A stretch of 64,000 nucleotides of DNA from Granulicella sp. 5B5 (GTDB taxonomy: Bacteria; Acidobacteriota; Terriglobia; Terriglobales; Acidobacteriaceae): contig NZ_CP046444.1 of NCBI RefSeq assembly GCF_014083945.1, positions 1,116,001 through 1,180,000 on the forward strand. The letters are read 5' to 3'. The first letter of the stretch is position 1, and the number at the start of each line of letters is the position of its first letter. The position numbers and the translations under genes were made by a program. The notes under the pieces are model-generated. The model was not told where the DNA came from. It worked only from the letters and a program-made list of their open reading frames with translations, and made no database searches. Shown here piece after piece: positions 1 through 64,000 of the stretch.

Positions 1-1
1 C

Positions 2-604
2 GCCATCCTCACCGTCGAGCTCGACCAGCACATCGTCAGCGCCGTCCTCATGCCCCATGGCGACAGCTGGGCCCGCATCGCGACCCTCACCTACGCCACC
101 TCCTTCGCCAATCCCTCCACCACCCCGGCCACATTCCTCCGCATCGCCCGCTCGCTCATGCAGCACGAGCGTTACCGCGCCGTCTACCGCGCCACCACCG
201 TCGCCGCCAACGGCGACCTCACCGAGAACGAAGCGCACCTCCGCATCCTCAACAACAAGGCCGTCATCCTCATTAGCTTCGCCTCCTCTGCCCGCGTCTG
301 TAGCAATCCCAAGCGCCCCGGCTGCGACATCACCCACCGCTGGCTCCAGCCCGACCCCGTCGACCCCTCACAACACTTCTTCCTCGTCACCGCCAACGGT
401 CATCTCTCTCCGCACGAGGCCGCCGACCCGCTCGCCTCCGACACAACCTTCCAGCAGTCGCACCTCCACACCTTCACCTGCCAGCCCTTCAACTACTCCG
501 ACACCACCGAGCGTTACGAGCCCACCGCCAACCCCGGTCCCTGCACCGCATCCGCCCCACAGCCGCCAACGCCACCAGCCGCGCCACACGAACCGGTACA
601 CTGA
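2..604 (+). CDS. Hypothetical protein, 5'-truncated by window edge
   Basis: The reading frame is open from the first bases of the window (Ala-Ile-Leu-Thr-Val-Glu...) through an internal Met at 50 to a stop at 602-604, so the true start lies outside the window. About 200 residues are visible. I recognise no catalytic motif. There are three cysteines in the central part (around CSNPKRPGC) and a further one near TFTCQPF, and the C-terminus is Pro/Ala/Thr-rich and looks disordered. It ends 5 bases before the frataxin-like gene, so the two are probably cotranscribed. Family unknown. Confidence 0.55.
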   Translation, partial: AILTVELDQHIVSAVLMPHGDSWARIATLTYATSFANPSTTPATFLRIARSLMQHERYRAVYRATTVAANGDLTENEAHLRILNNKAVILISFASSARVCSNPKRPGCDITHRWLQPDPVDPSQHFFLVTANGHLSPHEAADPLASDTTFQQSHLHTFTCQPFNYSDTTERYEPTANPGPCTASAPQPPTPPAAPHEPVH

Positions 605-609
605 AACAG

Positions 610-948
610 ATGATCGACGAAGCCACCTTCCGCCGCGAATCCGACACCGTCCTCGAATCCCTCAAGCAATCCCTCATCCGCTCCGAAGAGGCTGGCGGCT
701 TCGAGACCGAAGAGAAGAACGGCGTCCTCAACATCCTCTTTGAAGACGACCCCTCCGCACGCTTCGTCTTCTCGCCCAACACCCCCGTCCGCCAGATCTG
801 GATCTCCGCCCACTCCACCAGCTTCAAGCTCGAGTGGAACGAAGCGCAGCACGCCTTCACGCTCCCTAAAACCGGCGAAGACATCCGCACCCTCACCGAG
901 CGCCTCCTCCGCGAGCAACTCGGCGACGACTCGATTACACTCAGCTAG
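610..948 (+). CDS. cyaY: Frataxin-like iron-binding protein (CyaY family)
   Basis: Protein of 112 residues, the usual length of bacterial CyaY. CyaY proteins bind iron and modulate the cysteine desulfurase/scaffold complex in iron-sulfur cluster assembly in the cytoplasm. An acidic N-terminal helix carries a Ser/Glu-rich face (residues about 4-30). The central beta-sheet region includes VLNILFEDD and the diagnostic RQIWISA segment, followed by FKLEW, in the positions of the conserved Q-I-W-x-S core of frataxins. The start ATG at 610 lies 5 bases after the upstream stop, suggesting translational coupling. The match is by motif and length only, and a generic frataxin-domain protein would look the same. 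Confidence 0.72.
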   Translation: MIDEATFRRESDTVLESLKQSLIRSEEAGGFETEEKNGVLNILFEDDPSARFVFSPNTPVRQIWISAHSTSFKLEWNEAQHAFTLPKTGEDIRTLTERLLREQLGDDSITLS

Positions 949-964
949 GTCATCCTCCACCGAG

Positions 965-1024
965 GTGTCATCTCGACCGAAGCATCGCAGTCCTATCGCG
1001 ATGCGTAGTGGAGAGACCTGCAGT
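965..1024 (+). repeat. Dispersed repeat family A (GTCATCTCGACCGG-type), copy 1
   Basis: The left arm GTCATCTCGACCGAAG and right arm GTAGTGGAGAGACCTGCAG flank a hairpin GCATCGC / GCGATGC with a 9-base loop. The same arms with a different hairpin recur at 35196 and 59169. A GTG inside the right arm opens an 11-codon extension of the next gene that is simply translated repeat, which argues against that start. Confidence 0.8.
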
Positions 1025-1040
1025 TGGAATCACCTCAACC

Positions 1041-1826
1041 ATGCCCCTTCTCTCGGTCGCCATCGTCACCTTCAACGAAGAGGCCAACCTCGCGCGCACG
1101 CTCGCCAGCGTCGCCCCGCTCTTTAGTGGGATGCCCGGCGAGATCATCGTCGTCGACTCACACTCCACCGACCGCACCGCCGAGATCGCCCGCACCCATA
1201 ACGCCACCGTCATCGCCCGCGACTGGCCTGGCTTCGCCGAGCAGAAAAACTTCGCCATCGCCCAATGCACCGGCGAGTGGGTTCTCTCCCTCGACGCCGA
1301 CGAAGAACTCACCCCCGAGCTCGCCACCGAGATCCACATTCTCCTCAACTCAAATCCCACAACAAGCGCCTTCTACCTCAAGCGCCGCAACCTCTTCCTC
1401 GGCCACTGGATCAAACACGGCGGCTTCTACCCCGACGCCAAACTCCGCCTCTTCCGCCGCACCGCCGCCGCGCAGTTCACGCCACGAGCGGTCCACGAAG
1501 TCATCGCCTTCGACGGCCCCACCGCCACCCTCACCCACGACCTCGTCCACCACGCCTATCCCACGCTCGCCACCTACATCGAGCACATGGACCGCTACAG
1601 TACACTCAGCTCAGACATCCTCGTCGCCAAAGGCCGCACCAGCCGCGCGCTTCCTGCATTCATCGCAAACGTAGCGATCTTCCCCGCACTCACCTTCATC
1701 AAGAACTACGTCTTCCGCCTCGGCTTCCTCGACGGCCGCGAAGGCCTCCTCCAGCACCTTTACCACTCCGTCTACGCCAGCTGGAAGTACGCAAAGGCAT
1801 GGGAGCAGTCGCACCCAAAGAGATAG
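1041..1826 (+). CDS. Family 2 glycosyltransferase (WaaE/KdtX-like)
   Basis: GT-A glycosyltransferase of 261 residues, expected to move a sugar from a nucleotide donor to a lipopolysaccharide-core or other surface glycan at the inner face of the membrane. Visible features are the N-terminal SVAIVTFNEEANL, then GEIIVVDSHSTDRT (nucleotide-binding DxxSxDxT pattern), SLDADEEL (the DxD-like metal site) and HGGFYPDAKLRLFRR further on. The C-terminal third has one hydrophobic stretch (FIANVAIFPALTFIKNYVF) typical of the WaaE-like subgroup. I use ATG 1041 because the upstream GTG at 1008 lies inside repeat A. The exact sugar and acceptor cannot be read from sequence. Confidence 0.82.
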   Translation: MPLLSVAIVTFNEEANLARTLASVAPLFSGMPGEIIVVDSHSTDRTAEIARTHNATVIARDWPGFAEQKNFAIAQCTGEWVLSLDADEELTPELATEIHILLNSNPTTSAFYLKRRNLFLGHWIKHGGFYPDAKLRLFRRTAAAQFTPRAVHEVIAFDGPTATLTHDLVHHAYPTLATYIEHMDRYSTLSSDILVAKGRTSRALPAFIANVAIFPALTFIKNYVFRLGFLDGREGLLQHLYHSVYASWKYAKAWEQSHPKR

Positions 1827-2003
1827 CGCGCGTAGCCGGGTCTGTTAGGCCGCACACAGCATTCTTCGCGAAACATGGCTGACTTCGCGTACTTTGCGCG
1901 AGCGCTCTCCCGTCCCAGCAACAGCTCTATCAGGCAACCTCTTTCGAAGCCCTTTATTGCCCCGCTAATTAGGCGGCTTTCTTCTCACCCATCGTTCTTA
2001 CCC

Positions 2004-2465
2004 CTACGACGGCTCCGCCTTCACCATGCGAAGCATCAACGGTCCAAACTGCTCGATATATCGCTCCGGAAGCATACGCCGCCTCATGTCCCGCCCGACA
2101 ACCAGGTGCACGGTTTCGCCCTCGCACAGCAACGTCTCATCCGCCACGCGCAGCACCTCATACTTGAACCGCAGTATCGACGCCCTCACATTCGCCAGCC
2201 GCGTCCGTATGACCAGCTCATCGTCATACCGGGCCGGGGCCTTGTACCGAGCCGTCGCCTCCACCACCGCGATCAGCGCCCCCTCATCGCGCTCCATGTC
2301 CTTGTAGTCCAGCCCCAACTGACGCATCATCTCCACGCGCCCCACCTCGAACCACACCAGGTAGTTCGCGTGATACACCACACCCATCTGGTCCGTCTCC
2401 GCGTAGCGCACCCGCACCCGCGTCTCGGCATACCCCTGTTCCAACACTCTGTCTCGATCAGTCAT
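2004..2465 (-). CDS. ybgC: Acyl-CoA thioesterase, YbgC/FadM family
   Basis: Single hotdog-fold domain of 153 residues that hydrolyses acyl-CoA thioesters in the cytoplasm. The family signature is clear: RVRYAETDQMGVVYHANYL holds the catalytic Asp (D in ETDQMG) and the following YHANYLVWFE. The later segment VEATARYKAPARYDDEL is the second conserved block. It lies 62 bases downstream of the HMG-CoA-lyase-like gene on the same strand, with a heptamer repeat array between them, so the two may share a transcript. In proteobacteria ybgC sits beside tol-pal; here it does not. Confidence 0.88.
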   Translation of the reverse strand: MTDRDRVLEQGYAETRVRVRYAETDQMGVVYHANYLVWFEVGRVEMMRQLGLDYKDMERDEGALIAVVEATARYKAPARYDDELVIRTRLANVRASILRFKYEVLRVADETLLCEGETVHLVVGRDMRRRMLPERYIEQFGPLMLRMVKAEPS

Positions 2466-2493
2466 CCCAACAGTCTACCCACCGAATCGTCTT

Positions 2494-2527
2494 TCTACTC
2501 CCTATTCCCCACTCCCTGCTCCCTGCT
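2494..2527 (+). repeat. Heptamer array 1 (TAYTCCC units)
   Basis: Four 7-base units, TACTCCC TATTCCC CACTCCC TGCTCCC, followed by TGC. It abuts the stop of the lyase-like gene and precedes ybgC on the minus strand. Confidence 0.85.
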
Positions 2528-3400
2528 TTACTGCACCACCGCCGCATACCGCCGCTCCATCGCGCGGCTCGTCGCCACCAGACGCTCCAGCGGCTCCAGC
2601 TCCGGCAGCTCCGCGCCCATCTTCCGCAGCGTCTCCACCAGCACCTCCGTCGGCAGATTCCCAAACACCTCCGCCTCGAACCCAGCCGCCGCCGGAGGCC
2701 CGCCAACCCCGCCCAGCACCGAGTCGAACCGTCGGCATCCCGCCTCATACGCCGCACGTATCTTCGCCGAAGCCTCCTTCGCGCTCGCACGCAGCTTCAC
2801 ACCCACCTCCAGCGACTCATGCACGCCCAGCACACACGCGAGCACATCACGCACCAGCTCCACCGGGGCCGTCCCCATTGTGTCCGCCAGCACCACCTGC
2901 GCCACGCCCGAGTCCACCAGCAGGTCCACCGCGCTCACTACCTCGTCAATGTCCCACGCATCCCCATACGGGTTCCCAAACGCCATCGCGACATAGGCCA
3001 CAACATCCTGCCCGCCCTTGTACGCAATCTCGCCCACCTGCTCCAGCTGGTCCAGCGCCTCCTGCGGCGTCTGCCGCTGATTGCGGTCCAGGAACGTCGG
3101 CGAGATCGAGTACGGAAACGCCAGCGTCGTTACGCGCTCGCTCTCCACCGCACGCTCGGCGCCCTTGGCGTTCGCCACCATACCGATCACCTCGGTATCC
3201 TCCGGCGCATCCAGGTACTCCAGCACCAGCTCTGAGTCCGCCATCTGCGGCATAGCCTGCTTCGACACAAAGCTCACCGCATCCAGATGCTGAAATCCAG
3301 CCGCCACCACCGCCCTCAGATACTCCGCCTTCACCTCCGGCGACATCACCTTCGCCAGCGACTGCCAGGCACTCCGCGAACTTTCAACGATCTTTACCAT
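2528..3400 (-). CDS. HMG-CoA lyase-like TIM-barrel protein lacking the metal ligands
   Basis: Protein of 290 residues with the length and layout of hydroxymethylglutaryl-CoA lyase: GFQHLDAVSFVSKQAMPQM (residues 35-53), VANAKG (75-80), MAFGNPYGD (139-147), LADTMG (171-176) and GCRRFDSVLGGVGG (221-234). The catalytic features of the DRE-TIM metallolyase family are altered. The N-terminal R-D-G-x-Q motif reads SRSAWQ (8-13), so the metal-binding Asp is missing. The H-x-H ligand pair reads K202-L-R204. The Cys of the glycine-rich loop GGCP is replaced in GGPPAAAG. The fold is therefore supported but ordinary HMG-CoA cleavage is not. It could be a structural or regulatory homologue, or a non-metal enzyme. 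It is followed by a thioesterase, which would fit acyl-CoA chemistry. Confidence 0.75.
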   Translation of the reverse strand: MVKIVESSRSAWQSLAKVMSPEVKAEYLRAVVAAGFQHLDAVSFVSKQAMPQMADSELVLEYLDAPEDTEVIGMVANAKGAERAVESERVTTLAFPYSISPTFLDRNQRQTPQEALDQLEQVGEIAYKGGQDVVAYVAMAFGNPYGDAWDIDEVVSAVDLLVDSGVAQVVLADTMGTAPVELVRDVLACVLGVHESLEVGVKLRASAKEASAKIRAAYEAGCRRFDSVLGGVGGPPAAAGFEAEVFGNLPTEVLVETLRKMGAELPELEPLERLVATSRAMERRYAAVVQ

Positions 3401-3424
3401 TCGTATTAAGCTACTCCACTACCC

Positions 3425-4486
3425 TTACGGCGTCGTCTGTTTCGCCTTCTTCCTATGCAGCACGAGCTTCGGCACCACAAACTCCTCCATGATGTTCCCA
3501 AACGCCGTGCCCGCCAGATTCAGCCCAAAGTTCGCCGCCGTCGTCGAGCCCCAATGCACATCGTCATGCGGATACAGCGCCACCGTCGCCGTTGACGCCG
3601 CCAGGTCTCCCAGCATGTTCGACCACCCTGGCTGCCACTTCCCCTTATCGCTTCTCTGCTCCAACACCTGCTTCAGCGCCCACTCCGTGCGCTCCTTCAC
3701 CGTTCCATCCGCCTTATAGAAGTACCGCGGGTCCTGGTGAAAGATCGCCGGAAACACATATCCCGACAGGCCCACCCCGGCAAGCGTACCCGCCATCTGG
3801 GCCCCATAGCGCTGCCCAAAGCCTGCCCAGTCCTGCCCCCACTGCGACGGCGTCTGCGTCGCCTGATTCAGCCCGGCTCCCACCGCTGCCGCCGCGAACG
3901 TCACCGGGTCAATCAGCGTCCTCCCTGCCAGTTGCAGCTTCTGTCCCTGCGTCATACCCACCGTATTCGGGTCATACGCCACATAAAAGTTTGGGATCAC
4001 ACCCAGAATCCGCTGCTTCTCCTCCTGCTTCACCTGCATCTCCGCCAGTTCCTTCGGGCTCACCGCCTCCACCTCGGCGTTCACCGTCACCAGCTTCAAC
4101 GAGAACTCCGGCGCCTTCACGTCCCCGCTGCTCGGCACCATCACCACCACGCGACCGTCCGCCAGCCCCTCGGCCTTCACACTCACCGAGTAGCGCCCCG
4201 CAACCAGCCCCTCAAACTCATATTCACCGTCTTCATCAGTCACCGCCGTGCGCGTCATCCCCGCTGGCCCATCCAGCACCACGTGCGCTCCGCCCACCGG
4301 AGTCCCGCCCACATCCTTCACCACACCGCTCACCATGGCGCGCCCCTGCCCCTGCGCCGCCGGAGAAGGGGCATCCGGCATCTCTATCTGCGCTCTCAAT
4401 CTCCCCCCTGAAGCCCACCCAGCCAGTAGCAGCAACACCACTCCGCACCTCAGCCAGCTCTTCAACATTCGTTGCCCAAAACTCAT
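3425..4486 (-). CDS. Secreted CarboxypepD-regulatory-domain protein, paralogue 1
   Basis: Begins at ATG 4486 (MSFGQRM), followed by a hydrophobic signal segment (LRCGVVLLLLAGWASG) and a likely cleavage site near LRAQ. A CarboxypepD-regulatory beta-sandwich follows (about residues 45-115: VSGVVKDVGG, DEDGEYEFEGLVAGRYSV). The remaining 220 residues form a domain I do not know by name, marked by LGVIPNFYVAYDPN, FGQRYGAQMAGT and HQDPRYFYK. The gene at 11391 shares all three blocks, so these are paralogues. Probably outer-membrane or periplasmic. Function unknown; such Terriglobia proteins are often annotated only as carboxypeptidase regulatory-like. Confidence 0.7.
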   Translation of the reverse strand: MSFGQRMLKSWLRCGVVLLLLAGWASGGRLRAQIEMPDAPSPAAQGQGRAMVSGVVKDVGGTPVGGAHVVLDGPAGMTRTAVTDEDGEYEFEGLVAGRYSVSVKAEGLADGRVVVMVPSSGDVKAPEFSLKLVTVNAEVEAVSPKELAEMQVKQEEKQRILGVIPNFYVAYDPNTVGMTQGQKLQLAGRTLIDPVTFAAAAVGAGLNQATQTPSQWGQDWAGFGQRYGAQMAGTLAGVGLSGYVFPAIFHQDPRYFYKADGTVKERTEWALKQVLEQRSDKGKWQPGWSNMLGDLAASTATVALYPHDDVHWGSTTAANFGLNLAGTAFGNIMEEFVVPKLVLHRKKAKQTTP

Positions 4487-4586
4487 GCGCTCGATATCAT
4501 CCCTCCACAAGAGGATATCGGCTCATCCCCCATTTCCCTAATGACGTTGGTCGAGCCTTTTCTGCTACCGCTCTTACAATCAATGT

Positions 4587-5234
4587 ATGAGCCGCACGCT
4601 CCCGCCCCTCACCCCGCACGACGCCCTCCTCGTCATCGACATGCAGAACGACTTCGTCTCCCCCGCTGGCGCACTCTCCGTCCGCGGGGGCGAGGAGATC
4701 ATCCCCGGCATCAACGCCCTCGCCGCGCGCTTCCCCCACGTCATCCTCACCCAGGACTGGCATCCCCGCGGCCACATCTCCTTCGCCAGCACTCACGGTT
4801 TGCAACCCTTCACCGACACTGTCCAGGCCCCCTACGGTACGCAAACCCTCTGGCCCGACCATTGCATCCAGAACACCTCCGGCGCCGCCCTCCACTCAGC
4901 CCTCGACATCCCCAACACAGAGCTCATCCTCCGCAAAGGCTTCCGCAAAGACATCGACAGCTACTCCGCCTTCCTCGAAAACGACCGCACCACCCCCACC
5001 GGCCTCGCCGGCTACCTCCGCGAGCGCGGCCTCACCCGCCTCTTCTTCTGCGGCCTCGCCTACGACTTCTGCGTCGGCTTCTCCGCCATCGACGCCGTCC
5101 AGCATGGCTTCACCGCCATCGTCCTCCAAGACCTCGCCCGCGCCGTCGCCCTCCCTACCACCGTCGAAACCACCAACGACCGCTTCGCCGCCCTCAACAT
5201 CCCCCGCATTCACGCCTCACATCTGGCCCTGTAG
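4587..5234 (+). CDS. pncA: Nicotinamidase
   Basis: Hydrolyses nicotinamide to nicotinate and ammonia, feeding the NAD salvage pathway. The 215-residue protein shows the isochorismatase-fold triad at expected spacing: D18 in LLVIDMQNDF, K117 in LILRKGFRKD, and nucleophile C162 in GLAYDFCVGF. Metal ligands fit D57 and H59 (TQDWHP) and H92 (WPDHC). The metal site and DSYSAF segment separate it from metal-free isochorismatase hydrolases. The start ATG at 4587 overlaps an out-of-frame ATG at 4583. It is transcribed divergently from the CarboxypepD-reg gene. Confidence 0.92.
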   Translation: MSRTLPPLTPHDALLVIDMQNDFVSPAGALSVRGGEEIIPGINALAARFPHVILTQDWHPRGHISFASTHGLQPFTDTVQAPYGTQTLWPDHCIQNTSGAALHSALDIPNTELILRKGFRKDIDSYSAFLENDRTTPTGLAGYLRERGLTRLFFCGLAYDFCVGFSAIDAVQHGFTAIVLQDLARAVALPTTVETTNDRFAALNIPRIHASHLAL

Positions 5235-5288
5235 ACTTGTCATCCTGAGCGCAGCGAAAGATCTGTTTCTACTGGGCCGTCACAAATC

Positions 5289-5357
5289 AGGTACCCCGAG
5301 GCTTCAGCCTCGGGTCTCATAACTCCCTTCAGACGAAAGGGGCTTTAGCCCCGGAAC
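5289..5357 (+). repeat. Twin-hairpin element R1 (CTTCAG/CTTTAG)
   Basis: Hairpin 1 is CCCGAGGC-TTCA-GCCTCGGG (5295-5314) and hairpin 2 is GGGGCT-TT-AGCCCC (5339-5352), joined by a TCTCATA spacer. This is the clearest copy of the family. A degenerate TGTCATCCTGAGCGCAGCG repeat precedes it at 5236-5265. Confidence 0.9.
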
Positions 5358-5376
5358 TGACTACCTCCCACCACCT

Positions 5377-5748
5377 ATGCCCACCACCCCCGACACGCTC
5401 CTCCACCCCGATTGGCCCGAAGCCATCGCCACCGTCCTCGAGTGCCGCTACGATATGCGCGCCGGCCGCGCCATCGCCTTTGGCCTGCCGTCGGACAAGC
5501 ACTACCGCATCCGCTACAACTACTTCGCCAACGGCACCCACCACGAAGGCGAGTTCTACTCCGCTACCGCCATCCCCCAGAACACCCTCTTCCCCATCCG
5601 CTACAACCCCGACCTACCCACCGACCACACCCACGACCTCGCCACACCCACCGTCCCGAACCCACGCCGAGCCACTCTCACCGTAGGCATCATCGGCTCA
5701 ATCATCCTTTCGCTCGCGTGGCTCCTCATCCTCCATAGCTGCCACTAG
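5377..5748 (+). CDS. Small membrane protein, DUF3592-like
   Basis: Protein of 123 residues with a soluble N-terminal part (LECRYDMRAG, YRIRYNYFANG, HHEGEFYS, FPIRYNPD) and one C-terminal membrane helix (TVGIIGSIILSLAWLLIL). The pattern of a Tyr-rich beta segment with an R-Y-N-P-x motif before a C-terminal helix is that of DUF3592 proteins, whose role is unknown. The stop codon coincides with the left end of an inverted-repeat element, so the last residues may have been fixed by its insertion. Confidence 0.6.
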   Translation: MPTTPDTLLHPDWPEAIATVLECRYDMRAGRAIAFGLPSDKHYRIRYNYFANGTHHEGEFYSATAIPQNTLFPIRYNPDLPTDHTHDLATPTVPNPRRATLTVGIIGSIILSLAWLLILHSCH

Positions 5749-5870
5749 GAAAGCTCTGAGCAAGTGTCTTATTTTGAAGGGGCGGGGCTTCAGTCCCGCC
5801 GTAAAGCCTCCGAAATCAATGCGGCTTTAGCCGCTGAGGGAACGCTGGCACACTTGTTCAGAGCTTCCCT
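5749..5870 (+). mobile_element. MITE-like element with imperfect terminal inverted repeats, enclosing twin-hairpin R2
   Basis: The left end GGAAAGCTCTGAGCAAGTGT (from 5750) is the near-exact inverse of the right end ACACTTGTTCAGAGCTTCC (about 5851-5869). Between them lies a twin-hairpin core: GGCGGG-GCTTCAGT-CCCGCC (5781-5800) and GCGGCT-TT-AGCCGC (5821-5834). The left end recurs immediately after the tail-sheath stop at 47370. No coding capacity and no certain target duplication. Confidence 0.6.
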
Positions 5871-5878
5871 GGACAGGA

Positions 5879-6478
5879 CTACAACCCTAACTCCGACGCA
5901 TGCCTCTGCATCGCGCTCAAACAATTCCCCACATGCTCCTCAATCGGAATTCCCAATAACTCCGCCCCACGAGTCATGTCCTCACGCTTCACCGCCCGCG
6001 CAAACGCCTTGTCCTTCATCTTCTTCTTCACGCCCGCCACTTCAACGTCCGCAATCGAACGAGTCGGCTTCACCAGCGCACAAGCCGTCAAAAACCCTGC
6101 AAGTTCATCACACGCAAAAAGCGACCGCTGCAGATGCGTCTCCGGCATCACCCCTGAGTAGTCCGCATGGGCCAGAATCGCCTGCAGAATCTCTTCCGGC
6201 CATCCTTGCTCCCGCAAAAACTTCACTCCCACAAACGGATGCTCCTCAGTCGAAGGATGCCGCTCATAGTCCATATCATGCAGCAGCCCCGCGCACCGAT
6301 ACATCTCCGCCAACCGCGCCGCCTCATCGCCAGTGAGCCCCAACCGCTCCGCCTCGCGTTGTCCATAGCTCTCCGTACACCGGGCCACGCTCAGCCCATG
6401 CTTCACCAGCGACTCCCCCAGCGTCCACTCCCGCAACAACCTCTCCGCCTCCACCGCCGACCAATCCATATCACTCAT
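5879..6478 (-). CDS. HD-domain phosphohydrolase-like protein
   Basis: Protein of 199 residues with an HD fold. H27 in LVKHGLSVARC, the H67-D68 doublet in GLLHDMDYERHPSTEEHP and a downstream Asp in CDELAGFLTA form the metal site expected of an HD hydrolase. This is the single-domain type often annotated as HDIG/HAD-adjacent hydrolase, acting on phosphoesters or nucleotides; the substrate cannot be inferred. On the transcript, a heptamer array ending one base before ATG 6478 supplies the only GGGAG-like ribosome-binding sequence. Confidence 0.78.
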   Translation of the reverse strand: MSDMDWSAVEAERLLREWTLGESLVKHGLSVARCTESYGQREAERLGLTGDEAARLAEMYRCAGLLHDMDYERHPSTEEHPFVGVKFLREQGWPEEILQAILAHADYSGVMPETHLQRSLFACDELAGFLTACALVKPTRSIADVEVAGVKKKMKDKAFARAVKREDMTRGAELLGIPIEEHVGNCLSAMQRHASELGL

Positions 6479-6502
6479 CTATTCCCTGCTCCCTATTCCC
6501 TG
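6479..6502 (+). repeat. Heptamer array 2 (TATTCCC TGCTCCC TATTCCC)
   Basis: Three units directly before the HD-protein start codon. Read on the minus strand it is GGGAATA GGGAGCA GGGAATA followed by G and ATG. Confidence 0.8.
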
Positions 6503-6674
6503 CCTGTTGTTTACCACTTTGGTTCCCTTACCCTTCTTACCACGTTTCTTGCCAAAATCTTCGGCATTCCTCTTGACTCTTTCAGTACCGGGTGTCAGTC
6601 TAGGTACATCATTGGCTTCTTCCCAGGCGCTAATGTACGGTGCCCCGCTCTGGCAGCCGTCCGCAACACACAAC

Positions 6675-7268
6675 ATGGCAACCATGATGGCGCCCGTCAG
6701 CGTAGCTGACATCCCTGTCTCAGCCCCCCAGCCAGCCGCAGCCCAACGTGAAGTCGTCCGCTGCGACCACTGCAAGCTCGTCCAGTTCCGCACCACAATC
6801 GACTGCTGCCGCCGCTGCAAGAAGTCCTTGCTGCCCGAGCCCCCCAAGGCCCAGCCAGCCATTGCACTCGTCGCCGAACCAGCATCCCCAGCCAAGCCAG
6901 AGACGCTCTCCGTGGCCACCGCCGTCCGCGACCTCCGCCACGCGCGCAACCTCTCGCAGCGCCAGCTCGCCGCGCGCATGAACGTGCCACGCACCTACAT
7001 CTCCAAGATCGAAAACGGCAAGGCTATGCCCACGCTCTCCTCACTGGAGCGCCTCGCCCGCGCCCTGCAGGTCGATATCTCCGCCCTGCTCCGCGACGCC
7101 CCCACCCGCCACCAGGACGAGGCCGCCATCATCACCGCCGACCCGTTCCTCGCCGAGCTCGCCCGCTACAGCGCGCACCTCACCTCCACCCAGAAGTCCA
7201 TCTTCATCAACCACGTCCGGGAGCTCGCCCAAAACTCCGGCCAGCTCCGCAACCGCCGCTCCGCCTAA
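6675..7268 (+). CDS. Zinc-ribbon and XRE-type helix-turn-helix regulator
   Basis: DNA-binding protein of 197 residues from ATG 6675 (MATMMAPVSV). An N-terminal treble-clef/zinc ribbon is formed by C30-x2-C33 and C45-x2-C48. After a Pro/Ala linker comes a Cro/C1-type helix-turn-helix (about residues 80-140: RDLRHARNLSQRQLAARMNV, TYISKIENGKAMPTLSSL), then a helical tail. The reading frame extends upstream to 6507, but that part is hydrophobic, non-homologous and overlaps the heptamer region, so I reject it. Target genes unknown. A strong hairpin follows the gene. Confidence 0.75.
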   Translation: MATMMAPVSVADIPVSAPQPAAAQREVVRCDHCKLVQFRTTIDCCRRCKKSLLPEPPKAQPAIALVAEPASPAKPETLSVATAVRDLRHARNLSQRQLAARMNVPRTYISKIENGKAMPTLSSLERLARALQVDISALLRDAPTRHQDEAAIITADPFLAELARYSAHLTSTQKSIFINHVRELAQNSGQLRNRRSA

Positions 7269-7291
7269 CCGACCCAGCGCGACCGAACTCC

Positions 7292-7339
7292 AGGCACCGC
7301 AGCTCCTCGTCTCTCCGTCGAGCCTCCGCTGCGGTGCCT
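7292..7339 (+). terminator. Large hairpin after the zinc-ribbon/XRE gene
   Basis: Inverted repeat AGGCACCGCAG (7292-7302) / CTGCGGTGCCT (7329-7339), 11 bp with a long loop. No clear T-run, so termination is a guess. Confidence 0.45.
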
Positions 7340-7389
7340 CTCCGTTCCATCCCTCCTGACAACTCCGTCATCTCCTGCGCCCCAGTGGC

Positions 7390-7417
7390 TACCCCCTATT
7401 CCCTACTCCCTGCTTTT
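7390..7417 (+). repeat. Heptamer array 3
   Basis: TACCCCC TATTCCC TACTCCC TGC, 29 bases before the uppS start. Confidence 0.8.
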
Positions 7418-7445
7418 CCGCTATCGTCATTCTTGCGAGCTTCCA

Positions 7446-8360
7446 TTGCGCGAAACCAACCCCATCCGCGGCTATCAGCGTTCCAACCGTGCTCATGAGC
7501 TCACGGCAGACGAGCGCGCCCTCTACGACACCCTCGACCTGGAGCGCATGCCCCAGCACGTGGCTGTGATTATGGACGGCAACGGCCGCTGGGCCGGCAA
7601 GCGCGCCCTCAAACGCTTCCTCGGCCACCAGCAGGGCGCTGAAAGCGTCCAGTACGTCGTCGAGACAGCCAGCCGCATCAACCTCCCCTGGCTCACCCTC
7701 TACGCCTTCTCCATCGAGAACAACCTTCGCCGCCCCGGCAACGAGGTCAGCTTCCTCATGAAGCTGCTCAAGAGCTACCTCATCTCCAACGTCAAGCGGA
7801 TGAACGACAACAACATCCGCATGGCCTACATCGGCAGCACCCACGAGCTCCCCGCCGAAGTCCAGGACACCATGCAGTGGGCCGCCGAGCAGACCGCGAA
7901 AAATACCGGCACCACGCTCACCCTCGCGCTCAACTACGGCTCACGTTCGGAGATCGTCGACTCCGCGCGCTCCATCCTGCGCAAGCTCCTTGCCGAAGCC
8001 CGGCAACGCGGCATCTCCGTCGAAGACATGCTCGCAGCCGAAGGCGGCGACCTCGCCCTCGAGCACCGCATCGACGAAGACCAGATCAGCGCGAACCTCT
8101 ACACCGCGCACATGCCCGACCCTGACCTGCTCATCCGCACCTCCGGCGAGCAGCGCATCTCCAACTTCCTGCTCTGGCAGATCGCCTACGCCGAGATCTT
8201 CGTCACCGACCGCCTCTGGCCCGACTTCCGCGGCCTCCACCTGCTCGAAGCCATCGCCGACTACCAGCACCGCGAGCGCCGCTTCGGCGGCCTCGGCGAA
8301 TCCACCGACGAAGACCTCGCCGACACCCTCCCCACCGAAGCCGCCCTCGCGCGCCACTAG
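7446..8360 (+). CDS. uppS: Isoprenyl transferase (undecaprenyl diphosphate synthase)
   Basis: Condenses isopentenyl diphosphate onto farnesyl diphosphate with cis geometry to make the C55 carrier for peptidoglycan. The signature MDGNGRWA with catalytic D44 is present, as are the GHQQGAE segment, the NYGSR block and the C-terminal LLIRTSGEQRISNFLLWQ and WPDF. At 304 residues it is longer than the usual about 250. The extra N-terminus (HELTADERALYDTL) resembles that seen in other Acidobacteriota, which is why I keep the weak TTG start at 7446 over ATG 7548. Its product feeds MraY and MurG, encoded later in this window. Confidence 0.92.
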   Translation: MRETNPIRGYQRSNRAHELTADERALYDTLDLERMPQHVAVIMDGNGRWAGKRALKRFLGHQQGAESVQYVVETASRINLPWLTLYAFSIENNLRRPGNEVSFLMKLLKSYLISNVKRMNDNNIRMAYIGSTHELPAEVQDTMQWAAEQTAKNTGTTLTLALNYGSRSEIVDSARSILRKLLAEARQRGISVEDMLAAEGGDLALEHRIDEDQISANLYTAHMPDPDLLIRTSGEQRISNFLLWQIAYAEIFVTDRLWPDFRGLHLLEAIADYQHRERRFGGLGESTDEDLADTLPTEAALARH

Positions 8361-8483
8361 TAGCTTCGCTATTCGGAGTTGGGTGAGAGGCCCCTTCACC
8401 CGCGAAGCTCGCAGTATCTCGCCACAACCCAACGGACTCACCAGCAAAACTAGCAACAAAGCGCCTCACTTAGCCAAGGCTCG

Positions 8484-10340
8484 CTAGGTCAGCCGCAGAT
8501 ACGTCGAGTACCCCGCATCCCCCACCTCGACATACGGCACCATCCGCAGCGCGCCGCTCTCCGTTTGCACGCTCCACTCCGTCTTCGACAGCCGCTTCGC
8601 CGCCAGCGCCTGCTCACGCGTCACCTTCGGCTGCGCGATCACTCTGGACGGCATCACCGCCATCAGCACCAGCGGCCCACGCACAACAGCCGCCACATTC
8701 GGATGCAGCGTCTCGTCGGCCACGCCATTTGAAATCGCCTCCAGCCGCACCTTCGCCGGCAGCTCCATCTCCACACGATCGCCGCTCTTCCACACGCGAT
8801 CCACCGTCGCGAAACCAAGTACTGGCTCAGCATCAACCTTCTTCCCATTCACCCGAATCTCCGCGCCCTCGCTCCACGCCGGCACGCGCAGCTTCAACGC
8901 GACACGCGTCGGCTTCGATGCCTTCACCCGCATCTCCACCACATCGGCAAACGGATACTCACCCACCTGCTCCAACTCCATCCGCGCGCCATCTTCGTCC
9001 CACCGCAGCACCGACGCAAAGTACTGGCTCACCCACACCGACCCCGGCCTGTTCGCACTCGCGCGCTCTCTAAAATAGCTGTTGATCCCATAGTCCATCG
9101 CCACCTGCGGCAGCGTTCCTGAACAGCACGGCCACACATTGGTCGAGTACACCCGCTTCCCCGCAAAGTTCACATCCTGATAGTAGAAAGCTGCGCCATC
9201 GCTCTGCAGTGGCAGCGAGCCCAACACCGTGTTCCACAACACGCGCTCCAGGCTGTCCCCATAGCTCCCATCGCGCGTCACGCGCAGCAGGTACCGCGTC
9301 AGCTTCATGTGCCCATAGGCTCCACACGGCGTCTCAAAGCCAGAGTGCGTCTTGCTCAGGCTCGTATACAGATCGTCAGACCCTGGCATCCGCAGCTGCT
9401 CATCCGGCCCCCACCCGCCCGTCGCAAAACTCTGCGCTTTCACCATCGCAAACCCGTTCTTCGCCGCTCGCAGATGCTTCTCACTCCCATCCACCAAATA
9501 CGCCTGCATCGCCGACGACATCGCATTCACATGGCTGTACGCATGCTTGCCCGCAATCGCCGGTTCGTTCTCCGCCAGCAGGTCGAAGTACTCCGGATCA
9601 TCCAGATACTGCCGCGCCATCGCGCGATACTCTGCGCCCGCACCTGCACTATAGGCCTTGTACAAATTCTCCGGCAGCGTATAGCTCTCATCCCACGTCC
9701 ACGACTCGTCCTTGCTCAACGCACCGCGCCAGTTCACGCCGCGCTGCACCACATGCCCTGGCAGCTGCGGCGTCACTGCCGCCTTCGTTGCACCCATGAT
9801 CTTCCACGCATCGGGATCTTTCGCAAACACGGCCGAGTCCACCAGCCCGCAGTTCAGTTTGTCGAACGTATACGCCGGGAACCGCGTCTTCTCATAAAAC
9901 TTCGTCGTAATCGACTCCGCATACGCGCGATTGATCGCCAGCACTCTCTCCCGCGTCGTCACGTCGCCCGTCGCCGCATAGTACCGGCTCATCGCCGACA
10001 CCCACTGCCCCATCGCATGTCCCGGACAAAAGCCCGTCTTCTGCCAGATCTTGTAGTTGAAGTCCGCGTTGTATGTGTACCACCCGCCAATATCATTCCC
10101 CGGCGCATCCAGCCCACCCATCAGCCTGTACGGCTTCACCAGGTCTTCCACCTTCAGCCCCATCAGCACCTCATGCGTATTCGCCCGCTGCGCCAGCACA
10201 CGAGGCTCACGCATCTCCACCTGCGAGTACCCAACCTCTTCCAACGTCCCCGCCGCCGCATCCGCACCCCACGCCTTCCGCGTTAACGCCAGCCCAGCCG
10301 CGGCCGCACCACCCTGCACAAATCCACGCCGAGAAACCAT
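8484..10340 (-). CDS. Secreted GH127-family glycosidase (DUF1680, beta-L-arabinofuranosidase-like)
   Basis: Protein of 618 residues beginning with a twin-arginine signal (SRRGFVQGGAAAAGLAL), so it is probably exported folded through Tat. The body matches the all-alpha (alpha/alpha)6 barrel of DUF1680/GH127: GLDAPGNDIGGWY, GHAMGQWVSAMS, the HSGFETPCGAYG region, and the zinc/nucleophile region TNVWPCCSGTLPQ with paired cysteines. A C-terminal beta-sandwich follows. GH127 enzymes remove L-arabinofuranosyl units from plant or bacterial glycans; specificity here is inferred from family only. It breaks up the uppS-cdsA pair and runs against them. Confidence 0.85.
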   Translation of the reverse strand: MVSRRGFVQGGAAAAGLALTRKAWGADAAAGTLEEVGYSQVEMREPRVLAQRANTHEVLMGLKVEDLVKPYRLMGGLDAPGNDIGGWYTYNADFNYKIWQKTGFCPGHAMGQWVSAMSRYYAATGDVTTRERVLAINRAYAESITTKFYEKTRFPAYTFDKLNCGLVDSAVFAKDPDAWKIMGATKAAVTPQLPGHVVQRGVNWRGALSKDESWTWDESYTLPENLYKAYSAGAGAEYRAMARQYLDDPEYFDLLAENEPAIAGKHAYSHVNAMSSAMQAYLVDGSEKHLRAAKNGFAMVKAQSFATGGWGPDEQLRMPGSDDLYTSLSKTHSGFETPCGAYGHMKLTRYLLRVTRDGSYGDSLERVLWNTVLGSLPLQSDGAAFYYQDVNFAGKRVYSTNVWPCCSGTLPQVAMDYGINSYFRERASANRPGSVWVSQYFASVLRWDEDGARMELEQVGEYPFADVVEMRVKASKPTRVALKLRVPAWSEGAEIRVNGKKVDAEPVLGFATVDRVWKSGDRVEMELPAKVRLEAISNGVADETLHPNVAAVVRGPLVLMAVMPSRVIAQPKVTREQALAAKRLSKTEWSVQTESGALRMVPYVEVGDAGYSTYLRLT

Positions 10341-10405
10341 CTCACATCACCTCGCGCCATCCATTCTGCTCCATCCACCCCACCTCACGCACCTGGCCGC
10401 CTTTC

Positions 10406-10437
10406 TACTCCCTACTCCATTCCCTACTCCCTGCCCT
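10406..10437 (+). repeat. Heptamer array 4
   Basis: TACTCCC TACTCC ATTCCC TACTCCC TGC between the GH127 gene and cdsA. Confidence 0.8.
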
Positions 10438-10463
10438 TCCTCCTGTATCCTCAACAGGGACCC

Positions 10464-11309
10464 ATGAAGCGAATCCTCACCGCACTTGTACTCGTTGCCG
10501 CCGTCGCCGCTCTCATCTTCTTCGGCAAGCCCTGGATGCTGACCGTTGCGGCCGCCCTCGTCGCTGGCCTCGCTGCATGGGAGTTCCGCGGCTTCACCGT
10601 CTCCGGCGGTTGTCCCTTGCCCATCTGGTGGACCTTCACCGCCGTCGCGGCCTTCTTTCTCGCCGTCTTCTTCCAGCCCGACGACACCATCACCGTCGTC
10701 TCCACCGTCACGCTCATCCTCTTCGCCGTCGCCGCCTTCCGCACCTCCCTTGAGCGCGTCCTGTGGGAGACCGCCGGCGGCGTCCTGATGCTCATCTACG
10801 TCGCCTACCCGCTCACCCTCATCCCCAAAATTTTCAACGAGGAAAACGGCACCGCCATCTTGCTCTTCCTCTTCCTCTGCGTCTGGACCGGCGACATCGC
10901 AGCCCTCTACATCGGCAAACGCTTCGGCAAACACAAGCTCGCCCCGCAGCTCTCTCCCAACAAAACCTGGGAGGGCACCATCGCCTCGCTCCTCGGCTCG
11001 GTCATCGTCGGCATGGCGCTTATCTTCACCGGCGACTGGTTCAGCCAGCAGGGCTCCAGCTTCTCCGCCCTGCATACCACTGAGCCCTGGTGGTTCTTCA
11101 TCATCCTCGCCCTCGTCCTCAACGCCGCCGCGCAGTTCGGAGACCTCCTCGAGTCCGCCCTCAAGCGCGGCGCCGGCGTCAAAGACTCAGGCACACTCCT
11201 CCCCGGCCACGGCGGCGTCCTCGACCGCATCGACGCCCTGTTAGTCGCCGCCCCTGTCCTCTGGCTCATCATCGCGGTCCGGCACTACTTCTCCCTCGGC
11301 AGTCTCTAA
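10464..11309 (+). CDS. cdsA: Phosphatidate cytidylyltransferase
   Basis: Integral membrane enzyme making CDP-diacylglycerol from phosphatidate and CTP, the branch point of phospholipid synthesis. The 281-residue protein has about eight hydrophobic helices and the PROSITE-type signature near the C-terminus (SALKRGAGVKDSG then HGGVLDRIDALL). SPNKTWEG in the middle is also conserved. ATG 10464 is preceded by AGGGA. A strong hairpin terminator follows at 11329. Confidence 0.94.
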   Translation: MKRILTALVLVAAVAALIFFGKPWMLTVAAALVAGLAAWEFRGFTVSGGCPLPIWWTFTAVAAFFLAVFFQPDDTITVVSTVTLILFAVAAFRTSLERVLWETAGGVLMLIYVAYPLTLIPKIFNEENGTAILLFLFLCVWTGDIAALYIGKRFGKHKLAPQLSPNKTWEGTIASLLGSVIVGMALIFTGDWFSQQGSSFSALHTTEPWWFFIILALVLNAAAQFGDLLESALKRGAGVKDSGTLLPGHGGVLDRIDALLVAAPVLWLIIAVRHYFSLGSL

Positions 11310-11328
11310 GAAACGTTCTTACACAAAC

Positions 11329-11358
11329 AGAAGAGGCTGCCCGCAGGCAGCCTCTTCT
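11329..11358. terminator. Bidirectional hairpin terminator between cdsA and the convergent gene
   Basis: 13-bp perfect stem AGAAGAGGCTGCC / GGCAGCCTCTTCT-type with loop CGCA. Placed between converging genes, so it probably serves both strands. Confidence 0.8.
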
Positions 11359-11390
11359 AAATTCACGCTCTTCTTGCAAGAACACCCACC

Positions 11391-12422
11391 TTACTTCTGC
11401 CCGTGCGACGTCACCTTGCTCAGCAGAAACTCCTGCGCCAGCGCACTCAGCATGCGCCCGCCGGTATCGATCAGCGTCCCATTCACCACCAGGTGCGCCC
11501 CACGGTCCACTGGCGGGTAGTACACGTTCTCCAGTGCGCCCGAGAGCACATCGCCCCCAATGCTCGAGTAGTTGAACTCCGCCTTCCCGTTATCGCCGCG
11601 CGCAATAAACGGTGACTCGATCGCATGCAGCGCCCGCTCCTTCTTCGTTCCTGTGCCCTTGTAAAAATACCGCGGGTCCTGATGCAGCAGCGACGGCAGG
11701 ATCGCTCCACCGATCATCACATCCGAAGCCGTGCCCGCATACGCTGCGCCATAGCGCTGCCCATATCCTTTCGCGCCCTGCACATATCCCGGCGTATCCG
11801 ACGCCTGATAGATCCCCGCCACAAACGCCGAGCTCACCAGTGTCACCACATCCGTCGACGTACGCAACGCCAGCTTGAACTTCAGCTTCGTCGAAAGCGG
11901 CTGTGGGTCCGGCGAGTAACTCACATAAAAGTTCGGAATAACGCCCAGCACGCGCTGGTGCTCCTCAGCATGGACCTGCTCCACCGCCAACTGCTCCGTG
12001 GTCTCAGCCGTCACCGCCGTCACCACCGTCGAAACCTTCAACGGAATCTGCTTCAGGTCCAGGTACTGCCCTGGCTGCAACTGCACCGTCGAAGTCCACA
12101 CACTGAACCCGTCTTCACTCACCGTCGCGCTGTACGGCACAGCGGGCTGCACGCCCGTCACCTGAAAGAAACCGCTCTCATCAGACTTGATCGCACGGCG
12201 GTCCTCCGGTGTAGGCCCCTGCAGTACCACTGTCGCTCCAGGAATTGCCGCTCCATCTGTATCGGTTACTGTTCCCGTCACCGTCCCGGTCTGCGGCGTC
12301 GGCGCGGACACCTGCACCTCCGCCGACGCTACTGTCATCACCGGCGCGGTCGCTTGCTGGCTCACTGCTGACACACACATCCCCATCAGCACAAAAAAAG
12401 AAATTAAATGTCTTGGATTCAT
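11391..12422 (-). CDS. Secreted CarboxypepD-regulatory-domain protein, paralogue 2
   Basis: Protein of 343 residues with a signal peptide (LISFFVLMGMCVSAVSQQ), a CarboxypepD-regulatory domain (TGTVTGTVTDTDGAAIPG, SDESGFFQVTGVQ; about residues 42-120), and the same unnamed C-terminal domain as the 3425-4486 gene: LGVIPNFYVSYSPD, GYGQRYGAAYAGT, HQDPRYFYKGTGTKKER. Identity is concentrated in these blocks and the rest is diverged, so duplication is old. The shared region probably holds the functional site. Convergent with cdsA and divergent from dxr. Confidence 0.7.
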   Translation of the reverse strand: MNPRHLISFFVLMGMCVSAVSQQATAPVMTVASAEVQVSAPTPQTGTVTGTVTDTDGAAIPGATVVLQGPTPEDRRAIKSDESGFFQVTGVQPAVPYSATVSEDGFSVWTSTVQLQPGQYLDLKQIPLKVSTVVTAVTAETTEQLAVEQVHAEEHQRVLGVIPNFYVSYSPDPQPLSTKLKFKLALRTSTDVVTLVSSAFVAGIYQASDTPGYVQGAKGYGQRYGAAYAGTASDVMIGGAILPSLLHQDPRYFYKGTGTKKERALHAIESPFIARGDNGKAEFNYSSIGGDVLSGALENVYYPPVDRGAHLVVNGTLIDTGGRMLSALAQEFLLSKVTSHGQK

Positions 12423-12582
12423 AAGTGTTTTAACAACGCGAAGAAATCGCGATAAGCGTTCTCAGCTCTCCGTATATAGACGTATCCCAGCACGCCTCCG
12501 GTGCAAAAAGATGTGCTCGCACACCATTACTTCAGGCACACTCTCCACGTCTCGATCGCCTCGCTTCTGCGAAAATAGACAG

Positions 12583-13749
12583 GTGAAGAAGATCGCCCTG
12601 CTCGGTTCCACCGGCTCCATCGGCCAAAGCACTCTCTCCCTCTGCGAGTCCTATCCCGACCGCTTTCATCCCGTCACTCTCGCCGCAGGCTCCAACCTCG
12701 ACGTCGCCTTCGCCCAGTGCGTCCGCTGGCGTCCGCAGCTCATCTCCATCGCCACTGAAGAGCTTGCAACCAAACTAACCACCAAGCTCCGCGAAGCCGG
12801 CATCACCGGCATCGAAGTCGTGCATGGCACTGCCGGCACCGTCCGCGTGGCCACGCACCCTGACGCCAACTTCGTCGTCTCCGCCATCGTCGGAGTCGCC
12901 GGGCTCGAAGCCACATACGCAGCCGTCCTCAGCGGAAAAACCGTCGGCCTCGCCAACAAGGAATGCCTCGTCGCCGCCGGCGACCTCATCCTCGCGGCCG
13001 CACGCGAGCGCAATGTAGACCTCCTCCCCATCGACTCCGAGCACAACGCCATCCACCAGTGCCTCCGCGGCGGCCAGCCCAATGAAGTCAAACAGATATG
13101 GCTCACCGCCTCCGGTGGTCCCTTTCGCAACACCCCGCTCGCCGACTTCGACCACATCACCCCCGCCCAGGCCCTCAAGCACCCCACCTGGGTCATGGGT
13201 CAGCGCATCACCGTCGATTCAGCCACCCTGCTGAACAAAGGCCTCGAGCTCATCGAAGCCTGCCGCCTCTTCAACCTCCCGCCTGAACGCGTCCGCGTCA
13301 CCGTGCATCCCCAGTCCACCATCCACTCGCTCGTAGAATTCATCGACGGCAGCATCCTCGCGCAGATATCGGTCACCGACATGCGCCTGCCCATCCTCTA
13401 TGCTCTGTCCTATCCCGACCGCATCGCCGTCGAGGGCAAAACCCCGCTCACCTTCGACCTCGCTGCATTGAGCCAATTGGACTTCCAGCCACCCGACTTC
13501 GAGCGCTTCCCTTGCCTCCGCCTCGCCTACCAGGCCGCCGGAGCCAGCCAGAACCACTGCATCGCCCTCAATGCCTCCGATGAAATCGCCGTCGACGCGT
13601 TCCTCAACGGAAAACTCCCCTTCCTCGGAATCCCGCGTACAATCGAGAAGGTGCTGGAAAACACTCCCACAGGCTCGCCCGCATCGATTCAGGAGGTCCT
13701 CTCTGCCGACCTCCGCGCCCGCGACCTCGCACGCACCTACCTCCCCTGA
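12583..13749 (+). CDS. dxr: 1-deoxy-D-xylulose 5-phosphate reductoisomerase
   Basis: Second enzyme of the MEP isoprenoid pathway, converting DXP to MEP with NADPH. It starts at GTG 12583 (VKKIALLGSTGSIGQ). The longer frame upstream is a shadow of the divergent gene's promoter region. Visible are the NADPH-binding GSTGSIG (about residues 7-13), the PIDSEHNAIHQCL metal/substrate motif, LTASGGPFR, MGQRITVDSATLLNKGLE and the C-terminal helical domain. 388 residues is typical. It is 15 bases upstream of rseP, a common bacterial gene order. Confidence 0.95.
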   Translation: MKKIALLGSTGSIGQSTLSLCESYPDRFHPVTLAAGSNLDVAFAQCVRWRPQLISIATEELATKLTTKLREAGITGIEVVHGTAGTVRVATHPDANFVVSAIVGVAGLEATYAAVLSGKTVGLANKECLVAAGDLILAAARERNVDLLPIDSEHNAIHQCLRGGQPNEVKQIWLTASGGPFRNTPLADFDHITPAQALKHPTWVMGQRITVDSATLLNKGLELIEACRLFNLPPERVRVTVHPQSTIHSLVEFIDGSILAQISVTDMRLPILYALSYPDRIAVEGKTPLTFDLAALSQLDFQPPDFERFPCLRLAYQAAGASQNHCIALNASDEIAVDAFLNGKLPFLGIPRTIEKVLENTPTGSPASIQEVLSADLRARDLARTYLP

Positions 13750-13764
13750 CACTCCTGAGCACAC

Positions 13765-15147
13765 ATGAACCTCTTTCACCATCTCTCTGCCTCTCTCTCC
13801 CACGGGCTCTTTGTCGTGGTTCTCTTCGCCATCGTGCTCGGCATCATGGTGCTCGTCCATGAGTTCGGCCACTTCATCGTCGCCAAAATGTGCGGCGTCC
13901 GCATCGAGACCTTCGCCATCGGCTTCGGCACCCGCCTCTTCGGCTACGTCTACAACGGCACCGACTACTGCATCCGCGCCTTGCCCCTCGGCGGCTACGT
14001 CAAAATGGCAGGCGAGATGGGCGGCGACTCCGGCACCGGCGCGCCCGACGAGTTCACCTCCAAGACCCGCTTCCAGCGCATCCTCATCGCCCTCGCTGGC
14101 CCCGCCGCCAACTTCGCGCTGTCTGTCTTCCTCATGACCTGCGCGGCCCACTACCACCACGAGATCGACAAGTACCTCAACGGCCCCGCTCTCGTCGACT
14201 ACGTGCCCACGCAGTCCGCTGCTGCTCAGGCTGGCCTCCACACCGGCGACACCATCACCCGCTTCAACAACGTCGTCAACCCCACCTGGGAGCAGATCCT
14301 CGACGAGACGGCCCTCAATCTCAACAGCGCCGTCCCCATCTCGTTCACGGACAACGGCCACACCGTCACCTCTAGCATTCACCTCAACGGCGGCGCCGAC
14401 GGCGGCCTCACCTCCGACCCCCTCACGGACTCCGGCCTCATCCCGCAGCAGCAGGCCGAGCCCATCACCATCAACTCCGTTGCCAGCGGCACACCCGCCG
14501 CGGCCGCGGGCATCAAGCCCGACGACCAGATCGCCCGCATCAACGATCTCGCGCCGCACTCCCTCGACACGCTCCACGCCTATCTCAAGGACCAGAACGG
14601 CGCACCCGAGACCCTCAATCTCATCCGCAACGGCCAGCCGCTAACCATCCACGTCACTCCGGCGCTCGTCTCTGTAGACGCCTCCGGCAAGCAGTATCAG
14701 ATCGGCGTCACCCTCAAGCCGCCACCGGTCGACGTCGTCCAGCTCCCCCTCGGCAAGTCCATCAAGGAGTCGCTGCAGGACAACGCCTCCAAGTCGCTTC
14801 TTCTCGTCCGCATCCTGCAGGGCCTCTTCACCCGCCACGTCTCCGTCAAGCAGATGTCCGGCCCCGTCGGCATCGCGCAGCAGATCGACATCGCCTTCCA
14901 GCTCGGCATCTGGCCGCTCGTTGAGATGACCAGCTTCATCTCCATCAACCTGGCCATCTTCAATCTCCTGCCCATCCCACCGCTCGACGGCGGCATGATC
15001 TTCTTCCTCCTCATCGAGAGCATCATGCGTCGCGACGTCAACCAGGAGCTCAAGGAGCGCGTCTACCAGATCGCCTTCGTCTGCATCCTCTGCATGTTCG
15101 TCTTCGTCATGTTCAACGACATCACCAGGCTCCACCTCGGCCACTAG
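13765..15147 (+). CDS. rseP: Site-2 intramembrane metalloprotease RseP
   Basis: Membrane zinc protease that cleaves anti-sigma factors or signal-peptide remnants within the bilayer. HEFGH (residues 32-36) is the zinc motif in the first helix. Two PDZ-like regions lie between (about residues 130-215 and 235-305: PTQSAAAQAGLHTGD and VASGTPAAAAGIKPDDQ), and the third zinc ligand is in LLPIPPLDGG near the C-terminus. 460 residues is normal for the two-PDZ type. Follows dxr closely and is probably cotranscribed. A strong terminator follows. Confidence 0.94.
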   Translation: MNLFHHLSASLSHGLFVVVLFAIVLGIMVLVHEFGHFIVAKMCGVRIETFAIGFGTRLFGYVYNGTDYCIRALPLGGYVKMAGEMGGDSGTGAPDEFTSKTRFQRILIALAGPAANFALSVFLMTCAAHYHHEIDKYLNGPALVDYVPTQSAAAQAGLHTGDTITRFNNVVNPTWEQILDETALNLNSAVPISFTDNGHTVTSSIHLNGGADGGLTSDPLTDSGLIPQQQAEPITINSVASGTPAAAAGIKPDDQIARINDLAPHSLDTLHAYLKDQNGAPETLNLIRNGQPLTIHVTPALVSVDASGKQYQIGVTLKPPPVDVVQLPLGKSIKESLQDNASKSLLLVRILQGLFTRHVSVKQMSGPVGIAQQIDIAFQLGIWPLVEMTSFISINLAIFNLLPIPPLDGGMIFFLLIESIMRRDVNQELKERVYQIAFVCILCMFVFVMFNDITRLHLGH

Positions 15148-15164
15148 CCACAATAACGCAATCA

Positions 15165-15197
15165 AAAGGGCGAACGACTACCAGTCGTTCGCCCTTT
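15165..15197 (+). terminator. Rho-independent terminator after rseP
   Basis: 15-bp stem AAAGGGCGAACGACT / AGTCGTTCGCCCTTT with loop ACC, followed by T-rich sequence. Confidence 0.88.
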
Positions 15198-15217
15198 CTG
15201 CCTTTGTCTTTCTTCTT

Positions 15218-15244
15218 TGTCATTCCCGCAGGGAATCTGCTTCT
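15218..15244 (+). repeat. Dispersed repeat family D, copy 1
   Basis: TGTCATTCCCGCAGGGAATC then TGCTTCT; it contains the small palindrome TTCCC-GC-AGGGAA. The second copy is at 53796. Confidence 0.7.
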
Positions 15245-15272
15245 CGCCCGCCCATCCTCTCGGTGCCCACAG

Positions 15273-17309
15273 CTACCAGAGCCGCACGCGGTCCTTCGGC
15301 GCAACATATAGCTTGTCGCCCGGCTTCACATCGAACGCGCTGTACCACGCATCGTTGTTGCGGACTTCGCCATTCACCCGCGGCTCTGCCGGTGGATGCG
15401 GATCATCCGCCAGTTGCTGCCGCAGCGCATCTTCGCGCCGCTTCGTACGCCAGACCTGCGCGCAGCTCAAAAAGAACCGCTGATCTCCCGTCGTGCCGTC
15501 GAGCACGGCCGCGGGCTGTCCGCTCAGCGAACGGTGATACGCATCGAGCGCAATCGCCACCCCGCCCATGTCCGCAATGTCCTCACCCAGCGTCAGCCTG
15601 CCGTTCACATGCACACCCGGCAGCGGTTCAAACGCAGAGTACTGCGCCGCCAGCTTGTCGGCCTGCACATTGAACTGTGCCGCGTCCTCTGCCGTCCACC
15701 AGTCGCGCAGTCGGCCCGTGTGGTCCACCTTGCGCCCCTGGTCATCGAACCCATGCGTCATCTCATGCCCAATCACCACCCCGATAGCGCCATAGTTCAC
15801 CGCAGGATCAGCCGCGGGATCGAAGAACGGCGGTTGTAGAAACGCCGCCGGAAACACAATCGCATTCAGAGACCCTTCATTCATCGCAAAGTCGTCCTGC
15901 GGCAACAGGCCCCACGCCGCGCGGTCCGTCGGATGGTGCAACTGTTCGATCTGCTCATGCCAGTCCCACGCCCGGCCACGCTTCACATCTCCGTACAGGT
16001 CACCGCGTGTCACTGCAAACTCATACGTCCGCCAGCGCGACGGATAACCGACCTTGACGCCCATGGCATCCAGCTTGGCGATGGCCTCCTGCTTCGTCGC
16101 CGGAGACAGCCACACCGCATCCGCCAGCCGCGCACGGAACGCGCTCTTCAGGTTCGCCACCAGCTCCTCCATCGCCACCTTCGACGAAAGCGGGAAATAC
16201 CGCTCCACATAGAGCCTGCCTACAGCCTCACCCAGCGCGTCATTCTCCACCTGCAGCGCTCGCTTCCAACGCGGCGTCAGCTCCTGTTGCCCCGAAAGAT
16301 CGCGCTCATGCAGCTCGAACTCGCTCTGGACAAACGCACTCGGCAGCTCGGCCGACGCGTTCTGTGTCACCTCAAACGCCTCCCACGCCTTCATCGTCTC
16401 CAGCGGGGTGCCTGCAAACACGGCAGCGATCTTCGGCAGCGCGATGCTCGCCGTCACCACGAAATGCGTCTGGTCACTCACGCCCGCCGCAGCCAGAAAG
16501 CGTTGCACATCGAACCCGGCCATCATCGTCCGCAGCGCAGCCAGGTCGGCAGGGTGATAGAAGTCGCTCCGGTCGCGGTCTTGTTCCGCAGTCAGCAGCG
16601 CCTGCGCCAGCTCCGTCTCAAAGCTCACGACATCTTTCGCCTCAGCGTCTGCATCCGGCCACTTCGCCAACGTCAGCATCCGCGCCACGTAGCTCTGGTA
16701 CGTCGCCTTCTTCTCTGCAAACCGTGCGTCAAGATAGTACTCACGCCCCGGCAGTCCCAGTTGTTCCGTCTCGCCCACAATCAGCGCATAGTGCGTCGGG
16801 TCTTGAAAGTCAGGCTCTGTATGGATATCGAACACCGAAGCCCCAAACCCATTGCGCGACGCCCCCATGTACGCGGCCATCTCTGCCTTCGACTGGATCG
16901 CCCGCACTCGTGCAAGGTCCGCCTCCAGAGGCTTCGTGCCGACCCGCTCGATCGTCTTCTCATCCATAAACGCCGCATACAGCGCCGCGACTCTCCGGTC
17001 ATCCGCCGTCGGCCCAGGATGAGCGACCTGCTCCTCAATCAGCCCGCGAATTCGCCCCTCCGTCAACGCCGCCGTCTCGGATGTCAGTCCATACCCGGTG
17101 TGGTCCGCCGGAATCACAAGATGTTGCAGGTACGTGCCATTCGCATACTGGAAGAAGTTGTCCCCGGGCCTGATCGCTCCATCTTCCCCACTCGGATCGA
17201 ATCCCCACTTGCCATACTTCGCTGGCGTCCTGGCTGGACTGACGCTCTGCGCCTGCAAAACCGGCACAACAGCCATCACGATCAGCATCGGTACACACTT
17301 CCACTTCAT
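15273..17309 (-). CDS. M13-family zinc metallopeptidase (neprilysin/PepO type), exported
   Basis: Cleaves oligopeptides outside the cytoplasm. From ATG 17309 (MKWKCVPMLI) a signal peptide of about 20 residues runs to VLQAQ. It then follows the long helical M13 N-domain and catalytic domain: VNYGAIGVVIGHEMTHGFDD holds HExxH, with LGEDIADMGG giving the downstream Glu ligand and NAYY-type substrate segment NEGSLNAIVFPAAFLQ. It ends in VAPKDRVRLW, close to the W-terminal ending of the family. 678 residues fits. The frame continues upstream to 17426 but lacks a signal there. Confidence 0.92.
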   Translation of the reverse strand: MKWKCVPMLIVMAVVPVLQAQSVSPARTPAKYGKWGFDPSGEDGAIRPGDNFFQYANGTYLQHLVIPADHTGYGLTSETAALTEGRIRGLIEEQVAHPGPTADDRRVAALYAAFMDEKTIERVGTKPLEADLARVRAIQSKAEMAAYMGASRNGFGASVFDIHTEPDFQDPTHYALIVGETEQLGLPGREYYLDARFAEKKATYQSYVARMLTLAKWPDADAEAKDVVSFETELAQALLTAEQDRDRSDFYHPADLAALRTMMAGFDVQRFLAAAGVSDQTHFVVTASIALPKIAAVFAGTPLETMKAWEAFEVTQNASAELPSAFVQSEFELHERDLSGQQELTPRWKRALQVENDALGEAVGRLYVERYFPLSSKVAMEELVANLKSAFRARLADAVWLSPATKQEAIAKLDAMGVKVGYPSRWRTYEFAVTRGDLYGDVKRGRAWDWHEQIEQLHHPTDRAAWGLLPQDDFAMNEGSLNAIVFPAAFLQPPFFDPAADPAVNYGAIGVVIGHEMTHGFDDQGRKVDHTGRLRDWWTAEDAAQFNVQADKLAAQYSAFEPLPGVHVNGRLTLGEDIADMGGVAIALDAYHRSLSGQPAAVLDGTTGDQRFFLSCAQVWRTKRREDALRQQLADDPHPPAEPRVNGEVRNNDAWYSAFDVKPGDKLYVAPKDRVRLW

Positions 17310-17431
17310 TGAAATCACGTCTTCTCCGGGCCCATAAACTGCGCGGCAATCAAGATCGCCGCAGCCTTTATCTACGCTCCAATCCGGAGTTTTGTTCCAC
17401 GCGCCTCCACGCTCTCTGCGCCTCAAACGCA

Positions 17432-17482
17432 GAACAGCCTCGACAGCGCATCGGCATTACCGATGCCCCATCGAGGCTGTTC
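17432..17482 (-). terminator. Hairpin downstream of katG
   Basis: Outer stem GAACAGCCTCGA / TCGAGGCTGTTC with an inner CATCGG / CCGATG stem, 26 bases after the katG stop. It lacks a good T-run. Confidence 0.55.
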
Positions 17483-17507
17483 TTCCTACAACCGTTAGCT
17501 CGCGATA

Positions 17508-20002
<2,495 letters not shown>

Positions 20003-20905
20003 ATGAACCTGCAGGAACTCCGCTATCTCGTCGCCGTCGCCCAGCACCGCCACTTCGGCCGCGCCGCCGAAGCCTGCAACGTCAGCCAGCCCACCCTCAG
20101 CAGCCAGATCCGTAAGCTCGAGCGCGAGCTCGGCGTCACGCTCCTCGAGCGCACCAACAAGCGCGTCGACATGACCCCCGCCGGTACCCAGATCCTCGCC
20201 CACGCCCAGCGCACCCTCACCGAAGCCGCACAGATCGAAGCCGTCGCCCGCGCCGCCCGCGACCCGCTCGTCGGAGCCCTCAAACTCGGCGTCATCCCCA
20301 CGCTCGCGCCCTACCTCATGCCGCTCATCCTGCGCCCGCTCAAGGCCGCCTACCCCGGCCTCACCATCGAGCTATGGGAAGACCAGACCCGCTCCCTCAT
20401 CGAAGGCCTCCGCAACCACCGCCTCGACGCCGCTCTCCTCGCCACCGAAGCCGACTCACCCGAGATCACCGAGATCGCCCTCTTCGACGAGCCGCTCCTC
20501 GCCGCCCTTCCACTCGATCATCCGCAGGCCTCGCGCAAAAAAGTCGACGAAGAAAAACTCGCCGCCGAAATCCTCGTCCTCGCCGACGGCCACTGCCTCT
20601 CCAACCAGACACTCTCCATCTGCGGCGCCAAGCGCGCCACCCCCATCAGCGCCCTCCAGAGCGGCATGCACGCCGCCACGCTCGAAACCCTCGTCAACCT
20701 CGTCGCCGCCGGCTACGGAGCCACACTCATCCCCGCCCTCGCTGCACCCTCGCTCGGACAACGTGGCATCGCCCTCCGCCCACTCACCGGCAAGTCGTCG
20801 CGCACCATCCGCCTCGCCAGCCGCCCCGGATTCCCCCGCGCTCAGGCTCTCCGCGCTCTCGAAAAAGTCATCCGCACCGCCGCCCGCAAAGTCGGCTTAG
20901 CGTAG
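20003..20905 (+). CDS. oxyR: Peroxide-sensing LysR-family regulator OxyR
   Basis: LysR regulator of 300 residues from ATG 20003 (MNLQELRYLV). The winged helix is at 1-60 (EACNVSQPTLSSQIRKLE). The effector domain carries C198 in ADGHCLSNQ and C207 in TLSICG, nine residues apart as in Escherichia coli OxyR C199/C208, the pair that forms the peroxide-sensing disulfide. That, and divergence from katG, identify it. Its stop overlaps the convergent DyP gene by 9 bases. The 22 codons upstream of 20003 in frame are not LysR-like. Confidence 0.92.
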   Translation: MNLQELRYLVAVAQHRHFGRAAEACNVSQPTLSSQIRKLERELGVTLLERTNKRVDMTPAGTQILAHAQRTLTEAAQIEAVARAARDPLVGALKLGVIPTLAPYLMPLILRPLKAAYPGLTIELWEDQTRSLIEGLRNHRLDAALLATEADSPEITEIALFDEPLLAALPLDHPQASRKKVDEEKLAAEILVLADGHCLSNQTLSICGAKRATPISALQSGMHAATLETLVNLVAAGYGATLIPALAAPSLGQRGIALRPLTGKSSRTIRLASRPGFPRAQALRALEKVIRTAARKVGLA

Positions 20906-21781
20906 CCGCAGCAGGCTCTCCACCGACGGCACAAAGTAATACGACCCCGTCAGCGGCTCCGTGTACTTCGTCAGCGCATCCCGAGTCCCATTCACCAGCC
21001 CCGCCATGCTCTCCAGCATCTTCGCCAGCCGCGTCTGGTCTGCGCTGAACCCCACGAACACCGTGCCGTGGTCATCCACCTTGCCATACGGCATGTTGCG
21101 CCGAAAGATGTTCCCAAACACATCCTGGTCCGTCCGCGCCACATGCGAGTAGGCCGGCTTGTTCTCCATCTCGATGCTGTCCGCCTTGCTGCGCCCCATC
21201 ACGAGCTCCTGCTGCGCCACCGGCAACGCCTCCCACTCCGCTACCTTGTGCTTCCACTTCTGCAGCAGCAGCACCGAACCCGCCGCCCCCGGAACCCCTT
21301 CCGGCAACAACGCGTCTGCCGGAGCCTCCAGCAGCGTCGGGTTCTCCGACCCATCGATAAACCCCGTCAGGTCGCGATCATGCCGATACGCCCAGCTCGA
21401 CGTCTCCTCCGCCAGCCTCGCCTGCCCCGCAAGGTCCTGGATCACCGACCGCGCCATATCGAAGACCACGTCATACGCACTGCCCGACATCCACACCAGC
21501 GCATCATGCTGCGTGCTCGGCATCACAAACCCCTCGACGCCCTCGATGTCCTTGTTGAACCCCTCCACACCCACCGGGGCATCCTCCGGAACCATCTCGC
21601 GCCAAAGCTCCGGCCTGAATCCGATCACAAAGTTCACACCACCCGTAGTCGTCCGCGGCTCACGAATAGCAGCAATGGTAGAAGCAAACTGTTTACACCC
21701 CTTCGCATCCAGAAGATCAAACTCCAGATACGCATGAGAAGAAGTTCCAAGAGCAAAGATTCCAGCCTGCGCCGTATACAT
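20897..21781 (-). CDS. Dye-decolorizing (DyP-type) haem peroxidase
   Basis: Haem peroxidase of 294 residues from ATG 21781. The family signature GFIDGSENP (residues 140-148) contains catalytic D143. H213 in KPAYSHVART is the proximal haem ligand and the Arg pair in IFRRNMPYG is the distal Arg. There is no signal peptide, so it is probably cytoplasmic or encapsulin cargo; I see no encapsulin gene and no clear cargo-loading tail. It sits convergent with oxyR, extending the peroxide-defence cluster. Confidence 0.9.
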   Translation of the reverse strand: MYTAQAGIFALGTSSHAYLEFDLLDAKGCKQFASTIAAIREPRTTTGGVNFVIGFRPELWREMVPEDAPVGVEGFNKDIEGVEGFVMPSTQHDALVWMSGSAYDVVFDMARSVIQDLAGQARLAEETSSWAYRHDRDLTGFIDGSENPTLLEAPADALLPEGVPGAAGSVLLLQKWKHKVAEWEALPVAQQELVMGRSKADSIEMENKPAYSHVARTDQDVFGNIFRRNMPYGKVDDHGTVFVGFSADQTRLAKMLESMAGLVNGTRDALTKYTEPLTGSYYFVPSVESLLRLR

Positions 21782-21973
21782 GCGGAAATTATAGCCACCG
21801 CCCAGCACCACAGCGACACCTCACCCCCCCCCACATCCACAACACATCCACAACACGCCCACAGCAGCCTCAGACAAGCGAACAAGAACGTCTTTCCAAG
21901 CGAGCACAAAGTTTACTTCCGACAAGCCGACTTATCGTTACTAATCAGGTGCCGACGAGCGACTCGGCGCTGC

Positions 21974-23230
21974 CTACACGGCACGCACACTGAAATTCCT
22001 TTTGTCCAGGATCGAAAGGAACATCACGTGGTACTCGATCACCATGTTCCGCAGCAACCGGGCGAACTCTCGTTCTGACGTTAGGGGATGGGCGCCCTCA
22101 CTACTGAGAATGGTGTAGAGACCTCTCGCAAACTTCTCCTGTTGCCAACTCAGGATTCCGTCGTTCTTCAGCAACGTCAACGATGGGTCGAACTCGTCCT
22201 TCACCAACTCTTGTTTTTGCGAGCCAAGTTCCGCGGCGGCTTGAATGTGAACGTGCTCATAGAAACTGCGGAGGTGGCCAATGCAACTCTTCAGATCAAA
22301 TGCATCGGCTGTATTTTTGTAGAGTGTTTCAGCCTTTTGCAGAGATGCAGTGAGGAGGGGATCAAAACCGAGGCCTTCAATGAAGCCAATGACCTTCCGC
22401 CTGTCATTGTCGACTTCGAGATTTGGAGTGTCTTGTAATGCACCCTTCAAGTAAAAATACAGTGCTTGGCTAATCTCCGCGAGCATGTGATGTATTTGTT
22501 TGACAATCACGTTCGCTTCACGCTCACGCCCCGGTTTGTAGTGAGGGTTTTGAGTCATCGTGCCGCCACCTCGCACTCCACGCGCAGAATGAGTCTGAAG
22601 ATCAGCCATTTCGAGCAGGGGTTTTAACCATGAGCCCATGATTTCCAAATCAGTCTCCGAAAAGATGGTGAAGTTGAACGAGAGGGCATCCGCAAGCTGC
22701 ATCATCAGAAGCGCAAGCCCGGGCGTCGGGTTCCGTGCCTGCGAGATCACTTCGAACAGGTCCTTCGTGTGTCCCGTCCGAATGGCGAATTCTGCAATTA
22801 ACGGCAATTCCGACACTCTTCCGTCCAGATCTGGATAATGGTGTTGCTTAGAGCTGTAAACGTAATCGCCGTGCGTAAGAATTCGCGCGAGGATGCCCGT
22901 TACAAAGGCGGGAACATTAGCCGTTTCGACTTGATTCATGAGCTTGAGCAGAAAGCTATAGTTCGCGCTCACGAACTCGTACTGGTCCGGGGTCTCTGAA
23001 ACTGTGCGGGGATCCTGCGCCCTCATGCCCGTGATATCCAGTCGTCGCGACCCGTCTGCCGCAACAGCGAGCGCTTCCTGTTTCAGGATTTCACCGGCCT
23101 TGAGTTGGGCTGTTAGGCGTTGTATCTCAGCGTTCCAGTTGACACCCTTGTCAACATAAATTGAGGTTGGTCGCAGCCGTTCTTCGTTGAGAATTTGTTC
23201 CGCTTTGTAATGGGCGAGCTTCAGTTCCAT
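21974..23230 (-). CDS. Unknown helical protein with HEPN-like C-terminus
   Basis: Protein of 418 residues that I do not recognise as a named family. Base composition and codon use are clearly less C-rich than all neighbours, suggesting transfer. It appears almost wholly alpha-helical. Near the C-terminus, SSEGAHPLTSEREFARL precedes RNMVIEYH, an R-N-x5-H arrangement that fits the R-x(4-6)-H active-site motif of HEPN ribonucleases common in toxin and phage-defence systems. No partner toxin, antitoxin or nuclease is adjacent. HEPN assignment is tentative; it could instead be an inactive helical domain. Confidence 0.5.
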   Translation of the reverse strand: MELKLAHYKAEQILNEERLRPTSIYVDKGVNWNAEIQRLTAQLKAGEILKQEALAVAADGSRRLDITGMRAQDPRTVSETPDQYEFVSANYSFLLKLMNQVETANVPAFVTGILARILTHGDYVYSSKQHHYPDLDGRVSELPLIAEFAIRTGHTKDLFEVISQARNPTPGLALLMMQLADALSFNFTIFSETDLEIMGSWLKPLLEMADLQTHSARGVRGGGTMTQNPHYKPGREREANVIVKQIHHMLAEISQALYFYLKGALQDTPNLEVDNDRRKVIGFIEGLGFDPLLTASLQKAETLYKNTADAFDLKSCIGHLRSFYEHVHIQAAAELGSQKQELVKDEFDPSLTLLKNDGILSWQQEKFARGLYTILSSEGAHPLTSEREFARLLRNMVIEYHVMFLSILDKRNFSVRAV

Positions 23231-23342
23231 GCGCCGAAGAATAGCAGCTAGTCACACCCGCAGCCACTTGGTTCCGTGCGGAGCTACACTCTGGACGCAC
23301 CATTGCCTGTTCGGCCATTGCTCCTCATAAACGCGCTTATAG

Positions 23343-23744
23343 TCACACAACCTTCTCCAGCGCCTCCAACCCACGCCAAACCACCTCGGCATCTCCCACC
23401 GCAGCTTCCACCCTCACCGTCGCTTCCTTCCACAGCGGCACCGCCGCCTGCAGCACGGCCATCCCAGCTTCGGTCAGCGCATACGTCGACACCCTCTTGT
23501 CCCCCATCCCAGCCGACACCGCCACCCAGCCCGCCGCCATCATCCCTCTCACATTCCGCGACAGCGTCGTCTGGTCCAGGTCCACCGCCACCGCCAGTGC
23601 CCCCTGGCTCAACCCCGGCCGGGCGCGCAGGTGCTGCATCAACTCAAACTGCGCCGGGTTCACACCCGCCGGTCGCAGAGCCTCTTCATACACCCGCACC
23701 AGCCGCCTCGACACCCGCCGCGCCGCCGCACAATAACACCGCAC
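23343..23744 (-). CDS. MarR-family transcriptional regulator
   Basis: Winged-helix regulator of 133 residues. The frame stays open to 23906, but those extra codons are a translated twin-hairpin repeat (R3). A good GGGAGG stands 9 bases before GTG 23744, giving the start VRCYCAAARRVSRR. Visible are the dimer helix (RLVRVYEEALRPAGVNPAQFEL), the recognition helix region (LSQGALAVAVDLDQTTLSRNVRGM) and the wing (GMGDKRVSTYALTEAG). It is probably transcribed with the upstream secreted small protein, whose promoter carries a perfect 14-bp palindrome that could be its operator. Confidence 0.82.
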   Translation of the reverse strand: MRCYCAAARRVSRRLVRVYEEALRPAGVNPAQFELMQHLRARPGLSQGALAVAVDLDQTTLSRNVRGMMAAGWVAVSAGMGDKRVSTYALTEAGMAVLQAAVPLWKEATVRVEAAVGDAEVVWRGLEALEKVV

Positions 23745-23810
23745 CTCTACGCCCTCCCATCCTCGACCCTGAAGCCCACGAATCCTCGACTCTGAAGCAT
23801 GCGAGCCGGC

Positions 23811-23880
23811 TTTGAAGGGTACGAGCTTCAGCTCGTACATCTCAGCCACAAAATCTGAAGGGGCTTTAGCCCCGGAGGGC
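23811..23880 (+). repeat. Twin-hairpin element R3
   Basis: GTACGAGC-TTCA-GCTCGTAC-type hairpin (23819-23838) and GGGGCT-TT-AGCCCC (23860-23873). Lies in the gap between the muconolactone-isomerase-like gene and marR. Confidence 0.88.
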
Positions 23881-23892
23881 AAGCCCGCGCCA

Positions 23893-24360
23893 CTAAGGCT
23901 TGGCACCTTCCGGCTCCTTCACCAGCAACGACAGCGGCGTCAGTGGCCCCATTGGAATCAGGTCGAACTCCATCAGCCCCCGCACACCCAGCGGCAGCTT
24001 CTCCAGCAGCGCATGGGCCTCTTCCACGGACGACACGTTCATCAGAAACACCACACCCGGCTTGTCCTGCCTCACATACCACTGGTCGATCTTCCCACCC
24101 AGGTATAGCTTCACCGTCGCCCGCACCTCACTCGGCATCACCGGCCTCGTCGCTCCCGGAGCCATCGCCGCAGCCGTCAGATGCCCGATCGCCAGCACCT
24201 TCGTCGTCGGCGCAGAAGGCAGCTTCACCGGCGCCGCAGCCTGATTCGAGGCCGCAGCCTCACCCTGCCCAGCCGCAGGCACCTGAGCTCTCAATCCCAT
24301 ACTTCCTCCCATCACCACCACCACACAAACCCACTTCGCCAACCCAGACACTCCGCGCAT
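23893..24360 (-). CDS. Exported small protein with muconolactone-isomerase-like (dimeric alpha/beta barrel) domain
   Basis: GGAGG five bases before ATG 24360 sets the start (MRGVSGLAKW). A signal peptide (VCVVVVMGGSMGLRAQ) is followed by an Ala/Pro-rich linker and then a domain of about 95 residues (VRATVKLYLGGKIDQWYV, GVVFLMNVSSVEEAHALLE, LMEFDLIPMGPLTPLSLL) with the pattern of muconolactone-isomerase/YCII-like folds. Catalysis is uncertain. It is followed by a marR gene on the same strand, a common pairing for an induced detoxification or stress protein. Confidence 0.65.
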   Translation of the reverse strand: MRGVSGLAKWVCVVVVMGGSMGLRAQVPAAGQGEAAASNQAAAPVKLPSAPTTKVLAIGHLTAAAMAPGATRPVMPSEVRATVKLYLGGKIDQWYVRQDKPGVVFLMNVSSVEEAHALLEKLPLGVRGLMEFDLIPMGPLTPLSLLVKEPEGAKP

Positions 24361-24393
24361 CGCAACCTCCAGAGATCGAAACATTAATGATCA

Positions 24394-24407
24394 TATGTAT
24401 ATACATA
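24394..24407. promoter_or_regulatory. Perfect 14-bp palindrome, candidate MarR operator
   Basis: TATGTATATACATA lies 34 bases upstream of the 24360 start, in AT-rich sequence. MarR proteins bind such short symmetric AT-rich sites. Inferred autoregulatory operator. Confidence 0.55.
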
Positions 24408-24526
24408 CAAATCACCCGGCACGCAATCTCCGAACCCTACCCACTTGACAGCACCGGTACAATAGAACCAGCAGCAGGAAGACAGCGTGACCAAACGTCA
24501 GGCTCTTCCCGCACCCGGCCTAGGCG

Positions 24527-24672
24527 CTAACCCCAATCCGCTGCGCTTCTTACGGACTTTGACAACCGAAATTCAGCCAAATTGACATTTCGCCCTTAAC
24601 CCCCGGCGTCAGGCATCCACCCCTAACCCCAATCCGCTGCGGATCATAGCCCCCCAAACCGGGGGGAGGGTC
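24527..24672 (+). repeat. Repeat family C region (copy 1 plus partial copy)
   Basis: A full unit at about 24622-24672, CTAACCCCAATCCGCTGCGG then ATCATAGCCCC and CCAAACCGGGGGGAGGGTC, holds two hairpins: ATCCGC-T-GCGGAT and CCCCCC-AAA-CCGGGGGG-type. A partial unit (CTAACCCCAATCCGCTGCG) is at 24527-24545. The second full copy is at 47576. It ends at the stop of the DHH gene. Confidence 0.7.
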
Positions 24673-25755
<1,083 letters not shown>

Positions 25756-25772
25756 CCGTTCAGGAAGGCCGC

Positions 25773-26882
25773 ATGGAACCGACCCCCGAGCAACCCGACC
25801 TCGCCGCCGAGCCACAAAGCTCTGTCCTCGACACCTTGCCTTCGCCGCCTCCACCCACCGCGGAACCGCACGGCGTCTTCCTCGGCCGCTTCGGCCTCCG
25901 CGCCGGCTGGGGCATGGCAATCTTCGTCATCGTGACATTCCTGTTCATCGCCATCGGCGGCATCCTCGGTGTCGCCGCCAGTGGCCACCTCAAAGACTTC
26001 CTCGCCGCGCAGATGCAGGCCAAAGCCCATCCCAACGCACCCAGGCCGCACCTGCACATCGCCTTCGTCCCCGCGCTCAGCATCGTCTCCGACGGCGTCG
26101 AGTTTCTCGGCATGGCCTTCATCTGCTGGGTCCTGTCACGCATCGAGCGCCGCAACTTCGGCTCCTACGGCATCGGCCGCAACCGCATGCGCGACTTCCT
26201 CCCCGGCGCCTTCTGGGGACTCGCAGCGCTCTCTCTGCTCGTCTTCACGCTGCACGCTCTGCACCTGCTCTACTTTGACGCACGCCTCCTCACCGGCTTC
26301 CCACTTATCGCCTACGCGCTCAAGTGGCTGCTCGCCTTCCTCCTTGTCGGCTTTGCCGAGGAGTACATGCTCCGCGGCTACCTGCAATTCACTCTCACCC
26401 GCGGCGTCTACGGTCTCGGCGAGCGCCTCTCCCCACAGAACCCTCGTGCCGCAGCCTTCTGGATCGCCGCAGTCATCATGTCGATCCTCTTCGGCACCAT
26501 GCACCTAGGCAATGGCGGCGAGAACCTTCTCGGCATCGGCCAGGTCGTCCTCGTCGGCCTAGTCTTCAGCTACGCGCTCTGGCGCACCGGCTCCCTCTGG
26601 TGGTCCATCGGCTTCCACATGGCATGGGACTGGGCGCAGAGCTTCCTTTACGGCGTCCCCGACAGCGGCAACATCTCCGTCGGCCGCCTCTTCCAGACGC
26701 ACTTCGCCGGCAAACCCCTGCTCTCCGGCGGCGCCGACGGCCCCGAAGGCAGCGTCCTCTGCATCCCCATCATGCTGCTGGTCCTGCTCATCATCCGCTT
26801 CGCCACATCGCCCGGCCCCCAACCGCCGCTTGAACAGAACCCGGAGTCCGCTGCACCGCTCTTCAACTCGTCTCTCGCCTAG
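25773..26882 (+). CDS. CPBP-family intramembrane metalloprotease
   Basis: Protein of 369 residues with about eight membrane helices and the CAAX-protease/Abi signature: motif 1 is AEEYMLRGYLQ (Glu-Glu-x3-Arg), motif 2 is FGTMHLGN and motif 3 is GFHMAWDWAQ. These residues coordinate the catalytic metal. CPBP proteins process prenylated or other membrane peptides; the substrate here is unknown. AGGAAGG precedes ATG 25773. Only 17 bases separate it from the divergent DHH gene. It ends 15 bases before the penicillin-acylase homologue and is probably cotranscribed with it. Confidence 0.88.
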   Translation: MEPTPEQPDLAAEPQSSVLDTLPSPPPPTAEPHGVFLGRFGLRAGWGMAIFVIVTFLFIAIGGILGVAASGHLKDFLAAQMQAKAHPNAPRPHLHIAFVPALSIVSDGVEFLGMAFICWVLSRIERRNFGSYGIGRNRMRDFLPGAFWGLAALSLLVFTLHALHLLYFDARLLTGFPLIAYALKWLLAFLLVGFAEEYMLRGYLQFTLTRGVYGLGERLSPQNPRAAAFWIAAVIMSILFGTMHLGNGGENLLGIGQVVLVGLVFSYALWRTGSLWWSIGFHMAWDWAQSFLYGVPDSGNISVGRLFQTHFAGKPLLSGGADGPEGSVLCIPIMLLVLLIIRFATSPGPQPPLEQNPESAAPLFNSSLA

Positions 26883-26897
26883 AATCATCTCTAGCGC

Positions 26898-29633
26898 ATG
26901 AGCACAGCCTCTCCAGCGAACTTCGCCCGCACGCCTGATCCACAGCCCCGCCGCAAAGCACGCCGCCTCGCGCGCGCGCTGCTCATCGGCGTCGTTGTGC
27001 TTCTTGTCCTGCTGGTCACACTCGCTCTCATCGTCACCGCCTCACTGCGCCGCGCCCTGCACGCCAACCTCCCGCAGCTTGACGGCGACATCCACATCGC
27101 AGGCCTCACCGCACCTGTCACCATCACCCGCGACGCACACGCCGTCCCCTCGATCACCGCATCGAACCTCGACGACCTCCTCTTCGCGCAGGGCTACACC
27201 ACCGCCTCCGACCGCCTCTGGCAGATGGACGCCCTCCGCCGCCACGCTGCCGGCGAGCTCGCCGAGATCCTCGGCCCCTCGCTCATCGACCACGACCGTC
27301 AGCAGCGCTACCTGCAGCTCCGCGCCGCCGCCGATCGCACCATCGCCACACTGCCCGCCGACCAGCTCCACCAACTCAACGACTACGCCAACGGCGTCAA
27401 CGCCTGGATCAACACGCACTCCAACGCGCTCCCCGTCGAGTTCCGTGCTCTTCACTACACACCCGCGCCCTGGACACCCCGCGACACGCTCCTCGTCGCC
27501 CTCGTCATGAGCCAAGACCTCACCACCAGCTTTCCTCAGAAGCTCAACCGCGAGGCCCTCACTTCACGCCTTCCCGCTGATCTCATCGCCGACATGTACC
27601 CCGTCGGCTCCTGGCGCGACCACCCGCCCTCGCAACAACCCATCGACCTCACCGCCCCCACAGACGTCCCCGAGATCCCACTCGACAACACGCAATCCTC
27701 ACTGCGCCCTACCGCATCACCCCACGACCTCCTCTCCACCAACACCCCACTCATCCACCAGTCCTGCGATGCCTGCCGCGCCGGCTCCAACGACTGGGTC
27801 ATCGCCGCCTCGCGCTCCGCCTCCGGCGCGCCGCTGCTCTCCAACGACATGCACCTCTCGCTCTCCGCGCCGGACATCTGGTACGAAGCGGCGCTCCACA
27901 CAACCGACCAATCGCTCGAGGTCACCGGCTTCACGCTCCCCGGCGTTCCCTTCATCCTCGTCGGCCGCAACGCGCACGTCGCGTGGGGATTCACCAACAC
28001 CGGCGCCGACGTCCAGGACGTCTACATCGAGCACTTCCGCGGCTCCGGCAACGAGACCCAGTTCGAGCACCCCGACCACACCTGGTCCCCCGTCGCCCAC
28101 CACACCGAGATCATCCACGTCCGCGCAGGCCACGATGTCACCCTCGACGTCCTCACCACCACCCACGCCGCCGGCGCCAACACCATCCAGACACCCATCA
28201 TCTCCCCGATCTACAAGACCGAACGCCGCCCCCTCTCGCTCGCTTGGAACGTCTACGACCCCACCACCATCTCCATGCCGCTCCTCGCCATCGACACCGC
28301 GCAGGACGCAGCCTCGCTCGTCACCGCCTTCAGCACCTTCTCCACCCCGTCACTCAACCTCGTCTACGCCGACTCGCAACACATCGGCTACCACCTCCTC
28401 GGACGCATCCCCATCCGCGGCCCAGCCATCCAGCACCCACGCACCATCACACCTTCGCTGCTCGAAGCACCAGCCGCATCGCCGTTGGAGACAGACGAAG
28501 ACTCCGACGAAGATTCAGCCTCACCACCGCCCGCCATCGCCACACCCACAAAGCCCTCGGCCAACACACCCACAACACTCGCACCCGTCATCGACTACAC
28601 CATCGGCTCGCCGCTCTCCAACGTTCCCGTCGACTCCCTCGACCCCAACCAGCAATGGTCCGGCTACATCCCCTACGGCGCCCTCCCCGCCGTCACCGAT
28701 CCCACCTCCGGCGTCCTCGCCACCGCCAACGCCCGCGTCACACCTGCCGACTATCCCTACTTCATCACCGACGACTGGGTCGATCCCTACCGCGTCGAGC
28801 TCATCTACCGCCTGATCGGCGCACGCACCGGCCTCACCCCCGCCGACATGCTCCGCATCCAGACCGACGTCCACTCCGACGTCGACCTAGTCATCGCGCA
28901 GCGCCTCGCCTACGCGATCGACCACGCCTCGACCACCGCTCTGCATCGCGACCCCAAACGCTTGCACGAGGCAGCCAACATCCTCCGCAACTGGCGCGGT
29001 GACCTCACACCCGACTCCGCCGCGGCCTCCATCACCATTGCCACCCGCGCCGAGCTCTGGCCCATGCTCCTCGACGCCCAGCTCCGAGCCCACGGCATCG
29101 CCAGCAAACAACAGCTCGCCGAGCTCACCGCCCTCTACACCTGGGGAGAGAAATACACCGCGCTCGAACAGCTCATCACCCACCAGCCCAAGCGCTGGCT
29201 CCCCAGCAACTACGGCAGCTGGAGCGACCTCCTCGCCGCTGCCGTCGACCGCGCCATCACCCACGCACCGCACGACCTCAGCACCTGGAGCTACGGCCGT
29301 TACCATCCCGTCGAGATCGCGCACCCCATCCTCGGCAGCGAAACCCTTCTCAGCCGCATCCTCGGCATCCGCACCGGCAGCGGCGTGCAACCCATCGGCG
29401 GCGACGCCACCACCGTCAAGGCCTCAGGCCTGCACTTCGGCCCCAGCGAACGCTTCACCGCCGACCTCTCCAACCCCGACACCACCTTCGCCAACATCAC
29501 TACCGGCGAATCCGGCAACCCGGCCAGCGCCTTCTACCTCGATCAGTTCACGCCGTGGCTGCACGGCACAACGCTGCCGCTGCCACTCAACCACCCCGGC
29601 ATCGACCACACTCTCACTCTTCTGCCGAATTGA
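26898..29633 (+). CDS. Penicillin-acylase-family N-terminal-nucleophile hydrolase
   Basis: Protein of 911 residues anchored by a membrane helix (about 28-50). It is made as a precursor that cuts itself before the beta-subunit serine: S297 in AGSNDWVIAAS is the expected nucleophile. Also present are PAVTITRD-like APVTITRDAHAVPSI, YTTASDRLWQMDALRRHAAG (alpha subunit), LLSNDMHL and LVGRNAHVAWGFTN. Family members hydrolyse amides including penicillins and acyl-homoserine lactones, so quorum quenching is possible but unproven. A low-complexity Glu/Ser/Pro stretch (about 530-560) is inserted in the beta subunit. Confidence 0.88.
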   Translation: MSTASPANFARTPDPQPRRKARRLARALLIGVVVLLVLLVTLALIVTASLRRALHANLPQLDGDIHIAGLTAPVTITRDAHAVPSITASNLDDLLFAQGYTTASDRLWQMDALRRHAAGELAEILGPSLIDHDRQQRYLQLRAAADRTIATLPADQLHQLNDYANGVNAWINTHSNALPVEFRALHYTPAPWTPRDTLLVALVMSQDLTTSFPQKLNREALTSRLPADLIADMYPVGSWRDHPPSQQPIDLTAPTDVPEIPLDNTQSSLRPTASPHDLLSTNTPLIHQSCDACRAGSNDWVIAASRSASGAPLLSNDMHLSLSAPDIWYEAALHTTDQSLEVTGFTLPGVPFILVGRNAHVAWGFTNTGADVQDVYIEHFRGSGNETQFEHPDHTWSPVAHHTEIIHVRAGHDVTLDVLTTTHAAGANTIQTPIISPIYKTERRPLSLAWNVYDPTTISMPLLAIDTAQDAASLVTAFSTFSTPSLNLVYADSQHIGYHLLGRIPIRGPAIQHPRTITPSLLEAPAASPLETDEDSDEDSASPPPAIATPTKPSANTPTTLAPVIDYTIGSPLSNVPVDSLDPNQQWSGYIPYGALPAVTDPTSGVLATANARVTPADYPYFITDDWVDPYRVELIYRLIGARTGLTPADMLRIQTDVHSDVDLVIAQRLAYAIDHASTTALHRDPKRLHEAANILRNWRGDLTPDSAAASITIATRAELWPMLLDAQLRAHGIASKQQLAELTALYTWGEKYTALEQLITHQPKRWLPSNYGSWSDLLAAAVDRAITHAPHDLSTWSYGRYHPVEIAHPILGSETLLSRILGIRTGSGVQPIGGDATTVKASGLHFGPSERFTADLSNPDTTFANITTGESGNPASAFYLDQFTPWLHGTTLPLPLNHPGIDHTLTLLPN

Positions 29634-29735
29634 CGCGCGTTGTCTATAGCGGCACCTCTAGCTCCCGGCTTAACAGTGCTCCGACTTCCATGCGGTCGCG
29701 TTCCTCCACGGCTTAGGCAAATGTCACAATAGTTC

Positions 29736-31550
29736 ATGCGCAGCAGCAATCAACCGAGCCATCTCAAGCCGCTGCTCATCATCCCTTTCTTCCCCCTGCT
29801 CGTCCTTCATCCGCTCCTCGTGCACGGCATCTCCTGCGGGCAGGACCTCAGCTTCCACATCCAAAGCTGGCTCGACGCCGCAACACAACTCAGTCATTGG
29901 CAGTACCCACACTGGGCCTTCTCTCCCGCATGGAACGCCGGCGAGCCACGCTTCCTCTTCTACCCACCGCTCTCCTGGCTGCTCGGCGCGGGCCTCATCA
30001 GCATCTTCTCTCCGTCAGCCGCACCCATCGCCTACATCTATCTCTGCCTCTGCGCTGCAGGCTTTGCGATGCACCACCTCGCCCGCCACTACGTCTCACC
30101 GAACGCCGCCCTTCTTGCCGCAGCTTTCTATCTCGCAAACCCCTACCTCCTCTTCTGCGCCTTCGAGCGCACCGCCTTCGCCGAACTCCTCGCCGCAGCA
30201 TGGATACCTCTGCTTCTTCTCGCAGTCCTGCGCGAACGCCCCACCGTCCGCAGTATCGCAATCCCCATCGCCCTGCTCTGGCTCACCAACGCCCCCGCAG
30301 CCGTCATGGGCTGCTACACCTTCGCCCTGTTCGCAACGCTTCGCGTGGCCCTTTCTCTAATGCCTCAGCAGCCCGCGACCTCGGCGACAATCGGGTATCC
30401 CGAGGCTTCAGCCTCGGGTCTCATATCTCCCGCAGAGGAGAGGGGCTTTAGCCCCGGAGGTATGCACTCCCTCCGCCTCGCCGCCACCTACATCGCCGGC
30501 ACACTCCTCGGCCTCGCACTCCCCGCGTACTACCTCATCCCCGCCGCCTATGAGCGCCGCTACGTACAGATCGCCATGGCGATCATCCCCAGCCTGCGCG
30601 TACAGAACAACTTCCTCTTCACCCGCACCGCCGATGCCGCCCACAACGCCGTCAACCACACCGCCAGCTCTCTCGCGCTCACACTGCTACTCCTCACCCT
30701 CGCAACACTCATCGCACTCTTCGCGCTCCGCCGCAACACCACGTGGCACCTCATCTACCTCGCGATCACCACCCTTGCCATCGCACTTCTCCTCACGCCC
30801 ATCTCGCTCCAACTCTGGCTGCACCTGCCCAATCTCCAATACCTCCAATTCCCCTGGCGACTCCTCACCATCCTCTCCGCCATCCTCGCCTTCGCCCTCG
30901 CTCTTCTCCTCGACACAACCCCATTTATACCAACCAGGCACGCTCTATCCTCTATCCTCTATTCTCTATCCCCTGTCTTTCTCTGCCTCGCTCTCACCGT
31001 CATCGGCTACCGCCTTTACGCGCAGGTATGTGACCAGCCCGATCGCCCCACCACCATCGCCGCGCTTTACAACACCCACCACGGCGCCCCACCCACCGAC
31101 GAGTACACACCCACCGCCGCCGACAACGACGTCCTCCGCACCGACAACCCCGGCTACTGGCTCGCCTCTACTCGCAACGCGCCTGCATCCAACACCACAC
31201 CCACCGCCACCGAGCTCAACCCCTCCATCGACACCGACGACACGCCGATCCCCGAAGCGCAAACCCTTTCCACGCCCGCTCCCACACATCTCGTCCTACA
31301 TCTCTCGCATCCCCAGACGCTCATCCTCAACCTGCGCGACTACCCCTCCTGGCGCATCGTCCGCAACGGCCTCATGCTCGACGCCCGCCTACAACGGGAC
31401 GACGGCCTCCTCGCCGTCGCCCTCCCCGCAGGCGCTTCCACCCTCGACATCCGCTGGCATGACACCCCCGACCAGACGCTCGGCCTCATCCTCAGCCTCT
31501 GCGCCATGCTGCTCCTCGTCGTCTCTGCCTTCAGCAAAAACAGCGTCTAA
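29736..31550 (+). CDS. Multi-spanning membrane protein, PTPS-related/GT-C-like, with an embedded repeat
   Basis: Protein of 604 residues with about 10-12 membrane helices. The N-terminus HGISCGQDLSFHIQSW followed by HWAFSPAWNAGEPRFLFYPP fits the 6-pyruvoyl-tetrahydropterin-synthase-related (PF10131-type) membrane family, thought to be GT-C-like transferases. The C-terminal 130 residues are soluble and beta-rich. Two dispersed repeats are translated in frame: twin-hairpin R4 gives residues about 219-243 (GYPEASASGLISPAEERG), between helices, and a heptamer array gives about 403-414 in a helix. Substrate unknown. Confidence 0.7.
   Translation: MRSSNQPSHLKPLLIIPFFPLLVLHPLLVHGISCGQDLSFHIQSWLDAATQLSHWQYPHWAFSPAWNAGEPRFLFYPPLSWLLGAGLISIFSPSAAPIAYIYLCLCAAGFAMHHLARHYVSPNAALLAAAFYLANPYLLFCAFERTAFAELLAAAWIPLLLLAVLRERPTVRSIAIPIALLWLTNAPAAVMGCYTFALFATLRVALSLMPQQPATSATIGYPEASASGLISPAEERGFSPGGMHSLRLAATYIAGTLLGLALPAYYLIPAAYERRYVQIAMAIIPSLRVQNNFLFTRTADAAHNAVNHTASSLALTLLLLTLATLIALFALRRNTTWHLIYLAITTLAIALLLTPISLQLWLHLPNLQYLQFPWRLLTILSAILAFALALLLDTTPFIPTRHALSSILYSLSPVFLCLALTVIGYRLYAQVCDQPDRPTTIAALYNTHHGAPPTDEYTPTAADNDVLRTDNPGYWLASTRNAPASNTTPTATELNPSIDTDDTPIPEAQTLSTPAPTHLVLHLSHPQTLILNLRDYPSWRIVRNGLMLDARLQRDDGLLAVALPAGASTLDIRWHDTPDQTLGLILSLCAMLLLVVSAFSKNSV
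30392..30466 (+). repeat. Twin-hairpin element R4 inside a coding region
   Basis: CCCGAGGC-TTCA-GCCTCGGG (30399-30418) and GGGGCT-TT-AGCCCC (30442-30455). The length keeps the host frame open. Confidence 0.92.
30944..30978 (+). repeat. Heptamer array 5 inside a coding region
   Basis: TCTATCC TCTATCC TCTATTC TCTATCC CCTG, translated as part of a membrane helix (ALSSILYSLSPVF). Confidence 0.75.
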
Positions 31551-31600
31551 GCCACACCGAAGGTGCATACCCGGCGCTCGCGTAGAATGAGCAAAGCGCA

Positions 31601-32551
31601 ATGTCTACCGACGTCCAATCCCTCCTCAAGTCCGGCGTAGCCCTCACCGATGCAGCCCTCGAGCGTCTGCTCCCCTCTGCCACCACCCCGCCACACAGCA
31701 TCCACCGGGCTATGCGCCACTCGACGTTTGCAGGTGGAAAGCGTCTCCGCCCCATCCTCTGCATCGAAGCCGCGCGCATGATCGCCGGCGCACTGCCCGA
31801 CGGCGCCGTAGACCTCGGCTGCGCCCTCGAGATGGTGCACACCTACTCCCTCATCCACGACGACCTGCCCGCACTCGACAACGACGATCTCCGCCGCGGC
31901 CAGCCCACCTGCCACGTCGCCTTCGGAGAAGCCATCGCCATCCTCGCCGGCGACGCCCTCCAAACCCTCGCCTTCCAGACCATCGCCGCACTCCCCGCAC
32001 CGCCCGCCACCGTCGTCGCCGTCCTGCATGACTTCGCCCTCGCCATCGGCACCGGCGTCGGCCCTGTTCCCGGCTCTGGCCTCCCCGGCGAGCTTCCACC
32101 CGGCATGATCGGCGGCCAAGTCATGGACATCGAAGGCGAAGGCCACAAGCCCACCGCCGAACTCGTCGAGCGCATCCACCGCGCCAAGACCGGCGCGCTC
32201 ATCACCACCTCCATCGTCACCGGCGGTCTGCTCGGTCTCGGCGCAAAGCCCGCGCACAATCACACTGACGTCATCGCACGCCTCCGCACCTTCGGCGAAA
32301 AAGCCGGCCTCGCCTTCCAGATCGTCGACGACATCCTCGACATGACACAGTCCTCCGAGCAGCTCGGCAAGACCGCCGGCAAAGACACAGCAACTGACAA
32401 AGCCACCTGGCCCGCCGTCTACGGCATCAAGCAGTCGAAGAAGGACGCCTCTGAGCTCATCGCCGACGCCTTCGCCGCGCTCGCCCCCTTCGGCGACTCC
32501 GCCGCGCCGCTCAAAGCCCTCGCCCAGTACCTCACCGACCGCACCCACTGA
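31601..32551 (+). CDS. ispA: Trans-prenyl diphosphate synthase (farnesyl/geranylgeranyl type)
   Basis: Head-to-tail condensation of isopentenyl diphosphate with allylic diphosphates, giving FPP or GGPP for UppS, quinones and others. The 316-residue protein has the FARM motif in DDLPALDNDDLRRGQP (about residues 86-101), the K-R-L-R-P near the N-terminus (GGKRLRPILC), GGQVMDIEGEG, and the second Asp motif IVDDILD. This is the IspA/CrtE-like short-chain class. The exact chain length cannot be called. With dxs, dxr and uppS in this window, it completes much of the C55 lipid supply. Confidence 0.92.
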   Translation: MSTDVQSLLKSGVALTDAALERLLPSATTPPHSIHRAMRHSTFAGGKRLRPILCIEAARMIAGALPDGAVDLGCALEMVHTYSLIHDDLPALDNDDLRRGQPTCHVAFGEAIAILAGDALQTLAFQTIAALPAPPATVVAVLHDFALAIGTGVGPVPGSGLPGELPPGMIGGQVMDIEGEGHKPTAELVERIHRAKTGALITTSIVTGGLLGLGAKPAHNHTDVIARLRTFGEKAGLAFQIVDDILDMTQSSEQLGKTAGKDTATDKATWPAVYGIKQSKKDASELIADAFAALAPFGDSAAPLKALAQYLTDRTH

Positions 32552-32562
32552 TAGCAAACACT

Positions 32563-32967
32563 ATGCCTCTCAAGCCCCGCCACTTCGTCCTCATCGCCGT
32601 CATCATCGGCCTCTTCGCCTTCAACCTTTGGCGTAACCGCCATCGCGTATCGCCCACTGCTGGCCCCGCCGCGGTCGTCACCACCACACACCCTGTCCCT
32701 GTGCAGTCCCCTGCGTGGTCGGCCTTCGATCATGCAGCCGGCCTCCGCGATGCCGCAGCCGATATATTCGACCCCGCCCTCAAAACATTTGACGACCAGG
32801 TCGCCGCCACCCACGACGCCACCGTCGAAGACCTCAAGGGCTGCCGCACCTGGCTCGTCTTCTACCGCCAGGGCATCAACCATCCGTCTACCGACACCCA
32901 GTGGAAGGACCGCAGCGATCGCCACCTCAATGGCTGCGTCAAGTTCCACCTTGACACCACCTCCTAG
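32563..32967 (+). CDS. Hypothetical membrane-anchored protein
   Basis: Protein of 134 residues with one N-terminal membrane helix (HFVLIAVIIGLFAFNLW) followed by a basic stop-transfer RNRHR and a soluble domain outside (WSAFDHAAGLRDAA, DDQVAATHDATVED, CRTWLVFYRQGIN, two Cys). I do not recognise the family. It lies 11 bases after ispA and 4 bases before the DUF59-like gene, so the three are probably one operon. Confidence 0.6.
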   Translation: MPLKPRHFVLIAVIIGLFAFNLWRNRHRVSPTAGPAAVVTTTHPVPVQSPAWSAFDHAAGLRDAAADIFDPALKTFDDQVAATHDATVEDLKGCRTWLVFYRQGINHPSTDTQWKDRSDRHLNGCVKFHLDTTS

Positions 32968-32971
32968 CTCG

Positions 32972-33270
32972 ATGACCCACGCCGACCTCCTCGCCGCACT
33001 CCGCGACTGCTACGCCCCGCCCGCACAGCGCAACATCGTCGACGCCGGCCTGCTCAAATCCGCTTCCCTCACGCTCGACACCGAAGCCCCCGGCTACAAA
33101 ATTCCCGGCGTACCGCCACGCTACCTCGCCACTCTCACACTCCACGCCCCGGCCTCGACGACGCCGCCAACACACAGCTCACCGCCCAGATCGAAAACCG
33201 CCTCCTCGGCCTGCCCCCCATCTCCCGCGTCGACATCACGCTCCTCCCAGCCCTCTTCCCCATCCTGTAA
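32972..33270 (+). pseudogene. DUF59/MIP18-like protein, frameshifted
   Basis: Begins MTHADLLAALRDCYAPP and continues NIVDAGLLKSASLTL and IPGVPPRYLATLTLHA, the pattern of DUF59 proteins (SufT/PaaD relatives) that help in iron-sulfur cluster maturation. After LHA the family-like continuation PGLDDAANTQLTAQIENRLL, ending with stop 33268-33270, is in another frame. Reading through needs one extra base in the CCCC run at 33147-33150. Without it the frame runs on through repeat R5 into the methyltransferase. Either a single-base deletion or a sequencing error. Confidence 0.65.
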
Positions 33271-33285
33271 CCTCGCTGCGCTTCT

Positions 33286-33358
33286 AGGTACCCCGAGCCT
33301 TCAGGCTCGGGTCTCATATCCCCTCAGAAAAGAAGGGGCTTTAGCCCCTGGGGTATGC
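33286..33358 (+). repeat. Twin-hairpin element R5
   Basis: CCCGAGCC-TTCA-GGCTCGGG (33292-33311) and GGGGCT-TT-AGCCCC (33335-33348), between the DUF59-like gene and the methyltransferase. Confidence 0.92.
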
Positions 33359-33379
33359 TCTCCCCAGACGACAAGCAAG

Positions 33380-34126
33380 ATGCCCAGCAAGAAACTCCAA
33401 ACCGCCATCCACCCCCGCGAAGCCGTCATTCATCCTTTTGACCAGCTCCACGGCACCGACACCTCCGGCCTCATCGCTGGCGACATCATCGCCCGCGGCA
33501 CCGGCGTCCCCGTCGAAGAACTCACCGCCTACTACGGCATCGCACCCAGCATCCTCCACCGCCTGCTCGACCACTGGCTGCAGCGCACCGCTCCTCTCGC
33601 GCCCATCAGCCGCACCGTCTTCCTCGACGTAGGCGCCGGTAAAGGCCGCGCCATGCTGCTCGCCTCACAGTATCCTTTCCTCCGCATCGAAGGCGTCGAA
33701 CTCAACGCCACACTCGCCGGCGTCGCCCACAACAACATCGCCCTCTGGCAGAACGACATCACCAGCGAAGCCCTCGCGCCCATCGCGCTTCACCACGCCG
33801 ACGCCACCAAACACACGCTCCCCCCTGAAGCCACACTCGCCTTCCTCTTCCACCCCTTCGAGCTCCCCATCCTCCGCCGCTTCCTCCGCCACGTCGAAAC
33901 CTCACTCGCCCATAACCCGCGTCCCTTCGATCTCCTCTACGCCAACGCCGAGCACGGCTCCCTCCTCGACCGCCACCCCGCCTTCACCCGCCTCTGGATC
34001 GGCTCCGTCGCCATGACCCCCGACGACCACCTCGCCGACCTCGCCGCCATCGCCCAGCAGAAGGAATATGGATCGACAGGCGACGAACTTTGCGCCATCT
34101 ACCGCTTCACCGGCCGAGGCGCTTAA
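33380..34126 (+). CDS. Class I SAM-dependent methyltransferase
   Basis: Protein of 248 residues from ATG 33380 (MPSKKLQTAI). The Rossmann SAM-binding motif I is FLDVGAGKGRAMLLAS (about residues 79-94) and motif II is IEGVELNA, followed by HHADATKHTLPP (motif III) and LAFLFHPFELPIL, the D/N-P-P position being FHPFE. The fold is secure but the acceptor is not. An N-terminal helical segment (HPFDQLHGTDTSGLIAG) is characteristic of a group of Acidobacteriota methyltransferases of unknown target. Upstream frame extension is translated repeat. Confidence 0.78.
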   Translation: MPSKKLQTAIHPREAVIHPFDQLHGTDTSGLIAGDIIARGTGVPVEELTAYYGIAPSILHRLLDHWLQRTAPLAPISRTVFLDVGAGKGRAMLLASQYPFLRIEGVELNATLAGVAHNNIALWQNDITSEALAPIALHHADATKHTLPPEATLAFLFHPFELPILRRFLRHVETSLAHNPRPFDLLYANAEHGSLLDRHPAFTRLWIGSVAMTPDDHLADLAAIAQQKEYGSTGDELCAIYRFTGRGA

Positions 34127-34319
34127 TTCACTCCTGAAATTCAGTTACAAACTTTTACGCAATTTCCTGGAACGAAATCATCCGTACCGCCGTATTCCTA
34201 CCAGACGATGTTTGAACCGCTCTTTTCCCAACAAACAGAGAGTCAAGTTCGAATAACGAACGATACGGTCGATAAAAGATTGCATCCAACGGAACCTTTC
34301 AGCGATCCTATCCGTAGTA

Positions 34320-34545
34320 GATGAAGTAGAGTTTGCCAAACTGTTTGGCACGCCGGCGCCCCCAACCTAGGAGAGAGCGCCAGCAAACGGGACCCGGAAC
34401 GGGCCCAGATACAGATCCCGGCGAATGTGACGGCTGAGTCAAGATCTCAACACCGCCTGCGCCGAAATCAGACCCCTAACCCCCGTACATCGGGCACGGC
34501 GCCGCACCCGGGCTACCCGGCCGCGTGCGCCCTAGGAGAAACACT
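34320..34545 (+). ncRNA. Putative structured leader RNA upstream of a 33-codon ORF
   Basis: No long ORF covers 34127-34718. Within it, 34320-34545 shows stacked inverted repeats: TGCCAAA-CTG-TTTGGCA (34334-34350), GGCGC / GCGCC around 34355-34381, CGGGA / TCCCG around 34389-34420 with inner CCCG-GAA-CGGG, and a GC-rich hairpin (about 34503-34529) just before the Shine-Dalgarno AGGAGA. CCTAGGAGA occurs twice, at 34366 and 34531. I could not match TPP, cobalamin, c-di-GMP, c-di-AMP, ZTP or fluoride consensus by eye. The stretch 34127-34319 is AT-richer and holds no gene I can see; it may contain the promoter (TTGCAT near 34281). Confidence 0.5.
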
Positions 34546-34647
34546 ATGTACCTCGCATTGATTGCTACCGTCTTCGCTTCAACAGTTTTTGTGCCAGCTT
34601 TCATCGGCATCCGCGCCCGCACCAACAGCAACTGGCGCTCCCTGTAA
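34546..34647 (+). CDS. 33-residue single-helix micro-protein
   Basis: ATG 34546 follows AGGAGA by six bases and the ORF ends at TAA 34645-34647. The product begins MYLALIATVFASTVFVPAFI and ends with a basic tail (GIRARTNSNWRSL), so it would be one membrane helix with a positive C-terminus. A good terminator follows within 30 bases, making leader, ORF and terminator a self-contained transcription unit. Codon use is less C-biased than neighbours. Not recognisably KdpF or any known small protein. It could also be a leader peptide. Confidence 0.6.
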   Translation: MYLALIATVFASTVFVPAFIGIRARTNSNWRSL

Positions 34648-34673
34648 GCCAAGCCGTACTACCTAAAAGTGCA

Positions 34674-34704
34674 GGCCGCGATCACTCGCGGCCTTTCGCT
34701 TTTC
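34674..34704 (+). terminator. Rho-independent terminator after the micro-ORF
   Basis: Stem GGCCGCG-ATCACT-CGCGGCC (34674-34693) followed by TTTCGCTTTT. Confidence 0.85.
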
Positions 34705-34718
34705 TACCAGCTTTACTT

Positions 34719-35171
34719 CTATCGATCTCTCCAGTTCACCAGCAGCAGCCGCTCGTTCTCCACCTCGCCCTGCGATATGGAAACCTCCGCATCCGCACGT
34801 TCCATCACGCTCGCGAACTTATCGCCCCATTCCACCATCACCAGGGCATCAGGGGCATCGGCCATCTCCCACAGCCCCACCGTCTCCAGTTCGGTCTCGT
34901 TCTCCAACCGATACAGATCCAGGTGAATCAGCCGCGTCTTGCGCCCCTTGTACTCATGCACCAGAGTGAACGTCGGGCTCGTCACCTCATCGGCATTGGC
35001 ACCCAACGCAGCCGCCATACCACGAACCAGCGTCGTCTTGCCCATCCCCAGCTCGCCGCGCAGCACCACCAGCTTCGGAGCCACCAGCAACTCAGTCATC
35101 ATCTCGCCCAGCGCCAGCGTGCCGTTCTCACTGCGCGTCCGCAGCCGCTTCTCCCGTGTCCACTCTCTCAT
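34719..35171 (-). CDS. tsaE: tRNA threonylcarbamoyladenosine biosynthesis ATPase TsaE
   Basis: P-loop ATPase working with TsaB/TsaD in making t6A37 in tRNAs. From ATG 35171 (MREWTREKRL) it has 150 residues, the family norm. LRGELGMGKTTLVRGMAAALG is the Walker A region, followed by VTSPTFTLVHEY, LIHLDLYRLE and the C-terminal MVEWGDKF, all family blocks. In-frame codons upstream to 35243 are translated repeat A and are excluded. The next gene downstream on the minus strand is far off; upstream is the NAD(P)HX repair gene, a pairing common in bacteria. Confidence 0.92.
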   Translation of the reverse strand: MREWTREKRLRTRSENGTLALGEMMTELLVAPKLVVLRGELGMGKTTLVRGMAAALGANADEVTSPTFTLVHEYKGRKTRLIHLDLYRLENETELETVGLWEMADAPDALVMVEWGDKFASVMERADAEVSISQGEVENERLLLVNWRDR

Positions 35172-35195
35172 CGCATATCCCTTACAACAATTGTC

Positions 35196-35241
35196 TGTCA
35201 TCTCGACCGGAGCGCGCAGCGCGGAGCGGAGAGATCCCCGC
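35196..35241 (+). repeat. Dispersed repeat family A, copy 2
   Basis: TGTCATCTCGACCGGAG arm, a GCGCGCAGCGCGG core and GAGCGGAGAGATCCCC right arm; between tsaE and the NAD(P)HX repair gene. Confidence 0.78.
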
Positions 35242-35271
35242 ATTTGTCTTTTGCTTGGATTGCCTGGAATA

Positions 35272-36960
35272 TTACCGCGCCGCCGCCCCCACCACCCACG
35301 TCAGCCCGTCCTCATCGCGCACCCGCGAACGGAACGCATCGCAAAGATGCCCCACCGTATCGGTCGCGAGCACCGTATGCTCATCCTGCTTCACCGCCGC
35401 AAAGTCTCCGGCGAGCCCATGCAGAAACACCGCCGCCTCCACTGCCTGCGCAACATCTTCCGCCTTGCCGCTCCGCGCATACTGCGCCAGCATCGCAGCA
35501 ACGATCCCCGTCAGCACATCGCCGCTGCCGCCCTTGGCCATCGCCGGGTTCCCCGTCGTGTTCACACCCACGCGGCCATCCGGATGCGCAATCAGCGTCC
35601 GCCATCCCTTCAGCACCAGCGTCACGCCATACTCGGTGGCGAACCGCCGTGCCAACCCCACACGATCGGCTTCGACCTCCTTCACCGTCATCCCCACCAG
35701 CCGCGCCATCTCACCCGGATGCGGCGTCAGCACCACCGTCTTTTCCTTCGCGGCCTCTTTCAGCGCATCCGCGCGCCCCGCAAACGCATTCAACGCATCT
35801 GCATCGATCACCATCGACAGCGTCACTTGTTCCACAAACCGCCGCACAAACTCCGGAGTCGTCCCCACCTGCCCCAACCCCGGCCCAATCGCAACCACCG
35901 AGATCCCCTTCAGCAGCTCCGGCAGTTGCTTCTCGCTCAGGTGATCCAGCGCAATGCCACCAAGTTCGTTCCCTACTCCCTGCTCCCTACTCCCCACTCC
36001 CTGCTCCTGCAGCGGCGTCAGCATCAGCTCCGGAGCCACCGCAGCCACCGTCGCCAGCACCTCCTGCGGCACCGCCGCCGTCACCAGCCCGGCGCCCGCA
36101 CGCATCGCAGCCAGGCTAGCCATCGAAGGCGCACCCGCCTTGCCCAGCGCCCCACCCATCAGCAGCACATGCCCAAACGTTCCTTTGTTGCTGTTGATGG
36201 CTCGCGGAGTCTCCGTCACACTCTTCGCCGTCCCCGCCCAGTGCAGCCCCGTCCCACTCACGACCGCGCTCTTCGGTGTTCCGATCCCCGCCACCACAAC
36301 CGGCCCAAAAACCCTGTCGCCCGTCATCTGCCCAAACACATGCGCCAGCTTCGGGGCCGCAAACGTCACCACGGCATCCGCACGAAACGCGCCTTCGACC
36401 GTCGGCGTCACAGCATCGGCATCCCACCCGCTCGGCACATCTACCGCCACTACCGGTGCCACCATCTTCCCGATCAGCCCTCCCGCCGTCGCCGCCAGCC
36501 CGCGCAGTGGAGGAGTAAAGCCCGTCCCCACAATCGCATCCACGACCAGCCCCGCACCCTGCATCCCTGCCTGCAGCTGCTCCTCGTCCCACACCTCGCG
36601 CACCTCCATCCTCCCCCCGGAGTACCCAGCCTCGCTGCCCGCCGCATGCAGCCCCATCGCCGTAATCACCGCCGCGGCGAACGCCTTCACCGGCTCGCCC
36701 TTCAGTTCATTCGCCGCGCCCAGCAGCAACACGCGCACATTGCGCCCGCCCTCGGCCATATACCGGGCAGCCACCAGTCCATCCCCACCGTTGTTGCCCT
36801 TGCCGCACAGCACCACCACAAGCCCTGCGCCGCCAAACCGCCGCAGGCAGAACCGCGCCACCGCCGCGCCAGCGTTCTCCATCAACACAGAGACGGATAC
36901 ACCCGCTTCTACCGAGCGCCGGTCCGCCGCTCCCATCTCTGCTGCCGTCAGAATCTTCAT
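35272..36960 (-). CDS. nnr: Bifunctional NAD(P)H-hydrate epimerase / dehydratase
   Basis: Repairs hydrated NADH and NADPH. The N-terminal YjeF epimerase domain (about 1-215) shows GNNGGDGLVAARY and the VDVPSGWDAD segment. The C-terminal ribokinase-like dehydratase (about 230-560) shows GHVLLMGGALGKAGAPSMAS, GPGLG, VLTPHPGEMARL and AKGGSGDVLTGI. A heptamer array is translated in frame at about residues 318-331 (QEQGVGSREQGVGNE), inserted between PLQ and the GIALDHLSEKQLPEL region. The reading frame survives because three 7-base units make 21 bases. Confidence 0.93.
   Translation of the reverse strand: MKILTAAEMGAADRRSVEAGVSVSVLMENAGAAVARFCLRRFGGAGLVVVLCGKGNNGGDGLVAARYMAEGGRNVRVLLLGAANELKGEPVKAFAAAVITAMGLHAAGSEAGYSGGRMEVREVWDEEQLQAGMQGAGLVVDAIVGTGFTPPLRGLAATAGGLIGKMVAPVVAVDVPSGWDADAVTPTVEGAFRADAVVTFAAPKLAHVFGQMTGDRVFGPVVVAGIGTPKSAVVSGTGLHWAGTAKSVTETPRAINSNKGTFGHVLLMGGALGKAGAPSMASLAAMRAGAGLVTAAVPQEVLATVAAVAPELMLTPLQEQGVGSREQGVGNELGGIALDHLSEKQLPELLKGISVVAIGPGLGQVGTTPEFVRRFVEQVTLSMVIDADALNAFAGRADALKEAAKEKTVVLTPHPGEMARLVGMTVKEVEADRVGLARRFATEYGVTLVLKGWRTLIAHPDGRVGVNTTGNPAMAKGGSGDVLTGIVAAMLAQYARSGKAEDVAQAVEAAVFLHGLAGDFAAVKQDEHTVLATDTVGHLCDAFRSRVRDEDGLTWVVGAAAR
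35968..36008 (+). repeat. Heptamer array 6 inside the NAD(P)HX repair gene
   Basis: TTCCC TACTCCC TGCTCCC TACTCCC CACTCCC TGCTCCT. On the coding strand this gives a seven-residue repeat of the type QGVGSRE. Confidence 0.9.
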
Positions 36961-37082
36961 TGCACACCTGTATCTATTCTTTCAGATGCTGAAACGGCGC
37001 CTCACAGACAATCGTCGCAGGCTGCAACAGTCGGCAGTCTGTTTCCGTCTTTCGTACCCACCCATCTGTCAGAAAAAAGAAA

Positions 37083-38390
37083 CTACCGTCCGCTGGTCAG
37101 CGCCTGCTCCGTCGGCGCCTTCGGATTGAAGTACCCGCCGTCGTACATTGCGCGGTAGAACTGCCCTGTCAGCTCCGCGGCCTTCGGCCCGTACGTTGGC
37201 CGCCCGCCTTCCAGGAAGATCACCGTCACGATGCGCCCATTCGGCGTGTTTGCATAGCTCGCGAACCAGCCATACCGCGTCCCGTTGTTCGAGCACGTGC
37301 CTGTCTTTCCAAATACCGGAAACTGGTCGAAGTTCGTCCGCAGGCTCCGCGCCGTGCCATTCGAGAAGTCCACCGCCCCCTGCATCCCCGGCAGGATCTG
37401 CGGGATCACATTCGCGATGTCCAGCTGCCGCTTTATCTGCGGCACATAGTTCGCCACCTCGGCCTGGCTCGTCGGGTGCTGCAGATAATACAGCGTGCCG
37501 CCGTTCGCAATCGCGCTCACCAGCGCACCCAGCTGCAGCGGCGTCATGCTGATGCTCTCGCCAAACGAGCACATCCGGCCCACCCCGCCATCCTTCTGCG
37601 GCAGCACCACATCCGGATACACACCCAGGTGCTCACCCGGAATGTTGTACCCCGCCAGCTCGCCCAGCCCGAACATGTTCGCGTAGTACTTCACGCGCTC
37701 AAAGCCCATCGCGCGGCCCAGCACTTCGAAGTACAGGTTCACGCTCTTCGCCAGCGCATGCGTCATGTCCAGCGAGTAGTGTCCGCCCAGGTTCACCGGC
37801 GTGTTCGCCTTCACCAGCCCTTCCTTCAGCGCCGCCAGCGATACCGCAATCTTGATCGTCGAACACGGCTCCGCACCCGCGCTCAGCGCCAGCTTCTGGT
37901 TCACCATTGCCAGGATGCGCCCATTCGAAGGATCGATCGCCAGCGCCGTGCCGTTCATGTTGCCCAGCGCCGTAATCGCCGCCTGCCGCACAACCGGGTC
38001 TTCGCCAGCAGTCACATCGCCGGCCGTAATGTCATCGGCAAAGCTGCTCTCGGTAAACCGCTCGTAGTAACGCACCCGCCGATGCACCAGCCGTCCATGC
38101 ACCCGCACCGTCGTCGTCGTCGACGCATGAAGACTCGCATGGCGCGCCCCTGCTCCATGTGTAACCGCTCTATGCGCAACCGCTCTGTGAGCCACCGCAC
38201 GATGCCCGGCCACCCTGTGAGACACAGCCTTGCTTGCAGTCGACCGGCGCGCAGCCTTGCCATGCGCCACCGTCCGTCCTTCGCGGCCCTTCCCATTCGA
38301 GGCACTCGCAGCTCGTCCCGCCGCCAGCACCAGCACCAGCAGCACCCCCATCATCACTCCGAACGATCTCCGCCCTCGATGCATCCGCAA
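37083..38390 (-). CDS. Penicillin-binding transpeptidase-domain protein with Ala-His-Arg repeat linker
   Basis: Exported protein of 435 residues with an N-terminal membrane/signal segment (GVMMGVLLVLVLAAG), then a basic low-complexity linker (about 40-95) made of AVAHRAVAHRAV-type units, and a transpeptidase domain (about 140-410). Active-site motifs are S-x-x-K in CSTIK, S-x-N in KSVNLYF and K-T-G in FGKTGTC. No transglycosylase or PASTA domain. It follows ftsZ on the same strand after a heptamer array. Likely a DD-transpeptidase, or an OXA-like hydrolase; the linker may bind wall polymers. Confidence 0.8.
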   Translation of the reverse strand: MRMHRGRRSFGVMMGVLLVLVLAAGRAASASNGKGREGRTVAHGKAARRSTASKAVSHRVAGHRAVAHRAVAHRAVTHGAGARHASLHASTTTTVRVHGRLVHRRVRYYERFTESSFADDITAGDVTAGEDPVVRQAAITALGNMNGTALAIDPSNGRILAMVNQKLALSAGAEPCSTIKIAVSLAALKEGLVKANTPVNLGGHYSLDMTHALAKSVNLYFEVLGRAMGFERVKYYANMFGLGELAGYNIPGEHLGVYPDVVLPQKDGGVGRMCSFGESISMTPLQLGALVSAIANGGTLYYLQHPTSQAEVANYVPQIKRQLDIANVIPQILPGMQGAVDFSNGTARSLRTNFDQFPVFGKTGTCSNNGTRYGWFASYANTPNGRIVTVIFLEGGRPTYGPKAAELTGQFYRAMYDGGYFNPKAPTEQALTSGR

Positions 38391-38394
38391 ATCC

Positions 38395-38440
38395 TACTCC
38401 CTGTTTTCTATTCCCTACACTCCCTATTCCCTACTCACTG
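38395..38440 (+). repeat. Heptamer array 7
   Basis: TACTCCC TGTTTTC TATTCCC TACACTCCC TATTCCC TACTCAC TGTC, between ftsZ stop and the PBP start. Confidence 0.8.
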
Positions 38441-38442
38441 TC

Positions 38443-40152
38443 TTAATGCTGCTTCCGCAAAAACGCCGGAATATCCAACTCATCACCCTCACTCGTCCCC
38501 GTCTCGCCTCCAGCATAGCCCGCGAACGACGGCACCCGCGCCTCCGGCCACAGTGACGGTGAATCCTCAACCTCAAACGCTGCTGGCGCCGGGGCAGGCT
38601 CTGGCACATGGATCGGCTCAACCGGCCGCGAGATCACCGGCTCCGTCACAACAGGCAATGCGACAGCCTGCACCACGGGAGCCTGTGCCGTCGGGGCCTG
38701 CACCACCGGGGCCTGATACGCCGCCTTCGGCTCACGGAAGAAGTCATCATCGAATACCGATGCTCGCACCGATTCTGGCAACCGCTCCACGACCTCGGGC
38801 TGCCTCACCGCATGCACAGGCTCGTTCATCGGCTCTACAAACGTGGACTCCGGCATCGAAGCCACAGGCATGCTCTGCGCCGTCGGCGCAATCTCCTGCC
38901 GCGCCTGCTGCCGGGCCGCCTCGTAATAGCTCGAAGTCGGCACGTTCGGTCCAGGCGCAGTCACCACAGCACGCGATTCCTGCTCCGCCGCCAATTCGCT
39001 CGCAAACCGTGCCACCGGCTGCGCTGCGGGCGTCACCACCGGCTGGGCCACAATTCTCGGCTCCACTGCAGGCCTCGGCTCAATCGTCATCGCGGGCTCG
39101 GTCAACATCCGCTCGCGTCGTTCGCGCTTCTCCTCGTCGCGAAAGCCCGTCGCAATCACCGTCAGCTTCAGCTCATCGCCCAGCCGCTCATCCATCACCG
39201 CGCCAAAGATGATGTTCGCGTCCTCATGCGCCGCATTCTGAATAATCGTCGAGGCCTCATTCACCTCGCTCAGCTTCAGATTGCTCGACCCCGTAATGTT
39301 GATCAGAATCCCGCGCGCGCCGTCGATCGCACCGGCCTCCAGCAGCGGGCTCGCCATCGCGGCCATCGCCGCCTCGCGAGCGCGATCCGGGCCGCTCCTC
39401 ACCGCCGTGCCCATCACCGCATAGCCCATGCCGGCCATCGTCGTCTTCACATCCGCAAAGTCGCGATTGATCACACCCGGAATCGTAATAATGTCCGAGA
39501 TCCCCTGCACGCCCTGCCGCAGCACGTCGTCCGCAATCCTGAAGCTCTCAAAGAACCCGGCATCCTTCGCCACGGCCAGCAGCTTCTCATTCGGAATCAC
39601 GATCAGCGTATCGACAGCATCCAGCAGCTCCTGCATCCCGCGCTCTGCCTGCAGCGTGCGGCGCTTGCCCTCAAAACCAAATGGCCGAGTCACCACAGCC
39701 ACCGTCAGCGCACCCATCTCGCTCGCCAGCGACGCAATCACCGGCGCGGCGCCCGTACCTGTGCCGCCGCCCATGCCTGCGGTCACAAATACCATGTCCG
39801 CGCCTTCCAGCGCTTCAATGATCTTGTCCGAATCCTCCAGCGCCGCGCGCCGCCCAACGTCCGGGTTCGCGCCCGCGCCTAGCCCGCTCGTCAGCTTCAC
39901 GCCCAGCTGCAGCTTCACCGGAGCGCTTGAGCTCTCCAGCGCCTGCGCGTCCGTATTCGCGGCGATAAACTCCACGCCCACCACACCCGCCGCGATCATG
40001 CGGTTCACCGCATTGCCGCCGCCGCCGCCTATGCCGATCACCTTGATCCGCGCGCTGCGCTGTGCTTCATCGTGATAGTGGATACGCAGTGGCCCTCCGC
40101 CCGGTTCTCCATTGTGTTCGGGGCCCGGTCCCTCCGTGGACGTGTAGGACAT
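38443..40152 (-). CDS. ftsZ: Cell division GTPase FtsZ
   Basis: Tubulin-like ring protein. From ATG 40152 ([10 protein letters not shown]) 569 residues, longer than most. The GTPase signature GGGTGTG is at 128-134, preceded by [15 protein letters not shown] (38-52), with the T7 synergy loop around [11 protein letters not shown]. The core ends near residue 345 and is followed by a very long Pro/Val/Ala/Gln-rich linker of about 200 residues, ending in the conserved tail [12 protein letters not shown] that binds FtsA. An in-frame extension to 40197 lacks homology. Confidence 0.96.
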
Positions 40153-40279
40153 GTTTCTCCCTCTCCTCGTCTTGGTGCCTTCGCACCTCAGCGCCATACT
40201 TCTCTACATTCTGCGCTGCGAACTCGAAATCTCCGTACACCTTTCGACCGCCCGCATCTACCTCGATTACACCCACCAC

Positions 40280-40951
40280 CTACGGCAGATGGAACACCAC
40301 ACCCGTCGCCAGCGAACGGACGCCGACCGACGACTTGCCGTCCAACGGCGACCCGCTCCCGATGCGGTTCATATTCCCGATCCCAATCTCCACCGCGCGA
40401 AAGTCTAGGAACGAAGCGATCCGGATGTCCGCGCCGACGAAGCCTTCATATTGCACAAACTTGTCGTAGTAGCGCGGCGCGCCCAGCGACCCTGTGGTCG
40501 TCGCATTCGTCGGCTCCGTCACATCGCTGTGCGCATAGCCAACCGACACCTGTGCATACGGCTTGAGCCAAGGAAACGGTGTATGCACCGACCCGCGCAG
40601 ACCACCCAGCACATACTGTCCGCCCGCGCTGCCATTGCCGCCCGTCGCGCTCGACGCCGACTTGTTGTTGTGGTTCGCACCCGCGCGCACATCCACGCCC
40701 AGCCGCACCGGCCCAAACGACTTGAAGTCGTAGTACACGCCGCCCGACCCGCCCAGCGGATCGATTACGCCGGTCTGCCCGGCAGCCGAGCCGTTCGAAC
40801 ACGGCACTGGCGCCGTCGAAAGACACTGGATACCGCCATAGTGCGTCACCGAATACATCCCATAAACGCCGACCTGGGCATGTGCCGCAGCACTCAGGCC
40901 AAGCCCCAGAAACAACACGCCCATTACCTTGCTAAACATGCGAAAACTCAT
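40280..40951 (-). CDS. Outer-membrane beta-barrel-like protein
   Basis: Protein of about 223 residues with a signal peptide (MFSKVMGVLFLGLGLSAAAHA, cleavage near AQVGVYG) and alternating hydrophobic/polar strands rich in Gly, Tyr and Ser, ending ATGVVFHLP with the terminal aromatic/hydrophobic pattern of barrel proteins. Its paired Cys (GIQCLSTAPVPCSNG) may make a loop disulfide. It lies between ftsA and ftsZ, genes usually adjacent, so it is an insertion in the dcw cluster. Function unknown. Confidence 0.68.
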   Translation of the reverse strand: MSFRMFSKVMGVLFLGLGLSAAAHAQVGVYGMYSVTHYGGIQCLSTAPVPCSNGSAAGQTGVIDPLGGSGGVYYDFKSFGPVRLGVDVRAGANHNNKSASSATGGNGSAGGQYVLGGLRGSVHTPFPWLKPYAQVSVGYAHSDVTEPTNATTTGSLGAPRYYDKFVQYEGFVGADIRIASFLDFRAVEIGIGNMNRIGSGSPLDGKSSVGVRSLATGVVFHLP

Positions 40952-41075
40952 ATCTCTCAGTCTACCGTCTCCAAAGGCTGGCGTCCTGCCACTCCAGGCC
41001 CTCATTTTCCTCAAGAACGCTGCCTCTTTTGACCCTTCCCACCCCGTTTTGTCATCCCTTCGCTGCAGTCTTCCT

Positions 41076-41107
41076 ACTCCCTACTCCCCATTCCCTACTC
41101 CCTGCCC
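41076..41107 (+). repeat. Heptamer array 8
   Basis: TACTCCC TACTCCC CATTCCC TACTCCC TGCC, ending at the ftsA stop codon. Confidence 0.88.
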
Positions 41108-42334
41108 TTAAAAACTCCCCGCAAACATCGAAAGGATCTTCTGCTTCAGCCCCTGCTCATCGGCGGCTTTCTTCGCCTGCGTCCTCTGCGTATACAGCAG
41201 CATTCCGATCGCGGCCGCGAACTCCGGCTTGGCCAGCTCCGCCGGCATCCGGCTCAGCGGCACCGGATACCCAATCCGCGCCGGCACCCGCAGCAGGCTC
41301 TCCGCGTTGTCCAGCAGCCCCGCCAGGTGCGACCCGCCGCCGGTAAGCACTACACCCGCGCCCATCGCCTCCAGCACGCCGCCGTGGCGCAGGTTCTCAC
41401 GAAGCATGGTCAGCATCTCCCGCGCCCTCGGCTCTAATATCTCCGCCAGGAACCGCTGCCGCACCAGCCGCGCCGAGCCGCCACCCGTCGCCAAGTTGCC
41501 GCCCACCTCAATCTCATTCAACTGCGGTATCGACGTCACCACGCAGCTCCCATACATCCGCTTCAGCTGCTCGGCCTCCTCCACGCTCACCTGCAGCCCC
41601 ACCGCAAGATCGTTCGTAAAGTGGTCGCCACCAATCGGCAGCACCGCCGTATGAGCCACCGCGCCTTCAAAAAACACCACCAGCTCGGTCGAGTGCGACC
41701 CAATGTCCGCTAGGCAAACACCCAGCTCGCGCTCATCGGCTGACAGCACCGCTTCCGCCGCAGCGATGCCTTCAAACACCGTGTCCAGTACCTCAAGCCC
41801 CGCGCGGTTCGCGCATGTCACCACGTTCTGCGACGCCGACCCCGAGCAGGTCACCAGGTGCAGCCCCACCTCCAGCCGGTTCCCCACCATCCCCACCGGG
41901 TCATGAATCCCGCCCTGGTCATCCAGGATGAACTGCTGCGGCAGCAGGTGCAGCACCTCGCGGTCCGGCGCCAGGCTGATCGACCGCGCCCGGTCAATCG
42001 CCGCCCGCACATCTTCCTTCGTAATCTCCTTCATGCGACTGCCCATATTGATGCCGCCCTGCGAGTTCACCCCCCGCATATGTGGCCCGCCCACGCTCAC
42101 CACTGCTGTCTCAATCGGGGCCTTCGCCGTCTTCTCCGCGCGCAGTGCCGCCGCGTCGATCGCCTCCGCTGCCGGGCCGAGATCCGAGATCGCTCCCCGC
42201 CGCATCCCACGCGAAGCCTCCACACCATGCCCGCGATACCGCAGCACGCCATCGGTCAGCTCCGCCACCAGCACACAGCTCTTGCTGCTGCCCGCGTCCA
42301 GCACAGTAATCAGGTTGTCGGTCTTCGCATTCAT
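41108..42334 (-). CDS. ftsA: Cell division protein FtsA
   Basis: Actin-like ATPase that tethers FtsZ to the membrane. The 408-residue protein has LITVLDAGSSKSCVLVAEL (phosphate 1), the SHE-domain 1C region with GGPHMRGVNSQGG, the phosphate 2 region LADIGSHSTELVVF, GGDHFTNDLA, and the adenosine site VLTGGGSHLAGL. The C-terminal amphipathic helix (GLKQKILSMFAGSF) is the membrane-targeting sequence. Lies downstream of ftsQ, separated by a twin-hairpin element and a 17-bp tandem repeat. Confidence 0.95.
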   Translation of the reverse strand: MNAKTDNLITVLDAGSSKSCVLVAELTDGVLRYRGHGVEASRGMRRGAISDLGPAAEAIDAAALRAEKTAKAPIETAVVSVGGPHMRGVNSQGGINMGSRMKEITKEDVRAAIDRARSISLAPDREVLHLLPQQFILDDQGGIHDPVGMVGNRLEVGLHLVTCSGSASQNVVTCANRAGLEVLDTVFEGIAAAEAVLSADERELGVCLADIGSHSTELVVFFEGAVAHTAVLPIGGDHFTNDLAVGLQVSVEEAEQLKRMYGSCVVTSIPQLNEIEVGGNLATGGGSARLVRQRFLAEILEPRAREMLTMLRENLRHGGVLEAMGAGVVLTGGGSHLAGLLDNAESLLRVPARIGYPVPLSRMPAELAKPEFAAAIGMLLYTQRTQAKKAADEQGLKQKILSMFAGSF

Positions 42335-42357
42335 CGTCTTCCCTCAACCACAGCCAT

Positions 42358-42408
42358 CGACTCGCCACATCTCACGACTCGCCGTATCTCGCGACCCGCC
42401 ACATCTCA
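42358..42408 (+). repeat. Three tandem 17-bp repeats
   Basis: CGACTCGCCACATCTCA, CGACTCGCCGTATCTCG and CGACCCGCCACATCTCA directly follow one another between ftsA and ftsQ. Confidence 0.8.
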
Positions 42409-42486
42409 GGTAGCCCGAGCCTTCAGGCTCGGGTCTCATAGCTCACCCCAAAATCGAGGGGGCTTTAGCCCCTGGGGTATGCTCTC
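42409..42486 (+). repeat. Twin-hairpin element R6
   Basis: CCCGAGCC-TTCA-GGCTCGGG (42414-42433) and GGGGCT-TT-AGCCCC (42459-42472), inside the ftsQ-ftsA gap. On the minus-strand transcript it could form RNA hairpins between two division genes. Confidence 0.92.
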
Positions 42487-42498
42487 CTGTCACCGCCA

Positions 42499-43845
42499 CT
42501 ACTTCGCCTTCCGCGCCGCCGCCAACTCCGCAAACAGCTTGTCATTCGCCGCATCGCGACCATCTGCCGCGTGCGCTTTCTTTTTCTTCGCAGCCGCCTT
42601 CTTCGCCACTGCCTTCCTCGCAACCGGCTTCGCGGCCTTCTTCGGCGCAGACTTCGCAGGAGCCCTCACCACCGGCGCACTCGCCCGCACCAGCTTCGCG
42701 GCTCCCGCTGACTTCACGACCGGCAGCACTGCAGGCTTCACCGCAGCAACCGCCGCCGCAACACTGGGTGCCCCAGGTCTCGCTTCTGAGACCTGGGTTT
42801 GAGCCGACGCAGCTTGCGCCACCGTATCCCCATCCTTCCGCATCTCCAGCACAATCTGGCCTTCATACCGCATGTCCGCCGCCGCCAGCTTCGGATACTG
42901 CTGCCGCCACTCCGGCAGCAGCTTCTCGAACTCGTCGTACCGGCTCAAAAACTTGTCATCGCCAAAGTGCACCAGCACCTCCGGGCTACCGCCCTTCGAC
43001 GGATCAGGCGACGCGATCAGCGCCTTCAGGTCATCCGGCTCCGTGATGTCCACCTCGCTCACCGTCTTTGAAAAGTGCTGCCCGCCGCTGTCCAGGGCCT
43101 GCATAAACTGCTGGTACAGCTGCATCCGTGCCTCGCGCGTCGACTCCGGGTCAGCCGCATTGATCCCCGTCAGCACCGGGAACGAGTACTTCGCATCCGC
43201 CCGCACATCCGTGCCCATATCCAGCAGCTCGCCATGCCCGTCCACCAGCCCAATCTGGGTCCCCTGCCGCGCGAACGCCACCGGCACCCGCTCCACAATC
43301 TGCACCCTTAGCTGGTTCGGCAGCAGACGCATCACCGTCGCTTGCTCCACCCACGGCAGGTTCTGCAGGTCCGCCTCGCGCTCACCTAGCGGCACCCGAA
43401 AGACGTTCCGCTCCAGGTCGCCACCAAACACACCCAGCAGCTGTTCGCGCGTCAGGTGCGTGTTCCCGCTGATCTGGATATCGTCCGAGCTCGCCACCAC
43501 AAACCGCGGGTCCTGCAACAGGTAGTACCGCACCGCCGCCGCTCCCACCGCCAGAGCGCCCACAGCCACCAGCGCCAGCACACCCACCACACCGCGCCCG
43601 CCCCTGCTGCGCAGCAGGCTCTTCAGCGTCGGGCGAAACTTCCCCCGCCGCGGCATGTAGTCGTCATCGTCCGTATCGGCGTTATAACCAAATGGTTCAG
43701 CCGGATCTGCATTCAGCCCGCGCTGCAGCGCTCCCGCCGGCGCAGGCACGGGGCCGCGATAGCCGGACTCGGCCACCGGAGCATACCTCTCCTCCGGCGC
43801 ATCCAGCACCGCTGCCGCAGACGTCGCGCGCTTTCCCATCTTCAT
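42499..43845 (-). CDS. ftsQ: Cell division protein FtsQ with a long cationic tail
   Basis: Bitopic divisome protein of 448 residues, well above the usual 250-300. A disordered cytoplasmic part precedes a membrane helix (GVVGVLALVAVGALAVGAAAV, about 85-107), then the POTRA domain (ISGNTHLTREQLLGVFGGDL) and the FtsQ beta domain (LPNQLRVQIVERVPVAFAR). The last about 110 residues form a periplasmic tail rich in Ala and Lys (KKAAKPVARKAVAKKAAAKK). A family G palindrome is translated in frame at about residues 350-360. Confidence 0.9.
   Translation of the reverse strand: MKMGKRATSAAAVLDAPEERYAPVAESGYRGPVPAPAGALQRGLNADPAEPFGYNADTDDDDYMPRRGKFRPTLKSLLRSRGGRGVVGVLALVAVGALAVGAAAVRYYLLQDPRFVVASSDDIQISGNTHLTREQLLGVFGGDLERNVFRVPLGEREADLQNLPWVEQATVMRLLPNQLRVQIVERVPVAFARQGTQIGLVDGHGELLDMGTDVRADAKYSFPVLTGINAADPESTREARMQLYQQFMQALDSGGQHFSKTVSEVDITEPDDLKALIASPDPSKGGSPEVLVHFGDDKFLSRYDEFEKLLPEWRQQYPKLAAADMRYEGQIVLEMRKDGDTVAQAASAQTQVSEARPGAPSVAAAVAAVKPAVLPVVKSAGAAKLVRASAPVVRAPAKSAPKKAAKPVARKAVAKKAAAKKKKAHAADGRDAANDKLFAELAAARKAK
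42765..42800 (+). repeat. Family G palindrome inside ftsQ
   Basis: Head GGGTGCCCCA, then perfect stem CCCAGGTCTC-GCTTCT-GAGACCTGGG (42772-42797) and GTTT. The head is shared with the murC copy. Confidence 0.85.
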
Positions 43846-43941
43846 CTCCGCCGCCCGAGCAAGGCCACGGAAGAATCGCCAACCTCAACTATAAGCCGGA
43901 ACCCACCTGCAAAAACTACCCGCCCACCCCGAGGTACCCCC

Positions 43942-44364
43942 TCAGGAACGAGGCGACAAAACTTCCAATCCCAACGCCACCGCCGCAGCAGCCATTCGAT
44001 CATCGAATGTGGCTATACGGCTCGTACCGTGTCTCCGGGCTATCGCCAGCTGCAAGATGTCCAAGGATCGTAGAAAATAAGCCCCCGCATGCGACTCCGC
44101 AATGGTCCGCGCCTCTTCGAATACAGCTTCATCCATGGACAGCGTCGTGTAGAGTCCGCTCTCACGGTCTTGCCGGTACAAACGATAGCCACCCTGCCTG
44201 TTCGGAGAGGCATGCTTCTGTAAAGCCGCCGCAACCTCAATATCGGTCAACGCGCTTACACAAGCGCCTTCGGCAAAGCGTCTGAAAGTCTCAGCCGCTA
44301 AGGCTGACTTCCCCTCTGAAACATACAATGCCACAACAAAACTGCTATCGAGATAAACCGTCAC
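43942..44364 (-). CDS. vapC: PIN-domain toxin of a VapBC module
   Basis: Ribonuclease toxin of 140 residues. PIN acidic residues are visible at D6 (VYLDSS), E43 (TDIEVAAAL), D102 (SLDILQLA) and D121/D122 (ATFDDRM), the normal four-carboxylate site. Its start overlaps the antitoxin stop by four bases (ATGA), the usual coupled arrangement. Lies between murC and ftsQ in the division cluster on the same strand, so it may be transcribed with it. Target RNA cannot be inferred. Confidence 0.9.
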   Translation of the reverse strand: MTVYLDSSFVVALYVSEGKSALAAETFRRFAEGACVSALTDIEVAAALQKHASPNRQGGYRLYRQDRESGLYTTLSMDEAVFEEARTIAESHAGAYFLRSLDILQLAIARRHGTSRIATFDDRMAAAAVALGLEVLSPRS

Positions 44365-44657
44365 AGCCCATCTCGATCGTCACGAATCCATTGCGTCGTC
44401 GTCCCTGCGGGCAATACCTCATCTCCATACATCGCCTTCAAACGCGCCATGAAGTCCGGTATCGAACGCTCTCCGGCAGCCTCGGGTTTCGCTGCTGACG
44501 TCTGCGGTGCACGTACCTCCGCAATCACCGTCTCCCCACGCAACAGCTCAATCGAACGCCCTCCGCTCAATTCAGCCTCCAGCGTCTCCAAATGGCTGGC
44601 AAGCTCATCTACGCTAAGCCGCACCGTGGAACTCCGAGCTGTCGTAGTAGCCGCCAT
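44361..44657 (-). CDS. vapB: Antitoxin of the VapBC module
   Basis: Protein of 98 residues. N-terminal TARSSTVRLSVDELASHLETLE fits a Phd/AbrB-like antitoxin DNA-binding region (family uncertain), followed by ERSIPDFMARLKAMYGDE, a toxin-wrapping C-terminal segment. Identification rests on small size, order and the 4-base overlap with vapC. It starts 10 bases after the murC stop. Confidence 0.82.
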   Translation of the reverse strand: MAATTTARSSTVRLSVDELASHLETLEAELSGGRSIELLRGETVIAEVRAPQTSAAKPEAAGERSIPDFMARLKAMYGDEVLPAGTTTQWIRDDRDGL

Positions 44658-44666
44658 GCAAGAATA

Positions 44667-46106
44667 TTACTCCCTGCCCTTCAACGCCTCCAGCAGCATC
44701 GGCCCCGCCTGGCTCACGCTCCCCGCACCCAGCGTCAGCACCATATCGCCCGGCCTCGCCATCGCCGCCAGCTTCGCCACCGCGTCTCCCATGGACGCCA
44801 CATACTCCACCCCGCCACCCTTCTTGTACCGGATCGCTCCCGCCAGCGACTCCCCATTCACACCCTCGATCGGCTCCTCGCTCGCAGCGTACACATCTAG
44901 CACCATCACCGCGTCCGCATCGCCAAACGCCCCTGCAAACTCCCCCATCAGGTCGCGAGTCCGCGTGTACCGGTGCGGCTGAAACAGCACCAGCACTCGC
45001 TCGTAGCCGCACTCCCGCGCCGCTTGCAGAGTCGCCTTAATCTCCGTCGGATGATGTCCATAGTCATCCACTACCGTCACACCGCTCTCTACGCCGCGAA
45101 CCTGAAACCGCCGGTCCACTCCCCGAAAGCTCTCCAGCCCAGCCACAATCTGCTCCTGAGACACCCCCAGCTGCACCCCCACAGCCACCGCCGCCGTCGC
45201 ATTCAGCACATTGTGCCGGCCCGGCACATGCAGCGAAAACGGCCCCAGCACCACACCCTTCGCAACAACTTCAAACCGCGAAAATCCGCTGGGTGCCCCA
45301 TTCATCCCAGCAGCCTTATCGCTGGGATGAGTGGGGTTCGGCAACACCCTCACCCGAAAATCCGCCTCTGCGCTCTCTCCATACGTGTACACCCTGCGCT
45401 GCACTCGCGGCAGAATCCCCCGCAGCATCGCATTGTCCACGCAAGCCGTCACCGCGCCATAAAACGGCACCTTGTCCATAAACTCTACAAAGCAGTTCTC
45501 CACATCCTCCATATCGCGATAGCTCTCCATGTGCTCGCGATCAAGGTTCGTCACCACCGCCAGCACAGGCGACAGCTTCAAGAAGCTGCGATCACTCTCA
45601 TCCGCCTCAGCCACTAAATATTGCGACTTCCCCAGCCGCGCATTCGACCCCATCGCCCCCACGCGCCCGCCCACCACCACCGTCGGATCGAGCTCACCGC
45701 CCGCCAGCACCGCCGCCACCATGCTCGTCGTCGTCGTCTTCCCGTGCATCCCGGCGACGGCGATCCCATACTTCAGCCGCATCAGCTCCGCCAGCATCTC
45801 CGCCCGCTGAATCACCGGGATCTTCCTTCGCCGCGCCTCCAGCACCTCGGGATTGTCCTTCGCCACCGCCGAGCTCGTCACGATCACATCGCACGCCGCA
45901 GCATTCTCCGCCTTATGTCCTACATAGATCGTCGCTCCCAGCCCCTGCAGCCGCTCCGTCGCCGGGCTTGCTTTTAGATCGGACCCCGAAACCGCATACC
46001 CCATCGTCAGCAGGATCTCCGCGATCCCGCTCATCCCAATCCCACCGGTCCCAATAAAATGCACCCGCTGCGTGGGCGCAAACAATGCATGTGCTGGAAG
46101 ACTCAT
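44667..46106 (-). CDS. murC: UDP-N-acetylmuramate--L-alanine ligase
   Basis: Adds L-Ala to UDP-MurNAc. From ATG 46106 (MSLPAHALFAP) 479 residues; a long upstream frame to 46385 overlaps the divergent tail-sheath gene and is not used. Motifs: HFIGTGGIGMSG (about 16-27), AVAGMHGKTTTTSMVAA (ATP site), NLDREHMESYRDME, and HHPTEIKATL with LFQPHRYTRTRDL. A palindromic repeat is translated at about residues 257-271 (NPTHPSDKAAGMNGAPSG), in the central domain where MurC homologues have a short loop. Confidence 0.95.
   Translation of the reverse strand: MSLPAHALFAPTQRVHFIGTGGIGMSGIAEILLTMGYAVSGSDLKASPATERLQGLGATIYVGHKAENAAACDVIVTSSAVAKDNPEVLEARRRKIPVIQRAEMLAELMRLKYGIAVAGMHGKTTTTSMVAAVLAGGELDPTVVVGGRVGAMGSNARLGKSQYLVAEADESDRSFLKLSPVLAVVTNLDREHMESYRDMEDVENCFVEFMDKVPFYGAVTACVDNAMLRGILPRVQRRVYTYGESAEADFRVRVLPNPTHPSDKAAGMNGAPSGFSRFEVVAKGVVLGPFSLHVPGRHNVLNATAAVAVGVQLGVSQEQIVAGLESFRGVDRRFQVRGVESGVTVVDDYGHHPTEIKATLQAARECGYERVLVLFQPHRYTRTRDLMGEFAGAFGDADAVMVLDVYAASEEPIEGVNGESLAGAIRYKKGGGVEYVASMGDAVAKLAAMARPGDMVLTLGAGSVSQAGPMLLEALKGRE
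45289..45340 (+). repeat. Family G palindrome inside murC
   Basis: Head GGGTGCCCCA, left stem CCCCATTCATCCCAGC (45296-45311), loop AGCCTTATC, right stem GCTGGGATGAGTGGGG (45321-45336); one G-U-type mismatch. Confidence 0.88.
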
Positions 46107-46194
46107 CCCACCCATTCTCTCCCAATTCCGCCCCTCACGAACGGCCGTTCGCCCAGCGTACAATCTCCTCACTCCACACCCAAGGCAGGCACCC

Positions 46195-47370
46195 ATGGCC
46201 AACATCTCCCTCAAACACCCCGGTGTCCACATCACGACCATCGATACCCCCCTCGACGCCATCGCCTCCGCACCCACCTCCGTCACCCTCTTCATCGGAC
46301 GCACCCCACTCGCCTCCGCAGGCTCCCCAATACCCACCTCCGTCGACAGCTTCGTAGCCTTCCAGCAACTCTTTGGAGCGCTCAACCCCGCCTATCCGCT
46401 CACCTACGCGCTCTGGCTCTTCTTCAACAACGGCGGCGCACAGGCGCTCGTCCTCTCCACCGGCACCGGCGCCACCACGCCCACACCCGACCCGCGCCTC
46501 GCCGCACTCGCAGCCATCGACACGCCCTTCGACATCCTCATCCTCCCGCCCGATACCCTCAACGGCGATCTCGACACCGTGCTCCTCAACGCCGCCCTCG
46601 CTCTCTGCGTCCAGCAACGCGCCATGCTCCTCATCGACGCCCCCGTAGCCTGGTCCACTCGAGCGAAAAACGGCGACCTCACCTTCACCCCCGCCGACCT
46701 CAACCTTGCTCCCGCCGCCAGCCTCTCCAACTGCGCGCTCTACTTCCCACGCATCGAAATCCTCGACCCCCTCGCACCTGTCGGTATCGAAGCCCACCCC
46801 ATCACCCTCACCGCAGCTCCAGCCATCGCCGCCATCTGGGCCACCACCGACACCCGCACCGGCGTCTGGGAGAGCCCCGCCGGCCAGTCCGCCGCACTCA
46901 ACGGCATCGCCAGTCTCGCCACCCCGATCACCGACACCCAGCAGGGCCCCCTCAACCTGCTCGGCATCAACTGCCTCCGCACCTTCCCCACCCTCGGCAC
47001 CCTCATCTGGGGTGCGCGCACCCTCTCTACACAAGACTCCAACTACCGGTACATCTCCGTCCGACGCCTCGCGCTCTTCATTGAGTCCAGTCTCCTCGCA
47101 GGCCTTGCCTGGACGGCCTTCAAACCCAACGATGAGTCGCTATGGGCCGCTATCGGGTTAAAGGTCAGCCCCTTCCTTACCAACCTCTGGCAGGCCGGCG
47201 CCATCGCCGGCCCAACACCCGACCAGGCCTTCTTCATCCGTCGCGACGCCTCCACCACGCAGGACATCGACAACGGTATCGTCAACATCTTCATCGGCAT
47301 CGCACCCATCCAGCCCGGCGAGTTCGTCATCATCCCGATCCAGCTCTTAGCCGCCACCCCAAACCCTTAG
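46195..47370 (+). CDS. Solitary phage-tail-sheath-like protein
   Basis: Protein of 391 residues from ATG 46195 (MANISLKHPGVHITTID). The N-terminus has the sheath handshake strand (PGVHITTID, TSVTLFIGRTPL). The C-terminal half is the conserved sheath core: GINCLRTFPTLGTLIWGART, SNYRYISVRRLALFIESSL and AWTAFKPNDESLWAAI, then the C-terminal strand region IFIGIAPIQPGEFVIIPI. Sheaths drive contraction of myophage tails, R-pyocins, T6SS-like and extracellular injection systems. No tube, baseplate, ATPase or spike gene is nearby. It runs against the flanking murC and murG. Confidence 0.85.
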   Translation: MANISLKHPGVHITTIDTPLDAIASAPTSVTLFIGRTPLASAGSPIPTSVDSFVAFQQLFGALNPAYPLTYALWLFFNNGGAQALVLSTGTGATTPTPDPRLAALAAIDTPFDILILPPDTLNGDLDTVLLNAALALCVQQRAMLLIDAPVAWSTRAKNGDLTFTPADLNLAPAASLSNCALYFPRIEILDPLAPVGIEAHPITLTAAPAIAAIWATTDTRTGVWESPAGQSAALNGIASLATPITDTQQGPLNLLGINCLRTFPTLGTLIWGARTLSTQDSNYRYISVRRLALFIESSLLAGLAWTAFKPNDESLWAAIGLKVSPFLTNLWQAGAIAGPTPDQAFFIRRDASTTQDIDNGIVNIFIGIAPIQPGEFVIIPIQLLAATPNP

Positions 47371-47398
47371 GAAAGCTCTGAACAAATATCTTGCTTTG
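47371..47398 (+). repeat. Half copy of the MITE-like terminal repeat
   Basis: GGAAAGCTCTGAACAAATAT then CTTGCTTTGAA directly follows the tail-sheath TAG, matching the left end of the element at 5749. No right end is visible. Confidence 0.65.
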
Positions 47399-47457
47399 AA
47401 CAGCGGCGCACAGGTTCATGCCTCACCCCTTGACACGCCTTGTAGAATGAAAGTGTA

Positions 47458-47488
47458 GAAACAACCCGGCCTAGCGCCGGGTTGTTTC
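47458..47488 (+). terminator. Strong hairpin downstream of the tail-sheath gene
   Basis: 13-bp perfect stem GAAACAACCCGGC-CTAGC-GCCGGGTTGTTTC, about 90 bases after the sheath stop. A TTGACA at 47430 with TGTAGA 18 bases later resembles a promoter, but it would start inside the hairpin. Nothing else is evident in 47490-47575. Confidence 0.75.
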
Positions 47489-47575
47489 GTCTCGCCACTC
47501 CTTCTCAACTCGCCTCTCGTACTCTCGCTTCTAATCTCCGGCACACGACCAAAGTTCCGCTCCCATGGTTACGAG

Positions 47576-47628
47576 GCTAACTTCAATCCGCTGCGGATCT
47601 TAGCCCCAAAACCGGGGGAGGGTCGACA
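47576..47628 (+). repeat. Repeat family C, copy 2
   Basis: CTAACTTCAATCCGCTGCGG then ATCTTAGCCCCAAAACCGGG and GGAGGGTC, as at 24622. From 47629 to 47798 I see no gene; the promoter of the next gene should lie there. Confidence 0.7.
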
Positions 47629-47810
47629 ACCACCTGCCACTCTGCTCCACTGTCCGGACACCGGCCACCAGAACGCAACAAACACTGTAAAGAAGTGTCT
47701 ACATTAACCGAGACCCGGACCCGGTACGTGCAGGCCGGAATTCTCTCCGCATCACCTGGCCAGCTACCGCATCTCAAGGGAGTGGCAATGGAGCGGACAA
47801 GGAGATGGTC

Positions 47811-48764
47811 ATGAACGTCACTCGGGCACTTCGCAGCACATTCGCAGGCGGTACCGCTCTGGCTCTGGGCCTGCTCGCAGCCTCCACGGCGCGGGCACAG
47901 AACAGCTACAACGACCCTTCCTACCAGTCGCAGCCTGCTCCCCAGGATCAGTATCAGGATCAGCAGTACCAGAACCAGAACCCCGGCCAGTATCAGGATC
48001 AGGGACAGTACCAGCAGCAGGCGCCCCCGTCCGGCTCACCCGAGGCGAACGTCGCACCTCCGGCCATCCCGGACTACGACCAGCCCCCCTGCCCCGGCGA
48101 CGGCTACCTCTGGACCCCCGGCTACTGGGCATGGGGACCCGGTGGCTACTACTGGGTCAACGGCGCCTGGGTTGAGCCTCCCTACACCGATGCCCTCTGG
48201 ACTCCCGGTTACTGGGGCCTCTATGACGGCTACTACGGCTGGTACCCCGGCTACTGGGGCCTGACCGTCGGCTACTACGGCGGCATCAACTACGGCTTCG
48301 GCTACTTCGGCCTCGGCTTCTACGGCGGCTACTGGCACGGCGGACACTTCTGGTACAACCGCGCCTACGGCCACTTCGGCCCCGGCTTCCATGGCAACTT
48401 CTATAACCACCAGTACGCAGGCTTCCGCAACGGACGCCCCGGCGGTGCGGCCTTCGCCCGAGGCGGAGCCGGCGGCTATCGCGGGGCCTTCGCCAGCGCT
48501 AACCACGGCGGCTACAACGTCAACCGCGGCGGCTCGCAGAGTTTCAACCATGGCGGCCAGAGCTTCCGTCAGGGCTCCGCACAGGGCTTCAATCGCGGAG
48601 CAGCCCCCGCATCCCGCAGCGGTAGCTTCAACGGCGGCGCCCGTCCGGCCACCAGTGGTGCTGGTGGTGGCGGATACCACGGTGGCGGCGGTGGCTTCCA
48701 TGGCGGTGGTGGTGGCGGTGGTCACGCTGGTGGTGGTGGTCACGGCGGCGGCGGACATCGCTAA
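47811..48764 (+). CDS. Exported WXXGXW-repeat (YXWXPGYW) protein with Gln-rich and Gly/His-rich tails
   Basis: AAGGAG at 47799 fits ATG 47811 (six-base spacing), not ATG 47805. A signal peptide (TALALGLLAASTARAQ) is followed by a Gln/Tyr/Asn-rich segment (QYQDQQYQNQ), then repeats around YLWTPGYWAWG, ALWTPGYWG and WYPGYWG, which define the WXXGXW family, and a final 130 residues of Gly/His/Ser/Arg (GGGGHAGGGGHGGGGHR). Probably a surface or periplasmic low-complexity protein; the His/Gly tail could bind metal. Function of the family is unknown. Confidence 0.82.
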   Translation: MNVTRALRSTFAGGTALALGLLAASTARAQNSYNDPSYQSQPAPQDQYQDQQYQNQNPGQYQDQGQYQQQAPPSGSPEANVAPPAIPDYDQPPCPGDGYLWTPGYWAWGPGGYYWVNGAWVEPPYTDALWTPGYWGLYDGYYGWYPGYWGLTVGYYGGINYGFGYFGLGFYGGYWHGGHFWYNRAYGHFGPGFHGNFYNHQYAGFRNGRPGGAAFARGGAGGYRGAFASANHGGYNVNRGGSQSFNHGGQSFRQGSAQGFNRGAAPASRSGSFNGGARPATSGAGGGGYHGGGGGFHGGGGGGGHAGGGGHGGGGHR

Positions 48765-48780
48765 ACGCAACCCAAACAAC

Positions 48781-48816
48781 GAAGGGCTGAGGACAACTCC
48801 TCAGCCCTTCCTCTTT
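48781..48816 (+). terminator. Rho-independent terminator after the WXXGXW protein
   Basis: 12-bp stem GAAGGGCTGAGG-ACAACT-CCTCAGCCCTTC followed by CTCTTT. It separates this gene from the convergent murG. Confidence 0.85.
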
Positions 48817-48830
48817 GCGCTCCTGAATCT

Positions 48831-49901
48831 CTACCGCCCCGCCAGCTCCAGCACCATCGCAGCAATCCGGTCCAGCGCTCCCGGCTTCGCCAGCGCCTTC
48901 GCCTTCGCGGCCATCTCCGCTCGCCACGGAGCATCCGTCAACAGCGCATACAGCGCCCCATATAGCGACTCCGGCGTAACGTCCTTCTGCAATAACATCA
49001 CCGCCGCGCCAGCCGACACGATCACCTCGGCATTCTTCCGTTGATGGTCATCCGCGGCCGTCGCCAGCGGCACCAGCACCGACGCCTTGCCCGCAGCACA
49101 CAACTCCGCCGTCGTGCTTCCCGACCGCGCCAGCACCACATCCGCCGCCGCATACTGCTCCGGCATATCGGTCAGAAACGCCTTCACCGACCACCGCGCA
49201 GCATCCGCGCCACTCGCGCTATACTCCGCCCGCGTCGCCTCCAGCCGCTTCGGCCCCGACTGGTGCACAATCGTCAGCCCCGGCACCTCGCTCAACAGCC
49301 GCGCCGCAATCCGCGGCATCGTCTCGTTGAACACCAGCGCCCCATTGCTGCCCGCCGTCACCAGCAACCGAGGCGCAGCCCCTGCCACCCGCTCCGGCAG
49401 TTCAAAGATCTCCGGCCGCACCGGAACGCCCGTCACCTCGGCATTGCGAAAGTAGCTCACCGTCTGTCTGAAGTTCACCGCCGCCGCGCTCACCCGCTTG
49501 CCCAGCACACGGTTCGTCAGCCCCGGTACAGCATTCGGCTCATACACCAGCGTCGGAACCCCCATCAATACCGCCGCCAGCATCATCGGACCGCTCGCAT
49601 ACCCGCCCACACCCACCACCACCTGCGGTCTGAACGCCCGCAGCAGCCCTACACAATGCAGCACACCCAGCGGCACATCCAGCGCAGTCCGCAGCTTGGT
49701 CATCAGGCTCACGTTCTTCAGCTGCCCACTGCGCACCAGCTCCAGCTTGAACCCGGCCTCCGGCACCAGCTTCGTTTCAATCCCACGCGACGTCCCCACA
49801 AACCGCACTTCGGCCCCATGCGCATCCCGCAGCCGACGCCCAATCGCCAGCGCCGGCACCACATGCCCACCCGTGCCCCCACCGGCAATCATCACCCGCA
49901 A
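48831..49901 (-). CDS. murG: UDP-GlcNAc:lipid-I transferase MurG
   Basis: GT-B glycosyltransferase at the inner membrane face, turning lipid I into lipid II. In 356 residues: MRVMIAGGGTGGHVVPALA (acceptor-side glycine loop), VGVGGYASGPMMLAA, YEPNAVPGLTNR, LLVTAGSNGALVFNE (family normally GGSQGA), ADVVLARSGSTTAELCAAGK and the LVPLATAADDHQRKNA segment. TAGSNGA in place of GGSQGA is a mild variation. Follows ftsW with a heptamer array in the 44-base gap. Confidence 0.95.
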   Translation of the reverse strand: MRVMIAGGGTGGHVVPALAIGRRLRDAHGAEVRFVGTSRGIETKLVPEAGFKLELVRSGQLKNVSLMTKLRTALDVPLGVLHCVGLLRAFRPQVVVGVGGYASGPMMLAAVLMGVPTLVYEPNAVPGLTNRVLGKRVSAAAVNFRQTVSYFRNAEVTGVPVRPEIFELPERVAGAAPRLLVTAGSNGALVFNETMPRIAARLLSEVPGLTIVHQSGPKRLEATRAEYSASGADAARWSVKAFLTDMPEQYAAADVVLARSGSTTAELCAAGKASVLVPLATAADDHQRKNAEVIVSAGAAVMLLQKDVTPESLYGALYALLTDAPWRAEMAAKAKALAKPGALDRIAAMVLELAGR

Positions 49902-49912
49902 CGAATTGGAAC

Positions 49913-49945
49913 TATTCCCTATTCCCTACCCCCTATTCCCTGCTC
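49913..49945 (+). repeat. Heptamer array 9
   Basis: TATTCCC TATTCCC TACCCCC TATTCCC TGC between ftsW stop and murG start. Confidence 0.88.
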
Positions 49946-51040
49946 TCAATCAATCTCACGAGTCACATTCAACAGCACGCCCATGCACGCCAACGTAACA
50001 AACACACTCGTCCCGCCCGACGAGATCAGCGGCAACGGAATCCCTTTCGTCGGCACCAGCGCCAGCACCACGCTAATGTTGAAGAACGCCTGCACCAGCA
50101 GCGCCGTCGTCAGCCCAAACGCCAGGAACCGCGCAAACGGGTCCGTCGATAAAAACGCCGCCCGCAGCCCGCGATACCCCACGATGCAAAACGCCGCCAC
50201 CACACACAGCGCGCCGATCAAACCCAGCTCCTCGCAGATGTTCGCGAAGATAAAGTCCGTATGCGGCTCCGGCAGATAAAACAGCTTCTGCACACCCTCC
50301 ATCAGCCCTCGTCCATAGATGCCGCCCGACCCCACCGCAATCAGCGACTGCAAAATGTGAAACCCCGCACCCTTGGGATCGGCCTCAGGATTCAGAAACA
50401 CCTTCATGCGCGCGGCCCGCCATGAAACATGAAACAGCATCCAGTACATCACAGGCGCCGCACACGCAGCAGCCACCGCGATCCACCGCAGCGGCAGCCC
50501 CGCCAGAAACAGCATGAACACCACCACCGCCGCGCACACCAGCGCGGTGCCAAGGTCTGGCTCCTTCAAAATCAGCGCAATGAACACCAGCGGCGGAATC
50601 ACTGCCGGTAGAATCGTCTCCTTGATGTTGTCGATCGCGTGGATGCGTGTCTGCAGAAACCACGCCAGGAAGAACACAATCATCGGCTTGGCCAGCTCCG
50701 AAGGCTGCAACGTAGCCGGCCCCAGCGGTATCCAGCGGTGCGCTCCATTCACCTTGCCGCGCATCACAAACACTGCAAGAAGCATCACCGCCGTCGCGCC
50801 CATCGCCGTAAAAATCAGGAACCTGTTGTTGTACCGGCGGTAGTCCACACGCATCAGCACAAACAGCGCAATCAGCCCGGCCAACGCAAACGCTGCCTGC
50901 TTGATCACAAACGCATACGGCGACCCCAGCGTCGCCTTCGCCATCACCGCCGACGCCGAGAACACGCTCACCAGCCCAAACAGCACCAGCAGCAGCACCG
51001 TTCCAAACAACCACTTATCGACGCCAACCCGCTTCGCCAT
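49946..51040 (-). CDS. ftsW: SEDS-family septal peptidoglycan polymerase FtsW
   Basis: Ten-helix membrane glycosyltransferase polymerising lipid II with the partner PBP. Shows GLVSVFSASAVMA in the first helix, NGAHRWIPLGPATLQPSEL, the extracellular loop aspartate region and the C-terminal KGIPLPLISSGGTSVF. 364 residues is normal. Order murD-ftsW-murG is the standard dcw arrangement. Confidence 0.95.
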   Translation of the reverse strand: MAKRVGVDKWLFGTVLLLVLFGLVSVFSASAVMAKATLGSPYAFVIKQAAFALAGLIALFVLMRVDYRRYNNRFLIFTAMGATAVMLLAVFVMRGKVNGAHRWIPLGPATLQPSELAKPMIVFFLAWFLQTRIHAIDNIKETILPAVIPPLVFIALILKEPDLGTALVCAAVVVFMLFLAGLPLRWIAVAAACAAPVMYWMLFHVSWRAARMKVFLNPEADPKGAGFHILQSLIAVGSGGIYGRGLMEGVQKLFYLPEPHTDFIFANICEELGLIGALCVVAAFCIVGYRGLRAAFLSTDPFARFLAFGLTTALLVQAFFNISVVLALVPTKGIPLPLISSGGTSVFVTLACMGVLLNVTREID

Positions 51041-51095
51041 TCATCACACCGTCTTCATTGCATACATCGCGAACATCGCGTTCGTCGTTGCAGTC

Positions 51096-52538
51096 CTACA
51101 GCGCCTGCACCAGCTCCTTGAACACCCGCCCGCGGTGCTCATAGTTCTCAAACTGGTCGAAGCTCGCACACGCCGGTGCCAGCAACACCGTATCGCCCGC
51201 GACAGCAAGCTCCTCGGCCTTGGCCACCGCACGCTGCAGTGTCTCCGCATTCTCTATCTTCACGACTCCGGCCAGCTGCCGCTCAATCTTTTCTGCCGCT
51301 GAACCAATCGTGATAACCGTCTTCACCCTCTCGCGCAGCAGCGGCGCCAGCGTCGCATAATCCGAGTCTTTGTCCTTCCCCCCCAAAATCACATGCACTC
51401 CACCCGCAAACGCAGCAATCGCCTTCTCCGTCGCATCCACGTTCGTCGCCTTGGAGTCGTTGTAGTACTTCACTCCACGCACCTCGCGCACAAACTCCAG
51501 CCGGTGCTCCACAGCCTTGAAGCTCTTCACCGCGCCACGAATCACCTCACTCGACACACCTGCCAGCCGCGCCGCGCACACCGCCGCCAGCACGTTCTCC
51601 ACATTGTGCGCACCCGCCAGTGGCACCTCGCTCACCGGCATCACCGGCTCCGCAATAGCGCCTTCCTTCGCCACAAAAAGGATCGACTCGCCATGCACAA
51701 ACACACCCTGCTTGATCGGCCTCCGCGCACTGAACCAGTAAATCTGTGCCTTCGTCTTCGCAGCCACCATCTGCGCCGCCTTGTTCTCACCATTCAGCAC
51801 CAGAAAGTCATCTGCAGTCTGGTTCTCTGTAATCCGCGCCTTCGCCGTCGCATACGCTTCAAAGCTGCCATGCCGGTCCAGATGGTCCGGCGTAATATTC
51901 AGCACCAGCGCAATCCGCGGCTTGAACGTCTCAATCGTCTCCAGCTGAAAGCTAGAAACCTCCAGCACACTCCACACCGTTCCGCTTTGAAGGGGGCGGG
52001 CTTCAGCCCGTCCATCTTGGGGCGCTGAAAGAACTGGGGCTTCAGCCCCGGAGGGATTGTTACTCAGCGCCACGCTCTCCGCCACCATCGCCGTCACCGG
52101 CCTGCCGATGTTCCCACCCACCAGCGTCGGCCTCCCCGCCGCCTTCAGAATCTCGCCCACCAGCGAGGTCGTCGTAGTCTTCCCATTCGACCCCGTAATC
52201 GCAATAATCTCCCCTTGCAGATACTGCGCCCCAAGCTCCAGCTCACCAATAATCCGCATCCCCAGCGCCCGCACCTGCACCAGTTCCGGCGTCGAGCTCG
52301 GCACACCCGGGCTCACCACAATCAAATCCTGCCGACGAAACGTCAGCAGCCCATGGCTCCCCGCCTCCACCGAAAACCCCTGCTCCAGCAGGCTCGGCAG
52401 CTCCGCAATCAGCGTCGCTGGCCGAGCATCACTCACCGTCACCCGCGCCCCGCGTTCCTTCAAAAACTGCGCCGCCGCCAACCCACTCTTCCCCAGCCCC
52501 ACCACCAACACGCGTTTATTCTTTAGCTCAAGCATCAT
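51096..52538 (-). CDS. murD: UDP-MurNAc-L-Ala--D-Glu ligase MurD carrying an in-frame palindromic element
   Basis: 480 residues, about 25 more than usual. Rossmann start VLVVGLGKSGLAAA, ATP site AITGSNGKTTTTSLVGE, NITPDHLDRHGSF and the C-terminal KDKDSDYATL block are normal. Between the NIGRPVTAMVAESVAL segment and VWSVLEVSSFQLE there is an inserted NPSGAEAPVLSAPQDGRAEA stretch (residues about 160-185) that is the translation of twin-hairpin R7. It lies just before the conserved E-x-S-S-F-Q-L motif, in the central domain near where UDP-MurNAc-Ala is handled, so it must be tolerated as a surface loop. Confidence 0.93.
   Translation of the reverse strand: MMLELKNKRVLVVGLGKSGLAAAQFLKERGARVTVSDARPATLIAELPSLLEQGFSVEAGSHGLLTFRRQDLIVVSPGVPSSTPELVQVRALGMRIIGELELGAQYLQGEIIAITGSNGKTTTTSLVGEILKAAGRPTLVGGNIGRPVTAMVAESVALSNNPSGAEAPVLSAPQDGRAEARPLQSGTVWSVLEVSSFQLETIETFKPRIALVLNITPDHLDRHGSFEAYATAKARITENQTADDFLVLNGENKAAQMVAAKTKAQIYWFSARRPIKQGVFVHGESILFVAKEGAIAEPVMPVSEVPLAGAHNVENVLAAVCAARLAGVSSEVIRGAVKSFKAVEHRLEFVREVRGVKYYNDSKATNVDATEKAIAAFAGGVHVILGGKDKDSDYATLAPLLRERVKTVITIGSAAEKIERQLAGVVKIENAETLQRAVAKAEELAVAGDTVLLAPACASFDQFENYEHRGRVFKELVQAL
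51986..52058 (+). repeat. Twin-hairpin element R7 inside murD
   Basis: CGGGC-TTCA-GCCCG (51996-52010 region) and GGGGCT-TC-AGCCCC (52036-52049). Confidence 0.88.
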
Positions 52539-52541
52539 CGC

Positions 52542-52573
52542 TACTTCCTATTTCCTACTTGCTACTTCCTGCC
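52542..52573 (+). repeat. Heptamer array 10 (variant TACTTCC units)
   Basis: TACTTCC TATTTCC TACTTGC TACTTCC TGCCC between mraY stop and murD start. Confidence 0.75.
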
Positions 52574-53710
52574 CTACCTCAGCTTCAACGTCGTCAGCGC
52601 AAACAGCGCAAACACCAGCGCCATAATCCAGAACCGCGCAATCACCTTGCTCTCGCTCCAACCCAGCAGCTCAAAATGATGGTGGATCGGAGCCATCTTG
52701 AAGATACGCTTCCCGCCGCGCAGCTTATAACTGCCCACCTGCAGAATCACGCTCAGCGCCTCCATGATGAACACGCCGCCGATGAACGGCAGCAGCAGCT
52801 CCTGCTTGATCACCACCGCCACCGTCGCAATCGCGCCACCCAACATCAGCGACCCCACATCCCCCATAAAAATCTCCGCCGGATGCGCGTTGTACCAAAG
52901 GAACCCAATCGAAGCCCCAACCATCGCCCCGCAGTAGATCGTCAGCTCGCTCACCAGCGGCATGCGCTGCAGCTCAAGATAGTCGCTGAACACCACATGC
53001 CCGCTCACATACGTCAGCATCGTCAATGCACCGGCGGCAATAATCGTGCACCCAATCGCCAGTCCATCCAGCCCATCGGTCAGGTTCACCGCATTGCTCG
53101 AACCTGTAATCACCAGCATCACAAACAGCACAAACGGAGCAAACGCCAACGGCCAGATGTACGGCACATGCCGCAAGCTGTCAATGATCAGGTTCGGCCT
53201 GAACCCCTTCGCAAACGGCACAATCAACCGCGTCGAGTAGTCGCCCCGCGCACCCAGCCACAGCAGCGTCACCGCCACCGCCGCGCTCGCCAGAAACTGC
53301 AGCGCCAGCTTCTGCCGGCTCGTCAGCCCCAGGTTCCGCTTCTTCACCACTTTGATATAGTCGTCCGCAAATCCAATCGCCGCAAACCCCAGCGTCGACA
53401 ACACCACCAGCCACACCAGCGGATTGCTCAGGTCGCTCCACAACAGCGTAGGCACCACAATCGCAATGCAGATCAGCACCCCGCCCATCGTCGGCGTGCC
53501 ACCTTTCTTCTGGTGACTCTGCGGCCCGTCTTCGCGGATGTACTGCCCAATCTGAAACTCTCGCAGCCGTTCAATCACAAACGGCCCAATCAGCATCCCG
53601 ATCAGCAGCGCCGTCAGGCTCGCAAACACACATCGAAACGTCACATAGCGAAAGATGCGAAACAACCGAAAGTATGGAAACAGCTTCTGGTAGAGCAGCC
53701 AATAGAGCAA
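52574..53710 (-). CDS. mraY: Phospho-MurNAc-pentapeptide translocase MraY
   Basis: Ten-helix membrane enzyme forming lipid I. I choose TTG 53710 ([17 protein letters not shown]) because MraY proteins begin at this point and GAGG stands 8 bases before it; ATG 53779 is the alternative. Seen are [19 protein letters not shown] (catalytic Asp pair), [27 protein letters not shown] and [13 protein letters not shown]. 378 residues, as expected. Confidence 0.93.
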
Positions 53711-53795
53711 AGGATGTGCCTCGTAGGGATCTGGTGAGCGCGACAGCCGGCGCAGCCCAATGCCAATCTTACAGCGCACATTGTGCGTTTCTTGT

Positions 53796-53822
53796 TGTCA
53801 TTCCCGTAGGGAATCTGCTTCT
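53796..53822 (+). repeat. Dispersed repeat family D, copy 2
   Basis: TGTCATTCCCGTAGGGAATC then TGCTT, as at 15218, between murF stop and mraY. Confidence 0.7.
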
Positions 53823-53837
53823 GTACGTTTCCCGCTG

Positions 53838-55217
53838 CTATAGCTCCAGCGCGGCCAGCGCGCGCTCTAGCTGCACCCCGCGCGAGGCCTTCAGCAGCAC
53901 CACATCGCCCGCCCGCAGGTTCTCTTTCAACCACTCACCCGCGGCCTCAGGGCTCTCCATAAACTCAGCAGCCACTCCATGCGCCCGCGCAGCTTTCACA
54001 ATCTCCATCGCCAATCCACGCACGCCAATCACCACATCGACACCCGCATCCGCCACGGCCTCACCGCACTCCTTATGCAGCCGTACGCCCTCCGCGCCCA
54101 GCTCCAGCATCTCGCCCGCAACCAGCACACGCCGCTTCGCCTCCGTCCGCGCCAGCGCCGCAATCATCGACTTCAGCGCCGTCGGGTTCGAGTTGTACGT
54201 GTCATTCACAATCTCTGCGCCATTCCACTGCAGCACATTCCCGCGCTTCTCCGTCGGCCGCATACTCTCCAGCGCGCCAATCGCCTCCAGTTCACTCACC
54301 TCGCTCCGCATCCCCACCGCCAGCGCTGCAAGTGCGTTCAGAACATTGTGCCGTCCCGGCAAGCGCAGAATCATCCGAAACGATTCGCCGCCCTCGCCCA
54401 GCAGAAACTCCGTCCCATTGAACCCGTGGTCCTCAACATCCGTCGCCCGCACATCGCAGCCTTCACTCGTGCCATAGAACACCGCACGCTCACCCATCCC
54501 CTTGCCAAACGCGCGCACCCGTTCATCATCGCCATTCAGAAACGCAATCCCATCCTCCGGCAACGCGTCAACAAGCTCCTTCTTCGCGCGAGCGATCCCT
54601 TCAATCCCATCGCTGAAGAACTCCGCATGGGCCATCCCCACATTCGACACCACCGCCCAGTCCGGCTCCGCAATCTTCGTCAGCGCCGTAATCTCGCCCG
54701 CATGGTTCATCCCCATCTCCAGCACGGCGACCTCATGCTCCGGCTCCAGCCGCAGCAGCATCAACGGAACGCCAAAGTGGTTATTCAAATTCCCCTCGGT
54801 CTTCAGCACCTTGTACTTCGTGCTCAGCACCTCGGCAATGCACTCCTTCGTCGTCGTCTTCCCGGCCGACCCCGTCACCCCGATCACACGGCCGCCCCAA
54901 GCCCTGCGCACGCGGTTCGCCAGCCTCTGCATCGCACGCAGCACGCACTCTTCTCCATCAGGGACACGTAGCAGCTTCGCCTCATCCATCGTCGACGGAG
55001 CCAGCCAGCGCATGCTCACCACGGCAGCGGCAGCGCCATCCGACAGCGCCGCCTCCACATACTCATGCCCATCCACACGTTCACCTGTCACCGCAAAGAA
55101 CAGCTCACCCGCACCAATCGTCCGCGAATCGATCGAGTACCCCACCGCCTCCGCGCTCGTATCGAACACGCCCTCAGCATGAGTCCAATCCGCAATCTGC
55201 CCCAGCGTCAGCTTCAC
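53838..55217 (-). CDS. murF: UDP-MurNAc-tripeptide--D-Ala-D-Ala ligase MurF
   Basis: Adds D-Ala-D-Ala to complete the pentapeptide. 459 residues: the N-terminal substrate domain includes YSIDSRTIGAGELFFAV. The ATP site is IGVTGSAGKTTTKECIA, then NLNNHFGVPLMLL, EMGMNHAGEI, and NDTYNSNPTALKSMI. Start ATG overlaps the murE stop by four bases (ATGA), so the two are coupled. No ddl is found nearby, so D-Ala-D-Ala must come from an enzyme encoded elsewhere. Confidence 0.95.
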   Translation of the reverse strand: MKLTLGQIADWTHAEGVFDTSAEAVGYSIDSRTIGAGELFFAVTGERVDGHEYVEAALSDGAAAAVVSMRWLAPSTMDEAKLLRVPDGEECVLRAMQRLANRVRRAWGGRVIGVTGSAGKTTTKECIAEVLSTKYKVLKTEGNLNNHFGVPLMLLRLEPEHEVAVLEMGMNHAGEITALTKIAEPDWAVVSNVGMAHAEFFSDGIEGIARAKKELVDALPEDGIAFLNGDDERVRAFGKGMGERAVFYGTSEGCDVRATDVEDHGFNGTEFLLGEGGESFRMILRLPGRHNVLNALAALAVGMRSEVSELEAIGALESMRPTEKRGNVLQWNGAEIVNDTYNSNPTALKSMIAALARTEAKRRVLVAGEMLELGAEGVRLHKECGEAVADAGVDVVIGVRGLAMEIVKAARAHGVAAEFMESPEAAGEWLKENLRAGDVVLLKASRGVQLERALAALEL

Positions 55218-56716
55218 GCATGCACCTCGCTCTTCAACACTCGTGCGGCCTCGGCCACATCATCAAACGGGACGGCACCATCCGCAAAGATCTGCACCTT
55301 CTCATGCCCCTTGCCCGCTAGCAGGACAATATCTCCCGGCCCCGCAGCACGGATCGCCATCTCAATCGCCTTCGCTCGATCAGCCTCCACCACACAAGCC
55401 GTATCGGTCTCGCGAACGCCAGCCAGCACCTCCGCAACAATCGCCATCGGCTCCTCGCTCCGAGGATTATCACTCGTCACCACCACTAGATCACTGCCCT
55501 TCGCCGCAACACGCCCCATCTTCGGCCGCTTCGTCCGGTCGCGATCGCCGCCGCATCCAAACACCGTAATCACACGCCCGCGCTGCTCCTTCACAAGATC
55601 GCGCGCCAGCGCAATCAGGTTCTTCAAAGCATCATCCGTATGCGCATAGTCCACCACCACCGTAAACCCTGCCTCCCGCGACCCCGGCACCACCTCAAAC
55701 CTTCCCGGCACCTGCTTCAAACTCCCGGCGGCTTTCGCAATCTCCTTCATCGTGAGCCCGCGTGCAAAAGCCGCACACGCAGCCGCCATCAGGTTGTACA
55801 CATTCACGCGCCCCGTCAGCGGCGACTCTATCCTTACAGCCCCCTGCGGCGTCCTCCACACAAACCGCGTCAGCCCCGCGCCCAACTCGATCTCCTCAGC
55901 ACGCCAATCGCCTTCATCCACACCATAGGTCATCAACGTCTCACCGCAGAACTCCCGGCACATCGTCTCTTCATACGGATCATCGCAGTTGATCACCGCC
56001 ACCTGCGGCGGCGGCGCACCAGCACCGGCAAACAGCCGAGCCTTCGCCTCCGCATACCGCTCCATCGTCCCGTGATAATCCAGATGGTCCTGCGTCAGGT
56101 TCGTGAACATAGCCACATCCACCGGCAGCCCCCACACGCGCTCCTGGTCCAGCGCATGGCTGCTCATCTCCATCACAGCTTCCGTGCAACCCGCACGTAC
56201 CCCTTCATAAAACAGCGCCAGCACATCGCGGCTCTCCGGAGTCGTATGTTCACTCTCCCGCACCACGCCCGCAACATGCGTCTCAATCGTCCCCAGCAGC
56301 ACGCACTTCCGCCCCACGCTCTGCAGCATCTGCTCCAGCAGAAACGCCGTCGTCGTCTTCCCATTCGTCCCCGTCACCGCACTCAGCTTCAACACCCGCT
56401 CAGGATGTCCAAAGACCTCCGCACTCACCTCAGCCAGCGCGCGCCGCCCGTGCTCTACCAGTGCAACCGCAAGCTCCGGCTGCCGCTCCCGCAGCTCGTC
56501 AAACACCTCACGCGAGTCCGTCACTACCGCCGCGGCCCCCTTCATAATCGCGGCGTCGATATACCGGTTCCCATCCGTAGTCCCACCGCGCATCGCAACA
56601 AACACATCACCACCGCTCACCCGCCGCGAGTCATACTGCACGCCCCGCACATCCACATCGCCGCGCCCCGCGACTTCCACCGTCCGCACCGCCGCAACCG
56701 CTTCGCTCCACTTCAT
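55214..56716 (-). CDS. murE: UDP-MurNAc-dipeptide--meso-diaminopimelate ligase MurE
   Basis: 500 residues. YDSRRVSGGDVFVAM (28-42), ATP site VTGTNGKTTTAF (114-125), EMSSHALDQERV and NLTQDHLDYHG follow. DNPR at 416-419 is the motif that marks meso-diaminopimelate rather than lysine as the third amino acid, which predicts A1-gamma type peptidoglycan for this organism. Overlaps murF by four bases. Confidence 0.96.
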   Translation of the reverse strand: MKWSEAVAAVRTVEVAGRGDVDVRGVQYDSRRVSGGDVFVAMRGGTTDGNRYIDAAIMKGAAAVVTDSREVFDELRERQPELAVALVEHGRRALAEVSAEVFGHPERVLKLSAVTGTNGKTTTAFLLEQMLQSVGRKCVLLGTIETHVAGVVRESEHTTPESRDVLALFYEGVRAGCTEAVMEMSSHALDQERVWGLPVDVAMFTNLTQDHLDYHGTMERYAEAKARLFAGAGAPPPQVAVINCDDPYEETMCREFCGETLMTYGVDEGDWRAEEIELGAGLTRFVWRTPQGAVRIESPLTGRVNVYNLMAAACAAFARGLTMKEIAKAAGSLKQVPGRFEVVPGSREAGFTVVVDYAHTDDALKNLIALARDLVKEQRGRVITVFGCGGDRDRTKRPKMGRVAAKGSDLVVVTSDNPRSEEPMAIVAEVLAGVRETDTACVVEADRAKAIEMAIRAAGPGDIVLLAGKGHEKVQIFADGAVPFDDVAEAARVLKSEVHA

Positions 56717-56751
56717 AGTGACGATCCTAGCCCACCCGCCTCGTACTTTTC

Positions 56752-56785
56752 TCTATCCTCTATCCCCTACCCACTATCCCCTGCC
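56752..56785 (+). repeat. Heptamer array 11 (TCTATCC units)
   Basis: TCTATCC TCTATCC CCTACCC ACTATCC CCTGCC between the PBP stop and murE start. Confidence 0.78.
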
Positions 56786-59122
56786 TTACCGCGTAAACCG
56801 CACCACCACCGCCGTTCCCAGCGGCACCATCGTCCCCGCCACCGGCGCCTGGTCATGCGCGACACCACTCCCCACCGTCTGCACATGCAGCCCTGCGCGC
56901 TCCGAGTTCTCCACCACATCGCGCAGCGCCTGCCCTGTGAAATCAGGCACAGCCACGCGTTTGCCGGCATCCACCAGCACCGCATCCTTGTTCTGCTGCA
57001 CTGCAGGACGCACCTCCGGCGGCTGGACCTTTGGCGCACCCTCGCCCGCATCCGGCATCACCGACGTCGTATCGCCGTTCGCATGGAACGCAGTCAGCAC
57101 CTTGTCGGGCAGCGTCCACCATCCATGCTGAGGAGCTGGCGCATTCTCCTTCGCCAGTTCCTTCGCCGCATCCATCTGCGCATTCTCCGCCATCGCCGCT
57201 GCATTCGCAGGCTGACGCAGAGGATCATCCGGCGGCAAACTGTTCACCGCATCGAACATCGCAGTCAGGTCCCCCACCTGCTCATCGGGAACATCGTCCG
57301 CATCCGTCGTCTTCTCCGCCAGCATCATTTGCTGCTGCGTCTTCAGCGGCTGGTCATGCGGAACCCCCAGGTACTCCAGCACCTCCTGCGCCACCTCGCG
57401 AAACACCGGCGCGCTCACCGTCGTGCCATACAAACTTCCCACCGTCGGCGTATCGATCACCACCGCCACCGAGATCGCCGGATGGTTCACCGGCGCAAAC
57501 CCCGCAAAGCTCGCCACCAGCTTCGTGTGCGAGTACGAGTGCGTCTCCCGGTCGAACTTCTGCGCCGTACCCGTCTTGCCCGCCGAGCTATAGCCATTCA
57601 GCTGCGCCGGCGTGCCCGTGCCCTCCTGCACAATCCCCTGCATCATCATCCGCATCTTCGCAGAGCTCCGCTCGCTGATCACGCGATGCGCGCCCTCCGG
57701 CAGTTGCATCGGCAGGCTCGTCTCCGGATGAAACGCCACTGGCTTCAGCTTCGGATCGCCCTTCTGCTCATCCGTCTCCTGCATCAGCACATGCGGCGGC
57801 AGGTACATCCCACCGTTCGCAATCGTCGACACCATCGTCACCAGTTGCACCGGCGTCACACCCACCTCCTGCCCAATCGCCAGCGACCCAATGCTCGTCG
57901 CACTCCACCGTCTCGGCGGCCGCAGCAGACCGCGCGTCTCGCTCGGCAGCTCAATCCCCGTGCGCTGACCAAACCCATACGCCCTCATGTAGTCGTAAAA
58001 CTTCTGCGGCCCCAGCTTCAGCGCCAGCTTCACCGCCGCCACGTCGCTCGACTTCTCCAGCGCGCGCTCCACCGTCACCTTGCCCATCCCCATGTCCGAT
58101 TTGTCGTCATGGATAATGCGCCCATACAAATTAATGCTCCCGCCCTGGCAGTCGACAATGTCAGTCGGCTCCACACCCGCCGCATCCACCGCAGCCGAGT
58201 ACGTCACCAGCTTGAACGTCGATCCCGGCTCATACACATCGCTCACCGCGCGGTTCGTCAGCAACTCCGCATCCATGTGGTGACGATCATTCGGATTGAA
58301 CCGAGGGCTCACCGCCAGCGCCAGGATTTGCCCCGTATTCGGGTCCTGCACCACGATCGTGCCGTGCAGCGCCTTTACCTTCGCCATCTGCGCATCCAGC
58401 GCGCGCTCCGCCATGTACTGTATGTTCGAGTCGATCGTCAGCACCAGGTTCTCGCCCGGCTGCGGGTCGCGCTCCTCAGATCCCATCACATGCCGCTTGG
58501 CATCGATCGCCGTCAGCACATGCCCCGGCTGTCCATGCAGCACCGAATCGAACTTCAGCTCCATCCCGCCGAGCCCGTCATCGTCAGTGCCCACATACCC
58601 CAGCATCTGCGCCGCCTCTTCTCCATTCGGATAAAAGCGTTTGAACTCCTTCTGAAAGTAGATTCCCTTCAGGTTCAACTCGCGCACGCGGCTTGCCGTG
58701 TCGGCATCCACCTTGCGCGCCACCCACGCAAAGTTCCGCTGCGCATCCAGCCGCGCTTCAATCTGTGGCTCGCTCGTGAACCGGTCCTTCGGGTCCACAT
58801 GCACAATCTTCGCCAGAATCTGCGCATCGCTCGCCTTGTTGTCGCCCAGCTCGCTCGGCACCGCATAGATGCTGTCCACCAGCACCGTCATCGCCAGTTC
58901 GCGCAGGTTGCGGTCGTACAGCACACCGCGCCTCGGGGCCACCTCAAACGTTCGCTGCTGCTGCCTCTGCGCGCGCTCTAAAAACTCCGAGTGCCGCACC
59001 ACCTGCAGCCACATCAGCCTCGACCCAATCGCCACCGTCCACACGCAAAAGAAAAACGCCACCCAGACAAAGCGCACTCGGCGGATCGGTGCGGTCAGTG
59101 TCTTGCGCGGCGGTTTCTTCAT
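56786..59122 (-). CDS. ftsI: FtsI-type class B penicillin-binding protein with PASTA domain
   Basis: Septal DD-transpeptidase of 778 residues. Membrane anchor at about 16-36; dimerisation domain with APRRGVLYDRNLRELA (62-77). Catalytic motifs: S301-T-F-K304, SSD at 358-360 (the S-x-N position carries D) and K516-T-G-T. After an Ala/Asp/Glu-rich linker, the last about 65 residues form one PASTA domain (VPDFTGQALRDVVENSE, AGLHVQTVGSGVAHDQ), which senses peptidoglycan. PASTA-bearing FtsI is more usual in Gram-positives (SpoVD/Pbp2x) but also occurs in Acidobacteriota. Confidence 0.93.
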   Translation of the reverse strand: MKKPPRKTLTAPIRRVRFVWVAFFFCVWTVAIGSRLMWLQVVRHSEFLERAQRQQQRTFEVAPRRGVLYDRNLRELAMTVLVDSIYAVPSELGDNKASDAQILAKIVHVDPKDRFTSEPQIEARLDAQRNFAWVARKVDADTASRVRELNLKGIYFQKEFKRFYPNGEEAAQMLGYVGTDDDGLGGMELKFDSVLHGQPGHVLTAIDAKRHVMGSEERDPQPGENLVLTIDSNIQYMAERALDAQMAKVKALHGTIVVQDPNTGQILALAVSPRFNPNDRHHMDAELLTNRAVSDVYEPGSTFKLVTYSAAVDAAGVEPTDIVDCQGGSINLYGRIIHDDKSDMGMGKVTVERALEKSSDVAAVKLALKLGPQKFYDYMRAYGFGQRTGIELPSETRGLLRPPRRWSATSIGSLAIGQEVGVTPVQLVTMVSTIANGGMYLPPHVLMQETDEQKGDPKLKPVAFHPETSLPMQLPEGAHRVISERSSAKMRMMMQGIVQEGTGTPAQLNGYSSAGKTGTAQKFDRETHSYSHTKLVASFAGFAPVNHPAISVAVVIDTPTVGSLYGTTVSAPVFREVAQEVLEYLGVPHDQPLKTQQQMMLAEKTTDADDVPDEQVGDLTAMFDAVNSLPPDDPLRQPANAAAMAENAQMDAAKELAKENAPAPQHGWWTLPDKVLTAFHANGDTTSVMPDAGEGAPKVQPPEVRPAVQQNKDAVLVDAGKRVAVPDFTGQALRDVVENSERAGLHVQTVGSGVAHDQAPVAGTMVPLGTAVVVRFTR

Positions 59123-59168
59123 CTTGAACTTCCTATAGGCTCGTCATCTCGCGGAATGCCCCACCGAT

Positions 59169-59228
59169 TTGTCATCTCGACCGGAGCCAAACAGTTTCAT
59201 CGTTTGGCGTAGTGGAGAGACCTGCAGC
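59169..59228 (+). repeat. Dispersed repeat family A, copy 3
   Basis: GTCATCTCGACCGGAG arm, hairpin GCCAAAC / GTTTGGC, and GTAGTGGAGAGACCTGCAG arm, between the PBP and ftsL genes. Confidence 0.82.
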
Positions 59229-59249
59229 GATGCGGCTGCCGCTTTCAAC

Positions 59250-59777
59250 TTATCTCCCCATCGCCGGCACGTGCGCCTGCGCCAGCACCGATCCATCCTG
59301 CCGCGCATCTTCACGTACCACCTGTCCGGGCATCGGCTGCTGCATGCCCAGCTGCCGAGCCAGCGCATCAATCCGTCCCGGATCGCTCAACTCGGCCTCG
59401 CTCAGCTGCAGCTGGCGGTTGTCTTCGCGAAGCAGTTGCACCTGGTGCTTCTGCGCCTCTACGTTGTAGCCCACCTCGATCGCCGAAAAGTGCTGCCACA
59501 CGTACACCATCGTCAGCATGAAGAACAGGCCCATCACCACCGTGAAACGGCGCATCTCGCGCTGCCTCGCCGGGTCGTCCTCTTTCTTCAGCCGCGTGTT
59601 ATCGATGTACTTCGCAAAGAACATCTCCGGCGTCGGCCCACGGCGATACGCACGCTGCTGTTCCAGCAGTTCGCGGTTCTTCTCGGCCACGCTCTGCGCG
59701 CGCCGCACCGCACTCGCCGGACGCACGGCAACGCGGCCCTGCATCTCCATCTCATGTCCGATCACCATCGTCGCCAT
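59250..59777 (-). CDS. ftsL: FtsL-like cell division protein
   Basis: 175 residues: a charged cytoplasmic N-terminus, one membrane helix (FTVVMGLFFMLTMVYVWQHF, about 79-98) and a periplasmic coiled coil (VEAQKHQVQLLREDNRQLQ) ending in LSDPGRIDALARQLGM, the segment conserved in FtsL/FtsB-like proteins. Position between rsmH and ftsI is diagnostic. The N-terminal cytoplasmic part (about 78 residues) is longer than in Escherichia coli. Confidence 0.86.
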   Translation of the reverse strand: MATMVIGHEMEMQGRVAVRPASAVRRAQSVAEKNRELLEQQRAYRRGPTPEMFFAKYIDNTRLKKEDDPARQREMRRFTVVMGLFFMLTMVYVWQHFSAIEVGYNVEAQKHQVQLLREDNRQLQLSEAELSDPGRIDALARQLGMQQPMPGQVVREDARQDGSVLAQAHVPAMGR

Positions 59778-59820
59778 AGCCGTATCTCCAAATCCTTCGT
59801 CTTACTTTGCGAAACTTTGC

Positions 59821-60756
59821 TTACTTCACGTACTTTGCGTGAACGTTTTTCTTGTCCCGGCCTGTGGTCTTCTCCGCCGCCCGCAACTTCGCGCTTCTTG
59901 ACCGTGGGTTCCTCAGCGACTCTTGCTCGCTCGCCACCACCGGCTTCTTCGTCAACACCTCGAGGCTCCCGTCCTTCGCCGCCTCTTTAAACTTGTCCTT
60001 CACCAGCCGGTCTTCCAGCGAGTGGAAGCTGATCAATACCACTCGACCTTCCGGCTTCAACAGAGACCCCGCGCTCTTCAGCAGCGATTGAATCTCGCCC
60101 AGCTCATCATTCACTCGAATACGCAGCGCCTGGAAAGTCCTCGTCGCCGGATGGATCTTCTCGCCTTTGATTGGCGGGGCACAGCCGGCAACGATGCGAG
60201 CAAGCTCTGCTGTCGTCGTTACCGGCCGCGCCCGCACAATTGCTCTGGCGATTCTCCGCGACCTCCTTTCCTCTCCGTATTCGTAAATCAGGTTTGCGAG
60301 CTCTTCTTCGTCCGCCTGATTTACCACTTGTTCGGCCGTCAACTCGCTGCGCGGATCCATCCGCATGTCCAGCGGTCCATCCGACCGGAAACTGAATCCT
60401 CTGTGCGCCTCATCCAGCTGCATGCTGCTCACGCCAAAGTCCGCAAGTAACCCATCCAGCGTACCGGGCTCAATCACCTCGGCAATCTCCGAGAACGGCC
60501 GTGGCACAAACTCAACCACCGGCATCTCGCTGCCAATCTCTTCGGCCAGCGCTGCGAGCCTCGCCTTCGCTCTCGCCATCGCCTGCTCATCGCGGTCGAA
60601 CGCGATCAGCTTGCCCTCAGGCCCCAGCCTCTTCGCAATGGCAGAAGAGTGGCCCGCGAATCCGAGCGTCGCATCACAAACCACGCCGCCCCGGCGCACA
60701 TTCAAATACGTCAAGCTTTCTTCTAAAAGAACCGGTACATGTTGCGGTTCAGCCAT
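59821..60756 (-). CDS. rsmH: 16S rRNA (cytosine1402-N4)-methyltransferase RsmH
   Basis: SAM-dependent rRNA methylase. Start ATG 60756 (MAEPQHVPVLLEESL) is preceded by a GAGGCGG; ATG 60780 is less likely. Motifs: VCDATLGFAGHSSAIAKRL, LIAFDRDEQAMARA, LADFGVSSMQLDEAHRGFSF, RMDPRSELTAEQVVN, TFQALRIRVNDELGEI and VLISFHSLEDRLVK. 311 residues. The last residues (NVHAKYVK) are encoded by a short palindrome TTCACG/CGTGAA that recurs near 1880. Confidence 0.95.
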   Translation of the reverse strand: MAEPQHVPVLLEESLTYLNVRRGGVVCDATLGFAGHSSAIAKRLGPEGKLIAFDRDEQAMARAKARLAALAEEIGSEMPVVEFVPRPFSEIAEVIEPGTLDGLLADFGVSSMQLDEAHRGFSFRSDGPLDMRMDPRSELTAEQVVNQADEEELANLIYEYGEERRSRRIARAIVRARPVTTTAELARIVAGCAPPIKGEKIHPATRTFQALRIRVNDELGEIQSLLKSAGSLLKPEGRVVLISFHSLEDRLVKDKFKEAAKDGSLEVLTKKPVVASEQESLRNPRSRSAKLRAAEKTTGRDKKNVHAKYVK

Positions 60757-60830
60757 CTCTTGCCGCCTCATGCGCTCCACTCAGGAGCTGAATCTTTCGG
60801 GCCCGTACCACACATCCAGCAACTGGTTAC

Positions 60831-61268
60831 CTACACACCCGGAATCGCCAGTGCCGCAAAGTCATCGCCCGTCAGCGGAGCAGCCTTCAACCGCGCAACC
60901 TGCTGCTCGTCGTTCACTGCAGACAACCTCGTCTGCAAACCCATCACCGCCAGGTCGCCTGCCAGCCCTGCTTTGTCCCGCAGGTTCTGTGGCAGTAACA
61001 ACCGGCCCTGGCCATCCATCTCCACCACCTGGCCGTAGTAGTTCGTCACTTCAAGGAACTTCGCCTTCTGCGGGCTCGACGTCCGGGTAGCCATCTCGGC
61101 CTCGATCTTCTCCCACTCCTGCATCGGAAAAATCTCTGCCCGCTCACCGTCGAAGCTCGTGATAAAAAACGTCGCTCCATACTTCTCGTCCAGCAGGCGC
61201 TTGAACTCGGCGGGGACTTTTAATCTCCCCTTCTCATCAACCCGAGCAATGTGGCTCCCGCGAAACAC
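60831..61268 (-). CDS. mraZ: Transcriptional regulator MraZ
   Basis: Represses and tunes the dcw cluster. Start is GTG 61268 (FRGSHIARVDEKGRLKVP), with GGAGG eight bases upstream; codons further upstream do not match the family. The 145 residues contain two AbrB-like swapped hairpins, with RVDEKGRLKVPAEFKR in the first half and EMDGQGRLLLPQNLRDKA in the second, each holding the D-x-x-G-R-x-x-x-P motif. First gene of the dcw cluster. Confidence 0.95.
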   Translation of the reverse strand: MFRGSHIARVDEKGRLKVPAEFKRLLDEKYGATFFITSFDGERAEIFPMQEWEKIEAEMATRTSSPQKAKFLEVTNYYGQVVEMDGQGRLLLPQNLRDKAGLAGDLAVMGLQTRLSAVNDEQQVARLKAAPLTGDDFAALAIPGV

Positions 61269-61359
61269 CTTAAAAACCTCCGAGGGTACCTGGCCGGGGA
61301 CTCGCTTTTCTGTCCTGGCTGCCGTACCATCACTACAGCTTGGGGGATTTGGGTCCGTC

Positions 61360-61396
61360 GACCCACAATCAACCACTTTCTCCCACAAGCTCCCAC
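61360..61396 (-). promoter_or_regulatory. MraZ operator: four GTGG repeats at 10-bp spacing
   Basis: On the minus strand GTGGGAGCTT GTGGGAGAAA GTGGTTGATT GTGGGTC: four boxes starting exactly 10 bases apart, the geometry of known MraZ-binding sites. They end about 92 bases upstream of the mraZ start. A GCCGGGA-TCG-TCCCGGC palindrome (61405-61421) lies just upstream. The exact -10 and -35 boxes are not obvious. Confidence 0.82.
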
Positions 61397-61421
61397 CCAG
61401 AATCGCCGGGATCGTCCCGGC

Positions 61422-61676
61422 TTGCAAGCGAAAACTTCACCGCTTAGCACCCTTTTTCCACTGAGAATGTGGAAAATCCAACCTGTAGATAGTATGGGCG
61501 AGAACACCACCATATCTAGTGTTGCCGCCTGTGAGTCGTCCCTATCTGCTCAATTGCCAGCCGCTCCAGCTTCTGATAAGCGATGAAAAAGCGAAAGTGG
61601 CAGGCGAAATCACAAATAGCGTCGATCACATCCCTCACCCTCTAACTACCCACGATGGACGGCACACCCCGCAAAC
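61422..61676. other. Intergenic region upstream of the dcw cluster
   Basis: AT-richer than surrounding DNA. It contains TTTTTCCACT-GAGAA-TGTGGAAAA, an imperfect inverted repeat (about 61450-61475), and no gene that I can support. Additional dcw promoter elements are plausible here. Confidence 0.45.
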
Positions 61677-61748
61677 CGGTACCCCGGCGCTTCAGCGTCG
61701 GGTCTCACAGCTCATGAGAAAACGCGGGCTTTAGCCCCTGAGGTTTGC
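61677..61748 (+). repeat. Twin-hairpin element R8
   Basis: CCCGGCGC-TTCA-GCGTCGGG (61683-61702) and GGGCT-TT-AGCCC (61726-61738). It overlaps and supplies the stop codon of the DUF2127 gene. Confidence 0.88.
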
Positions 61749-62276
61749 TTGTCCTGCCACATTTACTTGCCCCTCGAACTCCCGCTTCCGCTTCAGCACC
61801 CACAGCAGATACAGCAGCACCACCACATTCACCGCCATCACTCCCACCTTCAGCCACGACGCCCGCTTCACCAGCTCAAAGGCCTCCCACGGCAGCCCCA
61901 GCACCGTCAGCGTCACGGTAAAGTACTCCGCCCACACCCGCCGCATCATCAGCCCTATGCCCTCAATCAGGCACAGCGCCGAGTACAAAAACGCAAACAG
62001 ACTCGCCTGCCTCAACTGGTGATGATCGATCAAATCGGCCTTGTCCATCAGGAACGACGCCACATGGCTCTCCGGCCCCAGCCGCAGCGCCTCCGTCAGC
62101 CGCAGCACCTCGTCACCCAGGTTCTTGTGGATCAGGTGCAGCGCGCCCACGCCCACGGCAGCAAAAAACACAAACTTCGTCAGCTTGAACAGTCCCACCA
62201 ACAGAAGCCCCTGCGCATGGTCCTCGCGGCTACCCAGCCGCGCGAGTTCATCTTTCACCGTCATCTCGCAACCCAT
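61731..62276 (-). CDS. DUF2127-family membrane protein
   Basis: About 181 residues from ATG 62276 (MGCEMTVKDELARLG); ATG 62264 is also possible. Four membrane helices, the first around GLLLVGLFKLTKFVFFAAVG, then LFAFLYSALCLIEGIGLMM, FTVTLTVLGLPWEAFELV and VGVMAVNVVVLLYLLWVL. The W-E-x-F-E-L block and the arrangement match DUF2127, of unknown function. The stop codon and last five residues (GQANLRG) are read from repeat R8, so the native C-terminus may have been replaced. Confidence 0.78.
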   Translation of the reverse strand: MGCEMTVKDELARLGSREDHAQGLLLVGLFKLTKFVFFAAVGVGALHLIHKNLGDEVLRLTEALRLGPESHVASFLMDKADLIDHHQLRQASLFAFLYSALCLIEGIGLMMRRVWAEYFTVTLTVLGLPWEAFELVKRASWLKVGVMAVNVVVLLYLLWVLKRKREFEGQVNVAGQANLRG

Positions 62277-62527
62277 CTCCGCCGGCAATATATGTGGATA
62301 GCTCAAGTCCCTCAATCCCCTGCAACCGATTCAAGAGACCTCTCTCCGCTTTGTCAACGTTACCAGCGCCTGCAGGTTCCCAACGTACTACCTCACCCCA
62401 TCGTCAGGTCTTCCATAAGACGCCAACCCCTCACAGAACGTTATTCCCCACCCTCAACCTCATTCCAGCACCAGCTTCACCATCGCAAAAACAAGAGGAC
62501 GACCCTTCACGTGGCCGCCGCTTCTTC

Positions 62528-62560
62528 TACTCCCTATTCCCTACTCCCTATTCCCTGCAC
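62528..62560 (+). repeat. Heptamer array 12
   Basis: TACTCCC TATTCCC TACTCCC TATTCCC TGCAC, ending at the dxs stop codon. The rest of 62277-62527 shows no gene. Confidence 0.9.
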
Positions 62561-64000
62561 TTAAACTCCCACCGCCCTCTTCAGATGCGGTCTTACTCTC
62601 TCCAACGCAGCCTCCGCCGTCACGCCATACTTCGCGCGCAGCGCCTCCGGCTTGCCATGCTCGATGAACTGGTCCGGCCATCCCACCCGCACGACTGGTA
62701 TCTCCATCTCCGCCGTGCTCAGGCACTCCAGCACCACAGACCCAAACCCGCCCGCGAGCACATGGTCCTCCATCGTCACCACCACACCGCACCGCCGCGC
62801 ATACCGCGTCACGCACTCCTCATCCAGAGGCTTCGCAAAGCGCGCATTCACCAGCGCAACACTCTGCCCTTCTGCTGCGAGCAGCTTCGCCAGCCGCTGC
62901 CCTTCGGCCACCATATTGCCCAGCGCAAAGATCGCGACATCGCTGCCGTCCTGCAGCACCTCAGCACGGCCAATTTCCAGCGCCACCGGCTGCGCCTTCA
63001 GCGCCACGCCCGGCCCCGTCCCACGCGGATACCGTATCGCGCTCGGCCCTCATGCTGCAGCGCCGTGTACATCATGTCCTGCAGCTCATCCTCATCCTTC
63101 GGGCTCATGTGGATCAGGTTCGGAACCCCACGCAGATAGCTGATATCGAACAGCCCATGATGCGTCGGCCCATCATCGCCGCTCAGCCCGCCGCGGTCCA
63201 TGCAGAACACTACCGGCAGCTCCTGCAGCGCCACATCATGCACAATCTGGTCAAACGCCCGCTGCAAAAACGTCGAGTAGATCGCGCAGAACGGCCTGTA
63301 TCCCTTCGTCGCCATCCCGGCAGCAAACAACACGGCATGTTCTTCCGCGATGCCCACATCGAAGTACCGCGTCGGATGGTGCGGCCGGAACAGATCGAGC
63401 GCCGTCCCATTCGGCATCGCCGCCGTAATCGCAACCACCTTGTCGTTCGTATCCGCGAGCTTCGTCAAGCTCTCCGCAAAAATCTCCGAGTACGTCTTCT
63501 GCGCCGCCGGTTTCGTAGCTCCCGTCTCCGGATCGAACGCGCCCAGCCCATGAAACTTCTTCTGCTGCTCCATCGCCGGCTGAAAGCCGCGACCCTTCTG
63601 TGTCAACGCATGTAGCACCACGGGCTTGTTCACGTTCTTCAAAAACTTGAACGTCTCAATCAGAGCCGGCAGGTTATGCCCATCCACCGGCCCGTAGTAC
63701 TCCAGCCCAAACTCCTCGAAGATCATGCCACGGCCCACAATGCCCTTGGCCGCCTCTTCCGCCTTCTTCGCGATATGCAGCGCCGCCTTGCCGCCGAACT
63801 TTTCCAGCAGCCCCGTCGCGCGGTCATGCAGATTCACATACGTCGGGTTGGTCGCAATCTTGTGGAAGTACTCCGCAATCGCCCCACATTCTTGTCGATC
63901 GACCACTCATTGTCGTTCAGGATCACCAGCATCTGCTTTGTCTGCGCGATGTTGTTCAGCGCCTCAAAACTGATCCCGTTCGTAAATGCCGCATCGCCGC
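62561..64000 (-). CDS. dxs: 1-deoxy-D-xylulose-5-phosphate synthase, 5'-truncated by window edge, two apparent frameshifts
   Basis: First MEP-pathway enzyme, condensing pyruvate and glyceraldehyde 3-phosphate with thiamine diphosphate. From the window end it reads GDAAFTNGISFEAL and LNDNEWSIDKNVG (ThDP-binding region). It then needs one extra base in the CCCC run at 63882-63885 to continue AIAEYFHK, running through YYGPVDGHNL, DVGIAEEHAV, DRGGLSGDDGPTHHG to ALQHEG. A second missing base near 63045-63050 restores IRYPRGTGPGVALKA and the transketolase C-terminal domain to the stop at 62561. Both gaps are in short G/C runs, so sequencing error is likely for this essential gene. Confidence 0.9.

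Follow-up and report, generated by a model that had tools for sequence, protein, structure and literature searches.

Does the segment that directly precedes the conserved EVSSFQL motif in the MurD protein of Granulicella sp. 5B5 derive from a dispersed palindromic repeat, and how would such a repeat come to persist inside an essential gene? The murD gene (encoding UDP-N-acetylmuramoyl-L-alanine--D-glutamate ligase, 480 aa; NCBIfam TIGR01087, 448.6 bits) lies at positions 51096 to 52538 on the minus strand of the window, by which we mean the whole stretch of 64,000 nucleotides that was analyzed. The distance from GGNIG to EVSSFQL in its product is 47 residues versus 18 in most relatives, a net insert of 29 residues, about 25 of which are supplied by a 73-bp twin-hairpin element of the R1 family at 51984 to 52056 (minus strand), read in the murD frame. 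The element lies within the stretch that is left unmatched in alignments with insert-less relatives (MurD residues 157 to 187; 51978 to 52070, minus strand). A sequence-only reading had proposed a palindromic element at 51986 to 52058 that adds about 25 residues in frame; BLAST matches to dispersed copies, the open reading frame, and the presence of the peptide PSGAEAPVLSAPQDGRAEA in the product bear this out, with boundaries two bases away from those proposed. We consider it probable, at about 0.84, that the segment is a nonautonomous REP-like element of about 73 bp, whose copies in genes persist only if they are in frame, free of stop codons, and placed in a permissive loop.

The murD copy scores 81.5 bits with the covariance model of the family, a match by construction, since the model was built from 27 copies of which this is one. 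As an independent check, BLAST with an 82-bp murD stretch gave 44 matches genome-wide (self included; four loci are each split into two pieces), the best non-self match being 83% over 75 of the 82 bases (E = 2.6e-14). In the 3.93-Mb genome the model found at least 144 matches at E ≤ 1 and at least 124 at E < 0.01, both lower bounds given that 150 of 1811 candidates were scored; the 124 matches underlie all analyses of genes, frames, and orientation below. Copies are laid out as CCCTCC, a hairpin, a spacer of about 20 nt, a second hairpin, and CCCTTCAAAGC, and the consensus on the murD strand reads TCCCTCC-GGGGCTAAAGCCCC-about 20 variable nt-AYGGACGGGCTGAAGCCCGTCC-CCTTCAAAGC. Variants have an alternative second hairpin (TTCAGGGGCCTGAAGGCCCCTGCTCCCTCC) or an additional third one, and the spacers vary among copies, which is unusual for recent copying. 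Written as on the murD strand, the sequence of hairpin 1 is GGGGCTGAAGCCCC (52036 to 52049) and that of hairpin 2 GGACGGGCTGAAGCCCGCCC (51994 to 52013), with inverted repeat arms at 51994 to 52002 and 52005 to 52013. Folded as single-stranded DNA, the murD copy by itself does no better than its shuffles (z = -1.31; 20 of 200 shuffles equal it), and its minimum free energy structure contains the second hairpin only. The case for two hairpins, as first described, therefore rests on the family, in which the consensus and compensatory changes at 6 of 13 consensus pairs (27 copies) uphold both.

The insert is absent from 77 of the 80 MurDs of named genomes (the best 80 of 577 relatives), all of which cover the site, and the three exceptions (L061, L068 [Bryocella elongata], and L071) carry a different insert. 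Within the genus set, 26 of 28 genomes, our own (G000) included, cover the site and 22 are insert-free, the status of G026 being judged from match positions; G025, G002, and G027 have MurD inserts of a different kind. Those of G025 and G002 match exactly a second dispersed repeat, CTTCG-N4-9-CAGGATGACA, which has 5 and 9 matches in these two genomes, murD included, and 0 with the reversed control; the G027 insert does not match this pattern. One loop has thus been filled by different repeats in sister species. The exact sister-type pattern was not found in our own genome, which holds one match with 2 mismatches; in the window, a copy of this second repeat (TGTCATCCTGAGCGCAGCGAAAG on the plus strand), of the kind seen in the two sister murD genes, lies at 5238 to 5260. 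The idea that the murD spacer is a remnant of a sister species' repeat was rejected, as its alignment to the L061 and L068 inserts reached 11 and 12 points, against bests of 12 and 14 for other spacers.

These comparisons bear on whether the MurD segment is simply an ordinary lineage-specific loop that resembles the repeat by chance or through GC-rich convergence. The three nearest relatives are indeed also longer at this site, without the element, but the DNA-level match to dozens of copies, down to conserved hairpins and tails, refutes this explanation, and the occurrence of the element at the murD site in G000 alone among the genomes compared also speaks against it; we give it a negligible probability. 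Nor was the segment present in all Acidobacteriota MurDs and devoid of DNA likeness to intergenic repeats, the outcome that would have spoken against the sequence-only reading: most MurDs lack it, and the murD stretch has its 44 BLAST matches.

The two best PDB MurD alignments are interrupted at the position of the insert. In an AlphaFold2 model of MurD (44 sequences; mean pLDDT, 90.7), for which the top Foldseek matches were MurD structures, residues 168 to 179 fall below a pLDDT of 50, between a helix (148 to 160) and a strand (189 to 193), so that the insert seems to form an unstructured loop of an otherwise confidently predicted protein. In the Escherichia coli enzyme, this helix and strand presumably have their active-site ends on the far side, which would place the loop away from the substrate. 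The loop is presumed to be harmless. The suggestion that the element occupies a neutral surface loop fits this low-confidence segment and the fact that two sister genomes have the same loop filled by a repeat unrelated to the element.

The insertion in murD is real and is no lone case. For each of the 124 matches, codon usage was scored to the left and to the right, spanning frames were listed, and candidates were scanned with Pfam and NCBIfam. Seventeen copies, distributed over 16 genes, are read in frame and are either spanned or bracketed by matches to a family or homologue: murD, queA (two copies), asnS, metG, uvrA, nei2, moeA, hemD, ispE, and the genes for an asparaginase, an ABC exporter, an M20 amidohydrolase, a protoporphyrinogen oxidase, a CCA transferase, a DUF2252 protein, and an Lhr-like helicase. 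Codon usage alone supports four more (L002, L026, L240, and L192); the L002 copy lies in a GH20 gene, outside the Pfam-matched part, and L026, without a Pfam match, is by eye what we take to be a nagA-like gene. The total of in-frame copies is 21 of 124 (11 of 69 among matches of at least 45 bits), and the strict codon criterion by itself gives 11 of 124. Nine of the 17 family-supported copies score at least 45 bits; the other eight (26 to 45 bits) mostly have another second hairpin and are therefore family members in a wider sense. Twelve copies have two 180-nt flanks that are coding and without stops on one strand, and 11 of these 12 preserve an open frame, against an expectation of 1/3 (p = 4.7e-5). 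Left out of the intragenic count were L005, whose element lies close to the 3' end of a radical-SAM gene; L007 and L010, where it probably precedes the gene; L008, in which the frame is the same but interrupted by two stops; and L012, L015, L018, and L193, for which no family was found. Five further matches (G000:C1:1619247, 2968252, 3117149, 3185202, and 3887100) have a same-frame coding signal on both sides with a stop between or after, and could mark genes that the element has broken, or neighboring genes.

The family is nevertheless mostly extragenic, with 103 of the 124 matches not called in-frame intragenic, where genes around copies were called from codon usage and family matches rather than from a full annotation. 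In the window, copies at 23809 to 23880 (80.6 bits) and 5771 to 5841 (66.2 bits), both on the minus strand, lie outside coding frames by this criterion. The claim that all window copies other than that in murD are intergenic did not quite hold, as a match of 39.7 bits at 30394 to 30462 (minus strand) sits within an open frame at 29733 to 31547 (plus strand), with a coding signal to either side of the match (12.4 and 32.2) and no Pfam family. Forty loci were fetched from relatives (G002, G003, G004, G005, and G010), chosen for their high scores among the matches listed rather than at random. Nine of them have an in-frame copy, in genes for GlmS, MnmG (twice), ValS, MetG, HemD, a helicase, LeuS, and AlaS, and the same peptide is thereby found in GlmS, MnmG, ValS, MetG, LeuS, and AlaS.

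A comparison of murD, asnS, and queA with relatives shows sites that are empty or differently filled. For AsnS, the match is interrupted at the insert in 23 of 24 matching relatives, several of which retain a few extra residues; AsnS of G026 aligns from residue 395 and may hold a partial insert, and that of G008 has an unrelated insert including CHPERSAAESKG. For QueA, 23 of 26 matching relatives are interrupted at both inserts and G024 at the second only, while G025 and G006 align through the inserts with shorter, different segments. It is conceivable that the element is retained in genes for a function, as an mRNA hairpin, through translational pausing or regulation, or as a protein interaction loop, given that stem pairing is kept by compensatory changes, that several essential enzymes contain the element, and that the metG and hemD copies occupy apparently identical sites, judged by eye, in our genome and relatives (two species each). 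We regard such a function as unlikely: a transposase substrate would conserve its stems likewise, the inserts of murD, asnS, and queA are missing from most relatives, the murD and asnS loops are filled by unrelated repeats in sister species, and both the functions of the genes and the reading senses of the 21 in-frame copies (6 sense, 15 antisense) are mixed.

The reading frames of the copies themselves point to a filter acting on insertions. The 58 strong copies (at least 45 bits) not called intragenic have a mean of 1.97 open frames of 6, compared with 2.97 in Markov shuffles and 3.97 in random 73-mers from the window. Extragenic copies being stop-rich, the in-frame copies look like survivors of selection rather than the result of coding adaptation. 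The same figures disfavor the view that this mobile DNA has itself been adapted to translation, selected to be stop-free so as to colonize genes, which we hold to be very improbable even though the antisense peptide ALKGTGFSPS...GALAPEG is found repeatedly in many proteins and the Y1 reading frame of two transposase loci in relatives (L348 and L343) runs on, in the same frame as in murD, into the copy downstream of it (GGAEAPPLQ). On the reading that we prefer, a REP-like element subject to a selective filter, the element would be moved by a Y1 (RAYT-type) transposase and would enter at the replication fork; most insertions into genes would be purged, and survivors there would be those that keep the frame, bring in no stop codon, and fall in a permissive loop, such as that of MurD between helix 148-160 and strand 189-193.

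The family is widespread, with matches at E ≤ 0.001 in 24 of 28 genomes of the genus (none at this threshold in G014, G016, G017, and G021) and, in a family-level sample with 32 candidates scored per genome, at E ≤ 1e-4 in 133 of 150 genomes and 75 of 79 genera. In four relatives (G005, G011, G012, and G002; loci L342, L343, L344, and L348), an IS200-like Y1_Tnp gene lies between inverted copies, element(-)--Y1 gene--element(+), in units of 572 to 578 bp whose flanks score 48 to 83 bits; inverted copies around a Y1 gene are the RAYT/REPtron layout. Our own genome has three Pfam Y1_Tnp genes. L141 has no family match nearby, and the flanks of L142 and L143 (the latter at G000:C1:641850-645149) have weak inverted matches only (26.7 and 29.0 bits, and 18.8 and 14.5 bits, respectively). 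No Y1 gene adjoining strong copies was found in this genome, so the mover may have been lost or may be L142. Among the element-free genomes, G014 and G016 have a distant match to the L142 protein only (25 to 28% identity) and G017 and G021 none; there is likewise no such match in G007, G019, and G027 or in the element-poor G015 and G018, all of which bear the element and several of which are incomplete genomes. The element is probably moved by a Y1 tyrosine transposase of the RAYT type.

In their behavior, in frame in many unrelated genes and in several cases for essential enzymes, the copies resemble Rickettsia palindromic elements, as the sequence-only reading had supposed. We know of no link between Rickettsia palindromic elements and a transposase. 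The present family differs in host and in size. The Rickettsia elements are about 150 bp, compared with 73 bp here, and in the text available to us are likewise in-frame palindromes in unrelated genes that give a conserved peptide (PMC10969869). That no equivalent had been described in Acidobacteriota stands insofar as the open-licence literature, without supplements, yielded no translated REP-like elements in this phylum; the kind is not new, because intragenic REPs outside Rickettsia have been published. Di Nocera et al. (2013; PMC3733652) reported GTAG- and CGTC-tagged intragenic REPs in several phyla (Opitutus terrae, Thauera, Stenotrophomonas, Rickettsia conorii, and others) which, by the accessible part of that account, are like ours dispersed palindromes in named genes including uvrA and tRNA synthetases, encode 20 to 30 aa when dimeric, and occur as double insertions in one gene. 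Ours is a short palindromic repeat in many copies, as REPs are, but lacks their terminal unpaired GTAG or CGTC tag: its tails are CCCTCC and CCCTTCAAAGC, and the consensus has CGTC nowhere but in the stem of hairpin 2, where it is paired. In that same text, as far as available, Acidobacteria are named only for TIR-associated transposases, the TIRtrons/TIRYT of Koribacter versatilis, Granulicella mallensis, Terriglobus saanensis, and Acidobacterium capsulatum, in which, as here, a Y1 tyrosine transposase gene is bracketed by a repeat in inverted orientation that may also occur in dispersed form (PMC3733652). Intragenic copies do not figure in that description, with which we compared by description rather than by sequence, and it may partly cover the present family. 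The REPINs of Pseudomonas fluorescens, as portrayed in the portion of PMC3116915 available, share two hairpin units with a spacer and a link to a RAYT gene but are mostly inverted doublets of REPs located outside genes. Related work includes PMC6006769 and PMC12306157, each available in part.

In our genome, 123 of the 124 matches are oriented in line with the local GC skew, the single exception being the right-hand flank of transposase gene L142, and orientation along the chromosome falls into 20 runs, compared with 51 expected (0 of 20000 permutations as low). The local skew is very strong, about +/-0.27 in 3-kb stretches; a typical GC skew is about 2.5% in the accessible SkewDB text (PMC8941118). 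In our single contig, the skew changes sign many times (many inversions or assembly joins). Because dnaA (2139322 to 2140680; 2.139 Mb) lies near a minus-to-plus switch of the skew between 2.141 and 2.155 Mb, the G-rich strand was taken to be the leading one, which would put the murD sense of the element on the lagging-strand template. The agreement extends to relatives in 35 of 40 high-scoring loci, with 18/18 in the strongly skewed G005, 2/2 in G010, and 1/1 in G002, and is looser in the weakly skewed G003 (9/12) and G004 (5/7). Statistically, and with fork direction taken from GC skew, one strand is inserted relative to the fork as for IS200/IS605 elements, and the 123 of 124 agreement fits strand-specific insertion at replication forks. 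Mutation pressure was rejected as the source of the bias, as the copies run counter to the skew, being C-rich on the strand that is G-rich locally (consensus core, 14 G and 22 C). We lean, with some reserve, toward a RAYT-type family whose insertion has essentially a single orientation relative to replication, throughout the genome and in at least two species of the genus.

A partial precedent may lie in the tandem REP arrays of P. fluorescens, which run forward at about 2 Mb and in reverse at about 4 Mb; a family-wide strand rule for its REPINs was not seen in the available portion of that paper (PMC3116915), and the open-licence literature, without supplements, yielded no replication-strand rule for REPs. 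What stands out here is the unusually strict strand rule and the scale, in a real in-frame RAYT-type element that would be both translated and mobile. REP spread has been called poorly understood (PMC8266576, in the text available), and the 123 of 124 rule together with defined Y1 gene units offers a concrete, testable system for it. If insertion is one way, element orientation would be a readable record of fork direction and would give in vivo evidence for REP-type spread through single-stranded DNA of the lagging-strand template, and loops of essential proteins would be accidental landing sites common to several repeat families. The in-frame copies, which in this single bacterium affect at least 16 genes, with many housekeeping enzymes among the products, are relevant to annotation, to how lineage-specific protein loops arise, and to the selective filtering of insertions.

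Two minor observations concern other repeats within our genome. The hairpins flanking L143 (GAGACCCGA...TCGGGGTACC) resemble the matches at 5295 to 5352 and 30394 to 30462 of the window and possibly form a subfamily of their own. Other repeat-like peptides occur near copies, SSRPEAAGRSGETR in the L004 and L240 proteins and SSSGEPIRPEAKGSGYP in the L234 protein, and suggest that there are more translated repeat families.
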